From Chloroflexota bacterium (GTDB lineage: Bacteria; Chloroflexota; Anaerolineae; Anaerolineales; Villigracilaceae), in contig JACPYX010000006.1 in the NCBI GenBank assembly GCA_016195815.1, positions 186,001-250,000 of the forward strand: a stretch of 64,000 bases of DNA, in the 5' to 3' direction. The position numbers and the translations under genes were made by a program. The notes below the pieces were generated by a model. That model was given only the letters and a program-made list of their open reading frames with translations. It was not told where the DNA came from and did no database searches. This document shows positions 1 through 64,000 of this stretch, one piece after another; positions within the stretch are counted from its first letter, which is position 1, and every line of letters starts with the position of its first letter.

Positions 1-2
1 AG

Positions 3-425
3 ACCGCATACTATACAAACTTCAGCGGATCGTCCGGTAAAGGGCCTCAGCCAATGGTCGTTTCGTATGGGACGAGTCCCGCCGCGGAAGTGATGTTCGC
101 GCAGACTCCGCTTTCGGATTCGCCCACCGCTTCCATCATCGGACCCGATACCTGCTTCCGCCAAATCGAATTCGTCGGCATCCTTAAAGGGACTCAACGC
201 CGCGCCCTCGCCGAAAAATTCGTAGACTTCGCGCTGGGCGCGCAGTTCCAGGCCGACATGCCAGCGCAGATGTTCGTCTATCCCGTCGCGCCGAACATCA
301 CTCTACCCGATGCGTTCGTCAAATACTCGCAGACTGCTCCTCAGCCCGCCGCGATTTCTCCCGCCGACATCGCCGCGAATCGCGACGCCTGGATACAAAA
401 TTGGACCGACGCGGTATTGCGCTAA
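3..425 (+). CDS. thiB: Thiamine-type ABC transporter substrate-binding protein (ThiB-like), 3' end only
   Basis: The frame is open from the left window edge to the stop at 423-425, so only the C-terminal lobe (about 140 residues) is visible. This part has the features of ThiB/iron-type periplasmic binding proteins: a region ending in YPV that precedes a Pro-Asp-Ala-Phe segment, then a C-terminal helix with NRDAWIQNW followed by a short tail. ThiB captures thiamine or its phosphates outside the cytoplasmic membrane and delivers it to ThiP. It is followed by ThiP and ThiQ homologues on the same strand, which is the standard thiBPQ order. A related Fe3+ or polyamine binding protein is possible, since the N-terminal half is outside the window. 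Confidence 0.75.
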   Translation, partial: TAYYTNFSGSSGKGPQPMVVSYGTSPAAEVMFAQTPLSDSPTASIIGPDTCFRQIEFVGILKGTQRRALAEKFVDFALGAQFQADMPAQMFVYPVAPNITLPDAFVKYSQTAPQPAAISPADIAANRDAWIQNWTDAVLR

Positions 426-430
426 ACTCA

Positions 431-2140
431 ATGACTTTATTTCCCCGGCATGTTGATGCGAAGACGCGAAGACATAATTTTCTTCGCGCCTTCGCGCCTG
501 CGTGGTTAAAGTGTCCTTTGCTTTGGTTCCTCCCGCTTTTATTTCTCGGTGTATTTTTCTTCCTGCCTCTTTTCAAAATCCTCGCTTTCACTTTCGATCT
601 TTCTGCCCTTACAACTTCCAACCTCCAGCTTGCGTTTCGCGTTTTACTTTTTACTTTCTATCAGGCCCTTCTCTCGACTTTTCTTACGTTGCTGGCCGGC
701 CTGCCTTCTGCTTATCTCTTTGCCCGCTATGATTTTCGCGGCAAATCTTTGCTTCGCGCGCTGACCGCCGTCCCGTTCATGCTTCCGACCGTCGTGGTCG
801 CGGCGGGATTCAATGCCTTGCTCGGCCCGCGCGGCTGGGTCTCTGTCATCTTTCCTCTTTCATCTTTTCAGTTCACCGGCACACTCGGCGCAATCCTGCT
901 TGCCCACATTTTCTACAATACCACCATTGTTATTCGCATCGTTGGCAACGCGCTCTCGCGCTTCGACCCCAAACTGGAACAGGCCGCGCGTTCCCTCGGC
1001 GCAGACTCGCGCCGCGCCTGGTGGAATGTTACTTTGCCGCTTCTGCGGCCACCCTTGTTGGCCGCCGCCTTGCTTGTCTTCTTATTTGACTTCACCAGTT
1101 TTGGCGTCATCCTTTTGCTGGGCGGGCCGCGCTTTGCCACGCTCGAAGTGGAAATTTATATTCAGGCTTTGCAATTATTCAATCTGCCGCTGGCCGCCTT
1201 GCTCTCGTTGATTCAATTGCTTTCCACGCTGGCCTTCTCGGCGCTTTACACGCGCCTCGTCACGCGCACGACCGTCCAAAGTGCGCCGCGTTCGGCGGAA
1301 AGCAACGTCCGTAAAGCGGGAAGCCTGCGCGAAAAAATTTTTGTCGCTTCTTTCATCTTTCTTCTTTCCTCTTTCTTCATCCTGCCCATGCTGGCCCTGC
1401 CACTTCGCTCCATCTCGCGCCTCGATGCGAACCGCGCTGATCGCGCACAGATACAAACCGGCTTCATACCAGACTATTACACAGAGTTATTCATCAATCG
1501 CCGCGATTCGATCTTTTATGTCCCGCCAGTTCGAGCTGCGTTCAATTCGCTTGGCTATGCCGGCGCGACCGTTCTGCTTTCGCTTCTGCTCGGATTCCCG
1601 GCCGCGTCTGCGCTGGCAAAGCCGGGACGCCTCGAAAAGATTCTCGACCCGATTCTGATGTTGCCTCTCGGCGCATCGGCAGTCACGCTTGGCCTCGGCT
1701 TTATCATTGCCTTTGGCCGTTTGCTGACATCTCCCTTCCTCGTGCCTCTTGCTCATACATTGATTGCCTTGCCCTTCGTCATCCGGACTCTGCAATCATC
1801 CATTGCGTCCATCCCCGACAGATTGCGCCAGGCCGCGGCCTCTTTGGGCGCATCGCCGTTTCGCGTCTGGCAAACCGTTGACTGGCCCATCCTGCGCCGC
1901 GCGACTCTCTCTGCTTCGATCTTTGCTTTCACCATCTCGCTGGGCGAATTCGGCGCGACGGCTTTGCTCTCACGCCCCGAATATCCCACCATCCCGGTCG
2001 CCATCTATCGCTTCCTCTCCCAGCCCGGCGGTTTGAATTATGGTCAAGCCATGGCAATGGCAACTTTGCTGATGGCACTTACGACGGTTGGTATTTTGCT
2101 TATTGAAAAACTGCGCCTGCCCGGCGCGGGAGAATTCTGA
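431..2140 (+). CDS. thiP: ABC transporter permease, double-domain ThiP/FbpB type
   Basis: This 569-residue integral membrane protein carries two binding-protein-dependent permease halves, as in ThiP. EAA-type cytoplasmic loops that contact the ATPase are visible at about residues 183-210 (beginning EQAARSLGA) and 466-490 (beginning RQAAASLGA). I chose ATG 431, six bases after the upstream stop; the longer start at 401 would run back into thiB. The first 25 codons overlap a stem-loop repeat (458-495), so the extreme N-terminus is repeat-derived. Several pyrimidine-rich stretches also encode Phe/Leu/Ser runs between membrane helices. It overlaps the ATPase gene by one base (TGATG), so the two are probably translationally coupled. 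Confidence 0.85.
   Translation: MTLFPRHVDAKTRRHNFLRAFAPAWLKCPLLWFLPLLFLGVFFFLPLFKILAFTFDLSALTTSNLQLAFRVLLFTFYQALLSTFLTLLAGLPSAYLFARYDFRGKSLLRALTAVPFMLPTVVVAAGFNALLGPRGWVSVIFPLSSFQFTGTLGAILLAHIFYNTTIVIRIVGNALSRFDPKLEQAARSLGADSRRAWWNVTLPLLRPPLLAAALLVFLFDFTSFGVILLLGGPRFATLEVEIYIQALQLFNLPLAALLSLIQLLSTLAFSALYTRLVTRTTVQSAPRSAESNVRKAGSLREKIFVASFIFLLSSFFILPMLALPLRSISRLDANRADRAQIQTGFIPDYYTELFINRRDSIFYVPPVRAAFNSLGYAGATVLLSLLLGFPAASALAKPGRLEKILDPILMLPLGASAVTLGLGFIIAFGRLLTSPFLVPLAHTLIALPFVIRTLQSSIASIPDRLRQAAASLGASPFRVWQTVDWPILRRATLSASIFAFTISLGEFGATALLSRPEYPTIPVAIYRFLSQPGGLNYGQAMAMATLLMALTTVGILLIEKLRLPGAGEF
458..495. repeat. Stem-loop repeat inside the start of thiP
   Basis: Arms at 458-472 and 481-495 are complementary at 14 of 15 positions around an 8-base loop. 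The arms consist of the alternating words gcgaaga and cgcgaaga. A related tract lies at about 17262-17290 inside the LutB-LutC gene. It is read through in frame as residues about 10-22 of ThiP. Confidence 0.7.
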
Positions 2141-3132
2141 TGCTCGAACTGCGCGGCGTTTATAAAACCTACGAAGGCCAGCCGCTTTTGCGCGGCATCT
2201 CGTTCGCCGTGGATGAGTCCGAAACGATTTGCCTGCTCGGCGCGTCGGGGAGCGGAAAGTCAACTCTTCTGCGGATGATCGCCGGACTCGAATTACCAGA
2301 CGCCGGACAGATTCTTTGGGATGGACATGACCTGGCTTATACTCCGCCTCACCTTCGCGACTTTGGGCTGGTCTTCCAGGACTACGCGCTTTTCCCTCAT
2401 CTGACAGTTTCCGAGAACGCGGCCTTTGGCTTGAAGATGAGGAACTGGCCGAAGAATAAAATTCAAGAGCGCGTGACTGAAGTATTGAATATTGTGAATC
2501 TAAACAGCTTCGGCAACCGTAAAGTCACCGATCTCTCCGGCGGCGAACAGCAACGCGTGGCCTTTGCGCGCGCCCTCGCGCCGCGTCCGCGCCTGTTGAT
2601 GTTCGACGAACCGCTCGGCGCGTTGGATCGGGCTTTGCGTGAATATCTGCTTAATCAATTGCGCGGCATCCTGCATCGTACCGGCATCCCCGCCATTTAC
2701 GTCACGCACGACCAGCAGGAAGCCATCTCGATTGCAGATCGCGTCCTGCTTTTGCATGACGGGCAGATCGCGCGCCAGGGCAGCCCGAAAGAGGTGTGGG
2801 AGAATCCCGGCTCAGCGTGGGCGGCGGAATTTTTGGGATTGGGAAATGTCATTGAAGGTTTGAAGGTTGAAGGTTGGAAAGTTGAAACAAAGTTCGGCAT
2901 CTTCGATGTGAGGTGCGGACATAGGCATCGGGACGGGGAAAAAGTCCATTTATTGGTGCGCCCGCTTCAAGCCGGGGAAGGAGGCGTGATACGCGGCCGC
3001 GCGGAGGATGTCGTCTTTCAGTCGGATCGTTTCAAAGTCACGCTGGATAACGGTCTATATTTTTATTTGGATGATGAGCCGAAGGTCGGAGAGAAAATCG
3101 AAGTCAAAGTTAAGCTGGAGTGTTTGGGATGA
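2140..3132 (+). CDS. thiQ: ABC transporter ATP-binding protein, ThiQ/PotA type
   Basis: This 330-residue ATPase powers the ThiP permease. Walker A (GASGSGKST) is near residue 35, the signature LSGGEQQRVAFARA near 131, Walker B (LLMFDEP) near 153 and the switch His in VTHDQQEA near 189. After the nucleotide-binding domain there is a C-terminal TOBE-like beta domain, which is longer than in enteric ThiQ and more like PotA/FbpC. The linker between the domains (residues about 237-250) is encoded by a tandem gaaggtt-type repeat and reads EGLKVEGWKVE. The start overlaps the thiP stop by one base, and the stop overlaps the next gene as ATGA. Thiamine specificity is inferred from the neighbours; Fe3+ or putrescine are alternatives. 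Confidence 0.8.
   Translation: MLELRGVYKTYEGQPLLRGISFAVDESETICLLGASGSGKSTLLRMIAGLELPDAGQILWDGHDLAYTPPHLRDFGLVFQDYALFPHLTVSENAAFGLKMRNWPKNKIQERVTEVLNIVNLNSFGNRKVTDLSGGEQQRVAFARALAPRPRLLMFDEPLGALDRALREYLLNQLRGILHRTGIPAIYVTHDQQEAISIADRVLLLHDGQIARQGSPKEVWENPGSAWAAEFLGLGNVIEGLKVEGWKVETKFGIFDVRCGHRHRDGEKVHLLVRPLQAGEGGVIRGRAEDVVFQSDRFKVTLDNGLYFYLDDEPKVGEKIEVKVKLECLG
2852..2888 (+). repeat. In-frame heptad-like repeat in thiQ
   Basis: Degenerate tandem copies of gaaggtt/ggaaagtt units occupy the linker between the ATPase and TOBE-like domains. Similar words recur at 23381-23410 (intergenic) and 26347-26416 (in another gene). Confidence 0.65.
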
Positions 3133-3587
3133 ACGATATCAAAGTGTTGAAGCGCAATCTGGCGGGCGAGGTGACATGGCAATACGATGGCCGTATCTTG
3201 GCGCGTGATGAAAATTCAGTGGTGCTCGAAGCCTTCTTCAATCGTCCCGACAGGCCGTTTATGGATGTGGCGTTGAAAGAGAATGACCGCTTCGTCGAAA
3301 CGTTTTATACGGATCGCTGGTATAACATTTTTGAAATTTACGATCGCGATGACGGAAAGATCAAAGGCTGGTATTGCAACGTTGGCAGGCCGGCTGTGAT
3401 CGCGGATGGAACTGTCTCGTATGTTGATCTGGCTTTGGACTTGTGGGTTTCCGCAGACGGAAAACAAACTGTGCTGGATGAAGATGAATTCGGCGCGTTG
3501 CCTTTGGGCGCGGCAGATCGCCAAAAAGCCGCGCAGGCTCTTGCCGAACTTCGCAGGTTGTTTGAATCAAAACGGCCTCTGCCATAG
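3129..3587 (+). CDS. DUF402 domain protein
   Basis: This 152-residue protein has the DUF402 fold signature: an FYTDRWYNIFEIYD segment, then GWYCNVGRP, a Y/VDLALDLWV strand and a Asp/Glu-rich loop (LDEDEF). Characterised members such as NtdP are divalent-metal-dependent nucleoside di/triphosphatases, and those acidic residues bind the metals. The substrate here is not known. I chose ATG 3129 because it overlaps the thiQ stop as ATGA and has GGAG eight bases upstream; a GTG at 3120 is less likely. The stop codon lies in the loop of a perfect 10-bp hairpin that probably ends the thi transcript. Confidence 0.8.
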   Translation: MNDIKVLKRNLAGEVTWQYDGRILARDENSVVLEAFFNRPDRPFMDVALKENDRFVETFYTDRWYNIFEIYDRDDGKIKGWYCNVGRPAVIADGTVSYVDLALDLWVSADGKQTVLDEDEFGALPLGAADRQKAAQALAELRRLFESKRPLP

Positions 3588-3596
3588 CAGAGGCCG
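3573..3596 (+). terminator. Hairpin at the end of the thi-DUF402 operon
   Basis: Perfect 10-bp inverted repeat (3573-3582 with 3587-3596) around a 4-base loop that includes the first base of the sense-strand stop codon. There is no T tract, so termination efficiency is uncertain; it may instead protect the 3' end. Confidence 0.55.
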
Positions 3597-3612
3597 CCGC
3601 GGCTTCGGAGGT

Positions 3613-3786
3613 TTATCCCTGCCCGAGCGCTTTCAGGATCTGGTCGCCGTATTGGTATGCCACGATCAGAAAGATCAAACAACAACAGCATAGAAATACA
3701 AAGGCGCCGCCGGCGATCAGCCAGGTGTTATTCTTCTTCTGCGGTTGAGGCCGCATGGGCGCGGGGGTGGACATGTTTGGATCCAT
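3613..3786 (-). CDS. 57-residue single-pass membrane protein
   Basis: The start is ATG 3786, with AAGGAG about eight bases upstream. The protein has a Pro-rich, Lys-ending N-terminus (about 20 residues), then one strongly hydrophobic helix starting TWLIAGGAFVF that contains four consecutive cysteines, then a short charged tail ending in LGQG. It resembles the protein encoded just upstream (3806-4003), which has the same layout of Pro-rich head, one helix with a Cys cluster and short tail, so the two probably arose by duplication. It is the last gene of a minus-strand unit beginning with a DUF4126 gene. No function is known to me; the consecutive Cys could be acylated or bind metal. Confidence 0.65.
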   Translation of the reverse strand: MDPNMSTPAPMRPQPQKKNNTWLIAGGAFVFLCCCCLIFLIVAYQYGDQILKALGQG

Positions 3787-3805
3787 ATTCTCTTCTCCTT
3801 TTGAT

Positions 3806-4003
3806 TTAGATGGTTGAGCGCAGAACGCTCACCAAAGTTATATCTGAATTTTGGAGCCAATATTGAAGGCCTAATGCTCCAAAGAAACAGAAACAGCACA
3901 AAACTATAACTACGATTAAAGCGATGAGCCAGGCGCTCATCTTTTTCGGCCCATTCAGCGTTTCCGGGATGGGCGGCGGGGTGATGGATGATGGATCGTT
4001 CAG
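3806..4003 (-). CDS. 65-residue single-pass membrane protein, apparent CTG start
   Basis: The frame starts after a stop just upstream of a strong GGAGGAG and contains no ATG before codon 21. CTG at 4003 is the only plausible start near the ribosome site, although spacing is short; an internal ATG (starting MSAWLIAL) would give a 45-residue form without the head. The protein has a Pro-rich head (ITPPPIPE), a hydrophobic helix with CCFC, and a short tail. It matches the layout of the downstream 57-residue protein. It sits 20 bases upstream of that gene and 21 bases downstream of the DUF4126 gene, so all three are likely co-transcribed. Function unknown. Confidence 0.5.
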   Translation of the reverse strand: MNDPSSITPPPIPETLNGPKKMSAWLIALIVVIVLCCFCFFGALGLQYWLQNSDITLVSVLRSTI

Positions 4004-4024
4004 TTCTCCTCCGATTGAATTTGT

Positions 4025-4606
4025 TTAGCGCTCTGTGGGAACGGATGCGTCTTTGCTGGTGCGCCGCGCCCACCGCCAGAGCAGGAAAATAATCAAAATG
4101 GCAACGAGAATTACAATCACAATCGGGACGATGATGGATAAAAAAGAAATGGCAGTGGATGCGACATCTTCCGCCAGGCTGACCGGAACATTGCCCGCGC
4201 CGCCTGTCGCAACTGTGACGAGGGGGCGGACGGCCAACGATTTCACCGCGTGCACGCTCCCGGCCGCCAGCAAGCCCATGGCCAGTGCCAGCGCGGGATG
4301 GATGCCGGTGATAACGTTGGCGCTGGCCGCGAATGCAATGGCTCCCGCTGCGGGCCGCACGAAGGTCTGGATCAGATCGTTGATGTGGTTGACCGCCGGG
4401 ATTTTATCGGCCAGCATTTCGATGATGAGCAGGATGCCGAGCAGAATCAAAATGTATGGATTAGCGAGCGTATCCCATGGCGCGCTGAGTTTGATCAGAT
4501 TTGTATAATGCGCCAGCACGCCGACCACCAGCAAGGGAATATAAGCGTTGAGTCCGGCGCTGGCCGAAAGTCCAAATGCTGAAAAAATGCCGAGAAATAC
4601 GTTCAT
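4025..4606 (-). CDS. DUF4126 family membrane protein
   Basis: This 193-residue protein has several hydrophobic helices and an N-terminus (FLGIFSAFGLSASAGLNAY) typical of DUF4126. A conserved-looking middle part holds VRPAAGAIAFAA and a Gly-rich loop, and the C-terminus is a basic cytoplasmic tail after the last helix. ATG 4606 was chosen because AGGAG lies at the right distance; an upstream in-frame start has no ribosome site. The family is of unknown function and is usually predicted to be a small inner-membrane transporter or sensor. It heads a minus-strand unit with two mini membrane proteins and is divergent from pfkA. Confidence 0.75.
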   Translation of the reverse strand: MNVFLGIFSAFGLSASAGLNAYIPLLVVGVLAHYTNLIKLSAPWDTLANPYILILLGILLIIEMLADKIPAVNHINDLIQTFVRPAAGAIAFAASANVITGIHPALALAMGLLAAGSVHAVKSLAVRPLVTVATGGAGNVPVSLAEDVASTAISFLSIIVPIVIVILVAILIIFLLWRWARRTSKDASVPTER

Positions 4607-4734
4607 GTCAATTCTCCTGGCTGTTTTGCTCAAACATGTTCATCATTATATGGTTATTGTTTTGGAAAAGCAAGAAAGATGAGGCGTTGTAGTATGATTG
4701 GAATGAATAGCCCATTTGTAAGGAGTATGTATCA

Positions 4735-5817
4735 ATGAAACGGATTGGGATTCTAACAGGCGGGGGGGACGCGCCTGGTTTGAACGCTGTCATTCGCGCC
4801 GCGGTGAAGACTGCCATTACCAGTTATGGCTGTGAAGTCCTCGGAATTCGCGACGGCTATGACGGGTTTTTAAACGAGCAGGGAATTATCCCCCTGGAGA
4901 TGAAAGATGTGAGCGGAATTTTATCGCGCGGCGGAACCATTCTCGGCGCGGCCAACCGCGGTAATCCTTATGCCCGCAAAGTGATGCGGAATGGCAGGGA
5001 AGTTACCATTGATGTATCAGATGAAATTGTAAAAGGCATCCAGCGCCTAAAGATGGACGCACTGCTTGTGTTGGGCGGCGATGGCACGCTGCGGATCGCT
5101 CATGAGTTTTATTTAAAAGGCGCGCCCGTTATCGGCGTACCCAAAACAATTGATAATGATATCGGCGGTACCGAAGTGACCTTTGGATTCGACACCGCCC
5201 TCAATATTGCCACAGATGCGATTGACCGCCTGCACACCACCGCCGAAGCGCATCACCGCGTGATGGTGCTTGAATTGATGGGACGCGAAGCCGGTTTCAT
5301 CGCGTTGCATGCCGGCGTGGCCGGCGGCGCGGATGTGATCTTGATCCCTGAAATTCCGTTCAAGTTCGAGTCTGTCATTGCAAAAATTCGCCAGCGCGTG
5401 GCGCACGGCAGTTCATTCAGCATACTTGCAGTTTCAGAAGGCGCAAAGCCATTGGGCGGGACTCAGGTGTTTTCGCGCGGCGGCGATGAAATCTATGTGC
5501 CGCGTTTGGGCGGCATCAGCCAGGTAGTGGGAGAATACATCGAGAAGCAGGGATTTGAAACGCGCGTCACCGTTCTCGGTCATCTGCAACGCGGCGGGAC
5601 GCCCACCGCGTTTGATCGGTGGCTCGCCACTCGTTACGGCGCGGCCGCTGTCAGGCTGGCGGCGCGCGGCGGGTTCGATCGCATGGTTGCTTTGCGCGGC
5701 GGCCAGATCACAGATGTCGCTCTTGAAGAGGCACTGGCTGTTCCGCGCAGAGTTGATCTCAACGAAGACGCCGTCATCACCGCGCGCGGCATGGGAATTT
5801 CATTTGGAGATGAATAA
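4735..5817 (+). CDS. pfkA: 6-phosphofructokinase
   Basis: This 360-residue enzyme phosphorylates fructose 6-phosphate to fructose 1,6-bisphosphate in glycolysis. The N-terminal GGGDAPGLN loop (residues 9-17), GGDGT (114-118) and PKTIDND (136-142, catalytic Asp140) are visible. Gly117 is the residue type linked to ATP use, whereas Lys137 sits where PPi-dependent enzymes carry lysine, so the phosphoryl donor cannot be decided from one site. The combination Gly/Lys defines an intermediate group of the family. The start has AAGGAG ten bases upstream. The gene stands alone, with a hairpin after it and divergent genes before it. Confidence 0.92.
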   Translation: MKRIGILTGGGDAPGLNAVIRAAVKTAITSYGCEVLGIRDGYDGFLNEQGIIPLEMKDVSGILSRGGTILGAANRGNPYARKVMRNGREVTIDVSDEIVKGIQRLKMDALLVLGGDGTLRIAHEFYLKGAPVIGVPKTIDNDIGGTEVTFGFDTALNIATDAIDRLHTTAEAHHRVMVLELMGREAGFIALHAGVAGGADVILIPEIPFKFESVIAKIRQRVAHGSSFSILAVSEGAKPLGGTQVFSRGGDEIYVPRLGGISQVVGEYIEKQGFETRVTVLGHLQRGGTPTAFDRWLATRYGAAAVRLAARGGFDRMVALRGGQITDVALEEALAVPRRVDLNEDAVITARGMGISFGDE

Positions 5818-5821
5818 ACCA

Positions 5822-5847
5822 GAATGCCATCCTTTCGGATGGCATTC
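5822..5847 (+). terminator. Hairpin after pfkA
   Basis: Perfect 11-bp stem (5822-5832 with 5837-5847) and a TTTC loop, starting four bases after the pfkA stop. No long T run follows. Confidence 0.6.
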
Positions 5848-5851
5848 GTGG

Positions 5852-5897
5852 GCGCTGTGGCCTCCTTGCAATTACTTGAGGAGGGATGCCACAGCGC
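5852..5897 (-). terminator. Nested stem-loop at the 3' end of the 18-codon gene
   Basis: A 10-bp outer stem (5852-5861 with 5888-5897) encloses a 5-bp inner pairing (5861-5865 with 5880-5884, sharing one end base), and the stop codon of the tiny minus-strand gene lies in the apical loop. It would fold at the end of that transcript. Confidence 0.55.
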
Positions 5898-5928
5898 TGG
5901 GTTTGATACTACTATCCATGTTAGACAT
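5872..5928 (-). CDS. 18-residue small protein with strong ribosome site
   Basis: ATG 5928 is preceded at good spacing by GGAGGAGG, one of the strongest ribosome sites in the window. The peptide is MSNMDSSIKPSAVASLLK: polar head and short hydrophobic end, no signal peptide. A promoter (TTGACA, 17 bases, GATACT) lies upstream at 6015-5987, and a nested stem-loop surrounds the stop. Promoter, leader, ribosome site, frame and hairpin therefore form a complete mini transcription unit. It could be a small regulatory protein, a secreted or modified peptide, or simply the exposed part of a regulatory RNA. I do not recognise a family. Confidence 0.45.
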   Translation of the reverse strand: MSNMDSSIKPSAVASLLK

Positions 5929-5986
5929 CACCTCCTCCTTTCTATAGGATGGCTTTGAATTGTGATCCTCCCTGAACAATATCGAA

Positions 5987-6015
5987 AGTATCACATAGCT
6001 TGAATTGGATGTCAA
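5987..6015 (-). promoter_or_regulatory. Sigma-70-type promoter for the 18-codon gene
   Basis: On the minus strand TTGACA (6015-6010) is separated by exactly 17 bases from GATACT (5992-5987). It predicts a leader of about 50 bases before the ribosome site at 5929-5938. Confidence 0.5.
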
Positions 6016-6131
6016 TAGGCCGAATTGAATTCCCGGGCAATTGTAAGATGATTGAAAAGCGTGATAGTCTTTGAGAGACTTCGCAAGCCTGGCTCTGCTA
6101 TCCTGTGGGAAATTTGTCGAGGAGATGAAGC

Positions 6132-7712
6132 ATGAAGAAAAATCCAAACCTTTTGTGGATCACGGCCATTGCGCTCGGCTGGCTGTTCGACTTTTTATTC
6201 TGGAAAGAACGGCCCGGCATCAACTTCGCGATCTTCATTGTGCTATGCCTGATCGGCGGCTTCTTCATTTTGCGGAAGGATGAAAAGCACGCGGCGCGCG
6301 GGACCTTGTGGCTGATCCCGCTCATTTTGTTTTTCGCGGCCATCACCTTTATCCGCGCCGAACCGATGACCGTTGTCCTCAGCGTCGTTCTCACATTGTT
6401 CCTGATGGGCGTGACAGCAATTACTTTCCTGGGCGGGCGCTGGATTTGGTACAGCCTTGCGGATTACTTCTTTGGCTTTCTGAAACTGATAGGGAGCATG
6501 ATCGCGCGTCCGCTTTTGTTCAGCACAGAAGTAAAGCGGGAGGAAATCGAAAACAAAGCGGCGGCGAAGAAGATCAATCTTTGGCCAGTCCTGCGCGGCA
6601 TCGTGATTGCATTGCCGGTCGTAGCGATTTTTGCGGCCCTCCTGTCTTCAGCCGACGTGGTTTTCGGTAACCAACTGGATGCGTTCATCAAACTCTTTAA
6701 ACTCGAGAACCTGTCGGAATATATTTTCCGCCTTGTGTACATTCTGATCGGCGCATATTTGCTGGCGGGCGTCTTTCTTCACGCTGCGTCTGAAAGCAAA
6801 GATGAAAAATTGCAGGGCGAAGGCAAGCCGTCGTTGATAAGCCGCTTCCTCGGTTTCACCGAATCTGCCATTGTGTTGGGCAGTGTAACGGTGTTGTTTG
6901 CGGCCTTTGTCGCCATTCAATTCAGGTACTTTTTTGGCGGTCAGTCCAACATCAATATTGAGGGTTACACCTATTCTGAGTATGCGCGGCGCGGTTTTGG
7001 CGAACTGATAACGGTTGCCTTCTTCAGCTTGTTCATGATTCTCGGACTGGGCGCAGTCACTCGTCGCGAGAATGAGCCGCAACGCCGCGCATTTTCCGGG
7101 TTGAGCATTGCCATCCTCGCGCTGGTTTTAGTCATGCTGGTGTCTGCATATCAGCGCCTCGTGCTTTATGAAACCGCATACGGCTTTTCGCGCCTGCGAG
7201 CATATACGCACGTGGTGCTCATCTGGATTGGCCTTCTGCTGGGCGCGGTGGTCGTGCTGGAAATCCTGCGGCGCGAACGCGCTTTCTCCACAGCGGCTTT
7301 ATTCGCATCCCTCGGTTTTGTCCTTTCGCTCAGCCTGTTGAATGTGGACGGCTTCATTGTGCGGCAAAATGTAAATCGCGCGACGCGGGGGAAGGGACTG
7401 GATGTGCCATACCTGGTTTCGCTCTCAACTGATTCGGTTGCGGTTCTAGCGGATGAGTTTCAGTCCGCCGCGTTGCCCGGCCTGACGCGCGATGCGGTCG
7501 GCGCAGTGTTATTCTGCCGCACGCAATCGAATTCCGGCGGCCCTGCAAAAGACTGGCGTGGTTTCACGCTCTCTCAATGGCGGGCGGAGGCGGCCATTAA
7601 TAAAGCGCAGGAGAAGCTGAGTCGGTATCGCATTGTCAATGAAAACTTCCCCATACAAATTCTGACGCCGGGCAGTGTTTTATACAATTGTCTTGGCGGA
7701 TCTGGAGATTAG
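6132..7712 (+). CDS. DUF4173 multi-pass membrane protein
   Basis: This 526-residue protein has about a dozen hydrophobic helices. The hallmark YSEYARRGFGELI segment (about residues 283-295) followed by a membrane helix identifies DUF4173. A second polar stretch with RAYTHVVLIW is also typical. The final 110 residues are soluble and probably extracytoplasmic or peripheral. The ribosome site GAGGAGATG is just upstream of ATG 6132. No biochemical role is established for the family. It is a single-gene unit that ends in a hairpin shared with the converging ECF operon. Confidence 0.75.
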   Translation: MKKNPNLLWITAIALGWLFDFLFWKERPGINFAIFIVLCLIGGFFILRKDEKHAARGTLWLIPLILFFAAITFIRAEPMTVVLSVVLTLFLMGVTAITFLGGRWIWYSLADYFFGFLKLIGSMIARPLLFSTEVKREEIENKAAAKKINLWPVLRGIVIALPVVAIFAALLSSADVVFGNQLDAFIKLFKLENLSEYIFRLVYILIGAYLLAGVFLHAASESKDEKLQGEGKPSLISRFLGFTESAIVLGSVTVLFAAFVAIQFRYFFGGQSNINIEGYTYSEYARRGFGELITVAFFSLFMILGLGAVTRRENEPQRRAFSGLSIAILALVLVMLVSAYQRLVLYETAYGFSRLRAYTHVVLIWIGLLLGAVVVLEILRRERAFSTAALFASLGFVLSLSLLNVDGFIVRQNVNRATRGKGLDVPYLVSLSTDSVAVLADEFQSAALPGLTRDAVGAVLFCRTQSNSGGPAKDWRGFTLSQWRAEAAINKAQEKLSRYRIVNENFPIQILTPGSVLYNCLGGSGD

Positions 7713-7721
7713 AAAAAGAGC

Positions 7722-7759
7722 GCCCCCGGATTTAAAAAATTGTCGGGGCTATTTCTTTT
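7722..7759. terminator. Bidirectional terminator between DUF4173 and the ECF operon
   Basis: Stem gcccc (7722-7726) with ggggc (7745-7749) encloses an A/T-rich loop, followed on the plus strand by a T-rich tract. It overlaps the end of the converging ecfA2 frame. Confidence 0.55.
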
Positions 7760-8552
7760 TGAGCGCCGCTAAAAATTCTTCCTGGTTGCGGACGGTTTCC
7801 TTCAATCTCAGTCGTTTGCCCAGGCGGGTAAGTTGGGGCGGGTCAACATATGTTTGCGCCAGGATATTCTCTTGACCAAGCACTTCATTGGCTGTGCCGT
7901 CGAGCAGGACTTGTCCCTGCGAAAGGGCGATGACGCGCTCAAAATTTTCGGCGCAGAAATCAATATCGTGTGTGATCGTGATGACGGTCTTGCCGCGCTT
8001 ACGCAATTCGGCGATGATGTTAGCAATGCGCGCCACGCTCAATGCGTCCTGGCCGGTGGTCGGTTCGTCGAAGATAACAATCTCCGTATCCATCGAGATG
8101 ATGGAGGCCAAAGCGACCATCTTACGCCAGGTCGCAGACAAGTCATAAGGATTGGTTGCGGTCTTATCGCTCAACTCGGTAAGGGCCAACGCGTCTTTGA
8201 CGAGCGCACTCACCTTTTCATCCCCATAACCAAGATTATGCGGTCCAAATGCAACTTCCATGCCGACGGTGCTGGAGAACAATTGCTCATCGGGATTCTG
8301 GAAAACATAACCGACGCGCGCCGCAAGTTTTGCCACAGCTGCCTTCTTCGTATCCCAGCCGCCGATCAATACGGACCCGGAAGTGGGCTGTAGCAACCCA
8401 TTCAGATGCTTCACAAGCGTCGTTTTCCCCGAACCGTTTTGCCCGACCATGGCGACTTGTTCGCCAGGTTTGATGGTCAGTGAAATGCCGCGCAGCGCTT
8501 CCACTCCGCCAGGGTAGGTATAATGCAAATCCTGGATCTCGATCTTTATCAT
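7749..8552 (-). CDS. ecfA2: ECF transporter ATPase, second subunit (EcfA2-like) with degenerate signature
   Basis: This 267-residue ABC ATPase is one of two in the energy-coupling module that drives vitamin or nucleoside uptake. Walker A (GQNGSGKTT, residues 37-45), the Q-loop (VFQNPDEQ, about 83-90), Walker B with catalytic Glu (IVIFDEP, 158-164) and the switch His (ITHD) are intact. The signature normally written LSGGQ is replaced by LSATW at residues 138-142. In an EcfA/EcfA' heterodimer that would disable one of the two composite ATP sites. It begins two bases after ecfA1 ends. Confidence 0.88.
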   Translation of the reverse strand: MIKIEIQDLHYTYPGGVEALRGISLTIKPGEQVAMVGQNGSGKTTLVKHLNGLLQPTSGSVLIGGWDTKKAAVAKLAARVGYVFQNPDEQLFSSTVGMEVAFGPHNLGYGDEKVSALVKDALALTELSDKTATNPYDLSATWRKMVALASIISMDTEIVIFDEPTTGQDALSVARIANIIAELRKRGKTVITITHDIDFCAENFERVIALSQGQVLLDGTANEVLGQENILAQTYVDPPQLTRLGKRLRLKETVRNQEEFLAALKKK

Positions 8553-8554
8553 AG

Positions 8555-9430
8555 TTATTCCCCTCTTTCTTTGGGAGAAGGAGCGGAGGTGAGATTAAAT
8601 CCATCCACAGCTTCCTGCAGGGTGGTCGGTAAATGCAGATGCTTCGGCCATAAATTAAATTTAAGTGCTTCGCGCGCGGCGGATGTATAACGCGAAGTTC
8701 CAAATCCATTTTCGGCCAGCAGATGGGACGTCAGCACATCGGCAGGCACGCCCTGTAAAAGAATTTTGCCATCTTTGAGCGCCACCACCCGGTCGGCAAA
8801 CTCAGCGATCCATTCGACTTTGTGCTCAGCCATGATCACGGTCATGCCGCGTTCGGCCATCTGGCGGATCACGCCGAAGACTTCGCGCGTGCCAATCGGG
8901 TCCATTTGCGAGGTCGGCTCGTCGAGCACCAGTATCTTCGGTTGCATGACCAGGATAGAGGTCAGCGCGACGCGTTGTTGTTGTCCGCCGGAGAGGGAAT
9001 AGGGCGAGCGGTCGGCCAGGTCGCGGATGCCGGTCATGGTCAGGGCTTGATCGACGCGCCGATTCATTTCGTCGCGCGGCACGCCCTGGTTTTCCAATCC
9101 AAATGCGATCTCTTCAAAGACCGTATATTTTGCGCCCGAAATTTGGTTGAACGGATTCTGAAAAGCGAGCCCGACGTTTCGCACCCATTCGTTCAGCGGC
9201 GTTGATTTTAAGTCCACCCCCGCGACTTCAACTTTGCCTTCGAGCTCGCCCTTGAAAAAATGCGGAACGAACCCAGCCAGCGTATAGCACAATGTTGATT
9301 TGCCAGCGCCGTTCGGGCCGATGACCGCGACAAACTCACCTTCCTTCACTTCCAAATTGATGTTGGAAAGGACAGGCGTATGGGTGAGCGGATATTTATA
9401 GGTGACGTTCTGAAGGTTTACGATAGCCAT
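8555..9430 (-). CDS. ecfA1: ECF transporter ATPase, first subunit (EcfA1-like)
   Basis: This 291-residue ATPase has Walker A GPNGAGKST (residues 38-46), an intact LSGGQQQRVA signature, Walker B ILVLDEPTSQMD and a switch His in AEHKVEW. The C-terminal extension of about 60 residues is poorly conserved. Its start lies 13 bases inside the ecfT gene, so the two are translationally coupled. With EcfA2 and EcfT it forms the energising module on the cytoplasmic face of the membrane, which accepts the S component encoded upstream. Confidence 0.88.
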   Translation of the reverse strand: MAIVNLQNVTYKYPLTHTPVLSNINLEVKEGEFVAVIGPNGAGKSTLCYTLAGFVPHFFKGELEGKVEVAGVDLKSTPLNEWVRNVGLAFQNPFNQISGAKYTVFEEIAFGLENQGVPRDEMNRRVDQALTMTGIRDLADRSPYSLSGGQQQRVALTSILVMQPKILVLDEPTSQMDPIGTREVFGVIRQMAERGMTVIMAEHKVEWIAEFADRVVALKDGKILLQGVPADVLTSHLLAENGFGTSRYTSAAREALKFNLWPKHLHLPTTLQEAVDGFNLTSAPSPKERGE

Positions 9431-10197
9431 ATACGGGCCGCAATGACGGCAATGACGAGCAGGATGAGGAACCAGCGGAACATTTTGTCGAAGCGGGTAT
9501 CCGGGATTTCGCGCAGGGATGTCTTGATGCTGGTGGATGTGAAGCCGCGCGCTTCGATAGCGATGGCGCGTTCCTCCACTTCAACCAGCGAGCCAAACAC
9601 CAGCGGTCCGACGAGCGGCACGAGCGCGCCGATGCGGTTGAAGAAACTGCCCTGCGTGTCGAGTCCGCGTGAGCGTTGCGCGGCAATGATGGTTTGGGCC
9701 TTGGCCTGCATCTGCGGGATGATCTGGATGGTTGAAATAATAACGTAAGCGAACTGGCTGGGCAGGCCGCGGCGGGTCAGGTCGCTCATCAATTCGCTGG
9801 GATGGGTGGTGAGCAGAAAGAGAGTGAAGGATGAGACCATTACAAAAATGCGTGAGGCATTTGTAAAGGCGAACATCAGGCTTTCCTGCGTAATGTCGAG
9901 GAACCAGAATTTAAAGATCACTTTTACCCCGATGGGCTGGAAGAAGGATTGCATCAAAAAAAGAAACCCGGCTGCGGGCAGAATAAGCCGCAATGCTGCG
10001 CCAAAATATTCGCGTTGTACTTTCCCAATAAAACTGAGCGGAATAATTGCAAACAGAACAAAGAACGAAGGTGTCCAATACCAGGGACTCAAAAAGGCAG
10101 CGAAAACCAAACCGAAGGCCAGGGTCAGCTTGGTCAGCGGGTTGAGATGATGCAAGAAGCTTTCGCGTTTGACGTAAAAGGAGAGGCGCTCGCGCAT
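9418..10197 (-). CDS. ecfT: ECF transporter transmembrane coupling protein EcfT
   Basis: This 259-residue integral membrane protein links the ATPases to the S component. The CbiQ/EcfT pattern is clear: HHLNPLTKL near the N-terminus, several helices, then two cytoplasmic coupling helices with Ala-Arg-Gly type motifs (AAQRSRGLD and AIEARGF). The start ATG 10197 has no obvious ribosome site. A perfect 34-base palindrome separates it from the S-component gene, which may reduce read-through or set the ratio between S and the coupling module. Confidence 0.88.
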   Translation of the reverse strand: MRERLSFYVKRESFLHHLNPLTKLTLAFGLVFAAFLSPWYWTPSFFVLFAIIPLSFIGKVQREYFGAALRLILPAAGFLFLMQSFFQPIGVKVIFKFWFLDITQESLMFAFTNASRIFVMVSSFTLFLLTTHPSELMSDLTRRGLPSQFAYVIISTIQIIPQMQAKAQTIIAAQRSRGLDTQGSFFNRIGALVPLVGPLVFGSLVEVEERAIAIEARGFTSTSIKTSLREIPDTRFDKMFRWFLILLVIAVIAARIWLS

Positions 10198-10210
10198 GTG
10201 ATTGGGTTAA

Positions 10211-10244
10211 GAGGCCAGGCTTCTTTCGAAAGAAGCCTGGCCTC
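10211..10244. terminator. Perfect 34-base palindrome between S component and EcfT genes
   Basis: 17+17 bases of exact self-complementarity (10211-10227 with 10228-10244). On the minus strand it lies after the S-component stop and before ecfT, with few T residues downstream, so it could be a partial terminator or an RNA processing/stability element. Confidence 0.7.
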
Positions 10245-10257
10245 TTTTATAGATTTA

Positions 10258-10950
10258 CTATCCGAGGATCTTAACCAGAACGAAGGCTGCGATCAATACC
10301 AGGAGAATCACGATGCCGACGGCGATGAACAACTGGGTTCGTTCGGCGCCTTGTTCAATCTCCACATTCTCAGGGCGCGGGAAGCGCGCCAGAAAACGGC
10401 TGGAGAGTCCCTGAATGATGGCGAAGGCCAGCAGGGAGGTCGAGATCTTGTCCACCGGTTCGACCAGGAAGTTGGTGCTGAATACTGATTGGAATACACC
10501 CTGCCCCGTCTGAAGCAGGTAAGCCGTAATGAATGATGAGCCGCTGGCGGTGATGCCGCCATAAATATAGACAGCAATCGGCGTGGAAACGATTGCGGCA
10601 GTCAAGGCTATCAGGAAGCCGGCGATAAGAACTTTCCACCAGGTTTTGAAAAGGCCGCCCTTGGCGCAGAAGCCCGCCACCAGGCCGATGAAGAAGGCAA
10701 CAGGCCACCAGGGCAGGGCGTTCGGGTCAATCAATAGGCCCCAGATGGTGTTTGAGAGAGCACCGGTCAACGCACCAGCCCATGGACCGCCGATAACCGC
10801 TACCAGTACGGTGCCGATCGAATCCAGGTAAATAGGCAGTTTGAGAATGACGACAATCTGGCCCATTACGATATTGATGGCGATTGCGACCGGGATGAGC
10901 ACCCAGATCATGGTGTTGAAATCTTTCTTTATATCCTCGAAGAATTTCAT
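10258..10950 (-). CDS. ECF transporter substrate-specific (S) component
   Basis: This 230-residue protein with about six membrane helices binds the imported substrate. An N-terminal KDFNT helix is followed by LPIYLDSIGTVLVAVIGGP and WAGALTGALSN, a pattern of S components in the same superfamily as vitamin and queuosine transporters. ATG 10950 was chosen for its AGGAG; an earlier ATG at 10992 has none. The neighbours encode a nucleoside hydrolase, a ribokinase and a YhhQ-type transporter, so a nucleoside or queuosine/queuine substrate is the best inference. Specificity cannot be read from the sequence itself. Confidence 0.8.
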   Translation of the reverse strand: MKFFEDIKKDFNTMIWVLIPVAIAINIVMGQIVVILKLPIYLDSIGTVLVAVIGGPWAGALTGALSNTIWGLLIDPNALPWWPVAFFIGLVAGFCAKGGLFKTWWKVLIAGFLIALTAAIVSTPIAVYIYGGITASGSSFITAYLLQTGQGVFQSVFSTNFLVEPVDKISTSLLAFAIIQGLSSRFLARFPRPENVEIEQGAERTQLFIAVGIVILLVLIAAFVLVKILG

Positions 10951-10985
10951 TTTACACTCTCCTTTTTTATGAATTGGACAAAATA

Positions 10986-11048
10986 AACGCATCGAACCGG
11001 ACGAGAGACTGGTTACCGTTTCGCGGCACCTCCTGTGGTGTGATGCTC
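10986..11048 (-). promoter_or_regulatory. Possible structured leader upstream of the ECF S-component gene
   Basis: On the minus strand an outer GCATC/GATGC pairing could enclose three small hairpins (CACC/GGTG, CCG/CGG, AACC/GGTT) within about 60 bases, forming a multi-branch fold. It contains an AGGAGG not followed by a convincing frame. It does not match any riboswitch consensus I know, so this is only a candidate. Confidence 0.25.
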
Positions 11049-11069
11049 TTTCGGGGCTAAGCCCCGAAA
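11049..11069 (-). terminator. Hairpin at the stop of the nucleoside hydrolase gene
   Basis: Nine-bp stem (11049-11057 with 11061-11069); the stop codon is at the start of the loop. It may partly separate the hydrolase from the S-component gene. Confidence 0.5.
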
Positions 11070-12028
11070 AGAGACAGGCTCAATTTTTCCATCCGTTCAA
11101 GAAATAATTCGATAAAATCTCTGGCACGGACTCCCAGCGCGACCTTCATATTGGCAGGCTTCTTCGTCATCTTGTAAAAATCGGCGAACGTGTTGCCCAT
11201 TGAAACGCCGCCGGAAATGTCAACGTCAATAAAATGTTCCTCATAATCGCACAACTCGGGGGCAAATGTCAAGGCCAGCGCCAGAGGATCATTGATGATG
11301 CACCCGTCGATTTTTTGATACTCATCATGGAATTCCATATAAAAGCGCGTTGAATCGGCGATGAAGGTTGGAATGGGAGATTTGATCTTTTGCAGCCGCG
11401 CCACATCCTGCCCTGTCAACGCGCATTGATAAGTCACATCCAGCGGCACAAGCGTCATCGGCATTCCGCTGTGAAAGACAACATGCGCGGCGTGCGGGTC
11501 CACATAAACATTGAACTCTGCTTGCGGTGTGGTGTTGCCTTCATGCCGGATCGCACCGCCCATGATAATAACATCCCTGACCGCCTGAACGATGCGCGGC
11601 TCTTTGCGGATCGCCACTGCCAAATTTGTAAGCGGGCCAATGCAGACCAGCGTAATTTCGCCCGGCGCAGACATGATCTTCTCGATCAGAAATTCAACAC
11701 CGTGTTGATGAACCGGCCTGGTCTGCGGCGCGGGAAGTTGGGCATAGCCTAAACCGTTATCGCCATGCGTTTCGGGTGCAAGCAATGAAGGTTGTACGAG
11801 CGGCAATTCAAACCCGCGTGATACAGGAATCTGCGCGGCCTTTGCCAATTCCAAAACTGAAAGCGTGTTGGTCAGCGCCTGGTCTACGGAGCAATTTCCG
11901 TGTACCACGCTGATGCCCTCTATTTTAATTTCGGGGGAAGCTAACGCAAGTAAGATCGCGAGCGCGTCGTCAATGCCGGGGTCGGTGTCGAAGAGAATGC
12001 GTTTTGGATTCATAGGCTGTGATGTCAT
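11057..12028 (-). CDS. Inosine/uridine-preferring nucleoside hydrolase family protein
   Basis: This 323-residue protein cleaves the N-glycosidic bond of a ribonucleoside to free base and ribose. The DTDPGIDDALA motif near the N-terminus provides the calcium-binding aspartates, VDPHAAHVV and a late IINDPLALALTF segment with its Asp complete the site. I chose ATG 12028 (or 12013). The frame extends further upstream only because it runs through a repeat element and into the ribokinase gene. The family includes a dedicated queuosine nucleosidase as well as ordinary purine/pyrimidine hydrolases. With ribokinase next to it, released ribose could enter central metabolism. Confidence 0.88.
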   Translation of the reverse strand: MTSQPMNPKRILFDTDPGIDDALAILLALASPEIKIEGISVVHGNCSVDQALTNTLSVLELAKAAQIPVSRGFELPLVQPSLLAPETHGDNGLGYAQLPAPQTRPVHQHGVEFLIEKIMSAPGEITLVCIGPLTNLAVAIRKEPRIVQAVRDVIIMGGAIRHEGNTTPQAEFNVYVDPHAAHVVFHSGMPMTLVPLDVTYQCALTGQDVARLQKIKSPIPTFIADSTRFYMEFHDEYQKIDGCIINDPLALALTFAPELCDYEEHFIDVDISGGVSMGNTFADFYKMTKKPANMKVALGVRARDFIELFLERMEKLSLSLFGA

Positions 12029-12096
12029 TGCCTGCACTGAGCCGCAACTGAAAGGCGCAGTCACTTCGCAGGCACATGTACGAGGGCATTTTCCCC

Positions 12097-12165
12097 GAAG
12101 CAATCTCCTAGCGAAATGGGAGATTGCTTCGTCGTCGCTGTGCGCCTGCTCGCAACGACATAAAC
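12097..12165. repeat. REP-like element at the ribokinase/nucleoside hydrolase junction
   Basis: A 12-bp stem (12097-12108 with 12119-12130) carrying the gaagcaatctcc word, then a ctcgcaacgac end. The same words occur at 42068-42152 and, more degenerate, at 63336-63422. It supplies the last ~18 codons of the ribokinase gene. Confidence 0.75.
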
Positions 12166-13082
12166 TTTGAAACTTCATCCGCCGCTGGCAGCGATGGCTG
12201 TGCGCCAAACTTGGTCACGGCCAGCGCCCCGCAGGCAGAAGCATATTGTACGGCATCTTCGAGTGATTGACCATCCAGCAATGCGATTGCAAGCCCGCCG
12301 ATAAAAGCGTCGCCCGCCGCGGTTGTGTCAACCACATTTACTTTGAAAGGCAGGATGTGCCGCGCGCCGTCTTTGTTGACGATCAGCGCGCCGTTCGCGC
12401 CGAGTGTGACGATGACATTCTGCGCGCCGCGTGTGACGAGTGAGCGGGCGGCCGTTTCGGCGCTTTTAACATCGCTGACGGGTTGTCCCGCCGAAGGCGC
12501 AAGTGTTCTCCCTGCCAACAGACTCAATTCCGTTTCATTGGGCAAAATAAAATCGGCCAGCGTAATTAATTCATCTGGAATTTCTTTCGCCGGCGCGGGA
12601 TTAAGCAAAACGCGCAGTCCGTTTTGTTTGGCGAGTCGGGCGGCGTGCAAAACCGTCTCGGTTGGAATCTCTAATTGAAGCAGGAGCAGTTTTGCGTCCG
12701 AGAATGAAGCGGGCTCCACATCCGCAGGTTTGACGTTTGCATTCGCGCCCGGCGAGAGGACGATGCTGTTCTGCCCATGCGAGTCCACCGCGATGATGGC
12801 GGTGCCGGTCGCGGCAGATGCGTCGTAAGTAACGCGGGTTGCGTCCACATGATTTTGTTTCAGGTTTTCGATCAGGCTGGCGCCGAAAGAGTCTGCGCCC
12901 ACGCGTCCGATCATGGCAACGTCCGCACCGAGGCGGGCTGCGGCCACAGCCTGGTTAGCGCCCTTGCCGCCGGGAATCGTTACGAGGTCCGAACCTTGAA
13001 GCGTTTCGCCCGGCGCAGGAAAGCGCGGGACGCGCACGACCAGGTCTGCGTTTATGCTTCCGATGACGAGGATGTCGGCCAT
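12108..13082 (-). CDS. rbsK: Ribokinase (PfkB family)
   Basis: This 324-residue kinase phosphorylates ribose at O5. Family motifs are present: GSINADLV at the start, GGKGANQAVAAARLGA near residue 38, NPAPA, an NETE motif, and the catalytic DTTAAGDAF near residue 250 (the usual DTTGAGDAF with Gly replaced by Ala). The last about 18 residues (Arg-rich, after SKF) are encoded by a REP-like element, so the native C-terminus has been replaced or extended. It lies between the YhhQ gene and the nucleoside hydrolase in the same direction, which fits use of ribose released by that hydrolase. Confidence 0.88.
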   Translation of the reverse strand: MADILVIGSINADLVVRVPRFPAPGETLQGSDLVTIPGGKGANQAVAAARLGADVAMIGRVGADSFGASLIENLKQNHVDATRVTYDASAATGTAIIAVDSHGQNSIVLSPGANANVKPADVEPASFSDAKLLLLQLEIPTETVLHAARLAKQNGLRVLLNPAPAKEIPDELITLADFILPNETELSLLAGRTLAPSAGQPVSDVKSAETAARSLVTRGAQNVIVTLGANGALIVNKDGARHILPFKVNVVDTTAAGDAFIGGLAIALLDGQSLEDAVQYASACGALAVTKFGAQPSLPAADEVSKFMSLRAGAQRRRSNLPFR

Positions 13083-13086
13083 GAGT

Positions 13087-13806
13087 TTATTGTACAGCGA
13101 AGGGATTGAAATTGGTGTCGCGGTCGTAATAATCTTCGTCCTCGGCGCGCTTGAGGAATGCCACGACCCAATACGTGACCGGCGTCATGGCGGCTTCGAC
13201 AGCCACTTTGAAAAAATAATTTGTCAGCGTGAGCGTGGCGAACAGGCTCCACGGAAACACGCCGAAAAGCGAGGCGATAAAAACGAACGCGGCTGAATCA
13301 ACCAACTCACCGACGATGGTGCTTCCGATGGTGCGCGTCCACAGCCAACGGCCGCTGGTAAGGATTTTCATTTTGGCGAGCACGAACGAATTGCTGAATT
13401 CGCCCGCCCAATATGCGGACAGGCTGGCGATCACAATACCGCCGCTGCTTATGCTTCCGAGAATTGCCTTGTAAGCCGTGTCGCCGGCGTATCCCTGCCA
13501 TGTAGATTCGCCGGGCAAAATGCTGACGACCCACAGCGTGACGGCTGTCAGTGCGAGACACAGAAAGCCAGTCCAAATGACGCGGCGCGAATTTTTATAG
13601 CCGTAGACTTCGGTGAGAATGTCGCCGAAAATATAACTGGCGGGGAAGAGGATCGTGCCGGCATCGAAAGCCATCGGAACGCTGAACACCTTGAAGCCGA
13701 GATCAACTATTTTTGCCGAAGAAGCGATATTGCTGACGATCAGCACCGTCACGAAGATGGCCGTGACCGTTGTGAAATGCCTGTAGATTCTTAGGCCGTC
13801 TTTCAT
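13087..13806 (-). CDS. yhhQ: Queuosine-precursor transporter, YhhQ/VUT family
   Basis: This 239-residue membrane protein has the DUF165/VUT pattern: SNIASSAKIVDL at the first helix, DAGTILFPASYIFGDILTEVYGY, a WAGEFSNSFVLAKMK segment and TIGSTIVGELVDSAAF. YhhQ of E. coli imports preQ0 and preQ1 for queuosine tRNA modification, and other members import queuine. ATG 13806 has AGGAG at good spacing; the longer frame lacks it. It ends four bases before rbsK. Its place in one operon with an ECF transporter and a nucleoside hydrolase supports a base/nucleoside salvage role. Confidence 0.85.
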   Translation of the reverse strand: MKDGLRIYRHFTTVTAIFVTVLIVSNIASSAKIVDLGFKVFSVPMAFDAGTILFPASYIFGDILTEVYGYKNSRRVIWTGFLCLALTAVTLWVVSILPGESTWQGYAGDTAYKAILGSISSGGIVIASLSAYWAGEFSNSFVLAKMKILTSGRWLWTRTIGSTIVGELVDSAAFVFIASLFGVFPWSLFATLTLTNYFFKVAVEAAMTPVTYWVVAFLKRAEDEDYYDRDTNFNPFAVQ

Positions 13807-13825
13807 GTCAAATTCTCCTGGGAGT

Positions 13826-14782
13826 TTAACTTTGTTCCGCCAATAAAGGTGCGCGGCTTTTTTCACCGACGCGCAACAAAACGACTCCCGCGAAAAGGAT
13901 CAAACTGCCGACCAGTTGTATCCCCGTTAATAATTCTCTGAACAGGAAAAATGCCCAGATGGCAGTGAGCGCGGGTTCCAGCGTGGCTATTAGATTTGCG
14001 GCAGTTGGCGGAAGATAGCGCAGGCTTAAGGTGTAGAGGCCGAAGCCGCCCAATGTCGGCGCGACGCCGAGGAAGAAAAGAATGCCCCAGCCGCCGACAG
14101 AACTTCCAAGCCACATCAAATCTGCCAGCGCGAATTTTCCGGCAAAGGAATTGGCGCCAATGTTGAAGAGAAATAAAAAGATTGCCGCCGCGGAAAAACT
14201 GTAAAGCATGGCGGTCCATGAATCGATTGATTTATCCGAAGCATATTTGCCTTCAAGGTTATAGATGGCGAAGAATAGACCGGTCAGCAGGCCGAAGATG
14301 ATTCCGGCCGGGTTGAGTTTCCATGCCGCCGGGTCGATCGCGCCGGAGACGAGAATTGTTCCGAACAGGCTCAAAACAATGGAGAGTATTTTCACGCCGC
14401 TGAATTGTTCTTTGAAGATCAAGCGGCTCAGGATGGCGGTCATGGCGGGCGAACTGAAAGCCAGCACGGTCGCCACTGCCGCGCCGTTGTACTGCACGGA
14501 GAAGGTCCACATGGAATTGAAGACTGCCAGCGTCAGGCCGTACAGGATCATGAACGGCCAATGAGTTTGTCGAAGTTGGAAGCGCGCGCGGCTGAAGAGC
14601 AAGAGTCCAACCAGCATACCAAACGAAACGAACAGGTCGCGCCAGAAAGCCAGCACGAGCGATGGCAGTTGGTAATTCCTGCTCAGGTAGCTGATGATGA
14701 TTCCGGTGGTTGACCATAACATGGTCGCGGTGAGGGCGATGAAATAGCCGCGAGAAAAATTTTGAGCAGATGTTTTTTGCAT
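13826..14782 (-). CDS. EamA-type (DMT superfamily) transporter
   Basis: This 318-residue protein has ten predicted membrane helices formed by two EamA repeats. Typical segments are ALTATMLWSTTGIIISYL at the start, FSSPAMTAILSRLIFKE near the end of the first repeat and ATLEPALTAIWAFFLFRE near the end of the second. Members usually export amino acids, nucleosides or drugs; the substrate here is unknown. ATG 14782 was preferred over an upstream TTG because AAAGG precedes it. It heads the minus-strand salvage operon, about 20 bases upstream of yhhQ. Confidence 0.8.
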   Translation of the reverse strand: MQKTSAQNFSRGYFIALTATMLWSTTGIIISYLSRNYQLPSLVLAFWRDLFVSFGMLVGLLLFSRARFQLRQTHWPFMILYGLTLAVFNSMWTFSVQYNGAAVATVLAFSSPAMTAILSRLIFKEQFSGVKILSIVLSLFGTILVSGAIDPAAWKLNPAGIIFGLLTGLFFAIYNLEGKYASDKSIDSWTAMLYSFSAAAIFLFLFNIGANSFAGKFALADLMWLGSSVGGWGILFFLGVAPTLGGFGLYTLSLRYLPPTAANLIATLEPALTAIWAFFLFRELLTGIQLVGSLILFAGVVLLRVGEKSRAPLLAEQS

Positions 14783-14811
14783 ATCAGCCTTTACTGTTGA
14801 GAATGCCGACA

Positions 14812-14840
14812 AAAAAATAAGTCCGTCAACGATGACGGAC
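14812..14840 (-). terminator. Intrinsic terminator of the tRNA-Glu gene
   Basis: Eight-bp stem (14821-14828 with 14833-14840), followed on the minus strand by TTATTTTTTT. A textbook Rho-independent terminator directly after the tRNA. Confidence 0.85.
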
Positions 14841-14844
14841 TTTG

Positions 14845-14917
14845 TGCCCCCATGGGGATTCGAACCCCAGTTTGGGCCTTGAGAGGGCCCCGTCCTAGGC
14901 CTCTAGACGATGGGGGC
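14845..14917 (-). tRNA. tRNA-Glu (anticodon CTC)
   Basis: The 7-bp acceptor stem (GCCCCCA with TGGGGGC), a D arm resembling bacterial tRNA-Glu (TCGTCTAGAGGCCTAGGAC), anticodon loop CTCTCAA between a 5-bp stem of GGGCC/GGCCC type and a T arm with GGTTCGAATC are all present. The CCA end is not encoded. It has its own promoter and terminator. Confidence 0.95.
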
Positions 14918-14995
14918 ATGAAACTTCAGCATCGCTGACTCATATCGGCGATGCGATGTGTGGCGGCGTGAGGCCACCCACATCGAGCGGGCAAG

Positions 14996-15024
14996 ATTGT
15001 ATCATTGGCGTGTTCAACCGTCAA
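14996..15024 (-). promoter_or_regulatory. Promoter of tRNA-Glu
   Basis: On the minus strand TTGACG (15024-15019) and TACAAT (15001-14996) are separated by 17 bases. About 80 bases of leader follow before the tRNA. Confidence 0.7.
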
Positions 15025-15130
15025 ATATTGGGATTGCTCTCTTGCATAATGATAAAATTTGTTGATAATTGGCTCTCGTAAAGCGGGAGGAAATAATGTG
15101 TATTGCGAGTTGGAAAGAATGGGAGCAAAC

Positions 15131-16657
15131 ATGCGCCAGGCATTGAATCGATTGAAATCATCTGTCAGACCGGGTTTCATATGGCGGCTTCTTATAGTAA
15201 TTGGAATTATTCTGCGCTTACGGCAATATTTTGTCAATCGTTCTTTGTGGGCTGACGAGGCAAGCCTGGCTCTTAATCTTGTGGGCCGCACATTTAGCGG
15301 TTTGACCCAACCGCTGGATTATGGACAGGGTGCACCAATTGTTTTTCTCTTTATAGAGAAGTTTTTCATTGTCCTTTTAGGAAATAAAGATTACATAATG
15401 AGGCTGTTCCCGCTTTTCTCGGGAATATTGGCGATTTACTTGATCTATCGCATTTCCCGGGAATATATTGGGACAGCCGGAATATTGGCAGTTTTGATGT
15501 TTGCTGTCAGCTGGCAATTGGTCTATTACTCTTCCGAACTAAAACAATATTCCAGTGACGTCATGATTGCGTTGCTGTTGGTTTATTTATCAAACCGATG
15601 TATCGGCACGGATGTGAAAGCCAGGGATTTTATCCTGTTAGGGGTCGTAGGCTCAATTGGGATTTGGACATCGCATACCGCCGCATTCATCCTGGCAGGG
15701 ATTGGGCTTGTAATTGCTTTTGAAAAACTGGCCCGAAGAGAATACCGATTTCTTCTTTGGGCTCTTGGCTTGGGACTCTTGTGGCTGGCCGTATTTGGGT
15801 TGGAATATTTTGTTTCTTTGCGATATCTGATTGCCGATCCGTACTTACAAGGCTATTGGCAAAAAGCCTTCATGCCAATACCGCATCGAAGCAACCTGGG
15901 TTGGTTCGTTACTACTTACTTTTCATTTTTGACTATCAGCTTTAATAGAACTGACTTGATCCTGGCTTACATCTTTCCAGTTTTAATTCTAATAGGCGGC
16001 ATATCGCTCTTTTTCAAAAGCCGGAACAGGGCGCTGATTATTATTTTGCCGTTCCTGATGGCTTCGCTCGCATCTCTTTTGCAAAAATATCCGCTCAAGG
16101 GCAGATTCATGCTTTTTCTGGTTCCGTTGACCCTGCTGCTGATCGCAGAAGGAATGGGGCGTATCTATTTGTTCCTTGCAAAGTTCAACCGGAGTTTTTC
16201 CCTTTTTGCATGTGGATTTATCGTATTGTTGGCTTTCGGCGCGCCGCTCATCCTTACGCTTCAAAATTTTATCGAACCTTACAGGGGCGAAGATATTAAA
16301 CCTGTCATGCAATATGTCCAGGAAAACAGATCCCCGAATGATATTGTTTACGTTTTCCATAGCTCCGGCCCCGCCTTCACATACTACGCCCCGTTCTATG
16401 GCTTGGACGCAGGCCGCATAATCGTTGGAATTGAAATCCCTCGAAAAAAACTTGCGCTTCAGCAATTCTTCGATGATGTTGGTTTGCTTAAAGGAAATAG
16501 TAAAGTCTGGTTCGTCTTTTCTGCCATTGTTGATTGCGGCGGCTGCACAGGCGACATGCAGACATTTTATGTCGAATACCTAAACACATTGGGGAAACAG
16601 TTGAATAGTTTCAACGGCTCAGGTGCGAACGCATATCTTTACGATCTGAATCCATAG
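15131..16657 (+). CDS. GT39-like (PMT/ArnT superfamily) membrane glycosyltransferase
   Basis: This 508-residue protein has about ten to twelve hydrophobic helices and a soluble C-terminal part of about 120 residues. The first external loop has RSLWADEASLALN, the position where GT39-type enzymes carry their catalytic acidic residues, and HTAAFI and YPLKGRFMLFLVP segments fit the family. Such enzymes transfer sugars from polyprenyl phosphates on the outer face of the membrane. ATG 15131 was chosen because GGGAG lies six bases upstream; ATG 15119 is an alternative. It is a stand-alone gene converging on lutBC. Acceptor unknown. Confidence 0.7.
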   Translation: MRQALNRLKSSVRPGFIWRLLIVIGIILRLRQYFVNRSLWADEASLALNLVGRTFSGLTQPLDYGQGAPIVFLFIEKFFIVLLGNKDYIMRLFPLFSGILAIYLIYRISREYIGTAGILAVLMFAVSWQLVYYSSELKQYSSDVMIALLLVYLSNRCIGTDVKARDFILLGVVGSIGIWTSHTAAFILAGIGLVIAFEKLARREYRFLLWALGLGLLWLAVFGLEYFVSLRYLIADPYLQGYWQKAFMPIPHRSNLGWFVTTYFSFLTISFNRTDLILAYIFPVLILIGGISLFFKSRNRALIIILPFLMASLASLLQKYPLKGRFMLFLVPLTLLLIAEGMGRIYLFLAKFNRSFSLFACGFIVLLAFGAPLILTLQNFIEPYRGEDIKPVMQYVQENRSPNDIVYVFHSSGPAFTYYAPFYGLDAGRIIVGIEIPRKKLALQQFFDDVGLLKGNSKVWFVFSAIVDCGGCTGDMQTFYVEYLNTLGKQLNSFNGSGANAYLYDLNP

Positions 16658-16693
16658 CCTTTTACAAAGTGATAATTTCTGTGGCTGGCCTGT

Positions 16694-18763
16694 TCAACCG
16701 TCAACGAGAAAGACGTGCAACTCGCCCGGCCCATGCACGCCAATGGTCAGCGTCATCTCAATGTCGGCGGTGCGCGATGGCCCGCTGACCAACGCCACCG
16801 ACGCCGCAGCGCGCACTTCATCACATCGCAACCCTTCCTCCAAAGACAAAACAATTTGCGACGACTGCACGATTGCGATGTGAATCTCAGGCAGGAGCGA
16901 CGCGCTCAACATCTGACCTTTGCCGGATGGGACCACCAGAGTCCCCGTCTCGGCGATGGCCGACGCGACGCCCGTGATGCCTGCCTTCAATGACGGATCA
17001 ACGCTTCGTACCGCCCTCAAACCGGCTTCCGTCAAATGAACTTCATCCACGCCCTTGACCTGATCCCACATCAAAACCGCCTCGATGTTTCTCTCCTTCA
17101 AAAAGTCAACCAGCCTGTTATTTAATTCGGCCTGTGAGACGCGATAAACTTTTCCGCCAAGCGCGGTCAACTCCTCCGAGAATCTCTCGACCAAATTTAC
17201 CGTCGGCATTGCTGGCAAATCAGGCTCTTTTATCTTTTCTTTCTTTTCACTAAAAACCTTTGCGCTCTTCGCGCCTAAGCCCTTTGCTCTTTGAGGGTCA
17301 CGGTGAAATCTTTCTCTAAAGGGACTCACCGCTGGCCGCGGAAAATCCCTGCTGTAACCCCAGCCCGTGAAAGCAGGCAAATGAATCCATTGCGAGAATG
17401 GGGAAACGAGAAACGTTGTCAGTGCCGCGAATTTTTGCGAAACGGAAAAAAGTTTCGGGTTCCGCGCGATTCGGCTGTATATCTGCAATCCAAATTTTGA
17501 AAGGGGCGAGAGTCCATTGCCGCTGGTCGCTGGCGCTTTTCCTGCTCTCACGCGCGTCAACAACTTTGGCAGATCAATATCAACCGGACAGGCATCCTTG
17601 CATGCGCCGCATAATGATGAGGCTTGCGCCAGATGGACAAAATTTTCGCCCAGCAATCCGGGCGAGACGACCGAACCGATTGGGCCGGGGTAGGGCGCAA
17701 TCGAGCCGTCGCTTCCGACATAAGCATGTCCGCCCAACTCGCGGAAAACGGGACAGGCATTCAGGCACGCGCCGCAACGGATGCAATACAACGCTTCGTG
17801 CAACGGAGAATTTCGCAATCGTGAGCGGCCATTGTCAATGATAACGAGATGACGTTCCTGCGCGCCGTCCGTTTCGCCTGCACGACGCGGCGAATGGATA
17901 AGTTGAGTGTAAACGCTCAACTTCTGTCCCGTTGCGGAGCGCGGCAGGAGCGAAAGCATCAGCGCCAGATCGTCGAGCGTTGGGACGAGTCGCTCCATGC
18001 CCATCAGCGCGATGTGAACCGGCGGCATGGTTGTGACCATGCGTCCGTTGCCTTCGTTGGTGACGATACATAAAGTTCCGGTTTCTGCCACACCAAAATT
18101 AACGCCGCTGATGCCGATGTCGGCGGTCAGGAATACTTCGCGCAGAACTTTGCGGGCGGTGTTCGTCAGTGTGGGAATATCTTCCGTGTAATGGATGCCG
18201 AGTTTTTCGTGGAAGAGTTGGCCGACATCGGCGCGGCGCAGATGCACCGCAGGCGTGATGATATGCGCCGGCTTTTCTCCGCGCAATTGGACGATGTATT
18301 CGCCGAGGTCGGTTTCGACCGCGCGGTGCCCGGCTTTTTCAAGCGCGTGGTTGAGATTGATCTCCTCCGACAGCATGGATTTTGATTTCGCGATCAAAAT
18401 ATGGGACGCGGATGAACGCGGATGAACGCGGGTTTCTTTTTGTTCTTCTCCTTGACTCTGTGGTGAACTTTTCGCGATTCCCAAAACAATTTTTACTGCC
18501 TCCGCCGCGTCTTTGGCGCGATGGACGATGATGCCGTTCTTTTCCGCGTTTGCGATGAATTGATCGAGATATGAATCGAGATGCGCGATCACCTCCGCGC
18601 GGACGGCGTGGGCGCGCTGGCGTCTTTCCTTCCAATCGGGCAACGACGCGAAGGCGGCGATGCGTCCCTGCACGCGGCGCAGGGCGTTGGCATCCAGCGC
18701 GGCTTGCAGAGATTCGTTTGCTATTGATGTATGAATGCGTTTTTTGAAACGCCTGGGTGTCAT
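16694..18763 (-). CDS. lutB: Fused lactate-utilisation protein LutB-LutC
   Basis: This 689-residue protein joins LutB and LutC in one chain. Residues 1-310 form a LUD domain with VNFGVAETGTL. It is followed by two cysteine clusters, CIRCGACLNACP and CGACKDACP, for [4Fe-4S] centres. The last 130 residues form a second LUD (LutC) domain with AIAETGTLV. In Bacillus LutABC oxidises L-lactate to pyruvate. Residues about 99-124 are encoded by a repeat tract (VHPRSSASHIL) and residues about 505-530 by a second Lys/Ala-rich tract; neither is part of the families. LutA is upstream but separated by a methyltransferase gene. Confidence 0.88.
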   Translation of the reverse strand: MTPRRFKKRIHTSIANESLQAALDANALRRVQGRIAAFASLPDWKERRQRAHAVRAEVIAHLDSYLDQFIANAEKNGIIVHRAKDAAEAVKIVLGIAKSSPQSQGEEQKETRVHPRSSASHILIAKSKSMLSEEINLNHALEKAGHRAVETDLGEYIVQLRGEKPAHIITPAVHLRRADVGQLFHEKLGIHYTEDIPTLTNTARKVLREVFLTADIGISGVNFGVAETGTLCIVTNEGNGRMVTTMPPVHIALMGMERLVPTLDDLALMLSLLPRSATGQKLSVYTQLIHSPRRAGETDGAQERHLVIIDNGRSRLRNSPLHEALYCIRCGACLNACPVFRELGGHAYVGSDGSIAPYPGPIGSVVSPGLLGENFVHLAQASSLCGACKDACPVDIDLPKLLTRVRAGKAPATSGNGLSPLSKFGLQIYSRIARNPKLFSVSQKFAALTTFLVSPFSQWIHLPAFTGWGYSRDFPRPAVSPFRERFHRDPQRAKGLGAKSAKVFSEKKEKIKEPDLPAMPTVNLVERFSEELTALGGKVYRVSQAELNNRLVDFLKERNIEAVLMWDQVKGVDEVHLTEAGLRAVRSVDPSLKAGITGVASAIAETGTLVVPSGKGQMLSASLLPEIHIAIVQSSQIVLSLEEGLRCDEVRAAASVALVSGPSRTADIEMTLTIGVHGPGELHVFLVDG
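17227..17296. repeat. In-frame degenerate repeat in lutB-lutC (linker before LutC)
   Basis: Pyrimidine-rich words with ttcttttc and tgcgctcttcgcgcc resemble the repeat at 458-495. It encodes a Lys/Ala/Glu-rich linker between the Fe-S and LutC domains. Confidence 0.5.
18402..18475. repeat. In-frame degenerate repeat in lutB-lutC (N-terminal LUD domain)
   Basis: Tandem ggatgaacgc units followed by a T-rich stretch. Read in frame on the minus strand, it inserts about 25 residues into the LUD domain. Confidence 0.6.
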
Positions 18764-18775
18764 AATTTTGTTGGA

Positions 18776-19504
18776 TTAATGTCTAGAACTCTGGCTGTTT
18801 GATTTCAATCCGATATAAAGCCCGCGGCCATCTAGTCCTTCTTCATCACGAATCAACTTTAGCTCTGCTTCTTCGAATGCTTTCTGGTATTGATCAGGTG
18901 TGAAAAGCCAAAGCGCGTGTGTTTCAGTAAAATACTCAACGCCCTTTGGAGTTGCAACCATGTAATGAAAATCCAAAAAAGAAATATTTCCTTCTACTCT
19001 GTTTATGTTCATCCGTGCAATCTTCAACTCCGGTTCGTCTACAAAGGTGGCGTGCACTTTGCCAGTATCCAAATCTCCTGGCCCGAACCAGGGTTCTATA
19101 ATAGCCACACCGCCTGGCCGGAGATGTCGTGCAATTGTCTTGATCGTCTGGGTTAGGCGTGGGAAAGTTTGTGCGTAGCCGATTGCGCTGAACAAACATG
19201 CGATCACGTCAAAAGAATGAGCAATCTCAAAATCAGCCATATCTGCAAGATGAAAATTGAGATTGGGAAATTTATTTTGCGCAATATCAAGCATTTCTTT
19301 TGAGTTGTCGAGGCCCTCTACATCAAAGTTCTCTTGCAGATAAGCCAAATGATTACCTGTGCCACATGCGACATCCAAGAGCGATTTGCCATCAGATCGT
19401 TTACATTGTTTGATCAGTGCGCGTAATTTTTCTGCCTCGGCGAGATAATCTTTTCCTTGTGCGCGATAGATAGCATCATAGATTATGGCAGAGCGATTGT
19501 ACAT
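18776..19504 (-). CDS. Class I SAM-dependent methyltransferase
   Basis: This 242-residue protein has the SAM-binding motif LLDVACGTGNHL near residue 42, an acidic strand end (VEGLDNS) near 63 and a motif-IV region FDVIACLFSAIGY. LRPGGVAIIEPW follows. The substrate is unknown. The gene lies between lutA and lutB-lutC, where no methyltransferase is expected, and it is richer in A/T than its neighbours, suggesting insertion into an older lut operon. It starts 10 bases after lutA ends. Confidence 0.8.
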   Translation of the reverse strand: MYNRSAIIYDAIYRAQGKDYLAEAEKLRALIKQCKRSDGKSLLDVACGTGNHLAYLQENFDVEGLDNSKEMLDIAQNKFPNLNFHLADMADFEIAHSFDVIACLFSAIGYAQTFPRLTQTIKTIARHLRPGGVAIIEPWFGPGDLDTGKVHATFVDEPELKIARMNINRVEGNISFLDFHYMVATPKGVEYFTETHALWLFTPDQYQKAFEEAELKLIRDEEGLDGRGLYIGLKSNSQSSRH

Positions 19505-19514
19505 GGATGCCTCC

Positions 19515-20240
19515 CTAACGGTGGCTCAATATTTCAGCGATGTGAACAACCTTTTGCTTCATCTTGTTGCGTTTTAACCCACCCTGGATATGCATTAAGC
19601 AACCCGCGTCACAAACCACAAGAGTGGGAGATTGAGTCGCTTCGAGATTGCCGATCTTGCGTTTCAACATTTCCGCAGAAAGTTCGGGATGCTCAATGGA
19701 GAAGATTCCGCCGAAGCCGCAGCAATCTTCGGCTTCGGGCAATTCAATGATTTGAGCGCCGTGAATATTTGCCAGCAAAATTTTCGGTTGGCGGTCAATG
19801 CCGAGGCCGCGATGCAGATGACAGGTTGGGTGATAAGTCAGCGGGCCGTCCCAGTGGGAATTGAAATCAGTTAGGCCGAGAACATCCACGAGATATTCGC
19901 TGAATTCATATGTGCGTGCGGCTAAAGATTTTGCGCGCGCCAGCCAGCGTGCATCATCTGCAAACAACTCTTCATAATTGTGACGGATCATGTGCGCGCA
20001 GGAGCCGGAAGGCAGGACCACGTCGCCTTTGGCGGAATCAAAGGCTCGGATGGTATGTTCGGCCATTTGGCGCGCCTCCGCTCGAAGTCCCGCGTTGAAC
20101 GTGGGCTGTCCGCAACAGGTCTGGTCTGGAGGAAAGTCCACATCCACGCCCGCGCCGCGCAGCACATCCACCATCGCTTCGCCGACCTGCGGGAAGAAGG
20201 TATCCACAAGGCAAGTGATGAATAGCTGAACGGTTTGCAT
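19515..20240 (-). CDS. lutA: Lactate-utilisation protein LutA (CCG-domain protein)
   Basis: This 241-residue protein has two CCG domains, each with the paired-cysteine motif that holds a non-cubane Fe-S cluster in this family: CCGQPTFNAG in the first half and CCGFGG in the second. FITCLVDTFFPQVG and CDAGCLMHI complete the set. It works with LutB and LutC in L-lactate oxidation, or more generally as a glycolate-oxidase-type Fe-S subunit. ATG 20240 was chosen over an upstream TTG. It is the first gene of the lut unit, divergent from glucan phosphorylase. Confidence 0.87.
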   Translation of the reverse strand: MQTVQLFITCLVDTFFPQVGEAMVDVLRGAGVDVDFPPDQTCCGQPTFNAGLRAEARQMAEHTIRAFDSAKGDVVLPSGSCAHMIRHNYEELFADDARWLARAKSLAARTYEFSEYLVDVLGLTDFNSHWDGPLTYHPTCHLHRGLGIDRQPKILLANIHGAQIIELPEAEDCCGFGGIFSIEHPELSAEMLKRKIGNLEATQSPTLVVCDAGCLMHIQGGLKRNKMKQKVVHIAEILSHR

Positions 20241-20284
20241 GGCTTTATTGTAGTCCAAAACCGTATGGTATGATTACCTGCAAT

Positions 20285-22426
20285 ATGGATATGTTTCGCT
20301 CGAGATTACCTAAACCTTTTGATCTGCCCAAGCGGCTCATGCGGCTCGGTGAATTGGCTTACAACCTGTGGTGGACATGGCAGCCGGAAGCGGGGCGTTT
20401 ATTCGGACGGCTTGATTACGATCTATGGGGGCGGCTTGGACATAACCCGATTCGCTTGCTGCGTGAGATCGGACGCGCGCGTCTCAATCAGGCCGCCAAG
20501 GATAAAGAGTACCTCGCCATTTATGACCGCGTCTTTGAACAATTCGACGGCTATCTTGCTCAAGCGAACACCTGGGCAGATACAATTCATCCCGAATTGG
20601 ACGATCACCCGATTGCATATTTCTCGATGGAATTTGGCCTGCACGAAACGCTTCCCATTTATTCGGGCGGCCTCGGCGTGTTGGCCGGCGATCATTTAAA
20701 AGAATCATCCGATCTGGGCTTGCCGCTGATGGGCATCGGCTTTATGTACGCGCAGGGATATTTCTCCCAGCGCATCAGTGAAGACGGCTGGCAGGATGCG
20801 CTCAATAACCCGCTCGTTTTCGATGACCTGCCTGTTCTGCCCGTCACCGGCGAGGACGGCCAACCACTCACGATCGAAGTTGAATTTCCTGACCGCACAG
20901 TTTCGGTGCGTTTGTGGGAAATCCGCGTTGGGCGTGTGCCGCTTTATTTAATGGATTCCAATGTCGACGCGAATCAACCCGATGATCGTTTGCTGACCGC
21001 GCGCTTGTACTGGTCGGACCTTGACCGGCGCGTGATGCAGGAAGTTTTGCTGGGCGTGGGCGGTGTGCGCGTGGTGCGCGCGCTTGGATACAACCCCTCG
21101 GTCTGGCACATGAACGAAGGCCACGCGGCTTTCCTGACCCTGGAGCGGGCGCGTGAACTGGTGGCCGCCGGCCACACCTTTGCCGAGGCCGTTAAAAAGA
21201 CGCGCCGACAAAATGTCTTCACCACGCACACGCCCGTTCCGGCCGGCAACGACGAATTTCCGCTCTGGCTGTTGGATAAATATTTGGCCGCGTTGTGGCC
21301 CGAACTTGGACTTACACGCGAAGAATTTGTGAACATCGCTCTCCATCAACAGCCGCATGGCGAAACTTTTTCGATGCCGGTGCTGGCGCTGAAATTGTCA
21401 GACGGGCGCAACGCCGTCTCTGAATTGCACGGCGAAGTATCGCGCAAGATGTGGAACTTTCTATGGCCCGAAAGCGAGGCCGCCGATGTGCCGATCACAC
21501 ACATCACCAACGGCGTCCACACCGCCAACTGGATGGCGCGCCGCCTGCAGAATCTTTTTGCTCAATATCTCGGCGCGGACTGGTACGATCATCTCGATGA
21601 TTCTGATCTCTGGGAAAAGTTGGATCAAATCCCTGACGCGGCTCTGTGGGCTGTGCGGACTCATCTCAAACGCAAGCTGGCTTTCTACATGCGCGAACGC
21701 GTCCGCGAGCGCTGGACAGCAGGCGGGTATCACCCCGTGCAGGTTGTCTCGTCGGGAGTCTTGATCAACCCATACGCGCTGACGATCGGCTTTGCGCGCC
21801 GCTTCGCAACCTATAAGCGCGCCAGTCTTGCGCTGAGCGATGTGGAACGATTGCTGGATATCATCAACCGTCCGAACATGCCGGTGCAAATTATTTTTGC
21901 AGGCAAGGCGCATCCGGCTGACGAAGCCGGCAAGCAGTTGATCCAAAACGTGTATCGCACCGTCAAAAAAGCCGAGACCGGCGGACGCCTTGTCTTCCTC
22001 GAAGATTACGATATGGACCTCGCCCGCTACCTTGTCCAGGGTGTGGATGTGTGGATGAACACGCCGCGCCGTCCGCTGGAGGCATCGGGCACATCCGGCA
22101 TGAAAGCCGCGCTCAACGGCGCGCTTAATTTCTCGGTGCTGGATGGCTGGTGGCGCGAGTCTTACAACGGCAAGAATGGCTGGGCCATCGGCGAAGAGAA
22201 AGAATATGAGTCGGATGAAGCGCAGGATGCTGCCGATGCAGAGAACCTGTACGGCACGCTGGAGAACGAGATCATCCCGTTATTCTATGTCCGCGATGGC
22301 AAAGAGATTCCCGCCGAATGGCTTTCCCATGTCAAAGATTCCTTGAAGACGAATATTCCGCAATTCAGCACGCGGCGTATGGTCAAGGAATATGTGGAAA
22401 GATTGTATTTGCCCGCCTTGAAATAA
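20285..22426 (+). CDS. glgP: Alpha-glucan (glycogen/maltodextrin) phosphorylase
   Basis: This 713-residue GT35 enzyme releases glucose 1-phosphate from alpha-1,4-glucans. The N-terminal 110 residues match the DUF3417 cap of the short bacterial/archaeal phosphorylases (RLGELAYNLWWTW). The catalytic part has YSGGLGVLAGDHLK, HMNEGHAAF, THTPVPAGND, FARRFATYKR and the pyridoxal-phosphate loop EASGTSGMKAALNG, whose Lys carries the cofactor. Starts at 20270, 20285 or 20291 are all possible and none has a strong ribosome site. It stands alone between lutA (divergent) and UPF0316. Confidence 0.92.
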   Translation: MDMFRSRLPKPFDLPKRLMRLGELAYNLWWTWQPEAGRLFGRLDYDLWGRLGHNPIRLLREIGRARLNQAAKDKEYLAIYDRVFEQFDGYLAQANTWADTIHPELDDHPIAYFSMEFGLHETLPIYSGGLGVLAGDHLKESSDLGLPLMGIGFMYAQGYFSQRISEDGWQDALNNPLVFDDLPVLPVTGEDGQPLTIEVEFPDRTVSVRLWEIRVGRVPLYLMDSNVDANQPDDRLLTARLYWSDLDRRVMQEVLLGVGGVRVVRALGYNPSVWHMNEGHAAFLTLERARELVAAGHTFAEAVKKTRRQNVFTTHTPVPAGNDEFPLWLLDKYLAALWPELGLTREEFVNIALHQQPHGETFSMPVLALKLSDGRNAVSELHGEVSRKMWNFLWPESEAADVPITHITNGVHTANWMARRLQNLFAQYLGADWYDHLDDSDLWEKLDQIPDAALWAVRTHLKRKLAFYMRERVRERWTAGGYHPVQVVSSGVLINPYALTIGFARRFATYKRASLALSDVERLLDIINRPNMPVQIIFAGKAHPADEAGKQLIQNVYRTVKKAETGGRLVFLEDYDMDLARYLVQGVDVWMNTPRRPLEASGTSGMKAALNGALNFSVLDGWWRESYNGKNGWAIGEEKEYESDEAQDAADAENLYGTLENEIIPLFYVRDGKEIPAEWLSHVKDSLKTNIPQFSTRRMVKEYVERLYLPALK

Positions 22427-22483
22427 TTTTCGTAGGGGCGAGAAATGCCAACCGCGCAAGCTCTCCCTTTCTGGATGTGAAAA

Positions 22484-23014
22484 ATGTTTGACTTCCTTCT
22501 CTCTCCGTCTGCCTGGCTCGCCGCGCTGACCATCTTTGGCCTGCGCGTCACCGATATGTCACTCGATACTCTGCGTATGTTATTTGTGGTGCGCGGACGA
22601 AAAGGTATTTCATGGACGCTGGGTTTCTTCGAAGCGGCTGTGTATGTTGTCGCCATTACGCGCGTGTTGTCTAATTTGAGTAACCCATTAACCGTGCTTG
22701 GCTACGCGGCCGGATTCGCAACCGGCAATGTGGTGGGTATGTTGATCGAGGAGCGCCTGGCGATCGGGCATATCCATTTGCGCATCATCAGCACAGAACG
22801 CGGCATCGCCCTGGCGCAGGCTCTGCGGGATGGGGGTTTTGCAGTAACGGAGATTCCGGCGCGCGGCATGGAAGGCAAAGTGCATTTGTTGAGCGTAAGT
22901 GTGTTACGGAAAGATGTGACACACACAGAGAAAATTGTCCATGAGATAGACCCGGAAGCGTTTGTGACGTCGGAAGATGTCCGCCCGATCCGCCGGGGCT
23001 TTTGGAGAGCATAA
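22484..23014 (+). CDS. UPF0316 membrane protein (DUF5698-DUF2179)
   Basis: This 176-residue protein has three N-terminal membrane helices (residues 1-85), with RVTDMSLDTLRMLFVVRG between the first two, and a soluble C-terminal DUF2179 domain (about 95-170) with ERGIALAQALRDGGFAVTEI. The helical part matches DUF5698. UPF0316 proteins have no established role; the DUF2179 domain is ferredoxin-like and is thought to bind small ligands. A rhodanese gene follows 15 bases downstream, so the two are probably co-transcribed. Confidence 0.85.
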   Translation: MFDFLLSPSAWLAALTIFGLRVTDMSLDTLRMLFVVRGRKGISWTLGFFEAAVYVVAITRVLSNLSNPLTVLGYAAGFATGNVVGMLIEERLAIGHIHLRIISTERGIALAQALRDGGFAVTEIPARGMEGKVHLLSVSVLRKDVTHTEKIVHEIDPEAFVTSEDVRPIRRGFWRA

Positions 23015-23029
23015 ATTTAAAGGTGAAAA

Positions 23030-23374
23030 ATGATTCCTGAAATTACTGTTGAAGAACTTTCCAAAAAACTGAAATCTCATGATGGATTTGTCTTGCTGGA
23101 TGTGCGCGAGCTGTCGGAGTTGGAGTATGCCAAAATAACGGACGCCCGCCTCGAGGTCGCGCCGATGAGCCGGCTGGGGCGGGAAGGCATTGATATGTTG
23201 TCAGAGTCCGCAAAGTCACAGACGGCAGCGATCTATGTGTTATGTCATCACGGTGTCCGCAGCGCGCAAGTGACCGGCTGGCTCGCCTCGCAAGGCTGGG
23301 TGAACGTTTTCAGCGTGCGCGGCGGGATTGACGAGTACGCCAGGAAGATTGATCGTTCGGTGGGGATGTATTGA
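23030..23374 (+). CDS. Rhodanese-like domain protein
   Basis: This single-domain 114-residue protein has LLDVRELSE near residue 22 and the active-site loop CHHGVRS near residue 72, whose Cys can carry a persulfide. It can move sulfane sulfur, for example to thiols or cyanide. It is cytoplasmic and has no signal peptide. AAGGTG lies upstream of the start. It follows UPF0316 and ends before a hairpin terminator. Confidence 0.87.
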   Translation: MIPEITVEELSKKLKSHDGFVLLDVRELSELEYAKITDARLEVAPMSRLGREGIDMLSESAKSQTAAIYVLCHHGVRSAQVTGWLASQGWVNVFSVRGGIDEYARKIDRSVGMY

Positions 23375-23380
23375 GCGGTT

Positions 23381-23410
23381 ACACGTTGGAAGGTCGAAGG
23401 TCGGAAAGTT
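23381..23410 (+). repeat. Degenerate ggaaggtc/ggaaagtt repeat
   Basis: Tandem 7- to 8-base words of the same kind as those in thiQ (2852-2888), directly after the rhodanese gene. Confidence 0.5.
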
Positions 23411-23417
23411 AAATAAG

Positions 23418-23449
23418 AAGGCTGAGAGTCTCGGAGGATTCTCAGCCTT
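23418..23449. terminator. Bidirectional hairpin between rhodanese and aminopeptidase genes
   Basis: Nine-bp stem (23418-23426 with 23441-23449). A-rich on one side and T-rich on the other; it can serve both converging genes. Confidence 0.65.
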
Positions 23450-23475
23450 CAAACTTTTAAACCTGGAATTTTTAA

Positions 23476-24600
23476 CTATTTCTTGAAAACAAATTGCCCA
23501 TTCTTGTAGAATAATTCGCCGTCCACGCTGATCTCGGCATCTTTGCGCATGTCGCAGATCATGTCCCAATGGATGGACGATTTGTTTTTGGAGCCGGTCT
23601 CAGGGTAGCCCGCGCCGAGTGCCATGTGGAACGAGCCGCCGATCTTTTCGTCGAAGAGGATGTTGCCGGTGAAGCGGTTGATGTCGAAGTTGGTGCCGAT
23701 GGCGAACTCGCCGAGATAACGCGAACCCGCATCGGACTCAAGCATCTTGATCAGATAATCCTGATTCTTTTCGGCCTTGGCAGTTTCGACGCGCCCGTTC
23801 GTGAAGGTCAGTTCTGCGCCCTCGACAGATACGCCTTGATAGATTGCAGGGTAGGTAAACTTCACCCAGCCATTGACCGAGTCTTCGACCGGGCCGGTAA
23901 AGATTTCGCCATCCGGCATGTTGTAGACGCCCGTTGAGTTCGTGAACTTGCGGCCTTTAATCGAAAGCGTCAGGTCCACATTTGGGCCGCGCAGGATCAC
24001 CTGATTCTTTGGCGCAAGAAAATCAATGGCTTTTTGCTGGCCCGCCGCGGTGCTGTTCCAGTAGGCAATCGGGTCATCCTCGTGCGCGTGAACCGCACCG
24101 AACACAAAGTCTTCATACTCTTTCAGACTCATACTGGCGTCCTGGGCGTAGCCATCGGTGGGATAGAGCGTGGTGACCCATTTGAATTTTCCCTCCGCCC
24201 CGCGGCGCATTTGCGCTTCGGTGATGGAGCCGGTGGCTTTGCCGCGCCGCTGAACGCGGGCCGGGTCAATATTCGTCAGGCCATGTGTGTTGGTCGCAGA
24301 GTGGACGCGGATGCGGCCCTCGAACTGGTCGTAGGCCAGTTTGTAAAATGTCGGCACAAAGTCCAGTTGTGAATCGCTGGCATAGGTCAAGTAAAGTTCG
24401 TCCTGGCTGAACGGCATCATGCCGGGCAGGGCGATCATCGGGTGCGGATGTCCGCCTTTTTCCAAAATCTGAATATAAAGCTCGCGGATCAACGGCTCGG
24501 CCGCAGTGGTCGCTTCGATCAAAATGCGGTCACCCGGCGCGACACGCGCTGAGTGCTCGACCAGGATCTTTGCAAATTTTTGAACGCGCAGGTCAGCCAC
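23476..24600 (-). CDS. Aminopeptidase, M29 (AmpS/PepS) family
   Basis: This 374-residue metallopeptidase removes N-terminal residues from peptides in the cytoplasm. The fold start is VQKFAKILVEHSARVAPGD, and the metal-site region near the C-terminus includes GSFHMALGAGYP and SSIHWDMICD with the conserved His and Asp. I chose GTG 24600 because AAGGAGG lies just upstream and no ATG is near. A longer TTG start would bypass this ribosome site. An extended -10 promoter (TGATATAAT) sits about 35 bases before the GTG. Confidence 0.88.
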   Translation of the reverse strand: MADLRVQKFAKILVEHSARVAPGDRILIEATTAAEPLIRELYIQILEKGGHPHPMIALPGMMPFSQDELYLTYASDSQLDFVPTFYKLAYDQFEGRIRVHSATNTHGLTNIDPARVQRRGKATGSITEAQMRRGAEGKFKWVTTLYPTDGYAQDASMSLKEYEDFVFGAVHAHEDDPIAYWNSTAAGQQKAIDFLAPKNQVILRGPNVDLTLSIKGRKFTNSTGVYNMPDGEIFTGPVEDSVNGWVKFTYPAIYQGVSVEGAELTFTNGRVETAKAEKNQDYLIKMLESDAGSRYLGEFAIGTNFDINRFTGNILFDEKIGGSFHMALGAGYPETGSKNKSSIHWDMICDMRKDAEISVDGELFYKNGQFVFKK

Positions 24601-24633
24601 GTAGGCCTCCTTGATTAGATTCAAACCTTGCAA

Positions 24634-24642
24634 ATTATATCA
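24634..24642 (-). promoter_or_regulatory. Extended -10 promoter of the aminopeptidase gene
   Basis: Minus-strand TGATATAAT (24642-24634), an extended -10 element without a convincing -35. It predicts a short leader with AAGGAGG. Confidence 0.5.
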
Positions 24643-24670
24643 CGAGGAACTTGGGGTATACTCTTTCGGC

Positions 24671-24707
24671 GAGCGGAGAGAAGAGAGTAGAGAACAGAGA
24701 AAAGAAA
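24671..24707 (+). repeat. Purine-rich gagag(t)ag repeat upstream of the four-helix-bundle gene
   Basis: Tandem gagaaga/gagtaga/gaacaga words. The complementary pyrimidine version lies just after the gene at 25194-25227, and a related tract lies inside the heparinase-like gene at 29812-29859. Confidence 0.5.
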
Positions 24708-24729
24708 TTGAAATCGGCTGGAGGCGCTC

Positions 24730-25203
24730 ATGAGCGTTGATGGACTGAAAAGATTAAAGGTTTGGGTGCGGGCGAAGGATTTTGGTCTAGCAATCTACCA
24801 ACAGGTTTTGCCTTTATTACCGGCTGAGGAAAAATGGAATCTGGCCGCTCAACTCAGACGCTCCTCCCTTAGCATTCCCGCCAATATTGCGGAAGGATAT
24901 GGCCGCTTTTATTATCAAGATAACGTGCGATTTTGTTATCTGGCACGCGGCTCGCTTGAAGAAACTTTGAGTCATCTGGTCTTTGCGCTTGAAGCAAAAT
25001 TTATTCCTGAGATGCTTTATAAACATTTTGAAACCGAAGGCGAAGAAATAGACAAAATGCTCAACGGTTATATTTCTTATCTCAAGAAAAGCAAACAGGG
25101 CGCCAACGAACCCGGAGCAAATTATGCGGTTCGCGAAGAATCTGAGACTTATATTACCGAGTCTTTGAGAAACTTCAACGAAGATCAAGAAACTACTCTC
25201 TAA
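24730..25203 (+). CDS. Four-helix-bundle protein of the 23S rRNA intervening-sequence (S23) family
   Basis: This 157-residue protein has the family pattern: WVRAKDFGLAIYQ in helix 1, QLRRSSLSIPANIAEGYGR in helix 2, and FCYLARGSLEETLSHL in helix 3. The first 120 residues fit the family; the last 35 are acidic and probably flexible. Related proteins are encoded in rRNA intervening sequences but also occur as free genes, and their role is unknown. GGAGG precedes the ATG. Complementary simple repeats flank the gene on both sides, which may indicate it was inserted as a cassette. Confidence 0.85.
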   Translation: MSVDGLKRLKVWVRAKDFGLAIYQQVLPLLPAEEKWNLAAQLRRSSLSIPANIAEGYGRFYYQDNVRFCYLARGSLEETLSHLVFALEAKFIPEMLYKHFETEGEEIDKMLNGYISYLKKSKQGANEPGANYAVREESETYITESLRNFNEDQETTL

Positions 25204-25227
25204 TTATCTTCTCTCTACTCCCTAAAC
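25194..25227 (+). repeat. Pyrimidine-rich ctctcta repeat after the four-helix-bundle gene
   Basis: Words such as ctctcta and ctactccc, the complement of the words at 24671-24707, bridge the stop of one gene and the start of the next. Confidence 0.45.
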
Positions 25228-25228
25228 C

Positions 25229-27379
25229 ATGAAACAACTCCTCCAAAACCTGAAAAACGGAAAGACCATCATCGAAGAAGTACCCGTGCCAACACCGCGA
25301 GCCGGGATGGCGCTTGTCAAAACGGCGGCCAGTTTGGTGTCCGCGGGAACCGAGCGCATGGTGGTTGAGTTCGCGGAAAAATCTTTGGTTGGCAAAGCAC
25401 GCTCGCGTCCCGACCTTGTCAAGCAAGTCCTCGATAAAGCGCGCCGCGAGGGACTCGCGCCAACCGTCGCGGCCGCTTTCAACCGTCTTGATCAGCCGAT
25501 GGCGCTTGGATATTCGTCGGCAGGAACGATTGTTGCGCTTGGCAAAAATATGCAGGGCTTCAAAGTTGGTCAGCGCGTGGTTTGCGCGGGCGGCGGCTAT
25601 GCCGTCCATGCTGAATACGCGGTCGTGCCGCGCAACCTGCTCGCACCGCTCCCGAAAAATGTGGATTTTGAATCGGCGGCCTTCGCCACGCTCGGCGCGA
25701 TTGCCATGCACGGATTTCGTTTGAGCGAGCCGCAAGTGGGGGAACGCGTTGCCATTATTGGTTTGGGTTTATTGGGATTGCTGGCCGGACAAATTGCAAA
25801 CGCCGCGGGATGCAGTGTTTTGGGCATTGACATTGACCCGAAACGAATCGCCCTCGCTTCTTCTCTTGGACTTCAAGCAGTCGCGCGCTCCAAAGCCGTT
25901 GACTCGTCTGTTGCCTTCATCGCCAAGCGCGGCTTCGACGTGGTTTTAATTTGCGCCGATACGCCCTCCAATGATCCGGTTGAACTGGCTGGGGCCATCG
26001 CGCGTGACCGGGCGCGCATCGTCGCCACCGGCGCGGTTGGGCTGAACATCCCGCGCAAGATTTACTACGAAAAAGAATTGTCGTTCATCAACTCGCGTTC
26101 TTACGGGCCGGGGCGTTATGACTCTTCCTACGAAGAAGATGGAAAAGATTATCCTCTCGGCTACGTGAGATGGACCGAAGGCCGTAACCTCGAGTCGGTC
26201 GTGGAGTTGATGGCGGGCGGAAAGCTGAAAGTTCAGCCGTTGATCTCGCATCGCTTTCCAATCGAAAAAGCCGCGGCGGCGTATGAAGTCATCACGGGCA
26301 AGAAGAAAGAATCTTTCCTGGGTGTTTTGCTGACTTATCCACAGACGGTTGAAAAGCTGGAAAGTTCGAAAGTTGTCAGGTTCAACCTTCAAACCTTCAA
26401 ACCTTCAAATCTTGTAACATTGGGCGTTCTCGGTGCCGGCAACTTTGCCAATGCCACTTTGCTTCCGGCCATCAAAAATATCAAAGACATCGAACTGGTC
26501 GGCATCGCCTCGGCTGGCGGGCTTCATGCCCGGCATTCCGGCCAAAAGTTTGGATTCAAATATGCAGCTTCATCTGACGAAGAAATCATCAACGATCCGA
26601 ACATCAACACGGTTGCCATCCTCACCCGTCACGATTCCCATGCAGATTTGGTCGTCAGGGCCTTGAAGGCTGGCAAGAATGTCTTCGTTGAAAAACCATT
26701 AGCGATCAATAGCGTTCAACTTTCAGCGATCAGCAAAGTGCTGTCAACCGCCAACCGTCAATTGTTAACTGTGGGCTTCAATCGCCGCTTTTCGCCTCTT
26801 GCTCAAAAACTTTTCGCTTTCTACAAAGATCGTTCTGAACCGTTTCACATTCACTACCGCGTCAACGCGGGTTACATTCCCTTGAACCATTGGACTCAAA
26901 ACCCTGAGCAGGGCGGCGGACGAATCATCGGCGAAGCCTGTCACTTCATTGACTTCATCACTTTCCTCGCCGGCGCCGCGCCTGTTTCAGTGAGCGCGCA
27001 TGGATTACCCGACGGCGGCAAATATGGCGAAGACAATGTCAGTATGATTTTCGCTTTCCCAGATGGTTCGCTTGGCGTTGTGGATTATCTTGCCAACGGC
27101 GACAAATCTTTTCCCAAGGAACGCGTCGAAGTGTTTTGTGGCGGCAGGATCGCGGTGCTGGATGATTTTAGAAAATTAGAAATGGTGGAAAATGGAAAGT
27201 GGAAAGTGGTGAAAAGCGCGCAGGACAAAGGCTGGAAGGCTGAGTGGATCGCCTTAGCCAAATCCATCCGCGCAGGCGGTGGGCCGCCGATTCCCTATGA
27301 GCAATTGATCGGCGTGACCAAGTCCACGTTCGCGGCGGTCGAGTCTATTCGTGAGCGAAAGTGCATCGAAGTGACATGA
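25229..27379 (+). CDS. Bi-domain oxidoreductase: zinc-type alcohol dehydrogenase fused to Gfo/Idh/MocA dehydrogenase
   Basis: This 716-residue protein has an MDR-type dehydrogenase at residues 1-370 (SAGTERMVVEFAEKSL, then the nucleotide loop IIGLGLLGLLAGQ near 177) and a Gfo/Idh/MocA domain at about 395-716 (GVLGAGNFA near 394, EKPLAIN, and RIIGEACHFIDF with the usual catalytic position). Such fusions are common in surface polysaccharide clusters, where they probably oxidise or reduce a sugar nucleotide. The linker (about 373-392) is made by a repeat and contains QTFKPSN. Two further repeat-like tracts encode SAISKVLSTANRQ and ENGKWKVVK. The next gene overlaps the stop as ATGA. Confidence 0.85.
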   Translation: MKQLLQNLKNGKTIIEEVPVPTPRAGMALVKTAASLVSAGTERMVVEFAEKSLVGKARSRPDLVKQVLDKARREGLAPTVAAAFNRLDQPMALGYSSAGTIVALGKNMQGFKVGQRVVCAGGGYAVHAEYAVVPRNLLAPLPKNVDFESAAFATLGAIAMHGFRLSEPQVGERVAIIGLGLLGLLAGQIANAAGCSVLGIDIDPKRIALASSLGLQAVARSKAVDSSVAFIAKRGFDVVLICADTPSNDPVELAGAIARDRARIVATGAVGLNIPRKIYYEKELSFINSRSYGPGRYDSSYEEDGKDYPLGYVRWTEGRNLESVVELMAGGKLKVQPLISHRFPIEKAAAAYEVITGKKKESFLGVLLTYPQTVEKLESSKVVRFNLQTFKPSNLVTLGVLGAGNFANATLLPAIKNIKDIELVGIASAGGLHARHSGQKFGFKYAASSDEEIINDPNINTVAILTRHDSHADLVVRALKAGKNVFVEKPLAINSVQLSAISKVLSTANRQLLTVGFNRRFSPLAQKLFAFYKDRSEPFHIHYRVNAGYIPLNHWTQNPEQGGGRIIGEACHFIDFITFLAGAAPVSVSAHGLPDGGKYGEDNVSMIFAFPDGSLGVVDYLANGDKSFPKERVEVFCGGRIAVLDDFRKLEMVENGKWKVVKSAQDKGWKAEWIALAKSIRAGGGPPIPYEQLIGVTKSTFAAVESIRERKCIEVT
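26347..26416. repeat. In-frame repeat at the domain boundary of the bi-domain oxidoreductase
   Basis: Left half has ggttgaaaag/ggaaagtt words and right half has caaccttcaaacc words, so the tract is roughly self-complementary. It codes for the linker between the two dehydrogenase domains. Confidence 0.6.
27181..27212 (+). repeat. In-frame ggaaagtgg repeat in the bi-domain oxidoreductase
   Basis: Tandem ggaaa(a)tgg/ggaaagtgg words code for VENGKWKVV in a surface loop of the second domain. Confidence 0.5.
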
Positions 27380-28104
27380 AACAAGAACCCGAAATCAATC
27401 TTTTTTCAGTGACAATCGAATTATTTAGTGAACATTTGGCGTATGCAATTGATCAGTTGCGGTTGGCGATTGAGATTCCAAAATCTAACCATCCCGAACA
27501 GTTTAGGGTTGAATGGCGATATGCTACATCAAGCATGATTTATGGCTTTTCGGCATTAGATGGGTTAGCGAACTATTTAGGTTTTGAGTTATTCATTAAC
27601 GAGGGATCTGAGCATTTTATCAAAGATAATGAGCGGAGCTATGCTTTGAAGCAACTTCTAAAATCATGGAGGAGATTTTCTGTTCTGAACAAGGTGGAAT
27701 TAATTCTTGCTGAGACACGCTCAGATATTCTGAGGCCGAATATAGCCGAAAAGCTTAATGAGTTAAATACAATGAGAAACTGGCTTGTTCATGGTTTGCC
27801 TTACACGATTAATTATCTTGAAGAAACTACTTGGTCAGGAATGTGGTTTACAAGTACTTTGCATGATATGGAAGATAATTTTGAAAGGAGTAAATTCCCA
27901 AATACCAAATTTAATTCCCCAGCACGTCTGAATATGGCAGATGCTAAGACGTCAATTATTATTGTGTTAGAAGTTATAACATTCATTCTTAGCCAGATTA
28001 AGTGGTTTCATACTTCTATTACCACAATGCACAAGATGAAAAAGGAATATTGGCTTGACGGAAATTCTTCAGTTGCGGGCATTCTTTCCGATTTTCAATT
28101 GTAA
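27376..28104 (+). CDS. HEPN-like hypothetical protein, probably acquired
   Basis: This 242-residue all-helical protein has no close family that I can name. RNWLVH (Arg134, His139) fits the R-X4-H motif of HEPN ribonucleases, with the polar residue after Arg that is usual for active members. An upstream helix with SALDGLANYLGF fits the start of such a fold. The gene is clearly richer in A/T than its neighbours and lies between two polysaccharide genes, overlapping the first as ATGA. This suggests acquisition. No obvious partner antitoxin is next to it, so a toxin role is only a guess. Confidence 0.5.
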   Translation: MKQEPEINLFSVTIELFSEHLAYAIDQLRLAIEIPKSNHPEQFRVEWRYATSSMIYGFSALDGLANYLGFELFINEGSEHFIKDNERSYALKQLLKSWRRFSVLNKVELILAETRSDILRPNIAEKLNELNTMRNWLVHGLPYTINYLEETTWSGMWFTSTLHDMEDNFERSKFPNTKFNSPARLNMADAKTSIIIVLEVITFILSQIKWFHTSITTMHKMKKEYWLDGNSSVAGILSDFQL

Positions 28105-28159
28105 TAGTTCTTTTTAAAGCACATACTCCAAGCTCTTTTGCAATTTCAGTTAACGATAT

Positions 28160-30115
28160 ATGTTTTTATTTTCTGTTCTTGTTAAGTCTCTTTTCCAACT
28201 CGGCCTCGAACCGCTGGCTCTCAACGCGCTTTATAAATTCGGATTATGGACGGGGCATTATCGAAGGGCGATACCCGAACCTCGATATTCGAATATCGAA
28301 TTATCGAATATCGTTCATCTATTCTCTCTCCCATCCCGCAGGGAACTTCTGGAAACGATGAGCAAAGACGGTCAAGCCGCGTTGCTCAAAGAAGCCGATG
28401 AAATCGTCGGCGGCAAGTTCCGCATGTTCGGCGGCGAGCCTGTTGCGCTTCAACTCACGTTCAACCAGCCGCTCCATCATTGGGCTGATTACGAAACTCG
28501 CAAAGTCCCGATTCCCTATTCCCAATTTCCAATTCCCGATATCAAATTTGTCTGGGAACCCGCGCGCTTCGGCTGGGCTTTCACTTTAGGCCGCGCGTAT
28601 TACGTCACTCAAAATGAAAAATACGCCGAAGCCTTTTGGAAATATTTTGAATCATTCGGCGAATCAAATCCTCCATATCTTGGGCCGCATTGGATGAACG
28701 GCCAAGAAGTTGCGCTTCGCATGATGTCGCTGGTGTGGGCCGCGCAGGTTTTTGAAACGGCATCCGTCACAAATCCAGAAAGACGCGGGCAACTCATCCA
28801 AAGCATTTATGCTCATGCGAATCGCATTCCGCCAACACTGATCTATGCGTGCTCACAGAACAATAATCACCTCATCACCGAGTCCGCCGCAATGTACATC
28901 GCAGGCTTATTCTTTAACGAATCAAAATGGCGCGCCCTCGGATGGCGCTGGCTTAACCGGGCTTTGCAAAATCAGATCAGCGATTACGGCGAATACATTC
29001 AGCACAGCGCGAACTATCATCGCGTGATGTTACAGACTGCGCTGTTTGTTCATGCGATCAAAAAGGATGATTGGCCGCGCGCGACCTCACAGGCTTTGAC
29101 GCGCGCCGCGCATTGGCTGTTCTCGATGCTCGATCCCGCTTCAGGCCGGACCCCGAACCTGGGCGCCAACGATGGAGCCTTGATTCTGCCTTTGAGTTCC
29201 ACACCCTTCGACGACTTTCGCCCGACGGTGCAGGCCGCGGCGCGCGCGTTTTTACAAACAGGTTTGCCCGCGGGCGTGTGGGACGAGCTGTCGCTGTGGC
29301 TTGGCCTGCCCGTCTCTGAACGAACTTCTGATTCAGACGCGTATCTCAGCGATCATTTGCGCGCCGCAAACTCATGGGCCTATTTGCGAGCGTCGCGATT
29401 CAAATCGCGGCTATCGCAAATGGACCAATTGCATCTCGATCTGTGGTGGCGCGGACTCAACATCGCGCAGGACGCCGGGACGTATCTTTATAATGCCGGT
29501 GCGCCGTGGGATAATCCGCTGGTTTCGACGCGCGTGCATAACACGCTGACGGTGGATGGCCGCGATCAAATGACGCGCGGCGGGCGCTTCATGACCCTTG
29601 ATTGGTCTCCCGCGCATTCGAAGAATGTGCTGGATGCCGACGAGCGGATTTTGGGAAGGGTGCTTGCTTATCATAAAGGCTATCAACGTCTCGGCATTCG
29701 CCATGAACGCGAAGTGACCGCTTTTGTGGATGAACGCTGGCAGATCAAAGACAAATTGCTGTTCACTCAACCCGCGGCGCATGTCTTTCGATTGCACTGG
29801 TTGTTGATAGATGGGGAGTGGGGAATAGAGAACGGAGAACAGGGAGTAGGGATTAGGGTAAAGTCAAAATACGGATGGATTGCTTTGAACATTGAATCTG
29901 GGATCCGAATATCGAAATCCGAATATCGTGTATCGCTCATCCGCGCTGGAGAATTGATTTACGGCACAGGCCAGCCGCTTCCCTTTGAAGGCTGGGTCTC
30001 GCCGACGTACAGCGTCAAAGTCCCTGCGTTATCATTGGCGGTGGAAGTGACGTCATCCAAAATGATTACTTTTACAAGTGAGTTTATTTTTCCGACCATT
30101 GACAATGGACGATAG
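28160..30115 (+). CDS. Heparinase II/III-like polysaccharide lyase family protein
   Basis: This 651-residue protein has an alpha/alpha-toroid domain (to about residue 380) with HWADYETRK, GPHWMNGQEVALRMMSLVWA and NNHLITESAAMYIAGLFF, then a C-terminal heparinase II/III beta-sandwich with YLYNAGAPWDNPLVSTRVHNTL. The His/Asn residues in these segments are at the positions conserved in the family. It may cleave or remodel an acidic polysaccharide. Neighbours are a sugar dehydrogenase fusion and a GT4, so it is likely part of capsule assembly. At least four short simple-repeat tracts are read through in frame. No signal peptide is clear, and the ribosome site is weak. Confidence 0.78.
   Translation: MFLFSVLVKSLFQLGLEPLALNALYKFGLWTGHYRRAIPEPRYSNIELSNIVHLFSLPSRRELLETMSKDGQAALLKEADEIVGGKFRMFGGEPVALQLTFNQPLHHWADYETRKVPIPYSQFPIPDIKFVWEPARFGWAFTLGRAYYVTQNEKYAEAFWKYFESFGESNPPYLGPHWMNGQEVALRMMSLVWAAQVFETASVTNPERRGQLIQSIYAHANRIPPTLIYACSQNNNHLITESAAMYIAGLFFNESKWRALGWRWLNRALQNQISDYGEYIQHSANYHRVMLQTALFVHAIKKDDWPRATSQALTRAAHWLFSMLDPASGRTPNLGANDGALILPLSSTPFDDFRPTVQAAARAFLQTGLPAGVWDELSLWLGLPVSERTSDSDAYLSDHLRAANSWAYLRASRFKSRLSQMDQLHLDLWWRGLNIAQDAGTYLYNAGAPWDNPLVSTRVHNTLTVDGRDQMTRGGRFMTLDWSPAHSKNVLDADERILGRVLAYHKGYQRLGIRHEREVTAFVDERWQIKDKLLFTQPAAHVFRLHWLLIDGEWGIENGEQGVGIRVKSKYGWIALNIESGIRISKSEYRVSLIRAGELIYGTGQPLPFEGWVSPTYSVKVPALSLAVEVTSSKMITFTSEFIFPTIDNGR
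28281..28313 (+). repeat. gaatatcg repeat in the heparinase-like gene (5' part)
   Basis: Degenerate tandem gaatatcga words code for RYSNIELSNIV. Matching words occur at 29903-29934 in the same gene. Confidence 0.55.
28510..28541 (+). repeat. attccc(t/a)attt repeat in the heparinase-like gene
   Basis: Tandem attcccta/attcccaa/ttccaatt words code for IPYSQFPIPD. Confidence 0.5.
29812..29859 (+). repeat. gggagt/ggagaac repeat in the heparinase-like gene (3' part)
   Basis: Tandem ggggaata/ggagaaca/gggagtag words code for a Gly/Glu/Asn-rich loop (GIENGEQGVGI). Confidence 0.55.
29903..29934 (+). repeat. gaatatcg repeat in the heparinase-like gene (3' part)
   Basis: Same words as 28281-28313; codes for IRISKSEYRV. 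Confidence 0.5.
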
Positions 30116-30157
30116 GCCATCATTTATCGTCCATCATCTACGATCTATCGTCCATTA
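30097..30157. repeat. atcgtccat repeat bridging two polysaccharide genes
   Basis: Alternating forms of gacgata and atcgtccat include the stop codon of the heparinase-like gene and reach the start codon of the GT4 gene. Confidence 0.5.
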
Positions 30158-31392
30158 TGCACATCCTCATCATTCACCAGGCCTTTGCCTCGCTCGACGA
30201 ACCCGGCGGGACGCGTCATTATGAATTCGCGCGCCTGCTCGCAAGCCGCGGGCATCAGGTGACGGTGATCGCGAGCCCGGTAAGTTATATAACAGGGTCC
30301 CCCCTCGTCCCTTCGGGACATTCCCCCCATTTGCAAAGCAAATGGGGGCAGACGGAGGGGGGCATAACCATCCTCCGCGCCCGCGTCTACTCTGCCCACC
30401 ACAAATCCTTCTTCCATCGCATCATCGCTTTCTTTTCGTTCATGTTTTCTTCCTTTTGGATCGGACTTGGTGTCAAGCGCGTGGACCTTGTCTGGGGCAC
30501 GTCGCCGCCGATCTTTCAGGGCGTGACGGCTTGGGCGTTGGCACGGCTCAAAGGCGCGCAGTTTTTGTTCGAAGTGCGCGACCTGTGGCCGCAGTTTGCC
30601 ATTGCGGTCGGCGTGTTGCAGAATCCGATTCTGATCCGCATGTCCGAATGGCTGGAGCGATTCCTGTATCGGCGCGCGGAGCGGGTGATGGTCAACAGCC
30701 CGGGGTTCAGCGCGCACGTTCAAAGCCGGGGGGCGAAGCGGGTGGAGTTAATTCCCAACGGCGCGGACCCATCCATGTTCGATCCATCCAACGATGGTGC
30801 GGACTTCCGCCGCGCACACCATCTCGAAGGAAAATTCATCGCGATGTACGCGGGTGCGCACGGGATGTCGAATGATCTGGATGTCCTTTTGGAGTCTGCC
30901 GGCCTGCTGATGGATCAACCTGAAATCCAAATTGTGCTGGTCGGCGATGGAAAAGAAAAACCTGCTTTGCAACAACGCGCCGCAGATATGAAGTTGACCA
31001 ACGTGACCTTCGCGCCGTCCGTTCCAAAATCAGAAATGCCAAACGCGCTGGCCGCGTCGGATGTGTGCATCGCGATCTTGAAACCGCTCGAAGAATACAA
31101 GACGACCTATCCGAATAAAGTTTTCGATTACATGGCGGCGGGACGCGCAGTGGCGCTGGCGATTGACGGCGTGATCCGCGCAGTGGTCGAGGCGGCTGAT
31201 TGCGGGCTTTTCGCCGAGCCTGGAAACGCGCTTGCATTGGCAAATGCGTTGCGCGAGTTGGCGGGCAATAAAATAAAGTCGCGTGCGATGGGATCGAATG
31301 GCCGAAAATATCTCGAAGAGAATTTCAGCCGCGAGAAAACGGCGGCGAAGTTGATCGGGATTTTGGAAGAGATGGCGAAGGCCAAAGATTAA
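30157..31392 (+). CDS. Glycosyltransferase family 4 protein (WbuB-like)
   Basis: This 411-residue GT-B enzyme begins with HQAFASLDEPGGTRHYEFARLL, the WbuB/WcaI start. The C-terminal nucleotide-sugar domain has YAGAHGMSNDLDVLLESA, VLVGDGKEKPAL and the EX7E-type region YPNKVFDYMAAGRAV. Such enzymes add a sugar to a lipid-linked O-antigen or capsule unit on the cytoplasmic face. Residues about 44-70 are encoded by a palindromic element with several hairpins (30297-30364). It reads through without a stop in the loop between the first strand-helix units. It ends a plus-strand polysaccharide block. Confidence 0.85.
   Translation: MHILIIHQAFASLDEPGGTRHYEFARLLASRGHQVTVIASPVSYITGSPLVPSGHSPHLQSKWGQTEGGITILRARVYSAHHKSFFHRIIAFFSFMFSSFWIGLGVKRVDLVWGTSPPIFQGVTAWALARLKGAQFLFEVRDLWPQFAIAVGVLQNPILIRMSEWLERFLYRRAERVMVNSPGFSAHVQSRGAKRVELIPNGADPSMFDPSNDGADFRRAHHLEGKFIAMYAGAHGMSNDLDVLLESAGLLMDQPEIQIVLVGDGKEKPALQQRAADMKLTNVTFAPSVPKSEMPNALAASDVCIAILKPLEEYKTTYPNKVFDYMAAGRAVALAIDGVIRAVVEAADCGLFAEPGNALALANALRELAGNKIKSRAMGSNGRKYLEENFSREKTAAKLIGILEEMAKAKD
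30297..30364. repeat. MITE-like palindromic element inside the GT4 gene
   Basis: Imperfect terminal inverted repeats (cccccctcgtc and gacggagggg) enclose two exact hairpins: gtccc-ttc-gggac (30308-30320) and a 10-bp stem (30325-30334 with 30338-30347). Read in frame, it adds about 25 residues rich in Ser, Gly and His. Confidence 0.65.
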
Positions 31393-31443
31393 ATTGCAAA
31401 ATTGCCTTTGCGCTGAGGCGGAGCGCCGCCCTGCCTCGGTCTA

Positions 31444-32010
31444 TTATTGAATATTTCCAACGAGTCCCAACTCAGAAGCAATCCGCCGCATGGCGGTGAT
31501 GACATTGTCAACGTGTTCCCAAATGTCCACGCCGAAATCCTGGGCGGCATGTTCCATCTCTAGGCGGTCGGTGCCGGCGGCAAAGGCTTTATCTTTCCAT
31601 TTCTTTTTAACGGAAGATGGCTCGAGGTCCAGCAATGAACGGGATGGACGGACCAGCGCCACGGCGGTGATGAGACCGGTGATTTCATCGCAGGCCATCA
31701 GGGCTTTGCGCCGCAAGGTGTCGCGCGGCACGCCGGTGCCCACGCCGTGACTCAAAATGTCTTGAATAATATCTTCGGGGATTCCGCGCGCACGCAAAAT
31801 GGGCGCGCCTTTGATGGGATGTTCTTCGAGCGTGGGATGAATCTCCCAATCGAAATCATGGATGAGGCCAAGCTGTCCCCAGGCTTCCGCGTCCTCGCCG
31901 AATTTTTCGGCGTAAAAACGCATGGACGTTTCAACGGACAGCATGTGCCTGACCAGTCCTTCGTTTTTCACGAACTCACGAACAAGAGCAAGGGCTTCAT
32001 CGCGGGTCAT
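31444..32010 (-). CDS. HD-domain hydrolase
   Basis: This 188-residue protein has an HD metal site: VRHMLSVETSMRFYAEKFG (first His) and LGLIHDFDWE with the His-Asp pair. A later HGVGTG and CDEITGL continue the family pattern. HD proteins hydrolyse phosphomonoesters or phosphodiesters of nucleotides; the substrate is not predicted. ATG 32010 with AAGGA upstream was chosen; the longer frame overlaps the SanA-like gene out of frame. It is encoded immediately downstream of the sanA-like gene and converges on the GT4 gene. Confidence 0.8.
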   Translation of the reverse strand: MTRDEALALVREFVKNEGLVRHMLSVETSMRFYAEKFGEDAEAWGQLGLIHDFDWEIHPTLEEHPIKGAPILRARGIPEDIIQDILSHGVGTGVPRDTLRRKALMACDEITGLITAVALVRPSRSLLDLEPSSVKKKWKDKAFAAGTDRLEMEHAAQDFGVDIWEHVDNVITAMRRIASELGLVGNIQ

Positions 32011-32026
32011 TGATTTTCCTTTTGGA

Positions 32027-32686
32027 TCAAGAACTTTTTGAAAAGATCGGTTCGGGATTGCCGAGGACGGGCAAAGGTTTTTCGATGTAGACATCCCACA
32101 GCGCGCCGACGGTGGCTAACTGCTCGCGGACATTCCAAATAACAAGGGATAATTTTCGATAGGGAATATTGTTGGCTTCCACGCCCGCGGCTTGCAGGCC
32201 AAGCGCGTTGCACAGAAAGAGCGCGCGTGGCAGGTGAAAAGCCTGCGTGACCAGAAGGGCAGAGTCCAGGCCGAAGATGGCTTTGGCGCGATAGCAGGTA
32301 TCGTAGGTGCGGCGGCCGGCATAATCGAGTACGATGGCGTTTTCCGGCACGCCGAGGCTGACGGCATAATCGCTCATCGCGCCCGGCTCGTTGTAATTGT
32401 CGAAGCGGTTGTCGCCGCTCATCAACAACTTTTGGACTTTGCCCGCGAAATAAAGCTGCGCCGCCGTTTCGACGCGGTCACGCAAAATTGCAGTCGGGTA
32501 GCCGTCACGCGTCAGGCCCGCCCCGAAAACGATTGCAACTCTTTCGGTTGGCGCGGCGCTGACGGTATAAATACGCGTCCAACTATAAACAGCGGTAATG
32601 ATGCGCGGCAGGATCAAAACGAGAAGGCCGGTCAATGCCAATGTTTTGATGAGGCGCCAGATGAAATTAAGGATTCGTTTCCACAT
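32027..32686 (-). CDS. SanA/YdcF-like (DUF218) membrane protein
   Basis: This 219-residue protein has one N-terminal membrane helix (residues about 14-33) and a DUF218 domain with AIVFGAGL, SGDNRFDNYNEPGAMSDYAVSLGV, DYAGRRTYDTCYRAK and VTQAFHLPRALFLC. SanA of E. coli affects envelope permeability to vancomycin; biochemistry is unknown. It is followed 17 bases downstream by the HD-hydrolase gene, so they form one unit. It lies after the terminator of the phosphonate operon. Confidence 0.85.
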   Translation of the reverse strand: MWKRILNFIWRLIKTLALTGLLVLILPRIITAVYSWTRIYTVSAAPTERVAIVFGAGLTRDGYPTAILRDRVETAAQLYFAGKVQKLLMSGDNRFDNYNEPGAMSDYAVSLGVPENAIVLDYAGRRTYDTCYRAKAIFGLDSALLVTQAFHLPRALFLCNALGLQAAGVEANNIPYRKLSLVIWNVREQLATVGALWDVYIEKPLPVLGNPEPIFSKSS

Positions 32687-32703
32687 CGGCGAAATTCTAC
32701 CCT

Positions 32704-32735
32704 AAAAAAACAGGGACAGGTCTCAGACCTGTCCC
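32704..32735 (-). terminator. Intrinsic terminator of the phn operon
   Basis: Perfect 11-bp stem (32713-32723 with 32725-32735) and, on the minus strand, a run of seven T residues directly after it. Confidence 0.85.
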
Positions 32736-32764
32736 GATACTGCCGATGAGCGCTCGATCATGCT

Positions 32765-34828
32765 TTAGATAAGCTCTTCTCTCAATTTTGCGCTGGCAAA
32801 ATCCATCAATGCTACGACAATCACAATAAAGGCCACGACGGTTCCGGCCTTATGATATTGCAGTGAACCGAAGAAAGTGGTTAGGGTTAGACCAATGCCG
32901 CCTCCGCCTGCAAAGCCGATGATGGTCGCCATACGAACATTGATGTCCCACTGGTATAAAAGATAAGAGACGAAGGGTGGGATAATTTGTGGGATGACCG
33001 CGTAGGCGATCGTTTGCAAGCGGTCCGCGCCTGTAGCATTTACGGCTTCAATTGGGCCAAGTTCGATATTCTCGATTGACTCTGAGAACAATTTGCCGAT
33101 CAACGCAAACGATGTCACCGCCAGCGCCAACATCCCTGCAAATGGACCAATGCCCACCCAGAAGATGAAGATCACAACGTAAAGAAGCGCTTCAATCGAG
33201 CGCAGAATGTTGAACATGCCCCTGGTCAGGTAGTAAATCCAGGCGGAGAGCAGACTGCGACCCGTCAGATTCTTGGCGGCCAGAAAACTGAACGGCAAAG
33301 CGATGAGCGCTCCCAGCGTGGTGGCCAACATGGCCTGGAAAATGGTGACCAGCATCTGCTGGAATACGACCTGTACCACCTGCTGAGACAGATCAATGCT
33401 AATGAAGTCCAATATAAGCTGACCAAAGTTCTTGCCAGGGTTGAGCATACTTCTGATGCTGATCTCTGTGATATTCCAGCCATAAGCAAAAACCGCAGTA
33501 CCCAGGATGACATAGAAGGCAGTACGCAAAGTGTTGGCAAAGGGCCGCTTCTTCGTCTCATCCTTTTGCGGCTGGTCCTTCAATATGCTTTCGCGCCACT
33601 TCTCGCTAATATAATCCACCAGCATAATGACTACGGCCACGGCCCATAACGCGGTTGCATATTGCTGATAGCCGCCCATGCGGACGGTTTCGATCACAAA
33701 GAAGCCGATGCCTCCGCCTGCCACAAATCCGATGACTGTCGCGGAGCGCATATTGATGTCCCAGCGCAGGAGCGAATAGGCAAGGAAGGATGGCACAAGT
33801 TGTGGAATTACCGCAAAGCGAATGGTCTGCGCCAAATTGGCGCCTGAGGCAGTGACTGCCTCGACCGGGCCCGGGTCAATATGTTCGATTTCCTCGGAGA
33901 ATAATTTTCCCAATGCGGCCACCGAATGAATCGTCAATGCCACCACGCCGGCAAAAGTTCCCAATCCGACCCAAACAATGACGATCAAACCCCAGACGAT
34001 GGTATCAATGGCGCGCACCACATTTAGAATACCGCGTGCCGCGTAATAAATCGCCATTCCACCGGGCAGGCGGGACATGATGTTACGCGCCGCGAAAAAG
34101 CTGATCGGTATAGCCAGGATCGTTGAAAAAAGGGTTGCCATCAGACCCATGGCGATGGTTTCGATCATTGAACCGGCGACAAACGTATTAACTTTGCTGT
34201 CTGGCGCTGCCAGGCCCAGGTTGACCTGCCATTTTGGAGCGGGAAGCGGTTTCACTCTGCCAAAGATATCGAGCAGGTTATCGCTTGGCCGGATCGTACC
34301 CGCCGTTGGCCTTCCTGCCAGTTTGTCGCTGACGTAGGTCTGTATGCAGCCCCAAGAGCAAATCTGATCCTGTCCGTTGACCGAAATGGTAATCATGTCA
34401 GGATTGAGCAGGTTGGCGGCTACGCTGCGCGCATCATTGAAACGCTCTATGAGGCGGCCGAGTTTGACATCTGTGACATTCCAGGCGATTACATAAAGAA
34501 TGACGGCTGTGCATACAATTCCAGGCAAAATACTGAATGCTTTATCCGCCCTCAACGCGCTAACGTCCAGCACATTCCAGACCCAAAACAGGATCAACGC
34601 CAGCCATAACCAGCTTGTCGCCATCCCGCCAAGTGTCACCTTTGCAATGTTCTGGTGGACGAACGACCAATTTATCAAAAAGGCAAGAACAGCGGTCGCC
34701 AGGAAGATCATCAGGCCGCGTCCGCGCTTCTTTAGCAAGACTTGTCCAAGACCGGGGAGTATCAAAGAAGATAAGACAGTCAGGGCGGGATTCACGGACG
34801 GCGTTCGAGTGCTTTGTGAAGTTGTCAT
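32765..34828 (-). CDS. phnE: Phosphonate-type ABC transporter permease, two PhnE domains fused
   Basis: This 687-residue protein has two complete PhnE-type permease units in tandem, each about 200 residues: first at about 215-410, second at about 455-680. Both contain the family words for the coupling loop, EAVTASGANLAQTIRFAVIPQ and EAVNATGADRLQTIAYAVIPQ, and RWDINMRSATVIGF / QWDINVRMATIIGF. Usually PhnE is a homodimer of one unit, so this is a covalent dimer. An N-terminal extension with about three helices precedes unit 1. It pairs with the upstream PhnC ATPase in phosphonate, phosphite or phosphate-ester import. No PhnD binding protein is in the window. Confidence 0.88.
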   Translation of the reverse strand: MTTSQSTRTPSVNPALTVLSSLILPGLGQVLLKKRGRGLMIFLATAVLAFLINWSFVHQNIAKVTLGGMATSWLWLALILFWVWNVLDVSALRADKAFSILPGIVCTAVILYVIAWNVTDVKLGRLIERFNDARSVAANLLNPDMITISVNGQDQICSWGCIQTYVSDKLAGRPTAGTIRPSDNLLDIFGRVKPLPAPKWQVNLGLAAPDSKVNTFVAGSMIETIAMGLMATLFSTILAIPISFFAARNIMSRLPGGMAIYYAARGILNVVRAIDTIVWGLIVIVWVGLGTFAGVVALTIHSVAALGKLFSEEIEHIDPGPVEAVTASGANLAQTIRFAVIPQLVPSFLAYSLLRWDINMRSATVIGFVAGGGIGFFVIETVRMGGYQQYATALWAVAVVIMLVDYISEKWRESILKDQPQKDETKKRPFANTLRTAFYVILGTAVFAYGWNITEISIRSMLNPGKNFGQLILDFISIDLSQQVVQVVFQQMLVTIFQAMLATTLGALIALPFSFLAAKNLTGRSLLSAWIYYLTRGMFNILRSIEALLYVVIFIFWVGIGPFAGMLALAVTSFALIGKLFSESIENIELGPIEAVNATGADRLQTIAYAVIPQIIPPFVSYLLYQWDINVRMATIIGFAGGGGIGLTLTTFFGSLQYHKAGTVVAFIVIVVALMDFASAKLREELI

Positions 34829-34851
34829 GAATGATCTATTTGGAAGGGTAG

Positions 34852-34871
34852 GCCGGTTTTGAAACCGGCAA
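34852..34871. repeat. Short hairpin between phnC and phnE
   Basis: gccggtttt/gaaaccggc self-complementary stretch in the 84-base gap between phnC and phnE. Possibly an mRNA-stability element. Confidence 0.35.
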
Positions 34872-34912
34872 CAATTGGAAATAAAAGACAGGCGGCTGCA
34901 TTGCGATCAAAA

Positions 34913-35671
34913 TCAGACAACCGAAACGCGCTCGGCCTCCTGACCATAGATGGCTTTAAACTGGGCGTCGTCAATTTGCTTTGGCAATCCTTGAAATACG
35001 ATTTCGCCATCCTTGAGGGCAATGGCGCTGGTGGCATAACGATGCACCAGGTCAAGGAAGTGCAGACTGCACAAAACCGTGATCCCACGTTCCTTGTTCA
35101 GCTGTTCAAGGTACTTGAGGATGGAGTGCGCCAGAACCGGGTCGAGGGACGCGACCGGCTCGTCAGCCAGGATCAACTTCGGGTCCTGCATCAAGGCGCG
35201 GGCAATCCCGACCCGTTGTTGTTGTCCGCCTGATAGCGAATCGGCGCGAACATGAGCCTTGTCTGCCAGACCCACCTGCTCAAGACTGGATAAAGCCCGC
35301 TGACGGTCTTCAGCAGAGAATAAGTGCAGGGAACTTGATAAGGTGTTTGTATATCCCAAGCGGCCCGACATTACGTTGGTAAACACAGTCGAACGCTTGA
35401 CCAGATTGAATTGCTGAAAAACCATGCCGATCTGGCGGCGCACGTTGCGTATGTCGGCGCTTGAGGCCGCGGTCACATCCTGGTCGTTCCAGAAAATTTT
35501 TCCTGAAGTTGGCTCGATCAAGCGGTTGATACAGCGCAGCAACGTGGATTTTCCGGAGCCGCTCAATCCAATGACCGCCAAAAACTCCCCGTCCTTGACT
35601 TCAAAACTGACGTTCTTCAGCGCCTGCGTACCATTGGGATATACTTTAGTGAGATTCTCGACTTTTAACAT
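34913..35671 (-). CDS. phnC: Phosphonate ABC transporter ATP-binding protein PhnC
   Basis: This 252-residue ABC ATPase has Walker A GLSGSGKST (residues 35-43), the Q-loop GMVFQQFNLV, the signature LSGGQQQRVGIARAL near 145, Walker B LILADEPVASLD, and a switch His in LHFLDLV. The FQQFNLVKRSTVFTNV segment is characteristic of PhnC rather than other importers. ATG 35671 has no strong ribosome site. The 260-base upstream gap contains no PhnD gene, so substrate recognition must be encoded elsewhere. Confidence 0.9.
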   Translation of the reverse strand: MLKVENLTKVYPNGTQALKNVSFEVKDGEFLAVIGLSGSGKSTLLRCINRLIEPTSGKIFWNDQDVTAASSADIRNVRRQIGMVFQQFNLVKRSTVFTNVMSGRLGYTNTLSSSLHLFSAEDRQRALSSLEQVGLADKAHVRADSLSGGQQQRVGIARALMQDPKLILADEPVASLDPVLAHSILKYLEQLNKERGITVLCSLHFLDLVHRYATSAIALKDGEIVFQGLPKQIDDAQFKAIYGQEAERVSVV

Positions 35672-35930
35672 AATGGCATACCAATGTCCGTATCAAAACA
35701 GAGAATATGAGAGAAGGTAAAAGAACCAGCGACCTGGACTTTCAATTGACCAAGTTGACAAGCCGACAAAATCGAGTAAGTTTGTTTTTTCAAAAAAAGT
35801 GCTGCGCGAGGAAAAGTCCATGCCGATTAACTATCTCTATCATACATGGATTCGACAAATTTGGGAACTGTGACCAGACCAAAGAGTTACCCGGCTTTAT
35901 AACTTTGTCTGGCGGGCGGCAAGTATTTTT
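35672..35930. other. Gap between phnC and HD-GYP gene without recognisable gene
   Basis: A/T-rich stretch of about 260 bases. I see no coding frame with a ribosome site and no strong hairpin. It should hold the phnC promoter, but I cannot place it. Confidence 0.5.
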
Positions 35931-37418
35931 TTACTTTATCGGATTGTCCGCTTCGACCATTTCTAGAAATTGCAGTGTGATCGCCGGGTCAAAGTGTTTG
36001 CCGCTTTGTTCGCGAATATATGCAATCGCTTTTTGTTTTGGCCAGGCCGGCCTATAGGGTCGATTGGAAGTAAGGGCGTCATACACATCTATGATGCCAA
36101 AAAGGCGCGCATAGAGTGGGATTTGATTTTCCTTCAAGCCGTGCGGATATCCTGTGCCATCCCACTTTTCATGGTGATAATGCGGAATATCCAAAGCCTG
36201 GCTTAGGTAGGAGATCGGCGACAGTAACTCGTAGGCATAGCGTGGATGCTGACGGATCACATGCCATTCGTTATCCGCAAGGGGGCCGGGTTTTAACAGA
36301 ATGCTGTCTGGGATAGCCATCTTTCCAATATCATGCAGGATTGCCCCTCTCTGAATGTTTATTAGATCGTCTTCGCTTAATCCCAGCCGACGCGCCAACT
36401 TGAGCGCCAGATTGGTCACGCGTTGGGTATGGCCTTCTGTATCCCGGTCTCGCAGATCAAGCGCGCGCGACCAACCTTCGATGGTTGTGTTGTATGCGAG
36501 GGTTAAGTCAAAATTGGCGCGTTGCAGTTCCTTGAGCAATATTGCATTTTCAACGGCAATGGCGGCCTGGCCGGCTAATGTTTCCATGAACTCCAGCCAG
36601 TCTGCATCGGGGGCAAGCGGCATACGATGGAAAATCTCGAGCACGCCGAGAACACGCCCCTTTGCTATCAGAGGAATCCCGTAGTAACAGTAAAACCCCT
36701 CGTTGGAGAAATTTTGGGAATTAAGGAAACCCGTTTTGCCATGTTTCAAGTTGGGGACATTAATCACTTCCCGCTTTAAGACTGCCATCCCCGCGTATCC
36801 TTCCCCAATGGACAGGTGTGTGCGTTGCAGGGCGTCTGTATGGAATCCGATACCGTTCGCAAATTCAAGGATGTGAGTTTGCGAGTTTAATAACAAAACA
36901 TCTGCCGCGTCTACGTTCAATTGGGCAGTCACCTGTGTCAACACGACTGATAACGCCAGGTTGAGATCATGACTGGATGAAATTGCCAGGTCAATGGTGC
37001 GCAGGGCGGCCAAACGTTTTAGCTGGCGCTGAACTTTCTCTTCGGCATTTTTGTGCCTGGTTATATCCCGCACGATGACGATCACATTGGCCTGCGCGAG
37101 TGGAACAAGCCGCACTTCGAACCAATACTCAATATCAGCGAGCTTTATAGAGTATTCAAGCGGCAAGGTTTCTCCGCCGACTACAAGCCGCTGCATCCCG
37201 CCGGATACAACTTGCGCCATTTCTTTAGGCAAAACATCCTCTAAATGTTTGCCAAGGACTGTTTCAAGAGGGCTGTACAGCAGAGCAGCATCACCTGCTT
37301 TGTAATCCAGGACAACTCCTTGATGATCTACAATGAAAAGCAGATCAGAAAATGCCTGAAAGATCACATTTAATTGAGTTAATGCGCTTGGCAGGTGCTC
37401 TAATGACATGTCTACCAT
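35931..37418 (-). CDS. PAS-GAF-HD-GYP signalling protein
   Basis: This 495-residue protein has a PAS domain at residues about 15-125 (LLFIVDHQGVVLDY), a GAF domain at about 140-300 (SIGEGYAGMAVLKREVINV) and a C-terminal HD-GYP domain with LHDIGKMAIPD and HHEKWDGTGYP. HD-GYP proteins hydrolyse cyclic di-GMP. The HD pair and the GYP triplet are intact, so it should be active. PAS and GAF suggest control by an internal signal. No membrane helix is seen. It lies behind a small-peptide gene group, separated from it by a 12-bp hairpin. Confidence 0.88.
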   Translation of the reverse strand: MVDMSLEHLPSALTQLNVIFQAFSDLLFIVDHQGVVLDYKAGDAALLYSPLETVLGKHLEDVLPKEMAQVVSGGMQRLVVGGETLPLEYSIKLADIEYWFEVRLVPLAQANVIVIVRDITRHKNAEEKVQRQLKRLAALRTIDLAISSSHDLNLALSVVLTQVTAQLNVDAADVLLLNSQTHILEFANGIGFHTDALQRTHLSIGEGYAGMAVLKREVINVPNLKHGKTGFLNSQNFSNEGFYCYYGIPLIAKGRVLGVLEIFHRMPLAPDADWLEFMETLAGQAAIAVENAILLKELQRANFDLTLAYNTTIEGWSRALDLRDRDTEGHTQRVTNLALKLARRLGLSEDDLINIQRGAILHDIGKMAIPDSILLKPGPLADNEWHVIRQHPRYAYELLSPISYLSQALDIPHYHHEKWDGTGYPHGLKENQIPLYARLFGIIDVYDALTSNRPYRPAWPKQKAIAYIREQSGKHFDPAITLQFLEMVEADNPIK

Positions 37419-37428
37419 GAGTGTTTAT

Positions 37429-37474
37429 AAGGGGACGCGGGACGCGGCGACTCCCCCAATCACCGCGTCCCCTT
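37429..37474 (-). terminator. Long GC-rich hairpin between the small-protein operon and the HD-GYP gene
   Basis: Perfect 12-bp stem (37429-37440 with 37463-37474) of aaggggacgcgg type. It ends the upstream small-protein unit or is a mobile-type palindrome; no T run on the minus strand. Confidence 0.5.
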
Positions 37475-37548
37475 TCCACCGCGTCGCTCCGGTAAATACC
37501 AGGTCAATAAAAATCGCGTCATTGAACACGACTGTGCAAAGTAAAAAC

Positions 37549-37818
37549 TCATTTTCCAAGGGTTTGAACAACCTGTTTTGCCAGATCGGTCAGTGACTTT
37601 GCATTGATGGAAACGATAAGAAGTGTTTCTTCCCGACTCAGGGCGAAGTCCCTTCCCAAATAACCTCGCTGGAGGGCTGATTCAGGATCACGAAGCAGCA
37701 TCTCTCGAAAATTTCGGTTAACTACTGCGGCCGCGAATACACTGCTCAATCCAGCGTGAGACTCCCGCAAATCGGTTTTGAAAGACAAGTTTGTTGCGAA
37801 CGTTTTAGATGTAATCAA
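37549..37818 (-). CDS. 89-residue protein resembling RiPP leader (NHLP/Franean1_4349-like) proteins
   Basis: The central part (VVNRNFREMLLRDPESALQ, then GYLGRDFALSREE) matches the pattern shared by nitrile-hydratase-type leader peptides and the putative RiPP families Franean1_4349 and Os1348: a short helix, an LLRDP.AAL-like word, then F.LS.EE. The tail after SINAKSLTDLAKQVVQTLGK has no Cys and little Ser/Thr that would serve as a modified core. It may thus be a leader-like regulatory protein rather than a precursor. It overlaps the DUF5317 gene by 14 bases and is encoded after it. Confidence 0.55.
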   Translation of the reverse strand: MITSKTFATNLSFKTDLRESHAGLSSVFAAAVVNRNFREMLLRDPESALQRGYLGRDFALSREETLLIVSINAKSLTDLAKQVVQTLGK

Positions 37819-38407
37819 GATGAACCCTTTCTCCTGGCGGTATGGCCTTGACAGCGACAGACGGAAAAGCCAAAAGCCAAAATATTCCCAAACCGACCAG
37901 AACGTCTCCCAAACTGAAGGCTACCCTATAAGGGATCCAGTCTGGCAGGAGAAAACGATCTGCCAGGAACTCAAAGCGCGTATTCTGCGCAAGCAGAAGA
38001 ATATCCTTCTGCCCAAAGCGGCTGCCCAGCCTCATAAGCCCTAAGACATCATTTCCAGTCAATCGACTCGCAGTTTGCGGACTGATCGGCATCCAGCCGC
38101 CATTGGCGGCAATCACGATGAGATTCAGCGCCAAGCCGGCCAACAGAATTGGCATCCCAGATAAGTGACGATTTCGCCAGGCGAAGACTGCAAAAAGGAT
38201 CAGCGAAATCACCAGCACTATCGAAGCAAGCCAATCAGTCAGTAGATAACGAGTAGCGGGCAAATACGCGACGACGAGCTGTGGAAAAAATGCGGCGAAA
38301 GCCAGCCACGCAGACCGTAAAGCAGGGGACTGATACGGCCGATGTTGCCAGCCTGCTCGTCCCAGCCCAACTAATAGCCCGGCCGCGAGGGCAAAGAGGA
38401 GGAGCAT
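37805..38407 (-). CDS. DUF5317 membrane protein
   Basis: This 200-residue protein has about five hydrophobic helices and the DUF5317 words NGGWMPISPQTASRL, plus FLPDWIPYRVAFSLGDVLVG near the C-terminus. The family occurs mainly in Chloroflexota and Firmicutes and has no known role. It starts two bases after the stop of a 47-residue peptide gene and overlaps the RiPP-leader-like gene, so all three are almost certainly one transcript. Confidence 0.72.
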   Translation of the reverse strand: MLLLFALAAGLLVGLGRAGWQHRPYQSPALRSAWLAFAAFFPQLVVAYLPATRYLLTDWLASIVLVISLILFAVFAWRNRHLSGMPILLAGLALNLIVIAANGGWMPISPQTASRLTGNDVLGLMRLGSRFGQKDILLLAQNTRFEFLADRFLLPDWIPYRVAFSLGDVLVGLGIFWLLAFPSVAVKAIPPGERVHLDYI

Positions 38408-38409
38408 TT

Positions 38410-38553
38410 TTAACGAGAAATACCGCCGCCGTCTGATGGAGCGCCAATTCCGAGCACAAGCATTGCCAAGGCAAGAATAGCCAAAACCACTTGAATATGT
38501 TGGCGATTGAACTTACTAGCGAGAATAGTAAAACGAGCGAAAGCGTTTTTCAT
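38410..38553 (-). CDS. 47-residue membrane or exported peptide
   Basis: ATG 38553 is preceded by AAAGGAT. The peptide has a basic N-terminus with several Arg/Lys, one hydrophobic helix (VVLAILALAMLVLG, about residues 22-35) and a polar Gly/Ser-rich tail ending GGGISR. This is a signal-anchor layout; the 12-residue tail could be released outside as a peptide. It is the first gene of a unit with DUF5317 and the RiPP-leader-like protein. Not covered by any family I know. Confidence 0.6.
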   Translation of the reverse strand: MKNAFARFTILASKFNRQHIQVVLAILALAMLVLGIGAPSDGGGISR

Positions 38554-38633
38554 GGGAAAATTATCCTTTCAAGTTGGTATTGATACTCACAGGATACACC
38601 CCGCCAGGCTTCAAAACAGGCTTCAAAAGATTA

Positions 38634-38665
38634 GAAAAAAACAGCCCGAACGGGCTGTTTTTTTT
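38634..38665. terminator. Bidirectional intrinsic terminator after the STAND-BTAD regulator
   Basis: Perfect stem acagcccg/cgggctgt (38641-38648 with 38651-38658) flanked by an A run on one side and a T run on the other, functional on both strands. Confidence 0.85.
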
Positions 38666-38743
38666 GATTCCGCATAAGTCCGCCTAATTTGCTTCCCATC
38701 GGCGTTTTATATGGCAGAGAAATTTTTTGGAGAATAATGGGCA

Positions 38744-41700
38744 TTAAGAGATGAGATCGCGATAAATCTTTTGAGTTTCCTGCGAGGGAGGCAAATTAAA
38801 AATCTTTTGCATAACCCGTTCACAAGCCTCAAAAGTATGGATGACAGATGCCCGATCCCCCATGCGATGGTAAATTTGCATCATCAGGCGATAGGCTGCC
38901 TCAAAAGTGGCGTCATATTCCAGGGCGCGCTGGCATATCTGGAGCGCTTTTGGTCTCTGGCCATCCTTGAAGTACAACTCTGCCAATTGCAGTGAAGCCG
39001 AAAGAAATTTTTGGCTTAATCGTTCCCGTTCAGGCCAGGCCCAGGTTGCATCAATATCTTCCAGATACTTCCCGCGCACCAAATCAATCGCTTTTTGGTA
39101 GAAGTTGATTTGCTCTGCAAGGATGGGCAAAGATTTGGCCCTGGCAAGGTAGGTTTCAAAGGCCTCAACATCGTATTCGTGTTCCATGCTTGAATTAAAT
39201 TGATAATAATCGTGTTCGAAGAGGATGGCCTCCTGTCCCACCGCGCGCCGCAGACGATACATCTCATTCTTAAAACGCAACTTAAGTCTCGCTGGCTCAT
39301 CGATATCTGTCCAGAGCGCCTCTGCAATTTGCTCCCTCGTTAATGGCTTATTCTCGACCAGAAAGTAAAAGAATAATTCGCGGACAGATTGCGTCTGCCA
39401 TTCGGTCATTGTGACAGGCTTGCCGTTGATCCGTACTTGTCCTTGTCCAAATGTTTGAATACTCAGGCTGGGAGCCGAAATTTCTGTTGTTCGAGTTACG
39501 CGCCGTAACTGGCGCCGGATGCGAGGGAATAGGGTATCTAAATGATCTGCTTTTTCAAATAGGCCGCGCAATAACGATTTGATCTCACGATCATTGCCTA
39601 AATCTTTCAGCCATTCGCGCGCTTGTCTGGCGGCGACGATTACAAAGCGATCATTTTGATATGGCTTTTGCAGGATTTTCTTAATTTCTTCACGCGTTGT
39701 AGCCTGCTCCCCATTCTTGTAATATGCCGCGGCCAACCATATTTGACTCAATATTCTTTCCTTATATCGCCCATCTTCTGTAAAACACTGCTTGGCTCCC
39801 ATCAATTCTGCGACAGCCTTTTGGGGTTTCCCCTCTTGTAATAATAGGCGTCCAAGCAGTAGTTGATAGAGGCCATATTCGTAGTAGGAGTTGCTGCCTT
39901 CTATCGAAGCCTTGACTTGGTCGAGAATATGACTGGCCCGCGAAGCCTCCTTTTTTAGAAGAGCGATATTTGCCCGTGCAAGAGCCAAATAGTTGATTAG
40001 AAATCGCTCACCGAGTTGCTGAACTAGTTCGCTTACTTGCTGATAATTCTGCTCCGCAATTTCAAAATCTTCTAAATCGGCATATAAGTCCCCTAAACTA
40101 ATTGATATAAGCGCCTCCATGCGTTTATATCCACTCTGGCGAGCGCATAACAAGCCTTCCTCAAGAGCTTCGGCGGCTCGCTCGTATTCCCCCTCTCGAT
40201 GATATAAAAAACCCAAATTATTAAGGAGGCTGGCTTGCCAGGAGAGATTTCCTGTGCGTTTCCAAGTCTCAAGAGCCTGTTCATAAGATATTTTCGCTTT
40301 GTTGTAATTTCCCATTGCATCATAAACCATGCCGGATTCCATAAGCAGTATGGGAATAGAGTGAGCATCATTCAGGCGATTATAAATATCCCGTGCATGT
40401 TCGAGGTGTTTCACTGCATCGAAAGTGTGACCTTGACGGTATAGACTGAGGCCCTTAGCGCGGAGCGCGGTGGCATAATCCAATTGTAGGGCATCAACGG
40501 TTTCGGTAAGCCGTATTGCTTCATCTGCGTCCTGTATTGCTTCCTTGTAATTCCCCATTAACCTTTGTGCAATTCCGCGCCGCACAAGAGTCAAAGCCAA
40601 ACCAGGTATATTAATTTCTTCCCGGAATTTTGTGATAGCGCGATTGAATAATGTGATTCCATCTGAAACATTTCCTTTCGTAATTTCAACCGCCCCACGC
40701 AGAGACAGCAATCCCGCGCGTTGTTGAACGATGGATGGCGGCAGATCTTTGAGCCAGGACTCCAGCGTCAGCATGGCGTTTTGATACATGGGGATGCCGG
40801 CGCGTTCGATCAAATCGGCCAGGGCGTTGATATCGCCTAGTTGTTTGTAAAGCTGGTAGGCCTTTTCCCATTCTCCGCGTGTTTCGTTATACCGGGCCAG
40901 CCGTTCCAGGATTGGCCTGACTTCTTCGGGATATTCTTTGCGGAAACGTCCCTGAAGATAGTCACGGAATAAGTGGTGATATCTTAGCCATTGACCATTG
41001 GCGCCAACCGGCAGGGCAAACAGGTTTTTCTGGATTATCGTTTCTAACAACTTAGACCAGTTCGGTGGCTCGGAATACAGCGGCGCAAGAACAGCTTCGC
41101 ACAGAGGGACGTCAAATTCTTCAAGGAGGGAACTTCGCAAAAGAAAGGTTCGCAAAGCATCCGACTGGTGTTCCAGTACCTGCCGGCCAAGATAATCAAA
41201 AACACTGACGCCAACCCCATGTGACGGTCGGAAGTTGGTCCCATCGGATCGGACTAAATCAATATCTGTGAATTGCAGGCCGGTGATCCAGCCTTCTGTA
41301 GTTTCGATAAGTTTGCTGGCATCCTCATCGGAAAGATGAATTTGCTGATTTTGGGACAGCAAAGCCTGAATTTCTTCGGGCCGGAAAGAAAGGTCGGAGA
41401 AATCCAGGCCGCCCACCTGTTCACGCGCAACCAGCAGAGTCATATCGGAAAACTCAGGCAGTGAACGCGACGAGAGGATAAGGTGGCAGTTTTCACCGGC
41501 CAATTGAATGAACCGGTTCACAAAATATTGTATGGGCTGTACTTCGTCCAACAAATGAAAATCGTCCAACACTAAAACGAAATGCTCCTGGATTTCATCG
41601 TAAATTTCATTGACAAACGTGACCAGCAAGCGCTCCATTCCGTCATCAAGACTCGTCATGGTATTGAGCATGGAGATGGAACGATTGCCAAATTGCGGAA

Positions 41701-41977
41701 AGCGTTCAGCCAGGGCAGCGATGAAGTAAGCGGTAAAGCGCTGTGGTTCGCGGTCAAGCGGGTCGAGCGCCAGCCAGCAAAAGGCCAGGTCGCTGTGATG
41801 CGCCAGATCAATTAAAAGAGAAGTCTTTCCATAGCCAGCCGGCGCAGAAACCATGATCAACTTGCGGTCAAGGATTTCGTACAGCGAATCCAGCAGCCGC
41901 TTACGCGTGAGCAGTTCAGCCCGGCGTTTGGGAAGAACGATCTTGGTCTTGCTGATGGGAATTTCAGAAGCGCTCAT
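38744..41977 (-). CDS. MalT-like STAND ATPase with TPR repeats and C-terminal BTAD/OmpR-type DNA-binding region
   Basis: This 1077-residue regulator starts with a STAND nucleotide-switch domain: Walker A APAGYGKTSLL near residue 47 and Walker B LVLDDFHLL near 135. A winged-helix part follows, then at least ten TPR-like repeats (about 380-800), for example YKEAIQDADEAIRL and AKISYEQALETW. The C-terminus has an OmpR/SARP-type DNA-binding domain (VRELFFYFLVENKPLTREQIAEALW) and a BTAD domain (YDVEAFETYLARAKSL). Unlike MalT it has no LuxR helix-turn-helix. It lies upstream of the small-peptide unit and may control it. ATG 41977 is used. Confidence 0.88.
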   Translation of the reverse strand: MSASEIPISKTKIVLPKRRAELLTRKRLLDSLYEILDRKLIMVSAPAGYGKTSLLIDLAHHSDLAFCWLALDPLDREPQRFTAYFIAALAERFPQFGNRSISMLNTMTSLDDGMERLLVTFVNEIYDEIQEHFVLVLDDFHLLDEVQPIQYFVNRFIQLAGENCHLILSSRSLPEFSDMTLLVAREQVGGLDFSDLSFRPEEIQALLSQNQQIHLSDEDASKLIETTEGWITGLQFTDIDLVRSDGTNFRPSHGVGVSVFDYLGRQVLEHQSDALRTFLLRSSLLEEFDVPLCEAVLAPLYSEPPNWSKLLETIIQKNLFALPVGANGQWLRYHHLFRDYLQGRFRKEYPEEVRPILERLARYNETRGEWEKAYQLYKQLGDINALADLIERAGIPMYQNAMLTLESWLKDLPPSIVQQRAGLLSLRGAVEITKGNVSDGITLFNRAITKFREEINIPGLALTLVRRGIAQRLMGNYKEAIQDADEAIRLTETVDALQLDYATALRAKGLSLYRQGHTFDAVKHLEHARDIYNRLNDAHSIPILLMESGMVYDAMGNYNKAKISYEQALETWKRTGNLSWQASLLNNLGFLYHREGEYERAAEALEEGLLCARQSGYKRMEALISISLGDLYADLEDFEIAEQNYQQVSELVQQLGERFLINYLALARANIALLKKEASRASHILDQVKASIEGSNSYYEYGLYQLLLGRLLLQEGKPQKAVAELMGAKQCFTEDGRYKERILSQIWLAAAYYKNGEQATTREEIKKILQKPYQNDRFVIVAARQAREWLKDLGNDREIKSLLRGLFEKADHLDTLFPRIRRQLRRVTRTTEISAPSLSIQTFGQGQVRINGKPVTMTEWQTQSVRELFFYFLVENKPLTREQIAEALWTDIDEPARLKLRFKNEMYRLRRAVGQEAILFEHDYYQFNSSMEHEYDVEAFETYLARAKSLPILAEQINFYQKAIDLVRGKYLEDIDATWAWPERERLSQKFLSASLQLAELYFKDGQRPKALQICQRALEYDATFEAAYRLMMQIYHRMGDRASVIHTFEACERVMQKIFNLPPSQETQKIYRDLIS

Positions 41978-42067
41978 CAACTACGGATATCCATCTCATT
42001 ATATTTTACCCACATAATACCGTAGTTATATTTTTTAGGAGCAGTTAATATCGAAAATAAAGATCGT

Positions 42068-42152
42068 GTCGTTGCGAGGATGGCTGGCTCGACGAAGCAA
42101 TCTCCTCGCTAAATTTTGGGATTGCTTAGCCCAAAAAACGGCTCGCAATGAC
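42068..42152. repeat. REP-like element upstream of the regulator gene
   Basis: Ends gtcgttgcgag and ctcgcaatgac pair with each other, and the interior has gaagcaatctcc and ggattgctta. Same family as 12097-12165 and 63336-63422. It occupies most of the gap between the inositol monophosphatase and regulator genes. Confidence 0.75.
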
Positions 42153-42216
42153 ATGTCATGTTTGAGGATTTAGGTACTCCCTGTTTTTTTATGTCATCAT
42201 TCGTTACAAAGAAGGG

Positions 42217-42996
42217 TCAATCTAAAATCAGTTTCTCCATTATTTTGGAATGCAGGCCGGGCCCGGCGGCGATAATGGATTGCGGCGGCGAAAGATAATC
42301 CGCATTGCCGTTTACATTGGTAACTTTCGCCCCGGCTTCTTCGGCGACTAGGCCGGCCGCGGCCACATCCCACGGTTTGAGAGAAATCTCCCAAAAACCG
42401 TCGAAGCGGCCGGCCGCGACGTAACACGCATCCAGCGCCGCGGACCCGAGACGGCGCACGCCCTGTGTCAGTTTTGCCAGGCGGACGAAGTTATCGAAGT
42501 TATCGTGCGGCGTGTTCCAGGCATCGTATGGAAAGCCGGTTACCAGCAGGCTCTTTTGCAATTCGCTTACAGCCGAGACTTGAAGCGGTTTTTCGTTCAA
42601 CCATGCGCCGCGTCCGCGTTCGCTACTGAACATTTCATCACGCATCGGGTCGTAGACAACGCCCAATTGCATGAAGCCTTTATGAGCATATCCAATCGAA
42701 ACGCAGAAGATGGGAATGTGATGCGAATAATTGACCGTGCCATCCAGCGGGTCAACGTACCAACTGTGATCTGCATCGCCTTTGGTCACCCCGCTCTCTT
42801 CGGCCATGATGTGACTGCCCGGCCAGCATTTGTTAATTTCACCAAGTAAAAAATCTTCGGAGGCATGATCTATTTCAGTAACGAGATCAATCACGCCTTT
42901 AAAGGAAACCTGATGTTCTTTGCTGTAACCTTCGCGCAGGATTACGCCTGCGTCTCGGGTCAGGCGCTCTAATTCCTGGAGTGTAGGGGATGTCAT
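42217..42996 (-). CDS. Inositol monophosphatase family protein
   Basis: This 259-residue Mg2+-dependent phosphatase has the metal-site words AEESG, DPLDGTVNYSH and, near the C-terminus, LKPWDVAAAGLVAEEAGAKVTN. It dephosphorylates inositol 1-phosphate or related sugar phosphates such as histidinol phosphate or fructose 1,6-bisphosphate; specificity is not clear. Its ATG overlaps the stop of the response-regulator gene as ATGA, so they are translated together. Confidence 0.9.
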   Translation of the reverse strand: MTSPTLQELERLTRDAGVILREGYSKEHQVSFKGVIDLVTEIDHASEDFLLGEINKCWPGSHIMAEESGVTKGDADHSWYVDPLDGTVNYSHHIPIFCVSIGYAHKGFMQLGVVYDPMRDEMFSSERGRGAWLNEKPLQVSAVSELQKSLLVTGFPYDAWNTPHDNFDNFVRLAKLTQGVRRLGSAALDACYVAAGRFDGFWEISLKPWDVAAAGLVAEEAGAKVTNVNGNADYLSPPQSIIAAGPGLHSKIMEKLILD

Positions 42997-43625
42997 GTGT
43001 ATGCTGAGTCTGATTTTTTTAGTAATTCCCGGACGTGATCTATCTCTGCGCGGATACTCTCACGGTCAATGATGGATTGTTTTAGCGTGGCCGCAAAACC
43101 CGGTTTTTGATCGGCAGGCAGGCTTTCGAGCAGGCGCTCCGTCCGCGAAATCTGTGCGCTCTTCTGTCCCAGTTTTATTTCTAGGCGCTCACGATAGATC
43201 TTGAGAAAGTCGCGCTCTTTGAGCGGCACCGGCGGTTGGCCCGATCCCTGCGCCAGCAATTCCGTGATGGTCCGCAAAAGCTCGTCATTATCAATCGGTT
43301 TTTCAAGGAAACGCGTCGCGCCAATGGTCAGGGCAAAATCCTTATCTTCAGGCGCGATATATGTGGCTGAAAGAAAGACCACGGGAATACCCTGCGTCTC
43401 GGGGTTGCTGCGCAGGCGATAAACAAAGGTAAACCCATCCATCTTGGGCATCAGAATATCCGTGATGACCAAAGCCGGGCGCTGTTTTTTTATAACTTCC
43501 AGCGCTTCCTGTCCATCACGCGCGGTAATCACTTCATAACCCTTGAAGCGCAGAGTAACTTCCAGCAGTTCAAGGATGTTCGGAATATCCTCGACAATCA
43601 GCAGGGGGCCCTGATGAGCGTTCAT
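42993..43625 (-). CDS. Response regulator (receiver domain plus coiled-coil tail)
   Basis: This 210-residue protein has a receiver domain at residues 6-125 with acidic pair Glu12-Asp13, phospho-acceptor Asp56 in VITDILMPKMDG, and Lys of EKPID near 112. The C-terminal 85 residues are charged and helical (LEIKLGQKSAQISRTERLLE), with no DNA-binding or enzymatic domain. It probably acts by protein contact. No histidine kinase is adjacent. It is followed by, and overlaps, the inositol monophosphatase gene. Confidence 0.88.
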   Translation of the reverse strand: MNAHQGPLLIVEDIPNILELLEVTLRFKGYEVITARDGQEALEVIKKQRPALVITDILMPKMDGFTFVYRLRSNPETQGIPVVFLSATYIAPEDKDFALTIGATRFLEKPIDNDELLRTITELLAQGSGQPPVPLKERDFLKIYRERLEIKLGQKSAQISRTERLLESLPADQKPGFAATLKQSIIDRESIRAEIDHVRELLKKSDSAYT

Positions 43626-43646
43626 GTTTCTATTCTAGTCCATATT

Positions 43647-44567
43647 TTATTTTACGGGCAGGTTTCGATCGCCGTTCCAGATGCGTTTGCCAAGTGCCGA
43701 CAAAACAAATTCCACAGCCAGTATTGCAGTCTGATTTTGAATATCCAATACGGGGTTCACTTCGACAATATCCATGCCGGCCAGCTTTTCGGTTTCTGCG
43801 ATCATCTCGCAAGCCATGTGAGCTTCGCGCTGGGTCAACCCGGCCGGCACGGGCGTGCCAACGCCGGGCGCGTGGCGCGGATCCATGGCGTCCATATCGA
43901 ACGAGAGATAGATGCCGTCTGTATCGCGCGAGACGCGCTCGATGGCTTTTTCCATGACGGCCGCCATGCCGAAGCGGTCAATCTGTTCCATGCCCATGAC
44001 CATGACGCCGGCTTCGAGCAGGTTGACTTTTTCGCCCGGGTCGAGATCACGCGCCCCGATCACGGTCACCCGCTTCGGGTCCACGACGGGAAGCGGCTCA
44101 TCCCACAATTGGGTTAGACGCGCATCTCCCATCCCGCACAGCGCGGCCAGCGGCATCCCGTGAATATTTCCAGATGGAGTCGTTTCAGCGGTGTTGAAGT
44201 CGGCGTGCGCGTCGATCCAGATCAGGCCGAGTTTTTTGTGTTTGGCCGCGCCGCGAATTGAACCAATGGAGAGGCTGTGATCGCCGCCCAGCACCAGCGG
44301 GAAATGACCGGCCTGAATCGAAGTTGCCACCGCGCCCGCCGCGCGGCGCGACATCGGAACGATGCAATCTATATATTTGAGTCTCGGCTCGTTGATGCTG
44401 CACATTTCGGCGATGGGGGCTTCGATGTTGCCGTGATCTTCCACATCGCAGCCCAGTTCTTCAAGTTTCTTCTGTAAATGTGCATACCGGATCGCGCTTG
44501 GTCCCATATCCACGCCGCGCCGGTCTGCGCCGAGATCGATCGGCACGCCGATGATGTCAATCTTCAT
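43647..44567 (-). CDS. rocF: Arginase
   Basis: This 306-residue ureohydrolase converts arginine to ornithine and urea. The Mn2+ ligands are in GGDHSLSIGS, DAHADFN and SFDMDAMDP; the substrate-binding loop reads SGNIHGMPLA. N-terminal IIGVPIDLGADRRGVDMGPSA is typical of true arginase rather than agmatinase. GGAGGAG precedes ATG 44567. It is encoded in the same direction as imidazolonepropionase, so the group may serve amino acid breakdown. Confidence 0.92.
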   Translation of the reverse strand: MKIDIIGVPIDLGADRRGVDMGPSAIRYAHLQKKLEELGCDVEDHGNIEAPIAEMCSINEPRLKYIDCIVPMSRRAAGAVATSIQAGHFPLVLGGDHSLSIGSIRGAAKHKKLGLIWIDAHADFNTAETTPSGNIHGMPLAALCGMGDARLTQLWDEPLPVVDPKRVTVIGARDLDPGEKVNLLEAGVMVMGMEQIDRFGMAAVMEKAIERVSRDTDGIYLSFDMDAMDPRHAPGVGTPVPAGLTQREAHMACEMIAETEKLAGMDIVEVNPVLDIQNQTAILAVEFVLSALGKRIWNGDRNLPVK

Positions 44568-44595
44568 TTCTCCTCCGGGTTGTGCGAGGCGTGTA

Positions 44596-44811
44596 TTATA
44601 TCAACTTGAAATAACGCAGGATGTACCATAAGATATACAGCAACACGATGATTCCCACAGCGTGCCAGAAGAAATGAAATACGAAGCGAACGATTTCAAT
44701 GATGATGTGAAAGAAATAGCGCGCAATGACGATTGCCAAAATCACCGCAAGGATGATGACGGCCCATTGCACGATTGAATTCGATAAAGGATTGCCAAAG
44801 TCAATGTTCAT
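44596..44811 (-). CDS. 71-residue membrane protein
   Basis: The protein has two hydrophobic helices, the first beginning VQWAVIILAVILAI at about residue 15 and the second (WHAVGIIVLLYILWYI) at about residue 49, with aromatic and His-rich residues between (FFHIIIEIVRFVFHFFWH). AGGAG lies before ATG 44811. It is encoded between hutI and arginase on the same strand. Function unknown; the His-rich helices could bind metal or simply assemble. Confidence 0.7.
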   Translation of the reverse strand: MNIDFGNPLSNSIVQWAVIILAVILAIVIARYFFHIIIEIVRFVFHFFWHAVGIIVLLYILWYILRYFKLI

Positions 44812-44826
44812 ATCAACTCCTGAAAG

Positions 44827-46101
44827 TTAAGCTGTCCGATAATAACCGACGTCCACCGAGTAAATGCGGCCGCGCTTGACCACCTGCCTGACCAGATTCG
44901 TGCCGAAGCGATAACCGAGGTGGCGATAATCGGGAACGTTGAGAATCAACAAATCGGCCTGTTTGCCCTCTTCGAGCGAACCGATCGTATCAGATCTGCG
45001 GACGGCGTGCGCGGAATTGATCGTCGTGGCGGCGATAGCTTGCGCGGGAGTCAGGCCCATCGTGCGGCAGGCCAGCGCGATGACAAATTGCATGGACTCG
45101 TTCCAAGCCGTGCCCGGGTTGCAGTCGGTGGCGAGGGCGAAGAGCGCATCGGCTTCGATCAGTTTACGCGCGGGCGTGTATTCTTTTTCGGCGAGGCCGA
45201 ACGGCGTGCAGGGAAGCGAGACCGCCACCGTGTCCGATTTGGCGAGTGCGGCGATATCTGCATCGGAGGTTTTGACGAGATGATCCGCCGATGCCGCGCC
45301 TAACTCTGCCGCCAGCGCCGCGCCGCCGAGGTTGTCGAATTCGTCAGCGTGGATTTTGAGTGGGAATCCGAGCGAGGCGGCTTTGGTCAAGACCTGACGC
45401 GATTGTTCGAGAGTGAAGGCTTTGTTTTCGCAGAAGACGTCCACAAATGGGAGCGGGAGGCGCGGCGCGTGAGTCTGCCACCATTGTTGGACAGTCGGAA
45501 GCATCGTTTCGCAGATGAGGTCGGTATAGCCTTGCGGGTTATTTTTATATTCGGGCGCGATGGCGTGCGCGCCGAGGAACGTGATGGCAAGATCAACCGG
45601 GCTTTCATCTGCCAGCGCCAGCAGAGCCTTCAGCAGGCGAAGTTCGGTGGCGGTTTGAAGTCCGTAACCGGTCTTGGCTTCGGCAGTGGTTGTGCCGTGT
45701 GCGAACATGCGAAGTAAACGTGGCCGCGTCTGTGCGATGAGACTTTCAATCGAGGCCGTGCGCGTTTGCCGGACGGTTGAAATAATCCCGCCGCCCGCCG
45801 CGAGGATGTCGAGATACGGCCTGCCTGCCATCTTCATTTCGAACTCGCCGGCGCGGTCGCCGGCCCAAATAAGATGCGTGTGCGGATCCACAAAGCCAGG
45901 CATGACCACGCAACCGCTGGCGTCGAGAGTCGGTTCATCTTTATAGGAGGCGCGCAGTTCGTCGGTTGGACCGACGGCGACGATCTTTTCATCGCGCATG
46001 ACGACCGCGCCGTTTTCGATGATGCCGAGCGTGCCGAGAGCGCGTCCGCGTTGCGGGCCGCCTTTGAGAGTCAGAAGTTGGGTGGATGAGTGGATGAGCA
46101 T
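44827..46101 (-). CDS. hutI: Imidazolonepropionase
   Basis: This 424-residue amidohydrolase performs the third step of histidine degradation, opening imidazolonepropionate to N-formimino-glutamate. The metal site starts with VDPHTHLIWAGDRAGEFEMK; KTGYGLQ, the His-rich HAHAIAPEYK-like part (LGAHAIAPEY), and KIHADEFDNLGGA follow, and ALATDCNPGTA is near the end. The start codon lies one base after the stop of the restriction-modification methylase, with its ribosome site inside that gene. Other hut genes are not in the window. Confidence 0.92.
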   Translation of the reverse strand: MLIHSSTQLLTLKGGPQRGRALGTLGIIENGAVVMRDEKIVAVGPTDELRASYKDEPTLDASGCVVMPGFVDPHTHLIWAGDRAGEFEMKMAGRPYLDILAAGGGIISTVRQTRTASIESLIAQTRPRLLRMFAHGTTTAEAKTGYGLQTATELRLLKALLALADESPVDLAITFLGAHAIAPEYKNNPQGYTDLICETMLPTVQQWWQTHAPRLPLPFVDVFCENKAFTLEQSRQVLTKAASLGFPLKIHADEFDNLGGAALAAELGAASADHLVKTSDADIAALAKSDTVAVSLPCTPFGLAEKEYTPARKLIEADALFALATDCNPGTAWNESMQFVIALACRTMGLTPAQAIAATTINSAHAVRRSDTIGSLEEGKQADLLILNVPDYRHLGYRFGTNLVRQVVKRGRIYSVDVGYYRTA

Positions 46102-46102
46102 T

Positions 46103-47035
46103 TCAGCGAGTAGTATTCGGTGTACAGATTACATAATCATCTTTGTGAGACTTCTCGAATAACGCCATTTGCTTTTCTAGTTGTGCTTCTATTTGCGGCA
46201 ATGGGTTGTAGTTAAGAACAATCGCTTCGAGCATGGGATTGCGATTCTTTTCGCTCGCGCCCACGTGATAGAAATGTTCGCGGGTCAAGATCGTGAAGCT
46301 ATAAGCATATTTTTCGATGGCCGAATTGGAGCGATATTGATTGCTGTGCCAGGTGGAAAGGATAAATTTCGCTGGCGTATTGCCAAGTAAATCATAGAGT
46401 TCTTGTTCATCAGGCTCAGACCATGAATTGAAATAGTCCACATGCCTGCCGATGTATGGCGGGTCACAATAGATCAAGTCGTTTTTCGATGCAGGGGAAA
46501 TTATCTTTCTGAAATCGGCGCAGACAAATTGCCAATCGTATTGGCTGGTTGCCTGAGTTACATATTTGATTTGGTTTGTAATCTTGGTAATATAGGCTTT
46601 GGCAAAACGTTCGGGCTTGTGGCCAAAGGGAACATTGTAAGCCCCCTTTTTATTGAAGCGCATTACGCCGTTGAAACAAGCGCGGTTCAAGAAGAGCAAA
46701 TCCAAAGGTTCGTGGTCTTTGTTGAATCGCTCACGGATTTTATAGTAATGATCTTCGCCTTTGGATTGAAGATGCACGCCTTCTGTTTCCAGAAATTCCC
46801 TGGCGATTCCTGCTGTGATTTTTCCCTGCTTGATTGCATTGTAGAAATTGATGATATGTGGATTTACATCTGCAAAAACAGCGCGGCTCGGGCGCATATT
46901 GAAGCCAACCACACCTGAACCCATGAACGGCTCAATCCATATGCCGTCATTTTTGAGAACGGCATGATCCTTAATCCACTCTACCAATTTTGTCTTAATG
47001 CCCTGACATTTCAGGGGGGGGACATTTATAGTCAT
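46103..47035 (-). CDS. Type II DNA adenine methylase, EcoRV-like (predicted GATATC)
   Basis: This 310-residue N6-adenine methylase of the Dam/EcoRV class has the SAM-binding motif WIEPFMGSGVVGFN near the start and the catalytic DLIYCDPPYIGRH. Large parts resemble M.EcoRV: VPPLKCQGIKTKLV, EPLDLLFLNRACFNGVMRFN, AYITKITNQ, DYFNSWSE and REHFYHVGASEKNR. ATG 47035 was chosen as it matches the start of M.EcoRV and overlaps the endonuclease stop as ATGA. A run of eight C residues (minus strand, 47021-47014) lies at codons 5-8. Confidence 0.9.
   Translation of the reverse strand: MTINVPPLKCQGIKTKLVEWIKDHAVLKNDGIWIEPFMGSGVVGFNMRPSRAVFADVNPHIINFYNAIKQGKITAGIAREFLETEGVHLQSKGEDHYYKIRERFNKDHEPLDLLFLNRACFNGVMRFNKKGAYNVPFGHKPERFAKAYITKITNQIKYVTQATSQYDWQFVCADFRKIISPASKNDLIYCDPPYIGRHVDYFNSWSEPDEQELYDLLGNTPAKFILSTWHSNQYRSNSAIEKYAYSFTILTREHFYHVGASEKNRNPMLEAIVLNYNPLPQIEAQLEKQMALFEKSHKDDYVICTPNTTR
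47014..47021 (-). repeat. Homopolymer C8 tract at the start of the methylase gene
   Basis: Eight consecutive C residues (G on the plus strand) code for part of VPPL at codons 5-8 of the methylase. One-base slippage would destroy the frame. Confidence 0.7.
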
Positions 47036-47913
47036 TTCTGTACTCGTCTGTTGCTCTTGCGTGCAGGTTTTCTTGCCATTGGGTTGGCAAGTTTTTGATC
47101 TTTCCCGCGATAAACCAAATACTCTTTCAGCAGTGTAATTTGCTTTACTGTGCCATCTGGTTTTGTGATTTGGATTCTGCCGTAATTCATCCAATAATCA
47201 TCGAACCATTTCTCGCCGAGTTTTTTGAAAACGCCATTGCCTTCCAACAGGTCACTGATTTTTGTGATACTGCCTATGTTTGCCGTGTTCGAGCTACCTT
47301 GATAATCGCTGGCAATTTCCCATTTTTCGTGGACGAAAAACTGAAAATTGTTAATGACAGATGTGATTGATTGTAACTCTTCAAGACGATGGGCTTCGGC
47401 CTCATAACTTTTCTCGGGGCCGGAGCGCGAGTAGATAATGCCGAGACAAAAATGTCCAAGATATTCGTTATATGGGAATTGTATATTTTTGTTGCTGTTG
47501 CTGTTGCGGTTGATGAAATATTCGCCATGCGAGCCAAGTGTAAAGCCATTGCAGAATTCAGGACTATCGAGCAAACGATACGTGGTCTTTAAATCCACTG
47601 CAAATTTGACGCTTTGGTCATCTGCCTTTACAAAGGACAAATCGGGATAATAGTTTTGTTGCTCAGCCAATACAATCTGATAGTTATTTTGATTGGCAAA
47701 TTCAAGCAATTTAGGAAACAAATGGATTTCGAGAATCTTTGAGACAATTTTCGTATCTGCCGAAATAGTGTAAATGTTGCGAAATACATCAATGAAACCT
47801 TTGATCGTCCATTGATCGTCAGGTGTAGAAATATGCCCTTTTAGTGTTTCAACAAAACCCGTCAATGCCTGTTTAAATTCTGTTTTGATTTCTTCCCGTT
47901 TTTGCTTCGGCAT
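47032..47913 (-). CDS. Type II restriction endonuclease, EcoRV-like
   Basis: This 293-residue endonuclease resembles EcoRV over most of its length. The PD-(D/E)XK core is visible as QQNYYPDLSF (Asp74 equivalent) and AVDLKTTYR (Asp90 and Lys92 equivalents). DNA-contact and structural segments also match: EKWEIASDYQGSSNTANIGSI and EGNGVFKKLGEKWFDDYWMNYGR. The expected cut is GAT^ATC. ATG 47913 has CGGAG upstream. The gene is richer in A/T than its neighbours and precedes its methylase with a 4-base overlap. The last 15 residues are basic and not in EcoRV. Confidence 0.9.
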   Translation of the reverse strand: MPKQKREEIKTEFKQALTGFVETLKGHISTPDDQWTIKGFIDVFRNIYTISADTKIVSKILEIHLFPKLLEFANQNNYQIVLAEQQNYYPDLSFVKADDQSVKFAVDLKTTYRLLDSPEFCNGFTLGSHGEYFINRNSNSNKNIQFPYNEYLGHFCLGIIYSRSGPEKSYEAEAHRLEELQSITSVINNFQFFVHEKWEIASDYQGSSNTANIGSITKISDLLEGNGVFKKLGEKWFDDYWMNYGRIQITKPDGTVKQITLLKEYLVYRGKDQKLANPMARKPARKSNRRVQK

Positions 47914-47960
47914 CTTTGTCTCCGTAGAGAAATTATACATCACGCAAAGGCATAGATAAC

Positions 47961-47986
47961 AAAGCCGCCCCTTTCGGAACGGCTTT
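47961..47986. terminator. Hairpin downstream of the 125-residue membrane protein gene
   Basis: Seven-bp stem aaagccg/cggcttt (47961-47967 with 47980-47986). Placed between the membrane protein gene and the restriction gene on the minus strand. Confidence 0.5.
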
Positions 47987-48024
47987 TGACTACCTGCAAC
48001 TGCGCAACGAAACGGCTTCTTCGG

Positions 48025-48402
48025 TTACTCTGCCGGGCCGATGAATTGGAAGTAGGCAAAGGCGACGGCGAAGAAACCATAAATGACCATCGCTGACCAG
48101 CCCAGAACGTTCATGGCGCCCGAAAGCGTCCCGCCAATGGAAACAACCAACCCAATCGCGCTGGAGATCAGAAGGGATAACGTGATCGCACTGCGCGCAC
48201 TGGAAGCGGATTCGTCGCGGGCCAGCAGTGTGACCATGCCGGAGGCCAGCAACTGAACGCCAAAGAACTGGGCCAGTAGTCTATCCCCGGCTGTGGTGGC
48301 GATGCCGTATAAGAACAGCATGGTCTGCGGGATCAACAAAAGGCCAAGCGCATATAACAAAGCGATCAATGAATGGATCAAAAACAGGTTGCGGATTTTC
48401 AT
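48025..48402 (-). CDS. 125-residue four-helix membrane protein
   Basis: Four hydrophobic segments can be counted, at about residues 7-27, 40-60, 72-92 and 100-120. The start IRNLFLIHSLIALLYALGLLL and a later GVQLLASGMVTLLARD are the clearest. It resembles small DUF4345-type proteins in layout, but I cannot confirm the family. ATG 48402 has AGGAG at good spacing. It is a single-gene unit. Confidence 0.6.
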   Translation of the reverse strand: MKIRNLFLIHSLIALLYALGLLLIPQTMLFLYGIATTAGDRLLAQFFGVQLLASGMVTLLARDESASSARSAITLSLLISSAIGLVVSIGGTLSGAMNVLGWSAMVIYGFFAVAFAYFQFIGPAE

Positions 48403-48476
48403 GGTTATTCTCCTTTGATGGTTGGTTCTATTTTACGACAAGGCAGGAAAAAACCAATAGCCGCCTGAGGGCAAAT

Positions 48477-49079
48477 TTATTTTCGTGCAGTGGCCCACAT
48501 GTTGAGCATAAATTCAAAGTAACCAAATTTGACCTTGGTCATTTCAAAACCTGCCTGCCCAAAATGCCAGCCGAGCAGCGGAAGAGTGTAAGCGAAGGCA
48601 TGCTCGTGGATTTCTTCCGCGCTGACCAGGTTGATGCGCGCCATGAATTTGAGCAGTCCATCTGACCAGGCGGCGGGCGTGGTGAGAATTGCCATACCGC
48701 CGGGCTTGAGCACACGCCGGCTTTCGCGGAACAGCATGGCCATGCTGTCTGGGTCGAGATGTTCGACCACGGCCAGCAACGTGACAATGCTGAAGAAATT
48801 ATCCTCGAAAGGAAGTCTTGGTTCTTTGTTTAGATTCAGCGTGAAGAACTCGATCCGATTTTGCGCGGCGGTCTCTTTTTCCATCGGGAGTTGATCCACC
48901 GCGAACTTTTCCTGGAAGGAGGTGTGGGCGAGAAAATAAGGAAAGGAGCCGCACCCGATGTCTAGAATGCGGCCGGCCCTCAGGTCCGCGGGAATGAGGC
49001 GGTTGGCGCGCTGAGTGCGGAGGTGCGCGAGGGTCGGTTCGAGCAATCCCCTGCCGCGTGTAAGTTTTGTCTCGCTCAT
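48477..49079 (-). CDS. Class I SAM-dependent methyltransferase
   Basis: This 200-residue protein has the SAM motif ILDIGCGSFPYF near residue 38, acidic VDQLP near 62, LLAVVEHLDPDSM (motif IV-V) and VLKPGGMAILTTP. The N-terminus (RGLLEPTLAHLRTQRANRLI) is typical of methyltransferases of cell-surface or lipid-linked sugar pathways, where the substrate is usually unknown. No partner gene is adjacent; the region to the right is divergent. Confidence 0.82.
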   Translation of the reverse strand: MSETKLTRGRGLLEPTLAHLRTQRANRLIPADLRAGRILDIGCGSFPYFLAHTSFQEKFAVDQLPMEKETAAQNRIEFFTLNLNKEPRLPFEDNFFSIVTLLAVVEHLDPDSMAMLFRESRRVLKPGGMAILTTPAAWSDGLLKFMARINLVSAEEIHEHAFAYTLPLLGWHFGQAGFEMTKVKFGYFEFMLNMWATARK

Positions 49080-49281
49080 AAATCAAATCTTTCCAACGAT
49101 GAAATTTATCCGATTATACGCGGTTTCAGTTCTTCCAATAAATGGCGCGGCGCGCAAGCCGTTGACGTGTCGTATTTTCGCCTGCGCTTTACACCCCAAA
49201 AAACTTACACAAAGCACACATTTCCTTCATGAGATTTTCAGGATAAAGGTGTATGATCTGCGCGAGAACAAGGAGTTTAAA

Positions 49282-49731
49282 ATGAAAAAAATTTGGAAAT
49301 GGATTCTGGGGATCGCCATCGTTTTGGTGGTTCTCGCAGGGCTGGCCGGACTGGTATTTGTGATGCGCAATAATATAATTACAGCCAACTTTCATCCGGG
49401 ATACGGCTTTCAGCCGCGACCAGGCTGGAACGAACAATCACGAGGCTGGCGTGAACCGGCGATGCACGGCGGCGACCCAATGCTGGGCGAACGCTTCTCA
49501 CGCTTCGGCAGATTGCCCTTTGGCTTTTTATTCGGCGGGCTGATGCAATTGATCCCGCTGGCGCTGTTGGCCCTGGTCTTTTACGGAGTATATCGAATAG
49601 GCAAAAACTCTGCGAAGCCTGCCGCAATGGCCGCCGCATCCTCAGCAGCCGCAACACATGCCTGTGCAAATTGCGGCACGGCAGTTCAAGACGGTTCGAA
49701 GTTTTGTCCGAACTGCGGCGAAAAACAGTGA
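49282..49731 (+). CDS. Membrane protein with C-terminal zinc ribbon
   Basis: This 149-residue protein has an N-terminal signal/anchor helix (residues 7-27), a Gly/Pro/Arg-rich middle, a second hydrophobic helix (FGGLMQLIPLALLALVFYGV, about 84-103), and a C-terminal zinc ribbon with CANCGTAVQDGSKFCPNCG. This layout matches small zinc-ribbon membrane proteins of Chloroflexota and relatives; function unknown. ATG 49282 has AGGAG nine bases upstream. A longer frame into the divergent methyltransferase gene has no ribosome site and is rejected. Confidence 0.75.
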   Translation: MKKIWKWILGIAIVLVVLAGLAGLVFVMRNNIITANFHPGYGFQPRPGWNEQSRGWREPAMHGGDPMLGERFSRFGRLPFGFLFGGLMQLIPLALLALVFYGVYRIGKNSAKPAAMAAASSAAATHACANCGTAVQDGSKFCPNCGEKQ

Positions 49732-49818
49732 GTTGATTCAAGTTCACTGTAATTGCTTTACAAGTTATGGCCTCTTGGCGGCATCCTTTTATGCCAGCCA
49801 GAATAATATTCAAGGATA

Positions 49819-49853
49819 AAAAAGGATGAGCACGAGTCGCCTCATCCTTTTTG
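49819..49853. terminator. Bidirectional intrinsic terminator
   Basis: Stem aaaaaggatgag/ctcatccttttt (12 bp, within 49820-49853) between converging genes, with A and T runs on the two sides. Confidence 0.85.
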
Positions 49854-49908
49854 CTTAATTTGATTTTGCCTTTCAATGAGAACTTCGTTTGGAAGGGCAG
49901 ATTTTCTT

Positions 49909-51090
49909 TCAAATCGTTTTATGACAAACCAGTCCCTTCAGGTATGCGCCCTCGGGAAAATTCAGCGAGACCGGATGATCGGCGGCCTGCGAAAGATGTT
50001 CGGCGATTTGCGCGTCCACGTTTGCATCAAGCGCCGCGCCCGCCACGATTTTTTGGAACAGGTTCGCATCCACGCCGCCGGAGCAGGAAAACGTGAAAAG
50101 GATTCCGCCGGGACGCAGTAATTTGAAAGCCAGCAGATTGATATCTTTATAAGCGCGCGATGCCCGATCCACCTGCGAAACGGTTGGCGCGAATTTGGGC
50201 GGATCGAGAACGATCAAATCGAACGAGCGGCGTTCATCGCGAAATTTTCTCAACCTTTGGAAAATATCCGCCTCGATCCATTCCGGTTCCGGCAGGCCGT
50301 TTAATGAAACGTTCTCACGCCCAAGCCCGAGCGCGTCTGCGGATGAGTCGACCGAGACAACGGACTTTGCTCCGCCTGCCAGCGCATTGACCGTGAATCC
50401 GCCCGTGTAACAAAAACAATCCAGCACATCTTTATCTTTCGCCAACGCGCGCGCACGCTGACGGTTGGCGCGCTGGTCGAGATAAAAACCGGTCTTATGG
50501 CCTTCAGAAATATTGATGTTAAATTTCAAACCATGCTCGGTGATGGTCAATGGAAAATTAGGAATCGTCCCGCGCAAAATTCCAATGTGCGGAGTTAATC
50601 CTTCGAGTTCGCGCACGTCGGCATCGGAGCGTTCGTAGATATTTTTCAGGCCGGTCTGTTCGAGCAGAATATCGGCGATGATTTCCTTCCAAAATTCTGA
50701 ACCGGCCGTCAAGGATTGAAGGACCAACGCATCGGCATATCGGTCAACGATCAGGCCGGGCAGGCCGTCTGATTCGGCGTGGACTAAACGCAGAGCATCG
50801 CTGTCATCGGCGATGTGGAGGGCGCGGCGCGCGGCGAGCGCGGATCGAATCCGCTTGCGAAAGAAATCCGCGTCAATTGGTTCATCATCGAATGTCCACA
50901 CACGGGCGCGGATCTGCGAGAGGGGCGAGTACGCGGCGCGGGCGAGGAAATCTCCATTAAACGAGAGCACGTCCAGCGTGGCGCCCGAAGCGGGTTCTTT
51001 ATCCACGCGTTCGACCGCGCCGGAGAATATCCACGGATGACGGCGCAACACAGATTTTTCACGTCCGGGTTTGAGAATGAGCGAGGCCAT
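49909..51090 (-). CDS. rlmI: RlmI-like 23S rRNA m5C methyltransferase
   Basis: This 393-residue enzyme has an N-terminal PUA-type domain (residues 1-75, SVLRRHPWIFSGAVERVD), then a linker with LPGLIVDRYAD, a second part with EGHKTGFYLDQRANR, and a C-terminal SAM domain with DVLDCFCYTGGFTVNALA and LIVLDPPKF. RlmI of E. coli makes m5C1962 in 23S rRNA, using the Cys near the end (TFSCSGGV). All segments are present. The gene is divergent from a YczE-like gene with only about 38 bases between the two starts. Confidence 0.9.
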   Translation of the reverse strand: MASLILKPGREKSVLRRHPWIFSGAVERVDKEPASGATLDVLSFNGDFLARAAYSPLSQIRARVWTFDDEPIDADFFRKRIRSALAARRALHIADDSDALRLVHAESDGLPGLIVDRYADALVLQSLTAGSEFWKEIIADILLEQTGLKNIYERSDADVRELEGLTPHIGILRGTIPNFPLTITEHGLKFNINISEGHKTGFYLDQRANRQRARALAKDKDVLDCFCYTGGFTVNALAGGAKSVVSVDSSADALGLGRENVSLNGLPEPEWIEADIFQRLRKFRDERRSFDLIVLDPPKFAPTVSQVDRASRAYKDINLLAFKLLRPGGILFTFSCSGGVDANLFQKIVAGAALDANVDAQIAEHLSQAADHPVSLNFPEGAYLKGLVCHKTI

Positions 51091-51128
51091 TGCGTGAGTT
51101 TATCATAGACGTGGTATCATGGCCGCTT

Positions 51129-51767
51129 ATGTTGAAACCTATTCGCTGGCAGACTTTTGGGCGCGACATGCTGATGATCCAGGCTGGCTTCGCCTTGTTC
51201 GGAATTTCGATTGCGTTGATGATCCGCGCCAATTTGGGCGTGGGCGCGTGGTCGGTGTTGGACGTGGCGCTTTCGCAGATCACGCGTTTGACGCCCGGCA
51301 CGATGACGGTGGCGGTTGGTTTTACCGTGCTGGCGATTGCAATGCTTTTGCGCGAGCAGGTGGGTTGGGGCACGCTGGCAAATATTTTGAGCATCGGACC
51401 ATGGGAAGACCTGTTTTTGTATTTGATCCCTTCGATAAAAAATAACCTGGCGCTGCAGATCGCAATGCTGCTCGGCGCGATTTTGATTCAGGGAATCGCG
51501 AGCGCGGTGTATATCGGCGTGGAAGCGGGCGCGGGGCCGCGCGACAGTTTGATGCTTTCGATCAAGCGGACAACCGGGCTGGCGGTTGGCTGGGCGCGCG
51601 GCGCGATCGAATTAAGCGTGGTGCTGGTGGGGTGGCTGCTCGGCGGCCCGGCAGGAATCGGGACGGTGGCCTTCGCTTTGTTGATCGGGCCTGCGGTGCA
51701 AACATCGTTCAAGATTTTTCACGTTCATCCGCACGAGCCGATTGTTGCGGAAGAGGGGTTGGATTAG
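51129..51767 (+). CDS. YczE/YitT-like membrane protein
   Basis: This 212-residue protein has five or six membrane helices and the YczE words MIRANLGVGAWSVLDVAL, GIASAVYIGVEAGAGPRDSLM and ARGAIELSVVLVGWLLGG. Family members are of uncertain function; in Bacillus YczE is tied to the surfactin region. ATG 51129 was chosen since it starts just before the conserved part. There is almost no leader: a TATCAT (51115-51120) lies eight bases upstream, so a leaderless mRNA is possible. Confidence 0.8.
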   Translation: MLKPIRWQTFGRDMLMIQAGFALFGISIALMIRANLGVGAWSVLDVALSQITRLTPGTMTVAVGFTVLAIAMLLREQVGWGTLANILSIGPWEDLFLYLIPSIKNNLALQIAMLLGAILIQGIASAVYIGVEAGAGPRDSLMLSIKRTTGLAVGWARGAIELSVVLVGWLLGGPAGIGTVAFALLIGPAVQTSFKIFHVHPHEPIVAEEGLD

Positions 51768-51789
51768 GAATCGAAGTTGTAAACGTATA

Positions 51790-51825
51790 AAACATAACTG
51801 CCACCGAAAGGTGGCAGTTATGTTT
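51790..51825. terminator. Bidirectional intrinsic terminator
   Basis: Perfect 16-bp stem (51790-51805 with 51810-51825) and GAAA tetraloop, between converging YczE-like and alpha-oxoamine synthase genes. Confidence 0.85.
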
Positions 51826-53032
51826 ATTTGATAATCCCAATCTGTTTACCCGCCCTGGCGATGACATCCATCGCGCGCTGGATTTCGTCCGGCTCGTGCG
51901 CGGCGGTGACCGTGGCGCGCAGGCGCGCCTGGCCTTCGGGCACGGCCGGCGAGACGACCGGCAAAACGAAGACATCATGATGCTGCGCTTCGCGCGTCAT
52001 GACGAAGGCATTCTCGTCCGAGCCGCACATTACGGGGACAATGGCGGTCGTGGTCAGGCCGGTATCGAAGCCGTAAGATTTAAGTCCGCTGATGAACTGC
52101 TCGCCGTTCTTGCGGAGTTTGTCGACGCGCCAGGGTTCATCCAAAATCACCTTGAAAGCTTCATTGGCCGCCGCGGTCTGCGCGGGCGGAATGGCCGCAG
52201 AAAAAATATAAGCGCGGCTGGCATGACGGAAATAATTGATCAATTCTTTGCTGCCCGCCACGTACCCACCCACCGACGGGATGGTCTTGCTCAATGTTCC
52301 CATCTTGATATCCACCACATCTTCGAGGCCGAAATGCTCCTCGATGCCGCGCCCGGTTTTACCGAGCACGCCGATCGAATGGGCTTCATCCATCATCAAA
52401 TACGCGCCATACTTTTTACAGACTTTAACCATCTTCGGCAGGTCTATCACGTCGCCGTCCATCGAGAAGACGGCGTCAGCGATGACCAGCTTTGAGACGC
52501 CATCAGGAATCTGTCCAAGCCGTTTTGCCAGATCATCCATGTCATTGTGTTTGAATCGGCGGAACTCCGCGCCGGACATCAGGCATCCGTCCACGATGGA
52601 AGCGTGATTCAATTTATCGGATAAAACATAATCGCCGCGTCCCATCAGGGTCGAGACGACGGTCAGGTTGGTGACGTATCCAGATGAATAGGTGACAGCG
52701 GCTTCTGTGTGCTTGAAGTGAGCGATGGTCTCTTCGAGTTCGTTGTGGAGGGTCAACGTACCTGCCAACATGCGGACGCCGTTCGTGCCTGTTCCAAATT
52801 TATCAACGGCCTTTTTTGCGGCTTCATTAATTCGCGGATGACCGATCAATCCAAGATAACCATAGGAGGCATACATGCCCATCTCGCGTCCGCCCACCAG
52901 CACTTTGGCCCCGCCGTGAATCTCTTCGATGGGCTGGTTGTAAAAATATTGATCGTTCTTTTTCATTCCGCCGATGCGGTCGGTGAAGGCCTGGATGCGC
53001 CGCGAGACAGCATCATCGTTATCGAAATTCAT
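51824..53032 (-). CDS. Alpha-oxoamine synthase (glycine C-acetyltransferase / 8-amino-7-oxononanoate synthase-like)
   Basis: This 402-residue PLP enzyme condenses an amino acid with an acyl-CoA. Conserved words include YGYLGLIGHPR, GTGTNGVRMLAGT, DKLNHASIVDG, MMDEAHSIGVLG and the PLP-lysine loop TLSKTIPSVGGY. It could be glycine C-acetyltransferase, BioF-like or a serine-type lipid synthase; the sequence does not decide. Adjacent genes do not include a threonine dehydrogenase or other bio genes. ATG 53032 has AGGAG. The gene is behind ligA and a deazaflavin-type gene on the minus strand. Confidence 0.88.
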   Translation of the reverse strand: MNFDNDDAVSRRIQAFTDRIGGMKKNDQYFYNQPIEEIHGGAKVLVGGREMGMYASYGYLGLIGHPRINEAAKKAVDKFGTGTNGVRMLAGTLTLHNELEETIAHFKHTEAAVTYSSGYVTNLTVVSTLMGRGDYVLSDKLNHASIVDGCLMSGAEFRRFKHNDMDDLAKRLGQIPDGVSKLVIADAVFSMDGDVIDLPKMVKVCKKYGAYLMMDEAHSIGVLGKTGRGIEEHFGLEDVVDIKMGTLSKTIPSVGGYVAGSKELINYFRHASRAYIFSAAIPPAQTAAANEAFKVILDEPWRVDKLRKNGEQFISGLKSYGFDTGLTTTAIVPVMCGSDENAFVMTREAQHHDVFVLPVVSPAVPEGQARLRATVTAAHEPDEIQRAMDVIARAGKQIGIIK

Positions 53033-53086
53033 ATTTGACTCCTGAGAAACAATTGGCTTGAAGTGTAGCCGAGGCAGGGACAACTG

Positions 53087-53506
53087 TCAAACTGGTTCAA
53101 GCACCACGATGGGAATGTGACGCCTGGTCATCTTTTGATAATCGAGATATTGCGGATGCCGCCCGGCGGCGAACTTCCACAGCGCTTCATATTCCGGACC
53201 CTGAACCTCGCGCGCCAACACCGAAACTTTTTTGCCCCTGACGTCTATTTCGGCGCGCGGCTGATTTATGATGTTGAAATACCAATCGGCATTTTTATCC
53301 CTGCCCCAATTCGAGGCGACAATTAAATACTTGCCTTCATAATCGAAATACGCGATCGGGATGGCGCGCTCCTGTCCCGATTTGCGCCCGATGGTGTGCA
53401 AAATCAGAATTGTCTGCGTGCCAAGTTTGCTGCCAATCCCTCCGCGGCTGACGCGGATGAGGAAGGAATTAATTGCCATGAACCATTTGATGAATAGGTC
53501 TTTCAT
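53087..53506 (-). CDS. Deazaflavin (F420)-dependent nitroreductase-like protein
   Basis: This 139-residue protein has the Ddn/FDOR pattern: LGTQTILILHTIGRKSGQERAIP, YLIVASNWGRDKNADWYFNI and PRAEIDVRG, with VHR/VLAREV replacing the usual. Members use reduced F420 or bind other deazaflavins and reduce quinones or nitro compounds. Its ATG overlaps the ligA stop as ATGA. Presence of such a gene is consistent with a Chloroflexota host but does not prove F420 synthesis. Confidence 0.8.
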   Translation of the reverse strand: MKDLFIKWFMAINSFLIRVSRGGIGSKLGTQTILILHTIGRKSGQERAIPIAYFDYEGKYLIVASNWGRDKNADWYFNIINQPRAEIDVRGKKVSVLAREVQGPEYEALWKFAAGRHPQYLDYQKMTRRHIPIVVLEPV

Positions 53507-55581
53507 TTAGTCTCCAAAACCAACTTTCTCAATTCTTCTTCGCCGATAATTTTTACGCCCAACGATTTTGCTTTCTCAAATTTCGAGCCAGGCTCTTCTC
53601 CCAGCACGAGATAACTCGTCTTCTTGCTGACGCTATCCGTGACCTTGCCGCCGTTCAACTCGATAAATTCCTTCACGCCGTCGCGCGTCAAAGTTGGGAG
53701 CGTGCCGGTTACGACGAAGGTCAGGCCGCTCAACGCGCCTTCTTTCTTCTTTCCATTTTCTACTTCGCTTGGCCAAAGACCGACTGCTTTTAATTTCTTC
53801 AATATCTTTTGATTCGCCGGACGTACAAACCAGTCCACGATGGCTTCAGCGATATTCGGTCCCACGCCTTCGATCTGCTGTAAATCATCAACGCTGGCTT
53901 TGGAGAGCGCATCAAGATTCCCGAAATGCCGCGCCAAATCGCCAGCCGACACTTCGCCCACGCCGCGCATCCCCAGCGCAGTGATCAAGCGCGGCAGGGA
54001 TTGATTCTTCGAGGCGGCAATGGCCGATAACAAATTATCCGCGATCTTGCCCGGTGGTTCCTTTTCGGTCTTCCTGTCTTTTTTTGTGACCGCCTCCAAA
54101 ATGGATTCACGCGTCAGTGTATAAATATCAGCAACATCTTTGATCGCGCCGGTGTCAATTAGTTTTTCGACGATCTTGAAGCCAAGCCCGTTGATATCCA
54201 TCGAACCGCGCGAAACAAAATGTTCGATATTTCGCTGGAGTTGGGCCGGGCAGGCGGCATTGACGCAGTACCACGCCACTTCGCCTTCAAAATGTTCAAC
54301 GGGCTGTTCGCAGACCGGGCAAGTTGACGGCGGCTTATATTTTTTCTCTTTGCCTGTGCGCGCATCCGTCACCGGGCCAATGGCGTAGGGAATCACTTCG
54401 CCGGCACGCTTGACCAGCACGCGGTCGCCCACGCGAATATCTTTTTCAGCAATGTAATCGAAGTTGTGCAAGGTGGCGCGCTCGACGATTACGCCGTTGA
54501 TCTCGACCGGTTCGAGCACCGCATTGGGAATCAAGACGCCGGTGCGTCCAACGCTGACGCGAATATCCAAAAGTTTTGTGGTCACTTCGCGCGCCGGAAA
54601 TTTGAAGGCAATCGCGCCGCGCGGATCCTTGCCCGCAACGCCAAGTTCGGCGGCGAGATTCAAATCATCAATCTTGATGACCATGCCGTCTGCTTCGTAA
54701 GGCAATTCATCGCGGCGTTTATTCCAGGTCTCGGTGTAGGCAATCGCCGACTCAATATTGTCGAAGCGTTTGGCAACATCCGTGACCGGAAATCCCAATG
54801 CTTTCAAATATTCAAGCAATTCCCATTGCGAGGTTGGAATTTTGCCGCCTAAGCCCTGCGTCTTCTCAGGATCGGAATAAATGATTTGATACACGAGCAA
54901 AGTCAACGGGCGCGAAGCGGTCAGCGCGGGGTCGAGCTGGCGCAATGAACCCGCGGCCGTGTTGCGCGGATTCAAGTAAGTCTTCTCGCCCGCTTCTTCG
55001 AGCCGCTTATTTAATTCGTCGAACTCGTTGATTGGAATAAAGGCTTCACCGCGCACGACAAGATACTTCGGAATTGATAAATTGGCAGATTGGGAAAGCG
55101 GAATGCGCAGCGGTATCGCTTTTATCGTCCGCAAGTTGGCCGTGATGTCTTCGCCCACTTCGCCATCGCCGCGCGTCGCGCCTTGCATAAAGAGACCATC
55201 GCGATAGTGCAGGACGACTGACAGGCCGTCAATCTTCGGCTCGACCACAAATTTCGCGGATGCCACGCGCTCGTCTAGTTTGCGGACGCGCTCGAACCAG
55301 GCGCGCGCATCCTCCGCACCAAAAGCGTTGGCAAGACTCAGGATCGGCGCGGGGTGGCGGACTTTGTCGAAACGGTCGGCCGCTTTGGCCCCCGCGCGCT
55401 GCGTGGGCGAATCGGGCGTGACCCAGTCGGGGTGCGCGGCTTCGATCTGCTTTAACTCGTTGAGCAGTTTATCGTATTCCGCGTCGCTGACGATGGGCGC
55501 GTCTAGGACGTGATAGCGATAATTATGAAAATTGATCTGGGACTTTAATTCTTCGTAATGCGAGCGAGATATATCGTCCAT
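53503..55581 (-). CDS. ligA: NAD-dependent DNA ligase
   Basis: This 692-residue enzyme seals nicks in DNA. It has the NAD-binding domain Ia (HNYRYHVLDAPIVSDAEYD), the adenylation lysine in VEPKIDGLSV, the OB domain with RVLVKRAGEVIPY, a four-Cys zinc finger (CPVCEQ ... CVNAACPAQ), helix-hairpin-helix motifs (GVGEVSAGDLARHF) and a C-terminal BRCT domain (LSGLTFVVTGTLPTLTRDG). ATG 55581 lies six bases after a TATAAT, so the mRNA may be leaderless. It overlaps the next gene as ATGA. Confidence 0.95.
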   Translation of the reverse strand: MDDISRSHYEELKSQINFHNYRYHVLDAPIVSDAEYDKLLNELKQIEAAHPDWVTPDSPTQRAGAKAADRFDKVRHPAPILSLANAFGAEDARAWFERVRKLDERVASAKFVVEPKIDGLSVVLHYRDGLFMQGATRGDGEVGEDITANLRTIKAIPLRIPLSQSANLSIPKYLVVRGEAFIPINEFDELNKRLEEAGEKTYLNPRNTAAGSLRQLDPALTASRPLTLLVYQIIYSDPEKTQGLGGKIPTSQWELLEYLKALGFPVTDVAKRFDNIESAIAYTETWNKRRDELPYEADGMVIKIDDLNLAAELGVAGKDPRGAIAFKFPAREVTTKLLDIRVSVGRTGVLIPNAVLEPVEINGVIVERATLHNFDYIAEKDIRVGDRVLVKRAGEVIPYAIGPVTDARTGKEKKYKPPSTCPVCEQPVEHFEGEVAWYCVNAACPAQLQRNIEHFVSRGSMDINGLGFKIVEKLIDTGAIKDVADIYTLTRESILEAVTKKDRKTEKEPPGKIADNLLSAIAASKNQSLPRLITALGMRGVGEVSAGDLARHFGNLDALSKASVDDLQQIEGVGPNIAEAIVDWFVRPANQKILKKLKAVGLWPSEVENGKKKEGALSGLTFVVTGTLPTLTRDGVKEFIELNGGKVTDSVSKKTSYLVLGEEPGSKFEKAKSLGVKIIGEEELRKLVLETK

Positions 55582-55587
55582 GCCTGG

Positions 55588-55593
55588 ATTATA
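55588..55593 (-). promoter_or_regulatory. -10 element directly upstream of ligA
   Basis: Minus-strand TATAAT (55593-55588) with six bases to the ATG. Transcription would start at about the A of the start codon. No clear -35 at 17 bases. Confidence 0.5.
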
Positions 55594-55605
55594 GCGCAGA
55601 CAAAT

Positions 55606-55631
55606 CAGCCCAAACATTTTCGTTTGGGCTG
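55606..55631 (-). terminator. Hairpin between the MinD1 operon and ligA
   Basis: Ten-bp stem (55606-55615 with 55622-55631) located just after the winged-helix-like gene on the minus strand. Confidence 0.7.
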
Positions 55632-55635
55632 ACGA

Positions 55636-56004
55636 TTAATCATCGAGTTTTTTGAAGATGTCGGAGGGCGGCCTGCCCAGCGGGCGCGTCATGGCTGACA
55701 GGCGGGTTTCGTAAAAGGTTTCTTTATCATTGGAGAAGGATGAAACGCGCAAGAGGTTTCGTTTGATTAAAAGTTCAACAATTTCCCTGGCCCGTTCGCG
55801 TTCGACCTCAAGTTCTTTGGCGAACTCGGTGAGCGAGATGCGCCCGATACGGACGGCGCGATTAAGCGTTGACCGCAAAGGCTCGGAGAAGATAACCACG
55901 TCGGATGGACGGATATCCTCTTTGCCGGCCTTGATCTCCAAGAGTGCGCGTTCGAACTGTTCCTGGTTCACCGGTTCGTCCTTTGGGCTGCTGCCAGGCG
56001 GCAT
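55636..56004 (-). CDS. Winged-helix-like partner of MinD1
   Basis: This 122-residue protein has a charged N-terminal part and a helical region (RPSDVVIFSEPLRSTLNRAVR, ISLTEFAKELEVERERAREIVELLIKRNLLR) that looks like a winged helix, ending with a loop and KKLDD. It resembles the 119-residue protein at 62967-63326 in length, place after a MinD-like gene and spacing of its helix pattern. It overlaps the MinD1 stop by one base. Function unknown; it may bind DNA or be a MinD partner. Confidence 0.6.
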   Translation of the reverse strand: MPPGSSPKDEPVNQEQFERALLEIKAGKEDIRPSDVVIFSEPLRSTLNRAVRIGRISLTEFAKELEVERERAREIVELLIKRNLLRVSSFSNDKETFYETRLSAMTRPLGRPPSDIFKKLDD

Positions 56005-56759
56005 TAACCGCTGATCTCGTCTGCGACTGCTTTGAGTCCCTTTGTGACGATGCTATCGGGATATTTGAGCGAGAAGATGCCGGAGGAGGCCAGCGTCATC
56101 ATTTCATCTGAATGAGGAAGCGCGGCGATCACTTTGACTTTATAGGTCTGCTCGACGCGGGCGCGCACATCGTCCAAGTCGAAGGCGCTCGGGATCTTGT
56201 TGACAAGCATCATCATCTTGGGCACATCCAACTTGCGCGCTACATCCACCGTGACTGCTGTGCCCTGGTAATCCTGCTGGTCGGGACGCATAATAACGAC
56301 CAGCACGTCAGAGATTGCGATGGAGAGAAGCGTTTCCTCATTCAACCCCGGGTGCGTATCAATCAGGAGATAATCCAGCCCCAGTTCGGTGACGACATCG
56401 CGAAAACCGTCGTTGAGCAGGCCAACGTCATAACCTTCGCGCAGAATGCGGGCAATCTCACCGGCCTTGATGCTGGATGGGATCAGGAATACCTGGCCTT
56501 TTACCTGCGTTCCCAAATGACCCGTCACATCGTGAGCAGTGTCTTTGATGCCGCACTTGCCCCACAGATAATCATTGAGTGAGTGCACCATTTCGGATTC
56601 ATCGAGGTTAAAAAGAATGTGAATGCCCGGCGATTGGATATCGGTATCCACCACGCCAACGCGCGCGCCGCCCATTGCCAGCAGGGCCGCCAAGTTGGCC
56701 GTAGTATTCGATTTCCCAGTGCCGCCGCGAAAGGAATGGACAGAAACTATCTTTGACAT
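56004..56759 (-). CDS. MinD/ParA-like ATPase (MinD1)
   Basis: This 251-residue ATPase has the P-loop SFRGGTGKSNTTANLA (residues about 9-24), VVDTDIQSPGIH near 40, the DTHPGLNEETLLSI region near 126 and RPDQQDYQGTA. In MinD/ParA the first signature lysine (xKGGxxK) is Arg here (FRGGTGK). The loop lysine is kept. It is about 60-65% similar by eye to MinD2 at 61949-62734. GAGGAAAG precedes ATG 56759. It heads a minus-strand unit with a winged-helix-like gene and is divergent from an ECF sigma gene. Confidence 0.88.
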   Translation of the reverse strand: MSKIVSVHSFRGGTGKSNTTANLAALLAMGGARVGVVDTDIQSPGIHILFNLDESEMVHSLNDYLWGKCGIKDTAHDVTGHLGTQVKGQVFLIPSSIKAGEIARILREGYDVGLLNDGFRDVVTELGLDYLLIDTHPGLNEETLLSIAISDVLVVIMRPDQQDYQGTAVTVDVARKLDVPKMMMLVNKIPSAFDLDDVRARVEQTYKVKVIAALPHSDEMMTLASSGIFSLKYPDSIVTKGLKAVADEISG

Positions 56760-56958
56760 CTTTCCTCTCCTCTTACAATTTGAGTTATGATAATTACAAG
56801 CGAACTGATTATAGCCTAACATTATTGAAAATCAAATCCCCCCTTACCCGACAAAGTTTATGTGATATAGTCTTGCCCATTAGGTTTTCCAGCTTTCCGA
56901 AAAGGATCTTTAACTTTGCGCCCCCAACCCGTTTTATTCCCGTTCGACCACTAAGATT
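56760..56958. promoter_or_regulatory. Divergent intergenic region between MinD1 and ECF sigma genes
   Basis: About 200 A/T-rich bases that must hold both promoters. No clear palindrome or operator is seen, and the sigma gene lacks a strong ribosome site. Confidence 0.4.
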
Positions 56959-57513
56959 ATGGAAAACATTTCCTTGCCAGTGCCGTCAGCCGAAAATGAT
57001 GAACACCTAATCCAGCAATTCAAGGATGGCAAATCAGATGCATTCAACGCGCTCTACCGGCGTCACCTGCCTAGCGTTTACAAGCGCGTCCGCTACGTTG
57101 TCCCTGAAATAGATGTGGAAGATGTGACTCAGGAAGTATTCATGGCGGCGCTCAAGTCTCTCCCCTCTTTTAGGGGTGAAGCACAGTTCGGCACCTGGCT
57201 CCGCACCTTAACAAATCATAAGGTGGCAGAATACTATCGCAAACGCAACCGCAAGCAGGAAGCGCCGCAGGTCCCGCTTTTCGAAGCGCTTGGTCGTACC
57301 GAAGGCAATCCATCCAAGATCATGGAAGAACGCATTATCCTGCGCAACGCGCTTCAAGACCTTCCCGATCAATATCGAGAAGTAATTCTGCTCCGTTTTG
57401 CAGAAGGATTGCAATTCAATGAAGTCGCCAAATTGACTGGGCAGAATCTCGAGGCCACCAAATCGCTTTTCCGGCGGGCCATGTCTGCCCTGCGTAACCA
57501 TTTGGATAAATGA
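56959..57513 (+). CDS. ECF-type RNA polymerase sigma factor
   Basis: This 184-residue sigma factor has region 2 (FNALYRRHLPSVYKRVRYVV, then DVEDVTQEVFMAALKSLPSF) and region 4 (LQDLPDQYREVILLRFAEGLQFNEVAKLTGQ). GTWLRTLTNHKVAEYYRKRNR lies between. ECF factors are released from a membrane anti-sigma by an outside signal. The stop overlaps the next gene as ATGA, and that gene encodes a membrane protein of the right size to be its anti-sigma. A PrsW-like protease gene lies 2.5 kb downstream. Confidence 0.92.
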   Translation: MENISLPVPSAENDEHLIQQFKDGKSDAFNALYRRHLPSVYKRVRYVVPEIDVEDVTQEVFMAALKSLPSFRGEAQFGTWLRTLTNHKVAEYYRKRNRKQEAPQVPLFEALGRTEGNPSKIMEERIILRNALQDLPDQYREVILLRFAEGLQFNEVAKLTGQNLEATKSLFRRAMSALRNHLDK

Positions 57514-57974
57514 AGATGACCCAACCTGACAAACCGATCCAAACTCCGGATGATTTGCTGGCCGATTTCACCGACCGCGTAATGGATGGCAAAATCGCCG
57601 CCATTGCCTCTTCCTCCGACCAGGAATTGCGCGGGCTCGAAGAAACAGTCATGCGCTTCAAACGGGCTTTCCCAACAGAACCATTGGATGAAAAAAAACT
57701 CGAACGAATGCAAGCCGATTTCAAAACCCGCATCCGCAAGGAGAGTCTTATATCATCTCGTCCGGCCTGGCAATCACGGCAGTTCCGCCAGCGCTTTGTT
57801 CTGGCGTTCGCGGCAATCGCCATCCTTGTGGCCATCTTCATGATTACACCATTCCTGACATCCGGCATTGGCGACGTTCAGGGAACTGCAGGGCTTCAAT
57901 CCCAAAGCATTGTCCTGCTGGCCATTCTTGGAGGCGTAATCGTTCTAGTCTTCTGGCTGGGACGCCGCAAATAG
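57510..57974 (+). CDS. Probable anti-sigma factor
   Basis: This 154-residue protein has a cytoplasmic part with PDDLLADFTDRVMDGK (a helix that could bind the sigma) and two membrane helices: about residues 97-119 and 132-149. The outside stretch between them is short. Such a layout is common for anti-sigma proteins of ECF factors, although no ZAS zinc motif (HXXXC) is seen. The start overlaps the sigma stop (ATGA). If it is an anti-sigma, PrsW-type cleavage is a plausible release step. Confidence 0.72.
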   Translation: MKMTQPDKPIQTPDDLLADFTDRVMDGKIAAIASSSDQELRGLEETVMRFKRAFPTEPLDEKKLERMQADFKTRIRKESLISSRPAWQSRQFRQRFVLAFAAIAILVAIFMITPFLTSGIGDVQGTAGLQSQSIVLLAILGGVIVLVFWLGRRK

Positions 57975-58106
57975 ACAAGGCTTTTTCTTTGCCATTTACC
58001 GAGCTACTTTAGAAGGAGGTACGAATTTTCTAAAAGATCTGTCCGATTCTTATGTTTAGACCAGTGTAGTTTAATTATTTTGTAGATTCAAAAGGAGAGA
58101 AAGATT
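57975..58106 (+). promoter_or_regulatory. Leader region of the lipoprotein gene
   Basis: About 130 bases with two purine-rich sites: aaggaggta at about 58013-58022 without a following frame, and aaaggagag just before ATG 58107. The first may be part of a lost small frame or regulatory RNA. Confidence 0.4.
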
Positions 58107-59978
58107 ATGAATAATCAAAAAACCAATTGGGGACGGATTTTATTCGCCCTGATGGCTTTGACAGTTATCATGTCAATGCTGCTTTCGGCTTGTGCTCCGG
58201 CCAATACAGGCCTGTCCGGCAGCGGTGGCGAAGGCAATAACCAGAACGAGAACAATGGCAACCAGAACGACAATAAGGACAATAAGAACAACAAAAATGA
58301 GAATGGCGGCCAGAACGAGAACAATGGCAACCAGAACGATAATAAGGACAATAAGAACAACAAAAATGAGAATGGCGGCCAGAACGAGAACAATAGTAAC
58401 CAGAACGAGAACAATGGCAACCAGAACGACAACAAGGGTAACCAGAACGACAACAAAGGCAATCAGAACGAGAACAATGGTAACCAGAACGAGAACAACG
58501 GCAACCAGAACGACAACAAGGGCAATCAGAACGAGAACAACGGCAACCAGAACGACAACAAGGGCAATCAGAACGAGAACAACGGCAACCAGAACGAAAA
58601 CAACGGCAACAAGAATGAGAATGGCAATAACGGCACACCCAATGGCGGCGGTCATACTCCTGTGACCATTTGCCATAGCGGCAATGGCAAGCATTATGTG
58701 GAGATTACCGTTGACGACGATGGTGCTTACTCCGGCCATATCAAGCATAAAAACGACATAATCCCTGCGCCTCCCGGCGGATGCCCGAAGGATACTTCCC
58801 CGACAGAACAGCCTCCATCAACGCAGCCTCCGTCAACACAGCCTCCGTCAACACAGCCTCCGTCAACTGATGTTCCCACTCAGCCCCCGGCAACTGATGT
58901 TCCCACTCAGCCCCCGGCAACTGATGTTCCTACTCAGCCCCCGGCAACCGAACCTCCGCTGCCTCCCGCTCCTCCAATTGACGAGGTCAAGAGCGCCCCA
59001 GCGCCTGCGCTTTCCTGTCCGAATTGGATCGTGTTCCACTCGTTCCGCACCGGCAACGAGCAGGTCTTCCGACTCGATGGTGCTGAAGGATCCCCGAACG
59101 CCCAGTTGATTGATCTGACCAACAGCAATTCTATGGACTCCCGTCCATCCCGTTCACCTGACGACTCGACGATCGTCTTCCAGAGCAACCGCAATGGCAA
59201 CATTGAACTATACCTGACGGACAACATGGGCAAGACCCAAACCCGTCTGACGACCACCAAGTCGAACAACGTCAACGCCATGTTCGGTCCGGACAATCAG
59301 TCAATTATTTATCAAAGCGACCGAAACGGTAACTGGGATATCTATATGCTCGACGCCAAGACCGGCCTCGACCGCCAGTTGACATCCAATACCGCCGATG
59401 ATGTAAATCCCTACTGGTCGCCTGACAAAGAATGGATTACCTTCCAGAGCAATCGCAGCGGTTCATGGAATGTGTACATGCTCAACGTCACGACTGGAAC
59501 GGAGTATACAGTCACTTCGTTCGCTGAAGATGCCATGTTCCCAAGCTGGTCACCGAATGGCAAGCAGCTTGCCTTCGTGTCCAACCTGGACGGCAACTGG
59601 AAACTCTATGTTTCGGACCTGAAAGGCAGCAAGTTGACACAGATCACATCGAATGGCAATGCAGGCAATGCCGCCTGGTCGCCGGATGGCTCTCGCATCG
59701 CTTATCAGGTTGGCAACGGCAATAATACCGATATCTACACTTATGATCTGAAAGCCAATTTCGAATACAAGTTGACCAGTTATACCGGTCCCGATAGCGC
59801 CCCAACCTGGGACTGTGGCGGCAACAACATTTCCTTCACCTCAACCAGCAGCGGCAACCCCGATATCTACAGTGTTGGCTGGACGGGCGGCAGCGCCACC
59901 GCCTTGACGAACAGCCCTGCTACAGATAAATGGTCCGAGTGGTCTCCTTCCAAGGAACCCGGCTCACGCGGCTACTAA
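58107..59978 (+). CDS. Lipoprotein with Asn-rich tandem repeats, PT-rich stalk and TolB-like beta-propeller
   Basis: This 623-residue exported protein has a lipoprotein signal peptide with lipobox LSAC (Cys29). Residues about 42-175 are tandem 7-residue units of GNQNENN / GNQNDNK type. Then comes a Cys/His-containing module (VTICHSGNGKHYVEITVD, to about 230), then a Pro/Thr stalk (repeats of QPPST and TDVPTQPPA), and from about 305 a PD40/TolB-type propeller with repeats like SPDDSTIVFQSNRNGN. It would be displayed on the outside of the cell membrane. It follows the sigma/anti-sigma pair and ends in a terminator, and may be the regulon target or sensor. Confidence 0.82.
   Translation: MNNQKTNWGRILFALMALTVIMSMLLSACAPANTGLSGSGGEGNNQNENNGNQNDNKDNKNNKNENGGQNENNGNQNDNKDNKNNKNENGGQNENNSNQNENNGNQNDNKGNQNDNKGNQNENNGNQNENNGNQNDNKGNQNENNGNQNDNKGNQNENNGNQNENNGNKNENGNNGTPNGGGHTPVTICHSGNGKHYVEITVDDDGAYSGHIKHKNDIIPAPPGGCPKDTSPTEQPPSTQPPSTQPPSTQPPSTDVPTQPPATDVPTQPPATDVPTQPPATEPPLPPAPPIDEVKSAPAPALSCPNWIVFHSFRTGNEQVFRLDGAEGSPNAQLIDLTNSNSMDSRPSRSPDDSTIVFQSNRNGNIELYLTDNMGKTQTRLTTTKSNNVNAMFGPDNQSIIYQSDRNGNWDIYMLDAKTGLDRQLTSNTADDVNPYWSPDKEWITFQSNRSGSWNVYMLNVTTGTEYTVTSFAEDAMFPSWSPNGKQLAFVSNLDGNWKLYVSDLKGSKLTQITSNGNAGNAAWSPDGSRIAYQVGNGNNTDIYTYDLKANFEYKLTSYTGPDSAPTWDCGGNNISFTSTSSGNPDIYSVGWTGGSATALTNSPATDKWSEWSPSKEPGSRGY
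58228..58635 (+). repeat. 21-base tandem repeats coding for the Asn-rich stalk
   Basis: About 19 units of ggcaaccagaacgacaac-aag type with an embedded larger duplication (about 81 bases, starting near 58261 and 58327). The opposite strand is open in more than one frame because of the composition, but the plus-strand gene is real. Confidence 0.85.
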
Positions 59979-59998
59979 TCTGACAGTTTGAACAGAGA

Positions 59999-60041
59999 GG
60001 CGGCAGCGATTCCCAATCGCTGCCGCCCCCATACTTTTTTA
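59999..60041 (+). terminator. Intrinsic terminator after the lipoprotein gene
   Basis: Perfect 13-bp stem (59999-60011 with 60015-60027), then a T-rich stretch (actttttt). Confidence 0.85.
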
Positions 60042-60076
60042 TTGCAGTCCGTTCTCAAGTACAGTATTATTTTTTT

Positions 60077-61192
60077 ATGATTTCTTTAATCGCTTTGATC
60101 GTAGCAGCCACCATTCCTCTTGGTTTCCTGTACGCGGTAAATAAGCTGGACTTTTATCGCACAGGAAATATTCGCTTTATTGCATTAAGCGGCCTCTGGG
60201 GAGTAATTGCTTATTATCTGGCCGCCCGCATCAATCCTACCCTCGTGCAAAATGGCGTCGTAAGCAGGGATATGTTGGTGCGCTTTGTCGCTCCCGCCAT
60301 CGAAGAAACTCTCAAGGGTCTTATTTTGATCTACCTGGTGCGCCAGATCAATTTCAAATATTTTGTGGATGGCGCCATCTATGGGTTTGCCTCTGGCATT
60401 GGTTTTGCCATCTTCGAAAATTTCGAATACGTGCTTGGACATCCATCCACTGCACTGACTCTTTCCATTTCACGCGTACTTTCCACCAATCTCATTCACG
60501 CCACGAGCAGCGCCCTGCTCGGCATCGCGCTCGGCTTGGCGCGCTTCGACCGCTCGCTTCTGCGCCGCGCCTTCTACCTGCTTGGCGGCCTCGGGCTGGC
60601 ATATATCGTCCATAGCGGATTCAATAATATGGTCAACAGCGGAGCCGCCCTGCTATTTGCCTTCGCAGCAGGTTTCAGCGGCGCAGGCATTATCTACCTC
60701 GCCATCCAGCGCGGACTTAAGGAAGAAGGAGGCTGGATCAAAGAAAAACTCGGCATGGCAGACGGCGTGACAACCAGAGAGGCGTCCGTCGTTCATCATC
60801 TCGATAAACTGGACGATGTTCTATCTCCGTTGGCTGAAAAATTCGGTGATGCGAAGGCCGTTCAGAGCGAGCAATTCCTGGTTATGCAGGCCCAGCTTGG
60901 CATCCAGCGCAAAATGCTCGAAAAATTAAAGGATGAAAAAATGCGCGCGGCGGTCGAAGCGCAAATGGAAGACTTGCGCGAGAAAATGAACATCGCCCGG
61001 CGCGAGGTGGGTGTATATTGTATGTTGTATCTTCGCAACATTTTTCCTGAGAACGACAACACCATTCAGTCCATTATCCAGGAACGGATCGCTTTCAGCG
61101 CCGCCGCAAATAAAGGCGGCGCCGGAAGCGGACTTTGGGATAAACTTGGAGACCGGACCAAACGACAATCCGCGCCGGAAAAAAGTGAATGA
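60077..61192 (+). CDS. PrsW-like intramembrane protease with cytoplasmic coiled-coil
   Basis: This 371-residue protein has about seven membrane helices (to about residue 215) and a cytoplasmic C-terminal part of about 150 residues that is mostly helical. The PrsW motifs are complete: Glu76-Glu77 with Lys80 in APAIEETLKG, Glu114 in FENFEY, His141 in NLIHATSS, and His179/Asn183 in HSGFNNM. PrsW of Bacillus cleaves the anti-sigma RsiW. Here it shares the locus with an ECF sigma and probable anti-sigma. The next gene starts one base after its stop. Confidence 0.88.
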   Translation: MISLIALIVAATIPLGFLYAVNKLDFYRTGNIRFIALSGLWGVIAYYLAARINPTLVQNGVVSRDMLVRFVAPAIEETLKGLILIYLVRQINFKYFVDGAIYGFASGIGFAIFENFEYVLGHPSTALTLSISRVLSTNLIHATSSALLGIALGLARFDRSLLRRAFYLLGGLGLAYIVHSGFNNMVNSGAALLFAFAAGFSGAGIIYLAIQRGLKEEGGWIKEKLGMADGVTTREASVVHHLDKLDDVLSPLAEKFGDAKAVQSEQFLVMQAQLGIQRKMLEKLKDEKMRAAVEAQMEDLREKMNIARREVGVYCMLYLRNIFPENDNTIQSIIQERIAFSAAANKGGAGSGLWDKLGDRTKRQSAPEKSE

Positions 61193-61193
61193 T

Positions 61194-61937
61194 ATGACAG
61201 AAGATATTTCCAACCAACTCAAAACATCCTTCCTCTTCCGCGGCCTGCCAGCCGAGACTTTGAGAGCGGTCGCTCAAAAAGTCGGCACACACAAGCTGGC
61301 TGAAGGCGATGTGCTCATACGCAAAGGCGATGAAGGCGATTCATTGTTCATGATCAACGAAGGCTGGTTTAAGATCGTCACTCAGGATGCGCAAGGCGGC
61401 GAACTCATCATCAACCAGACCGGCCCCGGCGAAACCATCGGCGAGATGGCGTTGCTGGATGAAGCGCCGCGTTCCGCTACAGTCATCGCCCTGTCAAATG
61501 CAAAAGTGCTGGAATTAAAGAAAGATGCCTTTCAGGAAATCCTCGATCAGCGTCCCGATATTGCGCTGACCCTGATCCGCAGTTTTTCATCCCGCCTGCG
61601 CTTCTCCACTACTTACATCGAGAAAGCCATTGACTGGAGTCAGAAGATCGCCGCCGGCGATTATTCCTTTACTGAAAACACGCAGGCCATCATGAAAAGC
61701 GGCGGTAGCGATGACGACAAAGCCGCCCAGCTTCTCTCGGCCTTCTTCAAAATGGTCAAGAGCGTGAAAGCCCGTGAAGACGAGTTGAAACAAAAGGTTG
61801 AAAAACTTAGCTTACAGATTGACGAAGCGCGCCGCAAGCGGGAATTCGAAGAAATCACGAACACGGATTTCTATGCCAGCCTGAAAGAACAGGCCAGGCA
61901 ATTGCGCGCCCAGCGTAAGGCGAATGAGGAAGAATAA
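61194..61937 (+). CDS. Cyclic-nucleotide-binding protein with C-terminal coiled-coil
   Basis: This 247-residue protein has a CRP-type cyclic-nucleotide-binding domain at residues about 10-125. The phosphate-binding cassette ETIGEMALLDEAPRSATV has the Glu and Arg that hold the ribose and phosphate. It is followed by a helical region and a charged coiled-coil (about 180-247; ELKQKVEKLSLQIDEARRK). There is no helix-turn-helix, so it is not a transcription factor; it may scaffold or regulate its neighbours. It sits between the PrsW and MinD2 genes. Confidence 0.88.
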   Translation: MTEDISNQLKTSFLFRGLPAETLRAVAQKVGTHKLAEGDVLIRKGDEGDSLFMINEGWFKIVTQDAQGGELIINQTGPGETIGEMALLDEAPRSATVIALSNAKVLELKKDAFQEILDQRPDIALTLIRSFSSRLRFSTTYIEKAIDWSQKIAAGDYSFTENTQAIMKSGGSDDDKAAQLLSAFFKMVKSVKAREDELKQKVEKLSLQIDEARRKREFEEITNTDFYASLKEQARQLRAQRKANEEE

Positions 61938-61948
61938 ACGGAGGCAGT

Positions 61949-62734
61949 ATGAGTAAGGGAAAAATCGTATCCATCCATTCGTTCCGCGGGGGAACTGGAA
62001 AATCGAACACCACCGCCAATCTTGCCGCGCAAGTTGCGCTGGCGGGAAAACGCGTCGGCGTGGTGGACACTGACATTCAGTCTCCCGGCATCCATGTTTT
62101 GTTTGGCCTCGACGAAAACAAGATGGGCAAGACCCTCAACGATTTCCTGCACGGGAAATGCACCATCGGCGAAGTCGCTTTCAATATCGGCGAAAAAGCC
62201 GCCGACGCGGATGGACGCGCAAAACTGTCCGGCATGAATCTGTGGCTGTTCCCCTCCTCCATTCGCGGGCGTGAGATCAGCCAGATCCTGCGCGAAGGCT
62301 ACGATGTCAATTTGCTGAACCAGGGTTTTCAAGGCATGTTGAAGGAACTCGATCTCGATTATCTTTTCATTGATACGCATCCCGGCCTCAACGAAGAAAC
62401 CCTGCTCTCCATCGCCATCTCCGACATTCTCGTCATCATATTACGCCCCGACGACCAGGACTTTCAAGGCACGGCCGTCACCGTGGATATTGCCCGCAGT
62501 CTCGACGTTCCCAATTTGCTGCTCATGGTCAACAAGGCCCTTCCCAAATATAACGCCGCGGACATCAAACAAACTGTCGAGGAAAATTTCAAGGCCAGCG
62601 TGGCGGGCGTCCTGCCGCTTTCTTTCGACATGGCCGAGAATGCCAGCCAGGATATTTTCTCGCTGCGATTCCCAGATCATGAATGGTCAAAAGCTCTGCG
62701 CGGCGTATCTCAATCCATTTTGGAAATCAAATAG
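61949..62734 (+). CDS. MinD/ParA-like ATPase (MinD2)
   Basis: This 261-residue ATPase is a paralogue of MinD1 and has the same features: SFRGGTGKSNTTANLA with Arg for the first signature lysine, VVDTDIQSPGIH, DTHPGLNEETLLSI and RPDDQDFQGTAVT. The middle insert (GEKAADADGRAKLSG) is longer than in MinD1. GGAGG lies before ATG 61949. It is followed by a Cys-rich mini-protein gene and a winged-helix-like gene, the same pairing as MinD1. Confidence 0.9.
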   Translation: MSKGKIVSIHSFRGGTGKSNTTANLAAQVALAGKRVGVVDTDIQSPGIHVLFGLDENKMGKTLNDFLHGKCTIGEVAFNIGEKAADADGRAKLSGMNLWLFPSSIRGREISQILREGYDVNLLNQGFQGMLKELDLDYLFIDTHPGLNEETLLSIAISDILVIILRPDDQDFQGTAVTVDIARSLDVPNLLLMVNKALPKYNAADIKQTVEENFKASVAGVLPLSFDMAENASQDIFSLRFPDHEWSKALRGVSQSILEIK

Positions 62735-62743
62735 GAGACGCGC

Positions 62744-62956
62744 ATGAAATGCTGGCACTGTGAAGAACCCGCCCGCGCTGCCTGCTCCTTTTGTGGGCGA
62801 TTCGTTTGCAAGGACCACGCCAACACCATGTCCACTTTTTTGACGATGTATGTGGGCGCCAACAACGTTCCAAAAGGTCTGGCCGTGGCAAATGTCATCT
62901 GGTGCGGAGAATGCGAGCCGCAGCCCGAACCCATTTCCATGCCCGAACTGTATTAG
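62744..62956 (+). CDS. 70-residue Cys-rich zinc-finger-like protein
   Basis: Cys pairs occur as CWHC (residues 3-6), CSFC (14-17), CKDH (Cys22 and His25) and CGEC (54-57). The first three fit a B-box/AN1-like zinc finger; the last could join. It is cytoplasmic and AGGAG precedes the ATG. It lies between MinD2 and the winged-helix-like gene in one run. Function unknown; probably a protein-protein adaptor. Confidence 0.7.
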   Translation: MKCWHCEEPARAACSFCGRFVCKDHANTMSTFLTMYVGANNVPKGLAVANVIWCGECEPQPEPISMPELY

Positions 62957-62966
62957 TGAGGCAATC

Positions 62967-63326
62967 ATGCCTGGCATATTTGACCGGTTGCAAAAAGAAA
63001 TAGAGAACAAACAGGGCGAAGGCGGTATTACCGCGCTCGATCTGGCGGACCTGCCTCCGACTTTGCGAAAGATCATGCGCCTCATGCTGCGGGAACTGCA
63101 ACTTGGTTACCCCGAAATGACGGACGCCATCGCATCCCTGCCAGACGCGGAACGGATCCCGTCAAAAGAACTGGATGAATCGCTCGACGTTTTAACCCGT
63201 CAGGGCTGGCTCATTCGCATCGGTGAAGGTCTCAAAGCCATCTATAAAGTCAACCTGCGCCGCAAAAGCGGAAGTAATTTGGCAGGCGGCATTTGGGGCA
63301 CGCTCGACGAAAAATTGAAAAAATAA
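62967..63326 (+). CDS. Winged-helix-like partner of MinD2
   Basis: This 119-residue protein begins FDRLQKEIENKQ, then a helical part (DLADLPPTLRKIMRLMLRE), a winged-helix-like region (YPEMTDAIASLP ... SKELDESLDVLTRQGWLIR with IYKVNLRRK) and a tail ending TLDEKLKK. It matches the partner of MinD1 in size, place and helix layout. ATG 62967 is the natural start (MPGIFDR). Function unknown. Confidence 0.65.
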   Translation: MPGIFDRLQKEIENKQGEGGITALDLADLPPTLRKIMRLMLRELQLGYPEMTDAIASLPDAERIPSKELDESLDVLTRQGWLIRIGEGLKAIYKVNLRRKSGSNLAGGIWGTLDEKLKK

Positions 63327-63335
63327 TTGGAATAA

Positions 63336-63422
63336 AAATGTTATTGCGAGAAGGGTGTTCTTCTCGACAAAGCAATTCCTCATAACTGGAGACTGCTTCG
63401 CACAGTGCGCTCGCAGTGACAG
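63336..63422. repeat. REP-like element between the MinD2 operon and the cyclase gene
   Basis: Starts ttattgcgagaag, contains aagcaattcct and gactgcttcgca, and ends ctcgcagtgaca. Degenerate copy of the family at 12097-12165 and 42068-42152. Confidence 0.65.
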
Positions 63423-63446
63423 GCAATACCGCACCTTTACAATTTA

Positions 63447-64000
63447 TTATTCTTTTGGACCGAGCAATTCAAAAATAGACATTTCACTGCTCTTGCCTTT
63501 CAATGCAACCGATCCAAGTGGCTTCGTTTCGAAATGCGAATCAATCGCGGCTCGAATCCGGCCGCTGATGATGATCTGATCTTTCGCGGCTTTGTTCATC
63601 AAACGAGCGGTCGTGTTCACCGCGTCGCCCAGCACGTTGAATTCGCGGCGGCCGCGCGGCTCACCGATCTCGGCTACGAAGGTTGGGCCGTCGTGAATGC
63701 CGATCTGACAAGTCACTTCCGGCAAAACGCCGCCCACCGTGGGAGGCTTGATGGCCCGCACAATTTCACGGATCGCCAGGGCAGCCTGCGCCGCGCGGTT
63801 TGCATCATTCGTGTGCGCGGTTGGTACACCGAAATAGACGACAATATCCGAGCCGGAAAGATGATATGTAATTTTTTTGAGCACACCGCCGCGCGCTTCC
63901 ACTGCGGCATTGATGTGAGCGAAAGCCCGCGAAAAACTGTTGACCACTTTGAGTTCCTCGCCGGGCAAAGCCAGGTCCACCAATTCGGGCAGGCCGACAA
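63447..64000 (-). CDS. Class III nucleotide cyclase domain protein, 3' part only
   Basis: The frame is open to the right edge of the window, so only the C-terminal part (about 184 residues) is visible. It has VYFGVPTAHTNDANRAAQAAL, GIHDGPTFVAEIG and VLGDAVNTTARLMNKAA, words of class III adenylate/guanylate cyclases. VLGDAVNTTARL holds the conserved Asn/Arg pair that contacts the nucleotide. The first metal Asp would be outside the window. The final part (ALKGKSSEMSIFELL) is also normal for the family. A cyclase next to a cyclic-nucleotide-binding protein is a logical pair. Confidence 0.82.
   Translation of the reverse strand, partial: VGLPELVDLALPGEELKVVNSFSRAFAHINAAVEARGGVLKKITYHLSGSDIVVYFGVPTAHTNDANRAAQAALAIREIVRAIKPPTVGGVLPEVTCQIGIHDGPTFVAEIGEPRGRREFNVLGDAVNTTARLMNKAAKDQIIISGRIRAAIDSHFETKPLGSVALKGKSSEMSIFELLGPKE

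Follow-up and report, generated by a model that had tools for sequence, protein, structure and literature searches.

The window, i.e. the whole 64,000-nucleotide stretch that was analysed (contig JACPYX010000006.1 of a Chloroflexota genome, hereafter G000), carries on its minus strand a restriction endonuclease gene (R) and an adenine methyltransferase gene (M). The features of this locus are collected in Table 1. R extends from an ATG at 47911-47913 to a TGA at 47032-47034, and M from an ATG at 47033-47035 to a TGA at 46103-46105. A run of eight C residues (the C8 tract, G8 on the plus strand) begins at nucleotide 15 of M. The first-pass annotation had described an EcoRV-like pair in which M starts in the stop codon of R and contains this tract at codons 5-8; the coordinates are exact and the family profiles match. 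The Endonuc-EcoRV profile PF09233 matches R over the full domain (profile positions 2-244 of 244). M, which carries PPxKxQGIKT, FMGSG-like and DPPY segments, matches the D12/Dam methyltransferase profile PF02086 as well as TIGR00571 dam. Such a gene pair is far beyond chance.

Table 1. Features of the restriction-modification locus (window coordinates)
Feature	Position	Strand	Remarks
Terminator-like hairpin, 11 pairs, between the upstream gene and R	47961..47986	-	
TATAAT, possible -10 element of the operon	47932..47937	-	putative; read by eye, absent from the promoter-scan list
GGAGA, Shine-Dalgarno-like site of R	47919..47923	-	best duplex -6.6 kcal/mol
Restriction endonuclease gene (R), EcoRV family, 293 aa	47032..47913	-	PF09233 E 2.2e-112; R.EcoRV PDB chains E 2.6e-37; catalytic and recognition-loop residues aligned
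ATGA shared by the R stop and the M start, 4 bp	47032..47035	-	
C8 tract, GTC CCC CCC CTG = V-P-P-L, M codons 5-8	47014..47021	-	single case among 107 homologous stretches
Adenine methyltransferase gene (M), Dam family, M.EcoRV-like, 310 aa	46103..47035	-	PF02086 E 1.1e-44; TIGR00571 E 6.1e-56
Imidazolonepropionase-like gene, 1 bp after M	44827..46101	-	marks the chromosomal site

Compared with the proteins of the EcoRV plasmid, identity reaches 55.7% for M and 31.8% for R; the close match to EcoRV claimed for both proteins was overstated for R. Judged from their sequences, EcoRV and the window pair are clear relatives, not close ones. The PD-D-x-K and DPPY sites read at first pass are confirmed by alignment: P90, D91, D107, K109, G206, S207, N209, T210 and N212 of R are invariant in 14 aligned endonucleases, and DPPY is invariant in 15 aligned methylases. 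In the computed alignment, D91, D107 and K109 are the counterparts of residues that we take to be D74, D90 and K92 in EcoRV numbering. GS-x-NT-x-N is a feature of the recognition loop in the EcoRV family. The loop of R reads GSSNTANIG, with a Ser in place of the EcoRV Gly, and is common to 17 of the 17 family loci compared, a set to which the truncated loci and some others, such as L030 with Gly, do not belong. GATATC is the likely specificity of the predicted R and M proteins, and the Type II system is probably active.

GATATC occurs 20 times in the window, against 24.5 expected under a Markov model and 12.5 in shuffles, so that avoidance is not evident; a paired-site GATATC pattern found no match. 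On the scale of genomes, those with R and M contain 767 sites (243 per Mb, G000), 423 (136, G002) and 966 (268, G005), the M-only genome G003 contains 1061 (259 per Mb), and the genomes in which no close M was found contain 883 (285 per Mb, G001) and 1088 (351, G004). These densities fit a mild avoidance, of which we make no claim with six genomes and raw composition.

The chromosomal site was characterized from the gene that follows M, whose product we take to be imidazolonepropionase-like (hutI). The R/M pair precedes this gene in G000, G002, G005 and G007, and M alone precedes it in G003, at distances of 1 to about 450 bp. The site is common to near relatives only, because the other family loci gave no match to this gene in the compared stretch. 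Despite a lower GC content (42% for the operon, 52% for the window), the presence of the operon in near relatives indicates a resident rather than a fresh arrival. A copy of 36-37 bp of the start of the imidazolonepropionase-like gene is visible directly upstream of M in G003 (L056, 8698-8734), and again upstream of a 5' scrap of M in G004 (L089, reverse complement, 1020-1055). These copies suggest a duplication at this spot, although they may have arisen otherwise, and recall the long target duplications reported with restriction-modification genes.

The layout of the pair was then compared with that of other EcoRV-like systems. A scan by the KTTY and GS-NT motifs yielded at least 580 confirmed genome loci. 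Among the best 80 of these, which come from records titled with many phyla, describe the nearest branch only and in which residue conservation is partly circular since the motifs were used to pick the loci, R precedes M on one strand in all 80. The ends of the two genes overlap in 76, by exactly 4 bases in 62 and by 1 to 47 bases in 14, and do not overlap in the other 4; M was taken to begin at whichever in-frame start codon lies closest to the R stop, a choice that biases towards short distances, and three rows were re-read. The same order on one strand is found on two plasmids, Rhodothermus marinus pRMAR01 (4 bp overlap; R 58% and M 62% identical to the window proteins) and Antarctobacter heliothermus pSMS3-1 (1 bp overlap; R 54%, M 53%). 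These two pairs differ from the window pair in being plasmid-borne and in having no C8.

EcoRV, found on E. coli plasmids (e.g. pEC159, NC_019982), resembles the window pair in its proteins (R 32%, M 56%), with the catalytic and most recognition-loop residues kept. It differs in that its own helix-turn-helix controller (C) gene overlaps R and M is divergent, as described in part of one study (PMC5333194). This operon type, with a C gene before R and a divergent M, is not that of the window pair, in which both genes lie on one strand with R first, their ends overlap by 4 bp and no C gene was matched. In the plasmid systems of E. coli, Geobacillus, Leuconostoc and Acinetobacter, R is preceded by a helix-turn-helix gene and M is encoded on the opposite strand. 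A profile built from four C proteins of EcoRV-like plasmids, which recovered left-out members in 4 of 4 cases, found no C gene in the window between 42001 and 52000, in 24 family loci, in the 80 best genome loci or in 2 plasmid loci. On 18 viral loci it gave one weak match, though seven of them have M opposite R; its sensitivity is limited if those seven carry C genes, because only one was matched. In the remaining viral loci, R is followed by M on one strand in six and no M is seen in five. The seven viral contigs with a methylase on the strand opposite to the EcoRV-family endonuclease (L189-L195) are unlike the genome loci in this respect. The branch to which the window pair belongs differs from EcoRV in layout, and probably in regulation.

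As for expression, R would be served by its own promoter-like and Shine-Dalgarno-like signals. The context of the TATAAT motif, TGCGTGATGTATAAT, also precedes R in G005, and the region contains 6 terminator-like sites, against a mean of 2.8 in shuffles. Six sigma-70-like sites were counted on both strands of 45900-48500, compared with a mean of 4.3 in shuffles; this is not above chance, and a promoter for M inside R was rejected. To judge by gene order and overlap, R and M are probably read from one transcript. Duplexes with the 16S tail reach at best -6.6 kcal/mol upstream of R and -2.5 upstream of M. M would probably be translated in large part by ribosomes that have just finished R, because it starts in the R stop codon behind this weak Shine-Dalgarno-like signal. 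The weak signal is not common to all relatives, the duplex before M ranging from -1.8 to -8.6 over 20 family loci, window included. Overlap is moreover no proof of coupling, the overlapping C and R genes of PvuII being translationally independent according to part of the study of that system (PMC2997769).

We then examined the C8 tract in relatives. The two prolines that it encodes (V-P-P-L) are invariant in 15 of 15 aligned methylases. Among 107 distinct homologous DNA stretches, i.e. those of the collected loci that match one motif, the maximum C-run length is 8 for the window alone, 6 in 3 stretches, 5 in 10, 4 in 7, 3 in 28 and 2 in 58; a C7 at the homologous site was found in none of the 107. 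Multiplying column frequencies, 0.054 C8 would be expected among them. Given V-P-P-L, the probability of the spelling GTC CCC CCC CTG is 0.015 under the codon usage of the window, drawn from 49 crude open frames. The closest relative, G002, of the same genus and with an M 86% identical, spells the site ATC CCG CCG CTG, and G003, of the same genus and without detectable R, has Ser-Pro at the position of the prolines.

Taken alone, a run of eight C in the window is not beyond chance (1 found, 1.43 expected from dinucleotide shuffles). C/G runs of at least 8 are scarce in the genome, with 8 separate runs in 3.16 Mb (12 overlapping pattern matches), and finding one at a methylase start is mildly surprising. 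When stop-to-stop frames were inspected by eye, three of the eight runs, that of M included, lay close to where a plausible coding frame opens, the other two such frames beginning with MRILILNHEFPPVGG and MFFQDAPP; one run immediately precedes a probable start, and the others fall outside frames or are ambiguous. Two C/G runs of ten (G000:C2:27580-27589 and G000:C11:157-166) have no evident conserved gene beneath them, again by eye. Because the prolines are invariant, the C8 is present in one of 107 stretches and its spelling has a probability of 0.015, we read the tract as a rare single event in this lineage and not a maintained feature, most likely a chance result of the codons used for conserved residues.

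The order in which the two genes are lost was examined in 152 genomes of the same family, with cut-offs of E 1e-3 for R and 1e-60 for M. R is present in 22 genomes and M in 25, and none of the 22 R carriers is without M. A full-length R match without stops accompanies M in 18 of its 25 carriers. In five, R is lost or broken (absent in G003 and G126, shortened in G028 and G062, broken in G025), and two are left unclassified due to a run of N beside R (G111) or a contig end (G134). In these family genomes R goes first, 5 to 0. Within the genus, G002 and G005 have R as a full-length open frame, 92% and 85% identical to that of the window; in G004, which is 78% complete, no R was found, and the scrap of M left at the site codes for VNVPPLKYQGIKTKL.

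In a broader survey of 396 genomes of the class (R at E 1e-20, M at E 1e-80), R was found in 50 and M in 31, with both in 25, R only in 25 and M only in 6; several R of this set are fragmentary or broken. The loci inspected comprised 26 from the 25 R-only genomes, one with both genes and five of the six M-only cases. A second D12-type methylase, with a query taken from L207, is present in 25 of the 26 R-only loci (fragmentary in L206, truncated at the contig end in L212), and the remaining locus, L222, belongs to G358, which has this methylase on a different contig (L221). Relative to R, it lies upstream on the same strand in 19 loci, downstream in 5 and on the other strand in 1. R-only genomes of the class are thus other pairings, not demonstrated unprotected endonucleases. 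The partners of EcoRV-fold endonucleases in the class include at least two kinds of D12 methylase (L200-L225), and in L201 (G199) a single frame of 636 codons, at 1197-3107, comprises an EcoRV-family endonuclease and a second-type D12 methylase, possibly a single-chain system. The sole result against the rule that M is never lost first is G441 (L215, reverse complement, 1280-3361), because its second-type methylase is frame-disrupted twice, by a 10-bp repeat difference and by the shortening of a C run at DPPY, and the adjacent R frame is full-length. It may be a candidate for M off and R on with the other methylase type; an assembly or sequencing error is also possible.

As R lies upstream of the tract, a frame slip there would remove M and leave R. 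A tract of 7 C makes M stop after 7 codons and a tract of 9 C after 13; the in-frame ATG, GTG or TTG codons available for a restart within codons 9-60 (at 17, 38, 42 and 47) all lie behind the invariant PPxK.QGIKT segment. The earlier claim that slippage would end protection and keep the endonuclease is in agreement with these frames. The idea that the tract works as a true phase-variation switch, by which subpopulations gain and lose methylation as they do through Helicobacter methyltransferase genes, was rejected and appears very improbable to us: although the C run sits where such a switch would be expected, early in a methylase gene, and either slip ends M so early, the tract is conserved in no relative compared (C8 in 1 of 107, C7 in none, C6 in 3). 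In Type I, Type III, Type IIG and BcgI-like systems, an independent nuclease need not remain once M or S is lost; here R would stay on. The known homopolymer cases, as far as they are covered in parts of two papers, are Type III, Type IIG and BcgI-like S-subunit genes (PMC3936762, PMC4490391), and a passage of a review names Type I and III as phase-variable (PMC12707154). Type II is not exempt, the Type IIS endonuclease HpyAII being called phase-variable in part of another paper (PMC7494987). In M.Hpy99XXI of Helicobacter pylori, a homopolymeric run also lies within a methyltransferase reading frame, but it consists of 10-12 G with measured length variation and belongs to a Type III system, according to a section of one of these studies (PMC4490391), whereas the window has 8 C, in one genome only, in a Type II system. 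The same study gives deletions below 3% for ordinary runs and values above 15% for its switching genes. Among the papers listed under the topics of EcoRV, homopolymers, phase variation, coupling, solitary methylases and target duplication, none was seen to report the present case, for which we claim no first description.

Slippage would be harmless if R were inactive or weak here and M behaved as a solitary methylase. The loss of R with M kept in five of 25 family carriers (two more being unclassified), the same-genus G003 with M and no detectable R, and the 6 of 31 class M carriers without R at the cut-off used all speak for this reading, which we nevertheless hold to be unlikely, as R in the window has an uninterrupted frame of full length and its catalytic residues, as in G002 and G005. 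The proposed tie of the endonuclease to the methylase through coupling runs against gene order: the overlap could make M depend on R, not R on M, and for this reason coupling could not protect slipped cells. It is quite unlikely that a widespread controller-free EcoRV-like branch sets its R:M ratio by stop-start coupling while the C run makes M slippery, in translation or replication, so that M is slightly short, or lost in rare self-restricting cells. A hairpin formed by the end of R that masks the start of M and so controls its translation is scarcely credible. Some relatives can form a CTGCCC:GGGCAG pairing directly upstream of M (L022, from G007; z -2.66), but over 20 family loci the mean z is -0.60 against mononucleotide shuffles, with positive values in 4 of 20, and the window, at -0.09, does not support it; the hairpins tested in PvuII had no significant effect in the part of the study concerned (PMC2997769).

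The locus is best explained, with a probability of about 0.86, as an ordinary resident Type II EcoRV-like restriction-modification operon, in which the C8 is an accidental spelling and not a conserved slippage switch. In such an operon R and M would share one transcript, M being translated mostly by ribosomes leaving the R stop; by homology, M would methylate GATATC and R would cut it. A slip in the C8 would cost the cell M while R is kept, and we infer that such self-restricting cells would die, selection thereby holding the frame and the tract at eight.

A homopolymer in a methylase gene is thus weak evidence for phase variation unless relatives keep it, and a false lead is removed in this case. 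Only the arrangement is of mild interest, with R first, overlapping gene ends and no controller detected. The genome loci nearest to this pair do not follow the divergent, C-controlled organization of EcoRV, and how R-first operons enter a new cell without killing it is a concrete question that would follow.
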